From contig JACPHN010000271.1 of the NCBI GenBank assembly GCA_016188575.1, forward strand, positions 1 through 12,543: DNA of 12,543 nt, read 5' to 3'. Within the stretch, counting starts at the first letter, position 1. Each line of letters begins with the position of its first letter. This document shows, piece by piece, positions 1-12,543 of the stretch. The notes below the pieces were generated by a model. It worked only from the letters and a program-made list of their open reading frames with translations, searched no databases and was not told where the DNA came from. Position numbers and translations under genes: made by a program. This DNA is from Candidatus Schekmanbacteria bacterium (GTDB taxonomy: Bacteria; CSSED10-310; JACPHN01).

Positions 1-408
1 GATCTTACGTTCAAAGATCAAGGTTAGCAGCTTTCCTAATTCACGGCGTTTCTCATTGACACCGCTTGCAACTTCGGAAAAACTTGCCACTACGTCATAC
101 CCTTTGCTGATCGCATATTCGAACAGTCGGTCCTTCTGGCGCACAAGGTAACCCATCTCGGCTTGCTTCTTGGTGCTGACACGGGCGTAGATAGCCACTC
201 GCAACCGAGAGGCACGCCGACTTTGCTTGCCAAGCATTTGGTCGATGACCCACGGAGGGATTCTCCGATGCCCTCCCGGCGTTTTGACCGAAGCGATCTT
301 GCCAACACGGGCCCAAGTCCGAAGCGTGAACACGTTGACACCGAGGAGTTGAGCGGCCTGTCCGGGTGTATAGCAACGCTCGGAAATCTCGACGATAGGT
401 TTTGACAT
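1..408 (-). CDS. tnpA: IS607-family serine recombinase/transposase (TnpA), 3' end beyond the window
   Basis: The first 136 residues are visible, running from ATG at 408 to the window edge with no stop. Residues about 13-50 form a MerR-like helix-turn-helix (YTPGQAAQLLGV, then TPGGHRRIP). Residues 70-136 begin the serine recombinase catalytic domain: VAIYARVSTKKQ carries the likely nucleophile Ser78, followed by QKDRLFEYA, SKGYDVV and FSEVASGVNEKRREL. This HTH-then-resolvase order is typical of IS607 OrfA, which is usually about 190-220 aa, so a third is missing. In this family the enzyme excises and inserts the element through a serine-DNA intermediate, and a TnpB gene often follows; here it would lie left of the window. 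The start is set by a GAG stretch just upstream. GC content is lower than in the neighbouring genes, which fits recent arrival. Confidence 0.9.
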   Translation of the reverse strand, partial: MSKPIVEISERCYTPGQAAQLLGVNVFTLRTWARVGKIASVKTPGGHRRIPPWVIDQMLGKQSRRASRLRVAIYARVSTKKQAEMGYLVRQKDRLFEYAISKGYDVVASFSEVASGVNEKRRELGKLLTLIFERKI

Positions 409-416
409 GCTCTCGG

Positions 417-445
417 AGCATAGCACACTGCCATTCTCGATTCAA
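417..445 (-). promoter_or_regulatory. Putative sigma70 promoter of the IS607 transposase
   Basis: On the minus strand a TTGAAT box (445-440) is separated by 17 bases from TATGCT (422-417). Only 8 bases separate the -10 box from the ATG at 408, so a transcript would be nearly leaderless. This is a sequence match only. Confidence 0.4.
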
Positions 446-508
446 CAGCAATTATCGGTCGCCGCTAGCAATTTTTGTAGCTGCTGCGAACCTCCCTCAA
501 TTCGCGTC

Positions 509-1261
509 TCACAATTGCGCTTCGGGGGCCTCGTCGTCCCCACGCCGCCTTCCTGGCCGGCGCAGCTCGACGTCCGCGAAGAGCTCCTCCTGACGCGCCT
601 TCACACGGCCGCGCTTCACGAGCTCGAGTAGCGCGACAAAGGTGGCGACGCGCTCGGCAACCGAAGACGAGCGCTCCCAAAGCTGCGACAACCACACCCG
701 AGGCTTCGCGCCGAGGATCGACATGATCTGCTTGATCATGTCGGCGACGCTGACTTTCTCCAACGCCATTTGCACGGCCTGGGGCTCGGGCCGGCACGAT
801 AGCCACAGACGGTGCGCGGCCTCCAGCAGGTGGAACGTGTTGAGATTGATCTCCAGATCCTCGGCCTTGGCCACGGTTCCGCAAAGCGCCGTTGCCGGCC
901 AAAACGCCGCGACCTGCCCGAGCCCCACGCGTAGCTCCTCTCCGGCATCGCGATAGGCCTGATAGACGACCAGCCGTCTCCTCAGCTCCGCCTCCATTTC
1001 CTCGCCATCTGCCTCGCCACCCGCAGCCGACAGCTCCCGGCTCGGCAGTAGATAGCGGCTCTTGAGGTAGGTGAGCGTCGCCGCCACCACCAGGAACTCT
1101 CCGCCGAACGCGAGATCCTCATGCTGCTCCAGGTAGCCGACGTACTGGTCGGCCACGCGCGCGAGGGGGACGTCGAAGACGTTCAGCTCTTGCCGCTGGA
1201 CCAGGTAGAGCAGCAGATCGAGCGGGCCCTCGAACTGTGGCAAGCAGACGCTGATGCTCAT
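509..1261 (-). CDS. scpA: Segregation and condensation protein A (kleisin ScpA)
   Basis: A 250-aa protein, normal for ScpA. ScpA is the kleisin that bridges the two SMC head domains and binds ScpB, forming the bacterial condensin that compacts and segregates new chromosome origins. The N-terminal kleisin helices are clear (QFEGPLDLLLYLV at about 9-21; FLVVAATLTYLKSRYLLP at 56-73). The C-terminal winged helix is also present (FVALLELVKRGRVKARQEE from about 208), followed by a charged tail. The same frame is open far upstream to 1831, but homology begins at MSISV. The ATG at 1261 has GGAG seven bases before it and overlaps the M50 protease stop as ATGA, implying translational coupling. scpB, the usual next gene, is absent from the 100 bases downstream, and an IS607 element lies there instead. 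Confidence 0.95.
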   Translation of the reverse strand: MSISVCLPQFEGPLDLLLYLVQRQELNVFDVPLARVADQYVGYLEQHEDLAFGGEFLVVAATLTYLKSRYLLPSRELSAAGGEADGEEMEAELRRRLVVYQAYRDAGEELRVGLGQVAAFWPATALCGTVAKAEDLEINLNTFHLLEAAHRLWLSCRPEPQAVQMALEKVSVADMIKQIMSILGAKPRVWLSQLWERSSSVAERVATFVALLELVKRGRVKARQEELFADVELRRPGRRRGDDEAPEAQL

Positions 1262-1887
1262 CCGGCGTCTCCGAGCAAGAGGCCCATCAGAAAACGCATC
1301 GGCGGCCTGATGAGCCGATGAAGGATGTCGAGGTAGAGCAACAGGAACAGAATGATCATCCCATATGGCTCGATCTTGTCGAGCTTCCGAGCGTAGTGCT
1401 GCGGCAAGAGGCCACGGATCACACCACCGCCGTCCAGTGGCGGCAGCGGCACGAGATTGAACACGGCGAGGATGACGTTGATGATGACGCCGAGCTGCGC
1501 CAGCAGCAGCAGTCCCGCGGCGCCCGGCACGCCCGGGAGCGCACCGATCAGGTGGAACAGCGCCGCGAAGACCAGCGCTTGCAACAGATTCGAGACCGGG
1601 CCGGCCGCCGCAACGATTGCCATGTCGCGGCGCGGGTTGCGAAAGTGCCGCGGCACCACCGGCACGGGTTTCGCCCAGCCGAAGACGACTCCGGTGTTCA
1701 GCACGATCATGAGCAGAGGAAAAAGGATGGTGCCGAACGGGTCGATGTGGGGAATGGGGTTGAGGGTGATTCTCCCGAGCGACCGGGCGGTGGAATCGCC
1801 AAGCCGATCGGCGGTCCATGCATGTGCGCACTCATGCACCGTCAGTGCAAGCAGCAGCACCACAAGCTGCAATATGAGCTCTATCAC
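1258..1887 (-). CDS. Site-2 protease family (M50) zinc metalloprotease, membrane embedded
   Basis: A 209-aa hydrophobic protein of the compact M50B type without a PDZ domain. The zinc site is complete: HECAH at residues 18-22 (His18, Glu19, His22) within the first membrane helix, and the third ligand Asp152 in NLVPLPPLDGG. The family motif NPIPHIDPFGT lies at about 43-53 and AAAGPVSN at 93-100. Several further membrane segments are apparent (about 55-70, 100-118, 126-147, 176-190). Enzymes of this type cut substrates within or near the membrane; the substrate here is unknown. The chosen start is a GTG at 1887, because no in-frame ATG precedes the first helix; it has no strong Shine-Dalgarno sequence. 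It lies 87 bases after xerD and overlaps scpA by four bases, as often seen in deltaproteobacterial operons. Confidence 0.9.
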   Translation of the reverse strand: MIELILQLVVLLLALTVHECAHAWTADRLGDSTARSLGRITLNPIPHIDPFGTILFPLLMIVLNTGVVFGWAKPVPVVPRHFRNPRRDMAIVAAAGPVSNLLQALVFAALFHLIGALPGVPGAAGLLLLAQLGVIINVILAVFNLVPLPPLDGGGVIRGLLPQHYARKLDKIEPYGMIILFLLLYLDILHRLIRPPMRFLMGLLLGDAG

Positions 1888-1974
1888 GAGGCGACTCGCT
1901 TTCTTCTTGGAGAGCGTTTCCCGGAAGATATTGTGGCGTGGACTGCGCGCGTTTGCCAGTCGAAGCGGCAGGAG

Positions 1975-2898
1975 CTAGCTCCGCGGGTGGAACTTGTCGA
2001 TGGCCTCGCGCAGGCGATCTTGCCGCACGTGGGTGTAGACCTCGGTAGTCGAGATGTCGGCGTGGCCGAGGAGCATTTGCAGCGCGCGCAGATCCGCTCC
2101 GGCTTCCAGGAGATGAGTGGCGAAGGAATGGCGCAGGGTGTGCGGCGACGTGGTTTCGGGCAGGCCGGCGGCGAGACAGTGCTTCTTGACGAGCTGCCAG
2201 ACCGCCTGGCGGCTCATCGGCGCCCCGCGATAGGCCAAGAACAGCTCCGGCTGTGCCCGCCGGTCGAGCTGAGGTCGCAGCGCGAGGTAGCGGCGCACCG
2301 CCTGGGCGGCGCGGTCGGAGACGGGGACAATCCGCTCCTTGTCCCCCTTGCCGATGACGCGCATGTAGCCGCGCTCGGCGGAGAACGCCCGGCGCGGCAA
2401 CTGAACCAGCTCGCTGACCCGCAGCCCCGACGCGTAAAGTAGCTCCAACATGGCGCGGTCGCGAACGCCGAGTGCGGTGTGCTCGGCCGGCGCAGCGAGC
2501 AAGCGGGTGATTTCCTCCACCGACAGTGGCGCAGGCAAGCGCATGAGGACGGCGGGGCCGTGCACACGTGGGCCGCACAGCTCCGCCTGCCCTTCCTGGG
2601 CGAGAAACGCCAGAAAGGTGCGCACTGCCGACAGCTTGCGAGCCCGTGAACGCGCCGTCAGGCCCTTTCCCTGCAGATGCTCGAGGAAAAGCAGCACCTC
2701 GTCGCGCGACAGGTGCTCCAGGATGGCTGCGGGGTCGCCTCTTTGCGCGAGCAGCGCGAGAAACTCGGCGATGTCTCCGGTGTAGGCCGTGGCGGTATTG
2801 ACGGCAAGGCGGCGCTCTGCCAACAGGTGCGCGGAAAAGGCCTGCAGGTAGCGCAGGTAGGCAGGCGGCGGTGTCTTGGGCAGAGTCTCGAGGTCCAT
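1975..2898 (-). CDS. xerD: Tyrosine recombinase XerD-type (site-specific chromosome dimer resolution)
   Basis: A 307-aa tyrosine recombinase, the usual XerC/XerD length. The N-terminal SAM-like DNA-binding domain covers about residues 12-110. The catalytic domain has the full set: Arg160 (SGLRVSEL), Lys184 (GKGDKER), His253 and Arg256 (PHTLRHSFATHLLEAGADL), His279 (LLGHADISTTEVYTHV) and nucleophile Tyr288. XerC and XerD act together at dif to resolve chromosome dimers at septation. Assignment to XerD rather than XerC rests on overall resemblance and the neighbours (M50 protease, scpA), so it is less certain than the family. I chose ATG 2898 (MDLETL). A GTG at 2958 would add 20 residues without family resemblance and overlap dtd. 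AAAGG lies just before the ATG, unusually close. Confidence 0.92.
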   Translation of the reverse strand: MDLETLPKTPPPAYLRYLQAFSAHLLAERRLAVNTATAYTGDIAEFLALLAQRGDPAAILEHLSRDEVLLFLEHLQGKGLTARSRARKLSAVRTFLAFLAQEGQAELCGPRVHGPAVLMRLPAPLSVEEITRLLAAPAEHTALGVRDRAMLELLYASGLRVSELVQLPRRAFSAERGYMRVIGKGDKERIVPVSDRAAQAVRRYLALRPQLDRRAQPELFLAYRGAPMSRQAVWQLVKKHCLAAGLPETTSPHTLRHSFATHLLEAGADLRALQMLLGHADISTTEVYTHVRQDRLREAIDKFHPRS

Positions 2899-2921
2899 TG
2901 CCTTTGGTTCCGCGGGAACGC

Positions 2922-3398
2922 TCAGACCGGAGACGTGGCCTTGCCGGGATATCGCCACGAGCGGTCACCGACCAGCAGCGTTACGGGTCCGTCGTTGACG
3001 AGCTCGACCTTCATGGAGGCGCCGAAGCGCCCGGTCTCCGTGCCAATGCCGCGAGCCCGGAGCTCCTGGACGAACGCCTCATACAATGGCTCGGCGCAGT
3101 CTGGTCGAGCCGCCGCGTCGAATCCCGGCCGGCGGCCGCGGCGGGTGTCGCCGAGCAGCGTGAACTGGGACACGACCAGTGCCTGGTAACCAGTGTCGAG
3201 GAGCGAGCGGTTCATCTTGCCCGCCTCGTCATTGAAGATTCGCAGCTCCGCCACCTTGTTGGCGACGAAGCGCGCCTCATCGAGACCGTCGCCGATGGCG
3301 ACGCCAAGCAAGACGACGAGACCTGGGCCGATGGCGCCCACCTCGGCACGGTCGATTCTTACGGATGCGCTCTCCACGCGCTGCACGACAGCCAGCAT
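2922..3398 (-). CDS. dtd: D-aminoacyl-tRNA deacylase
   Basis: A 158-aa DTD-fold enzyme. It hydrolyses D-amino acids (and mis-charged glycine) from tRNAs in the cytoplasm, protecting translation from wrong chirality. Both signature motifs are intact: [17 protein letters not shown] at 77-93 and NDGPVT at 135-140, whose cis Gly-Pro (137-138) enforces chiral proofreading. The N-terminus MLAVVQRV is canonical, so the frame's open extension upstream to 3698 is discarded. The C-terminus runs about a dozen residues past the usual end ([15 protein letters not shown]), and this tail is poorly conserved. There is no Shine-Dalgarno sequence, and a promoter -10 box lies only seven bases upstream, so the mRNA may be leaderless. 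It is the first gene of the dtd-xerD-M50-scpA cluster, 23 bases before xerD. Confidence 0.95.
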
Positions 3399-3405
3399 TG
3401 TCGCG

Positions 3406-3434
3406 AGTCTACGACCATTGTGGGCACCTCGCAA
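3406..3434 (-). promoter_or_regulatory. Putative sigma70 promoter of the dtd-xerD-M50-scpA operon
   Basis: On the minus strand TTGCGA (3434-3429) and TAGACT (3411-3406) are separated by 17 bases. The -10 box ends seven bases before the dtd ATG at 3398, so transcription would start at or next to the start codon. This agrees with the missing Shine-Dalgarno sequence there. It diverges from the plus-strand promoter at 3475-3504. Confidence 0.45.
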
Positions 3435-3474
3435 TCGCCGCGCAGGGGCGGTGGATCCAGACAGACCGTACCGC

Positions 3475-3504
3475 TTGACTGGCGAGGCGAATTGCTGGTA
3501 CAAT
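3475..3504 (+). promoter_or_regulatory. Strong sigma70-like promoter of the 73-aa gene, with a palindrome over the -10
   Basis: TTGACT (3475-3480), an 18-base spacer, then TACAAT (3499-3504): close to consensus at both boxes. Transcription should begin near 3511, giving a leader of about 30 bases. The -10 lies inside a small inverted repeat, AATTG-N6-CAATT (3490-3505), which could be an operator; that part is speculative. Confidence 0.65.
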
Positions 3505-3542
3505 TGCCGACCAAGAGCAGTTCCGGTAAGGAGGAGAGCATC

Positions 3543-3764
3543 GTGGTCCAGAAGAGAAGGCTTGACCTTGTCGCGAAAGTCAAAACAAAAGAGGGAGAGG
3601 TCGGAGAGGTCGAGCTCGACGGCCTGCGCATGATTCAGCGGGGCGAGGGCAAGGTCAGCGTGTACTTCCCGACGGATCGCGGTATCAAATACGAGCACGT
3701 CGAAGAGCGGAAGTACCTCGCTCAGTTCTTGCAGGTCGAGAACGTGCCCACGGCGAAATCCTGA
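3543..3764 (+). CDS. Small conserved-looking protein of unknown function, 73 aa
   Basis: I do not recognise this family. It starts at GTG 3543 and ends at TGA 3764. It is believed real because it has a near-perfect Shine-Dalgarno sequence (TAAGGAGGA, 3527-3535, seven bases before GTG) and a near-consensus promoter just upstream. The protein is charged and lacks a signal peptide or membrane segment. It starts [18 protein letters not shown], then alternating patterns ([32 protein letters not shown]) suggest a small beta-rich cytoplasmic domain, followed by a helix ([14 protein letters not shown]). The frame is open far upstream to 2871, but that stretch lies antisense to dtd and is a shadow. 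It is the only plus-strand gene here, divergent from dtd and convergent with the PD40 gene, whose last 80 bases it overlaps. Confidence 0.8.
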
Positions 3765-4887
3765 ACGATCGCGGTTGTCTTCCCGCTACCGGGCCGGAAA
3801 AGGTGCGGATGCGAAGGAACGCCGCTGCGGCGAGGCCGAAAAGCGCGGCATAAGCCCATGCTTCGGCGGCAGGGACAGGGGGCGTCGTTTTCCGGGCGAT
3901 GCCAAGGTCGAATTGCCAGTCGACGCCTCCGCGGTAACGGCCAAAGACGAACGTCATGTACTGGTCGTCCTGGGTAATCGAGACCTCGCCAACGACGATT
4001 GCGTTTTCGGAGCCTTCGGTCTGCGGGGCCGACACCTGGACCACCACCTGCGGATCCAAATAGCCCCCGGAGGGATTGCGCCGTGCCCGATAGATGCAGG
4101 CGAGACCGTCGCAACCCGGCCCCTCGGCGCTCCAGTACAGCTCTGACAGATCCGCGGAGGCAAACGGTTGCCAGGGGCGCACCGTATCGCTTACCTCGCC
4201 CGTCACGGGTTCGGGAGTCGTCCATCCGTCGTCTACGCGGCGCGTGCTGTAGATCTTTCTCGCTGCCGCGGAACACGTCGAACCTGCGGGGTCGTCGCGG
4301 TCGGAGTCGAAAAATAGCGTCTGGCCGTCCGCCGACAAGTGCGGGTTGTCCTCGCTGCACGAGGTGTTGATCGGGGCGGGAAGCGCAACGGGTTCTACCC
4401 ATTCGGTCCCGGAACGAATCGTCAGGAAAATGTCCGCGTTCGGCTCGAACCGCGCAAAGACCATAACGGCCCCGGTCGCGTCAAGGCCGATCGCCGCCTC
4501 GTTGTAACCCGGGTCCGGGCTGTTTGCAGGGTGATGTTCGACGACCCAGCCGTCCCCCTCTACACGTGCCGAGTAGATGTCAAAGGGCGCCCCGTTTTGT
4601 CCCGGTCGATCTGGTCCAGAATCCACGAGCTCGTTGTTTTCGAGCAGCCGCCCAGCGTCGATCCGAGTGTAACCAAAATAGAGCTCCGCGCCCGACGGTA
4701 GTATGAATGGCGAATCCTCCCAGCCGCTGGAGTTGATGGGCGACGGCAAGGCGCGAGGATCGCCCCAGCCAAGGTCGAAGGAAAGCCCGGCGATAGGTTG
4801 CCCCACCGGCGGATCCGCGGGGCCCCACGCCGCCGTTGCTGAGGTACACAGGAAAATAGTTGTGGCGAGACAAAGAAGCGTTTTCAT
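3685..4887 (-). CDS. Exported PD40/TolB-like beta-propeller protein with C-terminal membrane anchor
   Basis: A 400-aa protein beginning with a Sec signal peptide ([20 protein letters not shown], 1-20). The body repeats a PD40-like pattern about five times: [16 protein letters not shown] (58-73), [18 protein letters not shown] (130-147), [19 protein letters not shown] (181-199), [18 protein letters not shown] (239-256) and [15 protein letters not shown] (304-318). This matches the SPDG-x-x-LYFxSD repeats of TolB-like propellers, usually extracytoplasmic binding domains; the ligand is unknown. After PPVPAAEAW comes a hydrophobic segment (about 342-358) and a basic stretch, like the short C-terminal sorting anchors (IPTL/PEP-CTERM type). 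Unusually, about 40 further Arg/Ser-rich residues follow and overlap the plus-strand gene, suggesting loss of an earlier stop. ATG 4887 has GGAG eight bases upstream. It lies 38 bases after glpK. Confidence 0.82.
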
Positions 4888-4893
4888 GAATAT

Positions 4894-4922
4894 CTCCGGG
4901 GCGTTGCAGAGCCCCGCCGGAG
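4894..4922 (-). promoter_or_regulatory. Hairpin enclosing the Shine-Dalgarno sequence of the PD40 gene
   Basis: CTCC GGGGC (4894-4902) pairs with GCCCC, a three-base bulge, then GGAG (4911-4922) around an eight-base loop: nine GC-rich pairs on the plus-strand reading, mirrored in the transcript. The GGAG that serves the ATG at 4887 lies in one arm (complement of 4894-4897), so the fold would hide it. There is no T-tract, so it is not a simple terminator for glpK. Confidence 0.5.
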
Positions 4923-4925
4923 GCG

Positions 4926-6419
4926 TCAGTCCCCACGACGCCGAGTAAGCACCCGCGCCACCGCTTCCTTCCACGCCGCGTATTGTCGATCGCGAGCCTC
5001 GCCGGAGACCGTCGGTTCATAGCGTTGCGCGATCCGGATCAGGTCCGCAAGGTCGGCGGCTTTCCACATCCCGCAGCCGAGACCTGCGAGATAAGCCGCA
5101 CCCGCGGCGGTCGTCTCGGGATTCTCGGGGATCTCCACCGACACCCCGAGGAGGTCCGCCTGGAACTGCATGAGAAACCGATTCCGGGTCGCGCCGCCAT
5201 CGCACCGCAAGTTCCCGAGACGGACACCAGATTCCGCGCTCATCGTATCGAGGACGTCACGAGTCTGGTAGGCCATCGCCTCCAGCGCCGCGCGAATCAC
5301 CTGCCCTCTCGTGGTGCCACGCGTCAAGCCGAGCAGCGCGCCGCGCGCATCGGGATCCCAGTACGGAGCGCCAAGACCGACAAAAGCCGGGACCATATAG
5401 ACGCCTCCGTTGTCCTGGAGCGATTCCGCAATGGCCGCGCTGGCGCTGACATCCGGAAGAATCTCGAGGCCGTCGCGGAGCCACTGCAGCGCCGCACCGG
5501 CGATAAAGATTGCGCCTTCCAGCGCGTACGCCGGGCCACCCTCAGCGTTACACGCCATCGTCGTCAACAGCCCGCGTCCCGAGGTCCGCGCTTCGTCTCC
5601 GGTATTGAGCAGAACGAACGCTCCGGTGCCGTACGTATTCTTTGCCAGGCCGGGCCGTACGCACCCCTGGCCAAATAGCGCTGCCTGCTGATCGCCGGCG
5701 ACACCGCTGATCGGGATCCCTGCCGGCAATACCCCCGCGGCGGTGTGGCCAAAAAGCCCGGCGCTCGCGTTTACCTCTGGAAGCAGCGCAGTGGGCACTT
5801 CCATGATCCGGCACAGCTCCGGGTCCCAGCCGCGCGTGTGGATATTGAAAAGCAGGGTTCGCGAGGCGTTGGTGAAGTCCGTCGCATGGCGCTCGCCGCC
5901 TGTCAGCTTCCAGATCAACCAACTGTCGATCGTTCCGCAGCGCAGCTCTCCCGCCTCCGCGCGCGCGCGCGCTCCCGCAACGTGGTCGAGAATCCACCGG
6001 ATCTTGGTGCCCGAAAAATACGGATCGAGCAGCAGCCCTGTCCGATCTCGGAAGCAGGATTCATGTCCCGCCGATCTGAGCCGCTCGCAGTACTCGGCGG
6101 TCCGCCGGCACTGCCAGACGATCGCATTGTGTATGGGCTTGCCGGTTTCGCGGTCCCAGACGACGCACGTTTCGCGCTGATTGGTGATTCCCACCGCGGC
6201 CACGCCGGCAGGCGACACGTGCTCTTCGCCGAGGAGCCGGGCGATGAGCGACGACGTTGCGGCCCAGATCTCTTCCGCATCGTGCTCGACCCAACCCGGT
6301 CGCGGAAAGATCTGCCTCAGCTCCTGGTAGCGGCTGGCCGCGGGCTTGCCTCTCTCGTCAAACAGGAAAACGCGGGTTCCGGTTGTGCCTTGATCGATCG
6401 CGAGAACGTAACGGTCCAT
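4926..6419 (-). CDS. glpK: Glycerol kinase
   Basis: A 497-aa FGGY-family kinase, the normal length for GlpK, which phosphorylates glycerol to sn-glycerol 3-phosphate with ATP in the cytoplasm. The N-terminal phosphate loop is AIDQGTTGTRVFLFD (7-21). Glycerol-binding residues expected from the E. coli enzyme are all present: Arg82 and Glu83 (ITNQRET), Tyr134 (DPYFSGTK) and Asp243 (VAGDQQAALFGQ, the catalytic base). NAIVWQCRRTA (98-108) and the C-terminal nucleotide-site motif CDGGATRNRFLMQ are canonical. The ATG at 6419 has CAGGAG eight bases upstream. No glpF or glpD is adjacent, so glycerol uptake and dehydrogenation must be encoded elsewhere. The following PD40 gene has no obvious link to glycerol. 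Confidence 0.97.
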   Translation of the reverse strand: MDRYVLAIDQGTTGTRVFLFDERGKPAASRYQELRQIFPRPGWVEHDAEEIWAATSSLIARLLGEEHVSPAGVAAVGITNQRETCVVWDRETGKPIHNAIVWQCRRTAEYCERLRSAGHESCFRDRTGLLLDPYFSGTKIRWILDHVAGARARAEAGELRCGTIDSWLIWKLTGGERHATDFTNASRTLLFNIHTRGWDPELCRIMEVPTALLPEVNASAGLFGHTAAGVLPAGIPISGVAGDQQAALFGQGCVRPGLAKNTYGTGAFVLLNTGDEARTSGRGLLTTMACNAEGGPAYALEGAIFIAGAALQWLRDGLEILPDVSASAAIAESLQDNGGVYMVPAFVGLGAPYWDPDARGALLGLTRGTTRGQVIRAALEAMAYQTRDVLDTMSAESGVRLGNLRCDGGATRNRFLMQFQADLLGVSVEIPENPETTAAGAAYLAGLGCGMWKAADLADLIRIAQRYEPTVSGEARDRQYAAWKEAVARVLTRRRGD

Positions 6420-6513
6420 CTACCGGCTCCTGGAAACATTGGGATTGCGCTACCCCTCCGTCCCGGGCGTGGTGCGCGCGCACCCTGCTGGCGACGTGGC
6501 GAAGTCCGGTGGG

Positions 6514-6542
6514 AGCGTACCATGCGCTCGATCCTGGCGCAA
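6514..6542 (-). promoter_or_regulatory. Putative promoter of glpK
   Basis: On the minus strand TTGCGC (6542-6537) is followed by 17 bases and TACGCT (6519-6514), preceded by TG in the extended -10 position. This would give a leader of about 85 bases before glpK. No clear GlpR-type operator was seen. Confidence 0.4.
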
Positions 6543-6602
6543 TCGACGGCCCGTTCCTGGCGCTACGACCTGTTTGGCGTCGAGCGGACAGGGCACCCAC
6601 CT

Positions 6603-6631
6603 TGCCTCGCCCCGCAAGCGGGGAGGGGGGG
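6603..6631. repeat. REP-like palindrome, first of three
   Basis: CCCCGC-AA-GCGGGG (6610-6623) followed by a G-rich run. Palindromes of the form CTCGCCCCGCAAGCGGGGAG are widespread intergenic repeats in high-GC proteobacteria. A related element lies at 10324-10341. It sits upstream of the glpK promoter. Confidence 0.55.
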
Positions 6632-6684
6632 TAAGGACGCTATTCACAACAACCTGAACACCTCAGGGTTGGGCAGTCGAGAAG

Positions 6685-6712
6685 ACCGCGGAGCTCGCCG
6701 AGGCCGCGGAGA
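6685..6712 (+). repeat. Left inverted repeat flanking the GxxExxY gene
   Basis: A 28-base purine-rich sequence starting ACCGCGGAG. It matches the reverse complement of 7115-7142 at 22 of 28 positions, counted by eye. It lies just past the stop codon of the GxxExxY gene. Confidence 0.6.
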
Positions 6713-6715
6713 TAC

Positions 6716-7104
6716 CTACGTCGATTCGTCCAGCCCGCGGACCATGCGCTTGATCCCGGCCTTGAGAAGAGGGACACGGAAGTTGATGATGAGGCCGATC
6801 TTCGCGCTCGACAGCTTGAGATAGGACAGCAGATGGGCCTCGTGCACGGGTTCGATTCGGGTCACCGCCTTCGCTTCCACGACCACAACCGCTCCACCCA
6901 GAGGTCCAGACGATAGCCACAATCCAGATACAGGCCTCGATACCTGAGGGGCAGCAGTACCTGCCGCTCAACGCGAAGACCTGAGTCAGCGATCTCGAAG
7001 GCAAGACAGGCTTCGTACGCCGATTCCAAGAGGCCCGGGACGAGCTCGCGGTGAACCTGAATAGCAGCTCCAATGATGCGTTCTGTAAGCTCATTGACCT
7101 CCAT
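6716..7104 (-). pseudogene. GxxExxY-family protein gene, broken by one missing base
   Basis: Two overlapping frames together give a whole GxxExxY protein (about 129 aa once joined). The first frame from ATG 7104 reads MEVNELTERIIGAAIQVHRE, GLLESAYEACLAFE (the GxxExxY signature) and YRGLYLDCGYRLDL, then hits a stop at 6862. The second frame continues with GGAVVVVEAKAV, HEAHLLSYLKLS, IGLIINF and LLKAGIKRMVRG and stops at 6716. The join requires one added base near 6900-6903. The family is a predicted PD-(D/E)XK-like nuclease fold: Asp in YRLDL and the EAK of the second piece are the likely active-site residues. Its cellular role is not established. The start has GAGGAGG seven bases upstream. 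Inverted repeats flank the gene. It is either a pseudogene or a consensus error. Confidence 0.88.
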
Positions 7105-7114
7105 TTGCGCGCCT

Positions 7115-7142
7115 CCTCAGCGTTCTCGGCGTTCTCCGCGGT
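7115..7142 (-). repeat. Right inverted repeat flanking the GxxExxY gene
   Basis: This is the inverted partner of 6685-6712 (22 of 28 matches on the opposite strand). Its inner edge merges with the Shine-Dalgarno sequence of the GxxExxY gene (7112-7118), so the repeat pair brackets exactly one gene, with little else. Confidence 0.6.
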
Positions 7143-7535
7143 TGCCTGCGGAGAATCGTACGAATGTTCACGTTATTATGCATAGCCTCCCAAGTTGTCA
7201 CGCCAGTGGCGAACGGGCGCTGCACCGATGGGGCCCTCGATCCACCGGCGGAAAGCCATCGATGCGATGGCTGAGCGGTGATCTGGGTTGCGTCTTCACC
7301 AGCGCCGTACGGTCATGACTGAAGCGCGACCAGACGCAGGCGGGCGACGCGGGGACAGAGGGGCCGCGACGAGACGCGTGTACGCCGGTCGGCTCGCCTC
7401 GGCAAGCTGGCGGCATGACCGGACGCGGGCGGGCGGGATTCGATGCTCCGCTTGTGGGAACCGAGTGAGGAGGTGATGAATCCAGGAGCCTCTTGTTGCC
7501 CGTCACCGGCCGCGCGTCGCCGGCGGCGCCGCGGT
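7143..7535. other. Non-coding stretch of about 390 bases
   Basis: No supportable gene on either strand; the short open frames lack family resemblance and ribosome-binding sites. It holds one perfect palindrome, AGCCATCG-ATG-CGATGGCT (7254-7272). On the minus strand this hairpin is followed by only TTTCC, so it is at best a weak terminator for the A' gene reading toward it. Near 7160-7200 an AT-richer patch contains CATAAT on the minus strand, a possible but poor -10 for the GxxExxY gene. Confidence 0.5.
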
Positions 7536-8503
7536 CTACCAGCCATTTCCGCCGAGGAATCGAGCGATCCGCCCCTGGACTTCCCGCTCGACCTCCGCGA
7601 GCCGGGCCTTGGGGTCGAAAGCGGGGTACAGCTTGCCCATCGAGGGGCGCGGTTCGTAGCCAGGGGCGACCTGTTCGACCTTCCCGCGCAGCTTCTCGAG
7701 ATACCGTTCGAGCAGATCGGCAGCCAGGTCGTAGCGCTTCAAGTCCATGTCCGCGATGTCGGCGGCCTGCTCGTAGGTGCCGGGGGTTTCCGGATCCTCC
7801 GCGATCGCCTTGACGTACCACTCGAGCTTTTTCGCCGGGAGCGGCTCCGCTTCGGCGCGGTCTCGCGCCCACAGCGCGCGGGTGAATGGCGTGTCGCGAT
7901 TGCACATCACAAACCCGGAGTGCCCCGTGACGATGCCGCCATCGGTCCAGGTTGCCGAGCAATCAAGGTCGTAGCGGCCCGGATCCAGCTTCTCGGTAGC
8001 TCGCCGGGGACGGTAACGGAAAAGTGCGGCAGGCTCTGCCGGACACCGCCAGAGGGGAACTGATACCGGTCCTCGACCGGGTGGTCCGTATAGGGTTGCC
8101 AGGCGAGGGGTATCCGCACCCCCTTGTCGCTGAGCAGGACACAGGCGATTGACTCGATCCACTGGCGGGTGAGAATGACAATCGGGTAGCCCTCGGGAAG
8201 CTCACCGGTTTCCGGGAAGTGCATTCTTTGTTCACGAGATAGCGATTCGGAGCGGGTTGGCTGGTGCTTACTGCCAACGTGGAGGTAGAACTGCAGCCTC
8301 GCCCCCCGCGGCATCGGGCATGACCTCCAGCCAGCCTCGATGGCGCCGAAAAAGGACCCAAATTCGGGACAGTACCAGCCCCAGACGCGCATGCGCAACG
8401 AGATCTGCTTCGCTGGCACCGGAGCGCCCTCCTGGGCAACGGCGAGGGCTCCCGCGGCCGGACCGAAAGTCAGCAGAGCCAGGGTCAAGTGCGAGGTCTT
8501 CAT
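7536..8503 (-). pseudogene. A' : second copy of the signal-peptide/TPR-like protein, frameshifted
   Basis: Paralogue of the protein at 9317-10300. ATG 8503 starts a Sec signal peptide (MKTSHLTLALLTFGPAAGAL, then AVAQ). The first frame carries IVILTRQWIESIACVLLSDK and ends its homology at SVTVPGEL. Homology resumes one base out of frame with ATEKLDPGRYDLDCSATWTDGG and continues to GGNGW at 7536. One missing base near 8000-8002 explains this. Restoring it gives 322 aa against 327 for the intact paralogue. The C-terminal half has helical, TPR-like repeats (YDLAADLLERYLEKL). The start overlaps the end of B' as ATGA, so the pair is translationally coupled. Function unknown; probably extracytoplasmic. 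Two cysteines (SIAC, DLDCSA) are shared with the paralogue. Confidence 0.85.
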
Positions 8504-9316
8504 GGTGTCCAATCCTTGATATTGAAGCCCAGGCTGTCCTCGTCGCGCGTGCCCGGGCCGCAGAGCTTGGTGAAGATCGTCACGTGGGAATAATCCGGCG
8601 TCCCCCAGGCATTGACCGCCTGGTAGATGTCCCAGATGGGTGCCTTCAATACGCAGGGCGCGCCCTTGGCCTTTTCTTGGAGGAGGCACGCCAGGTCGAC
8701 TGGCGCGCACGCGTCGGGATTGCCGTGCTCGTTCAGGCTACTGGCGTGCAGCATCTCGTGGGCGAAGACGTTGGGGTGACGCGCTCCAGCAGCGCCGAAT
8801 CTGCGGTTGGCATGTTTGGCGAGATGCAATCAGGAGCCAACACCGGGTTGATCCAACGCGGCGTGCCGAAGCCCGCGGTTTGCCCCCACATGTACGGCTG
8901 GCAGGGATATCCCGGCTTGGAGGTCATTACGTTCACTACCATCGCCCACTGCTCGCCGCCCGCCGGAGTGGCGCGATGTGCCGCGAGGTGGGCGTAGGGC
9001 GCCAGCGTGCTCGCCATCGGGCCGTCGGGAAAAACCCATTCCCGCTGGTGCACGCGGGTCCCATCCTTGTCGTCCCCGGATAATCCGCTTAGCCTTTGCC
9101 GGTTGACCAGGAAGAGTCCTTGGTGAGCGGGTCCGCCCGAAGGTGCGGCGGCGAGATGGTGTCCTGTCCCCGAGATTCCGGGGCGGCTGCCGGAATGCCG
9201 TTTCGACCCGGAGGAGATCCGGTTGCAGCTCTCGCCGCGGGAGCTGCCGTAGCGCTGGCGGGACGTCGAGACGTCGCGCGCCTCGACTCGTAGGTGGCGA
9301 CGGTCTCGCCGAAGAG
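8500..9316 (-). pseudogene. B' : truncated second copy of the HExxH protein, with frame breaks
   Basis: Homologous to the C-terminal third of the gene at 10516-12543. The last piece reads NVFAHEMLHASSLNEHGNP to NIKDWTP and stops at 8500. Upstream, in another frame, lie REWVFPDGPMASTLAPYAHL and GTPRWINPVLAPDCISPN. Further upstream, in a third frame, is ISPPHLRADPLTK, matching PPPHVRTDP of the intact copy. Each join needs one added base (near 8773-8776, inside a run of four Gs, and near 9117). The zinc motif HEMLH and four downstream cysteines match the intact paralogue. Beyond about 9150 the homology fades, and the N-terminal 450 or more residues are absent. No convincing start codon exists; the 5' limit given is simply the stop of gene A. 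Probably a remnant of a tandem duplication. Confidence 0.72.
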
Positions 9317-10300
9317 CTATTGCATCCCGAGGGCCCTCTCGCCGGCGCGGAAGCCCGCGATGGCTCTCTCGAGCTCGGCCTCGATCTCCTTCAGCTCCGC
9401 CTCCGGGTCGAACCACCGCCGGTCGTGGGGGATCACGTTGGCAGTGTATTCGAAGGCCCGGTAACCGGGGGTGCCGTGCTCGACGTTCCATCTCAAGGCC
9501 GCCACGTATTTCTCCAGGTAATCGGCGGCGCGATCGTACTCGCCGCGTTTGGCGGCGGCCAGACACGCCCAATAGTAGATGCCGGGAACTGTGGTTTTTT
9601 CCGCCGCGGCCGCGAGAAAGTGGTCGAGGGATTCCGATTCGCAGCCGAGCCGGGGGAATTGGCAATAAATGCCCCACTGGAAGTAGTACAGCGCCCGGGA
9701 ATCGGCGGAGTCGTTCGCGAGGATGGTGAGCGGCTGCTCGACGCGCACGAGCGACCCATCGGCCCAGACCGCGGAGCACGCGATGCGGTGATCTCCCACT
9801 GGCAGCGGCGCGGTCACGGTGCCGCTGAGGGCCACGTCGAAACGCGGGAGCGGGATTGGGTACTGCAGGCCCCGGCCAGGCTCGAAAGACACCCGATAGG
9901 ACGGCTCGAGATCGCCGTTGCCCATGCGATACTCCCACCAGGAAAACGGCACGTCCCCGCCGTCGGTGACCTCGATCCGGCACTGCACCGACTGCAGCCA
10001 CTCGCGGGTGAAGACCACCTCTCTTGGATGGGGTCCGCCCGGCTGCCACTCGTCCCGCTCGAGGCGCGGGCTGAAGAAGGCGATCCTGAAGGCGTACGGC
10101 GCGCCGCGCACCGCAATCGTCGAGGTGATGATGCGGGCGAAATCCGGCGATAGCAGATCGTAGGCGCGCCCCAGCAGGTCGTCGCCGGGGCGCGAGTAGC
10201 TCGTGCTCGACAGCCTGATCCCCACCAGCGGGGTCTCCTCCGCTGCCGCGACCACCGCGGCGAGCAGCAGCACGGCCAAAGCGGCGGCGCGGCAAGCCAT
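9317..10300 (-). CDS. A : secreted or periplasmic protein with TPR-like C-terminus, unknown function
   Basis: A 327-aa intact protein. ATG 10300 begins a clear Sec signal peptide (MACRAAALAVLLLAAVVAAA, cleavage near residue 20). The N-terminal half looks beta-rich, with EVVFTREWLQSVQCRIEV (about 94-111) and HRIACSAVWADGS (171-183); these match the paralogue A' around both cysteines. The C-terminal half is helical, with TPR-like packing (YWACLAAAKRGEYDRAADYL, 243-262, then EKYVAALRW) and a charged terminal helix (ELKEIEAELERAIAGF). I do not recognise the family. It follows gene B by 215 bases. An in-frame ATG at 10513 would add 71 residues, but these are translated from palindromic repeats and would precede the signal peptide, so it is rejected. 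Duplication alongside a B-type gene suggests a functional pair. Confidence 0.85.
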   Translation of the reverse strand: MACRAAALAVLLLAAVVAAAEETPLVGIRLSSTSYSRPGDDLLGRAYDLLSPDFARIITSTIAVRGAPYAFRIAFFSPRLERDEWQPGGPHPREVVFTREWLQSVQCRIEVTDGGDVPFSWWEYRMGNGDLEPSYRVSFEPGRGLQYPIPLPRFDVALSGTVTAPLPVGDHRIACSAVWADGSLVRVEQPLTILANDSADSRALYYFQWGIYCQFPRLGCESESLDHFLAAAAEKTTVPGIYYWACLAAAKRGEYDRAADYLEKYVAALRWNVEHGTPGYRAFEYTANVIPHDRRWFDPEAELKEIEAELERAIAGFRAGERALGMQ

Positions 10301-10323
10301 TCCGGCCCCGCACCTGTTCACCA

Positions 10324-10341
10324 CCCCCGGCGTTGCGGGGG
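10324..10341. repeat. REP-like palindrome, second of three
   Basis: CCCCCG-GCGTTG-CGGGGG, followed by a purine-rich GGAGGGGAGG stretch. Its layout resembles the element at 6610-6623. It lies 24 bases upstream of the start codon of gene A. Confidence 0.5.
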
Positions 10342-10438
10342 GAGGGGAGGAGAGGGGCCTGCGACGCCCGACCGAAACGATGATCGAGGCCGCCATTCTC
10401 GCCCTGTTCTCTGGCCGGTTCGAGACCCGGTCGACGGC

Positions 10439-10469
10439 GGTCGGGGCGGGTTTGGAACCCGCTCCGACC
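10439..10469. repeat. Long palindrome (14-bp arms), third REP-like element
   Basis: Arms GGTCGGGGCGGGTT (10439-10452) and AACCCGCTCCGACC (10456-10469) pair at 13 of 14 positions around a three-base loop. Translated, it gives the VGAGxKPAPT string often seen as a spurious peptide in deltaproteobacterial annotations, which marks it as a member of a known dispersed repeat type. It lies about 50 bases after the stop of gene B and could end or stabilise its transcript. Confidence 0.65.
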
Positions 10470-10515
10470 CAAACGCGTTGCCGGCCTGAACGCCGGCGGC
10501 GATTCTGGCTCATTC

Positions 10516-12543
10516 CTACCAATCCTTGATGTCGAGCTTGCCCTGGTCCTTGTCTTGGGACGCCGGACCGCACAGCTCGTAGTCGACGGTGACGTGGGAG
10601 TAGTCGGGAGGCGAGCCGGCGTGGTTGGCCTGGTAGACCGCCCACGCCGGCGCCCTGAGGGTGCAGCGGTCGCCGCCGGCTTCTTCGCGCAGCGCGCACT
10701 CCAGGGCCTGCTGCGGCGGGTCGACCGGGCACTGCTCGGGGTGGCCGTGGTCGTCGATGCTGCTGGCGTGCAGCAGCTCGTGGGCGGCGATGTTGCGGAT
10801 CAGGTAATCCTGAAAGGCCGGGGGCGCCGGCTTGGTGTCCAGTCTGATCTGGTCGATGGCGACCTTGCTGGGGCCGGAGCGGCCTGGCGAATCGGCCCGG
10901 TCGGTCATGCCCCAATAGTACTCTCTGGGCATAACGAAGGTGAGTGTTTTCAACCACGCGGCGTGTTGTAACTGCCCACTCTGCACGGCGCCGTGGGGGT
11001 TGACCGCCAGCCACGGCGTGACGTCGGTGCCGTTGGGAACCACCCGCGAAACCAGCGCGATGTCGGTCGCCGACCCATAGCCCAGTTGAAATCCGCCGAG
11101 ATCGGCCTCGACCAGCACGAACAGGTTCTTGTTCTTCGGGTCGGTGCGGACGTGCGGCGGCGGGTTGCTGGTGCCGAAGACGAAGCCGCGAAACTCGTCG
11201 TAAGCCACCAGCCCGTCTCCCGGCAGCGAGATCCTCGCGTACCGATCGATATCCTGGTCGGCGAGCGGGTCGATGGCCAGGCGGGGCGCACCCGCCCGGA
11301 GCGGGGTGATCCAGTTGCCGTCGGGGATCGCCTCTCCCGGGCGGGTGGGGGGAATCTGCATCACCTTGTCCGCGTCGGTGGCCGGAGGCGCGAGCGGGTC
11401 GAGGCCGATGGGGATCGGGGTCGCCGCATAGTCCGGGGTCCAGCGCGCGGCGAAGAAGCCCTTGGCGCCGAAGTCGGTGGATTGCGCCGTGAATTGCACG
11501 ACGTCTTTGGGTGCCTTTGGGGCGACGTGGTCGTAGGTGGCCGTCCAGTAGGCGGTGCGACCGTCGTTGAAGAACGAATGCACGCCGGCGGCGAACGGGT
11601 CGACCCACGGCGCGGCCCACGGGGTCGTCGTCGCGGCCGTGGTCTGCGCGCCCGCGGTCACCAGGGTGAAGATCATGTCGTCCTGGTTCGCGGGCACCGA
11701 CCCGAGCGGCCAGTTGCCCGCGATCCCGGGGAAGCGGCTCGTGGCGAAGGCGAGCTCGAGCTTCGCCTTGCTCAGCGCAAAGGTCGGTTTCACGGCGATA
11801 CCGAAGGTCAGGGTGCTGCCGGCGGGCGCGCCGGGGTTGGCGATGTCGCCTTCGGGGAGGTAACCGGGCGGCGGGCCGTTTTGCAGCCAGGCGTGCCAGG
11901 CCCGCCAGGTCGCCGGCACCCGCTGCTTGGTGGCTGTCGTCGTGGTCGCGCCGGCGCTCTTGTCGAACGGGGTCGTCACCGTCGACTCGCCGGAGAACCC
12001 CGAAATCGACCGGTCGGCCTCGAGCTTCGCGCCGAAGCCCGTGGCCACGAGAGGGTCGGCGAAGTCGTAGCACTCGTGGGACCGCGATCCGTCCGGCTCC
12101 TGCATGCGCAGCACCGTGAGCGTGCCGCTTGCGAGGTCGAGCGGCGGCTCGAGCTCCGCCACGCCGGAGAGGAGGTCGGCCCGGTCGCGCTCGAGGTGCG
12201 CGACGAAGCGCACCGGCTTGCCCGGGTAGAACCACGCCTTGTAGATCCTGCCGTCGTCCGGCGTCGTCACCGCCACCACCTCGTCGCCGCCGAGCGCGTA
12301 GCCGAACAGGGCCGGCTCGGTGGTGACCCGCAGCCAGTCGCCGCCGTCCTCGTGTTTGTGCCACGCCGGGGAACCGTCGTAGATCTGCACGTTCCATGCC
12401 CCGTGGCGGCGCACGGAGCCGCTGAGCTTCAGCCCCGAGAGCGAGGGGAGCGGTTGCGCCACGGACTCGACCTTCAGGTCGAGGTCGATGTTCCAGATCT
12501 CGACCGTGTCGGCCGCCCGCGCCGCGACGACGTTGCTTTCGGC
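10516..12543 (-). CDS. B : large HExxH zincin-like protein, probably extracytoplasmic, 5' end beyond the window
   Basis: 675 residues are visible and the frame is open to the right edge; a GTG at 12462 is not convincing as a start because coding-like sequence (VEIWNIDLDLKVES) continues above it. The N-terminal two thirds are beta-rich with threonine-rich stretches, as in extracellular proteins. At about 442 is GDGLVAYDEFRGFVFG, then HVRTDPKNKNLFVLVEADLG (464-483). A zinc-binding motif HELLHASSIDDHGH starts at residue 588: His588, Glu589, His592, with Asp598, His599 or His601 as possible third ligand. The spacing differs from the HExxHxxGxxH of metzincins. Four cysteines after the motif are conserved in B' and suggest disulfides. 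A metalloprotease role is inferred from the motif only. TAG at 10516; gene A follows. Confidence 0.8.
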   Translation of the reverse strand, partial: AESNVVAARAADTVEIWNIDLDLKVESVAQPLPSLSGLKLSGSVRRHGAWNVQIYDGSPAWHKHEDGGDWLRVTTEPALFGYALGGDEVVAVTTPDDGRIYKAWFYPGKPVRFVAHLERDRADLLSGVAELEPPLDLASGTLTVLRMQEPDGSRSHECYDFADPLVATGFGAKLEADRSISGFSGESTVTTPFDKSAGATTTTATKQRVPATWRAWHAWLQNGPPPGYLPEGDIANPGAPAGSTLTFGIAVKPTFALSKAKLELAFATSRFPGIAGNWPLGSVPANQDDMIFTLVTAGAQTTAATTTPWAAPWVDPFAAGVHSFFNDGRTAYWTATYDHVAPKAPKDVVQFTAQSTDFGAKGFFAARWTPDYAATPIPIGLDPLAPPATDADKVMQIPPTRPGEAIPDGNWITPLRAGAPRLAIDPLADQDIDRYARISLPGDGLVAYDEFRGFVFGTSNPPPHVRTDPKNKNLFVLVEADLGGFQLGYGSATDIALVSRVVPNGTDVTPWLAVNPHGAVQSGQLQHAAWLKTLTFVMPREYYWGMTDRADSPGRSGPSKVAIDQIRLDTKPAPPAFQDYLIRNIAAHELLHASSIDDHGHPEQCPVDPPQQALECALREEAGGDRCTLRAPAWAVYQANHAGSPPDYSHVTVDYELCGPASQDKDQGKLDIKDW

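Follow-up and report, generated by a model that had tools for sequence, protein, structure and literature searches.

Organization of the A-B locus

Two unrelated types of gene, here called B and A, lie side by side twice on one strand of this DNA, and the question raised by this arrangement is whether B and A are partners and, if so, what A does for B. The window analyzed is the whole contig C125 (12,543 nt), which belongs to a host genome of 9.2 Mb in 275 contigs. Its minus-strand open frames are ordered B2, A2, B1 and A1, followed by ordinary genes, as the B-A-B'-A' order proposed in the initial annotation predicted. The sequence motif attributed there to B was also present, as HELLHASSIDDH in B2 and HEMLHASSLNEH in B1; A2 and A1 each carry the announced signal peptide and the VQC/IAC and CSAxWxDG motifs, and the ATGA overlap reported for the second copy was found between B1 and A1 (8503-8500).

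The same annotation considered the locus to be a duplicated two-gene module. Both gene types are indeed homologous between the copies: B1 and B2 are 55% identical over 92 aa (E 8e-24) and A1 and A2 34% identical over 160 aa (E 2.5e-14), values that discard a chance likeness. However, copy 1 has decayed and is an orphan cassette rather than an intact module. B1 (8500..9155, minus strand) is an orphan tip fragment corresponding only to the C-terminal part of a B gene, its reading frame has at least two breaks and its last open frame spans 8829-8500. A1 (7536..8503, minus strand), an A-family gene of a different subtype from A2, is split over two frames by one frameshift near 7991-8009. The DNA at 9155-7498 of the window is 86% identical to an intact copy in contig C176 (1,664 nt, 11 gaps).

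Neither this decay nor two further features of the window had been recorded before, namely the truncation of B2 by the contig end and the presence of extra DNA at A2. B2 (10516..12543, minus strand) encodes the last 675 aa of an exported protein of metzincin-like type, as judged from its open frame, its paralogues and its organization into body and tip; since the gene runs past the contig end, the N-terminal part, signal peptide included, is absent. The extra DNA (about 200 nt, 10301..10500) lies between the expected start of A2 and the A2 signal peptide and is partly repetitive, dispersed pieces of the repeat occurring elsewhere in the host genome.

Three other regions of the minus strand were examined by eye. 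A MerR-type helix-turn-helix and the start of a serine recombinase, resembling an IS607-like resolvase, occupy positions 1-426 and run past the contig end. A small GxxExxY-type protein, apparently split over frames, is encoded at 6716-7104, and a secreted protein with PD40-like repeats at 3685-4974, the latter with a short hydrophobic C-terminal segment that is possibly a sorting signal.

Characteristics of the B and A proteins

The complete B proteins of the host begin with a signal peptide and a beta-rich domain, after which a Pro/Thr-rich linker leads to a long beta-rich body and the tip; these domains were assigned by eye, complete B proteins having no Pfam hit. Among the B proteins of L040 (aa 203-255), L042 (aa 433-487) and L043 (aa 460-510), two hydrophobic segments joined by an Arg-rich loop break up an Fn3-like stretch, resembling a membrane hairpin within the domain. 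The B profile (A6) gave 44 PDB matches up to an E value of 10 to metzincin-type zinc proteases, each of them weak (best E 0.017) and most of them aligning at the stretch from HExxH to the Met-turn. In Pfam, M12B reprolysin was reached below threshold (best E 2e-4) by the canonical paralogue only, and no M12B match was obtained for B2 of the window. No curated Pfam or NCBIfam family was found at its cut-off for either A or B; the initial annotation had not recognized the pair as a named system. From these comparisons B is identified as a putative divergent metzincin, and the best explanation of its tip is a predicted C-terminal domain of metzincin type, or formerly so, carried by an exported protein.

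The zinc-binding helix of B2, HELLHASSIDDH (10747..10782, minus strand), was located by alignment with canonical HExxHxxGxxH relatives. In this alignment its third His stands one residue late, Ser replaces Gly, and an Asp occupies the position of the third ligand in HExxHxxGxxD enzymes, so B2 does not show the HExxHxxGxxH/D motif. A Met-turn is not seen either, as the CxM of the relatives aligns with CTL or CVL in window-type copies. The canonical zinc motif is kept both in paralogues without A and in other phyla, and the cross-phylum alignment ruled out a chance HExxH in B. The boundary between body and tip is marked in B2 by the conserved block GDGLVAYDEFRGF...HVRTDPKNKNLF (11119..11220, minus strand), with near-invariant columns across phyla. 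The predicted single-chain model of B (pLDDT 39) was discarded.

A2 (9317..10300, minus strand; 327 aa) comprises a signal peptide, which in the A proteins of the window looks cleavable rather than an anchor, an Ig-like domain with two invariant Cys, and a TPR-like tail. The predicted model (pLDDT 70.6, pTM 0.71) is a beta-sandwich followed by helices. A fold search with it yielded weak Ig-like matches to transglutaminase and macroglobulin domains (best Z 5.7) and the Foldseek rows were mixed; such matches may be used as support for a beta-sandwich and nothing beyond. With respect to the tail, the match to Pfam TPR_2 had an E value of 0.53, and the PDB proteins retrieved by the A profile, all at this tail, were only TPR or helical-repeat proteins (best E 0.0065).

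The A-B family in the host genome

About 15 relatives of B occur in the host genome, where a search with B2 gave some 20 further matches, and about 18 A genes were counted there with fragments included. How many copies truly exist is uncertain because many contigs of this fragmented assembly end inside B or A genes. Contig ends fall unusually often inside or beside them (C73, C76, C90, C107, C133, C176 and C181, as well as C195, C206, C215, C226, C229 and others), and it is probably the family itself that breaks the assembly.

Wherever the DNA upstream of an A gene is present (12 of 12 cases), a B tip directly precedes it. The two genes are also coupled: the stop codon of B is followed by the start of A a few nucleotides on, or both overlap as ATGA, the exception being A2 of the window. 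Iterated profiles run on the host contigs with family members defined three kinds of B. Kind (i), that of the window, has the motif HE[LM]LHASSxxxHG; kind (ii) has NELTHxVGxDDH, with the first zinc ligand (the first His) replaced; and kind (iii) has a canonical HEVGHAxxxxHY with a Met-turn-like SAM, or HEGGHxxxxxHY. For kinds (i) and (ii), A follows wherever an intact B end and downstream DNA are present, and one broken B tip fragment, in C229, has no A. Kind (iii) genes have no A and are directly followed by a different gene encoding a signal-peptide protein. These proteins gave no significant match to A in a profile comparison and we do not claim them as A homologues.

Pairs in other genomes and phyla

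A search of other genomes with a single B sequence gave no match outside the host, and profiles were needed. Scanning genome contigs with the B profile identified one relative, carrying HELGHAIGEPHH, in a deltaproteobacterial MAG. Directly after this deltaproteobacterial B gene lies a 1795-aa LamG/Ig protein (L057:11487-16871, plus strand), whose relationship to A was unsupported on comparison. Among 386 genomes the A profile produced no strong match outside the host and one weak match, in G065 (5.0 Mb, single contig), where the only A match lies 19 nt from the only B gene. In the G065 partner a signal peptide and a beta domain accompany clear TPRs (TPR_12, E 2.4e-6), and hhalign aligned this protein with the A profile over 219 columns (probability 93.7%, E 1.8e-7). 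It is an A homologue beside the B homologue of another phylum, and the one external partner whose tie to A is a profile match along its length; for most others the tie consists of position and shared TPR.

More loci, most of them in the phylum of G191, were obtained with a cross-phylum B profile. An ORF matching the partner profile, on the same strand and within 400 nt, accompanied B at 29 of the 34 external loci, 20 of these 29 being outside the profile seed; most of these ORFs overlap B or lie within 20 nt of it. The recurrent adjacency by which the initial annotation proposed to judge the module was thus found both in the host and beyond it, contrary to the case that would have refuted the module, with homologues lying mostly apart or belonging to well-known unrelated families. 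At the same threshold no host-genome locus matched the external partner profile. As that profile is TPR-rich, what we claim is a recurrent exported TPR partner and not the homology of every partner to A. TPRs were found by Pfam in the external partners, 28 of 31 of which have a hydrophobic N-terminus, a feature in which hydropathy cannot separate an anchor from a signal peptide. Some of them have a lipobox, and the hydrophobic segment is mostly followed by a Pro-rich stretch. The partner tends to be downstream of short B genes and upstream of long ones. On this profile evidence, the same kind of pairing appears in several unrelated bacterial phyla.

Further observations were made in these genomes. 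B has undergone large expansions independently in G495 and G498, from another phylum (12 and 8 matches, respectively), and L140, of the same phylum, contains a tandem B-A-B'-A' in which the B genes are broken too. At L128 the gene directly after B (3927-4490, minus strand) gave a weak match to type II secretion system protein C (E 6e-4), which would be compatible with type II secretion of B.

Exchange of tips and selection on the pair

Distances among the tips are concordant with those among the A proteins (Mantel r 0.94, p 5e-5, 11 pairs), a correlation that partly reflects three well-separated classes. The B gene of C176 is mostly 84-96% identical at DNA level to those of the window and C214 over roughly the first 420 nt available, and identity drops to 40-55% from about nt 600. 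Its tip and A are close to those of C195a (dN 0.05-0.21 in tip regions and 0.22 in A) and distant from the window copy (dN 0.45-0.70 and 0.91, respectively). Cassettes recombine near the GDGLVAYDEFRGF...HVRTDPKNKNLF block: the crossover of C176 is just before it, adjoining the GDGLxAYDEFRGF motif, and the orphan B1-A1 of the window begins just past that motif. A second orphan, in C226, is made up of the last 66-92 aa of a tip and a second A. Within the host genome the B tip and A can be taken to move as one cassette, as shown mainly by one clear chimera, C176; this exchange had not been noted in the initial annotation. A tentative extension, to which we give appreciably less than even weight, is a repertoire driven by recombination, in which constant B bodies would take interchangeable cassettes of tip and cognate A from other loci, head and partner being re-tooled together, and orphans such as B1-A1 would be leftovers or donors.

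A conserved N-terminus and a variable tip co-inherited with its neighbour are features of polymorphic toxins, and one must ask whether the tip could be a variable, toxic protease head whose cognate inhibitor or immunity protein, A, protects the producer. Joint exchange of tip and A onto a conserved body mimics CDI/Rhs loci and their orphan CT-immunity modules, as do the displaced units of tip and A found in tandem in the window and in C226. Unlike those systems, A and B have no known toxin, immunity or trafficking domain, the Pfam and NCBIfam searches having revealed neither a toxin domain nor one for polymorphic-toxin trafficking; in addition, no A without a tip was seen, although solitary immunity genes would be expected, and the partner is often upstream of B in another phylum. 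Selection also weighs against this reading, which we regard as unlikely, since a conserved subfamily with an incomplete zinc site, NELTH, has lost a zinc ligand and its A genes are nevertheless constrained.

This constraint was quantified with simple pairwise dN/dS estimates. Kind (ii) gave about 0.04-0.25 in B and 0.14-0.29 in A, indicating strong purifying selection, and kind (i) 0.14-0.70 in B (close pairs) and 0.55-0.56 in A, indicating a weaker one. Values were below 1 in every close pair, well below enough to rule out pseudogenes as an explanation of the whole family. Strong purifying selection on a subfamily without a zinc ligand argues that A is not merely an inhibitor, and the kind (ii) values would be expected if A served folding or assembly and not only the silencing of catalysis.

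B tips, whether catalytic or not, could also be the binding heads of diversified surface or recognition proteins, displayed with A as a structural subunit, the many copies serving ligand diversity. The large expansion of paralogues, the pseudoenzyme subfamily and the exchange of cassettes would suit this idea, and so would the fast-changing stretch before HExxH, which is 53-59% identical between the window and C214 when the rest is 71-92% identical. Against it, relatives in other phyla retain the canonical catalytic motif and dN/dS stays under 1 in all close pairs; we hold it to be the least probable of the explanations discussed here.

Proposed function of A

The options offered in the initial annotation, with a chaperone, an inhibitor or a receptor as the partner of an exported protease, are still the right set and a partnership is supported by the comparisons described above. 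Our preferred reading, which we rate at about even, is that A is the dedicated envelope partner of B, an escort or holding chaperone, or a regulator, for its tip. The one-to-one pairing, the co-exchange with the tip and the purifying selection despite an incomplete zinc site favour it. What we infer concerns the binding of A to the tip, its activity as chaperone or holder, the route of secretion and the substrate: A would bind the B tip within the cell envelope and escort it, most likely aiding its folding, and would prevent its activity until it is exported, in the manner of the membrane-associated chaperones Lif, for a secreted lipase, and CpaB, for a secreted metzincin, although A would work by way of TPR.

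The closest precedent is the CpaA-CpaB pair of Acinetobacter, in which an adjacent membrane chaperone is required for secretion of the metzincin, and the tail of CpaB blocks the CpaA active site in the crystal (PMC4713064, PMC7542363). CpaA, a type II secreted M72 metzincin, resembles B in being an exported metzincin with extra domains and an adjacent cognate envelope partner, and CpaB shares an N-terminal hydrophobic segment with most external partners. The lipase-specific foldases Lif, LipB and LipH are likewise cognate, adjacent and built of an N-terminal anchor, a linker and a helical domain, the likeness in the anchor coming from hydropathy only. As in the Lif and CpaB class, the partner is encoded beside its client in A-B. 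The differences are that CpaA, unlike window-type B, keeps a canonical zinc site, that the client of the foldases is a lipase, and that CpaB carries an SRPBCC-like domain and Lif does not belong to the TPR proteins, whereas A combines an Ig-like domain with a TPR-like tail, so no homology can be invoked. To our knowledge, neither cassette exchange nor a large family has been described for CpaA-CpaB. The cleavable-looking signal peptide of the window A proteins speaks against a chaperone as well.

A further objection comes from exported TPR proteins that act as protease adaptors, such as NlpI with Prc and LbcA with CtpA (PMC5686067, PMC8764530); CtpA is activated by LbcA, a lipoprotein of the outer membrane containing 11 TPRs (PMC8764530). 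By analogy, A could be a TPR adaptor or activator that presents substrates to B, or switches it on, as an envelope protease. The pairing of an envelope protease with an exported TPR-type protein, a lipoprotein in NlpI and LbcA, is common to these systems and A-B, and many external partners resemble lipoproteins or anchored TPR proteins. On the other side, Prc and CtpA are serine CTP proteases, and we know of no co-exchange of NlpI or LbcA with a protease tip. Strict one-to-one pairing and the swapping of A with the tip fit a cognate folding partner at least equally, and in the several A-linked B copies without a complete zinc site there would be nothing to activate. We consider an adaptor a lesser possibility, about half as credible as the escort chaperone that we prefer.

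Significance of the A-B family

In the open-access literature we found no description of pairs formed by a metzincin and a TPR protein. As far as can be judged from gene and protein comparison, A-B forms a large family, so far undescribed, whose members pair a secreted protein, putatively of zinc-protease type, with an exported helper of its own encoded beside it. If this is true, dedicated metzincin-partner pairs would not be peculiar to Acinetobacter but would form a system with a TPR partner that extends over several phyla, and the catalytic head could be swapped together with its partner. The family would also give a testable function to neighbouring hypothetical genes in many genomes, and its natural matched and mismatched pairs could serve for studies of chaperone-client specificity.
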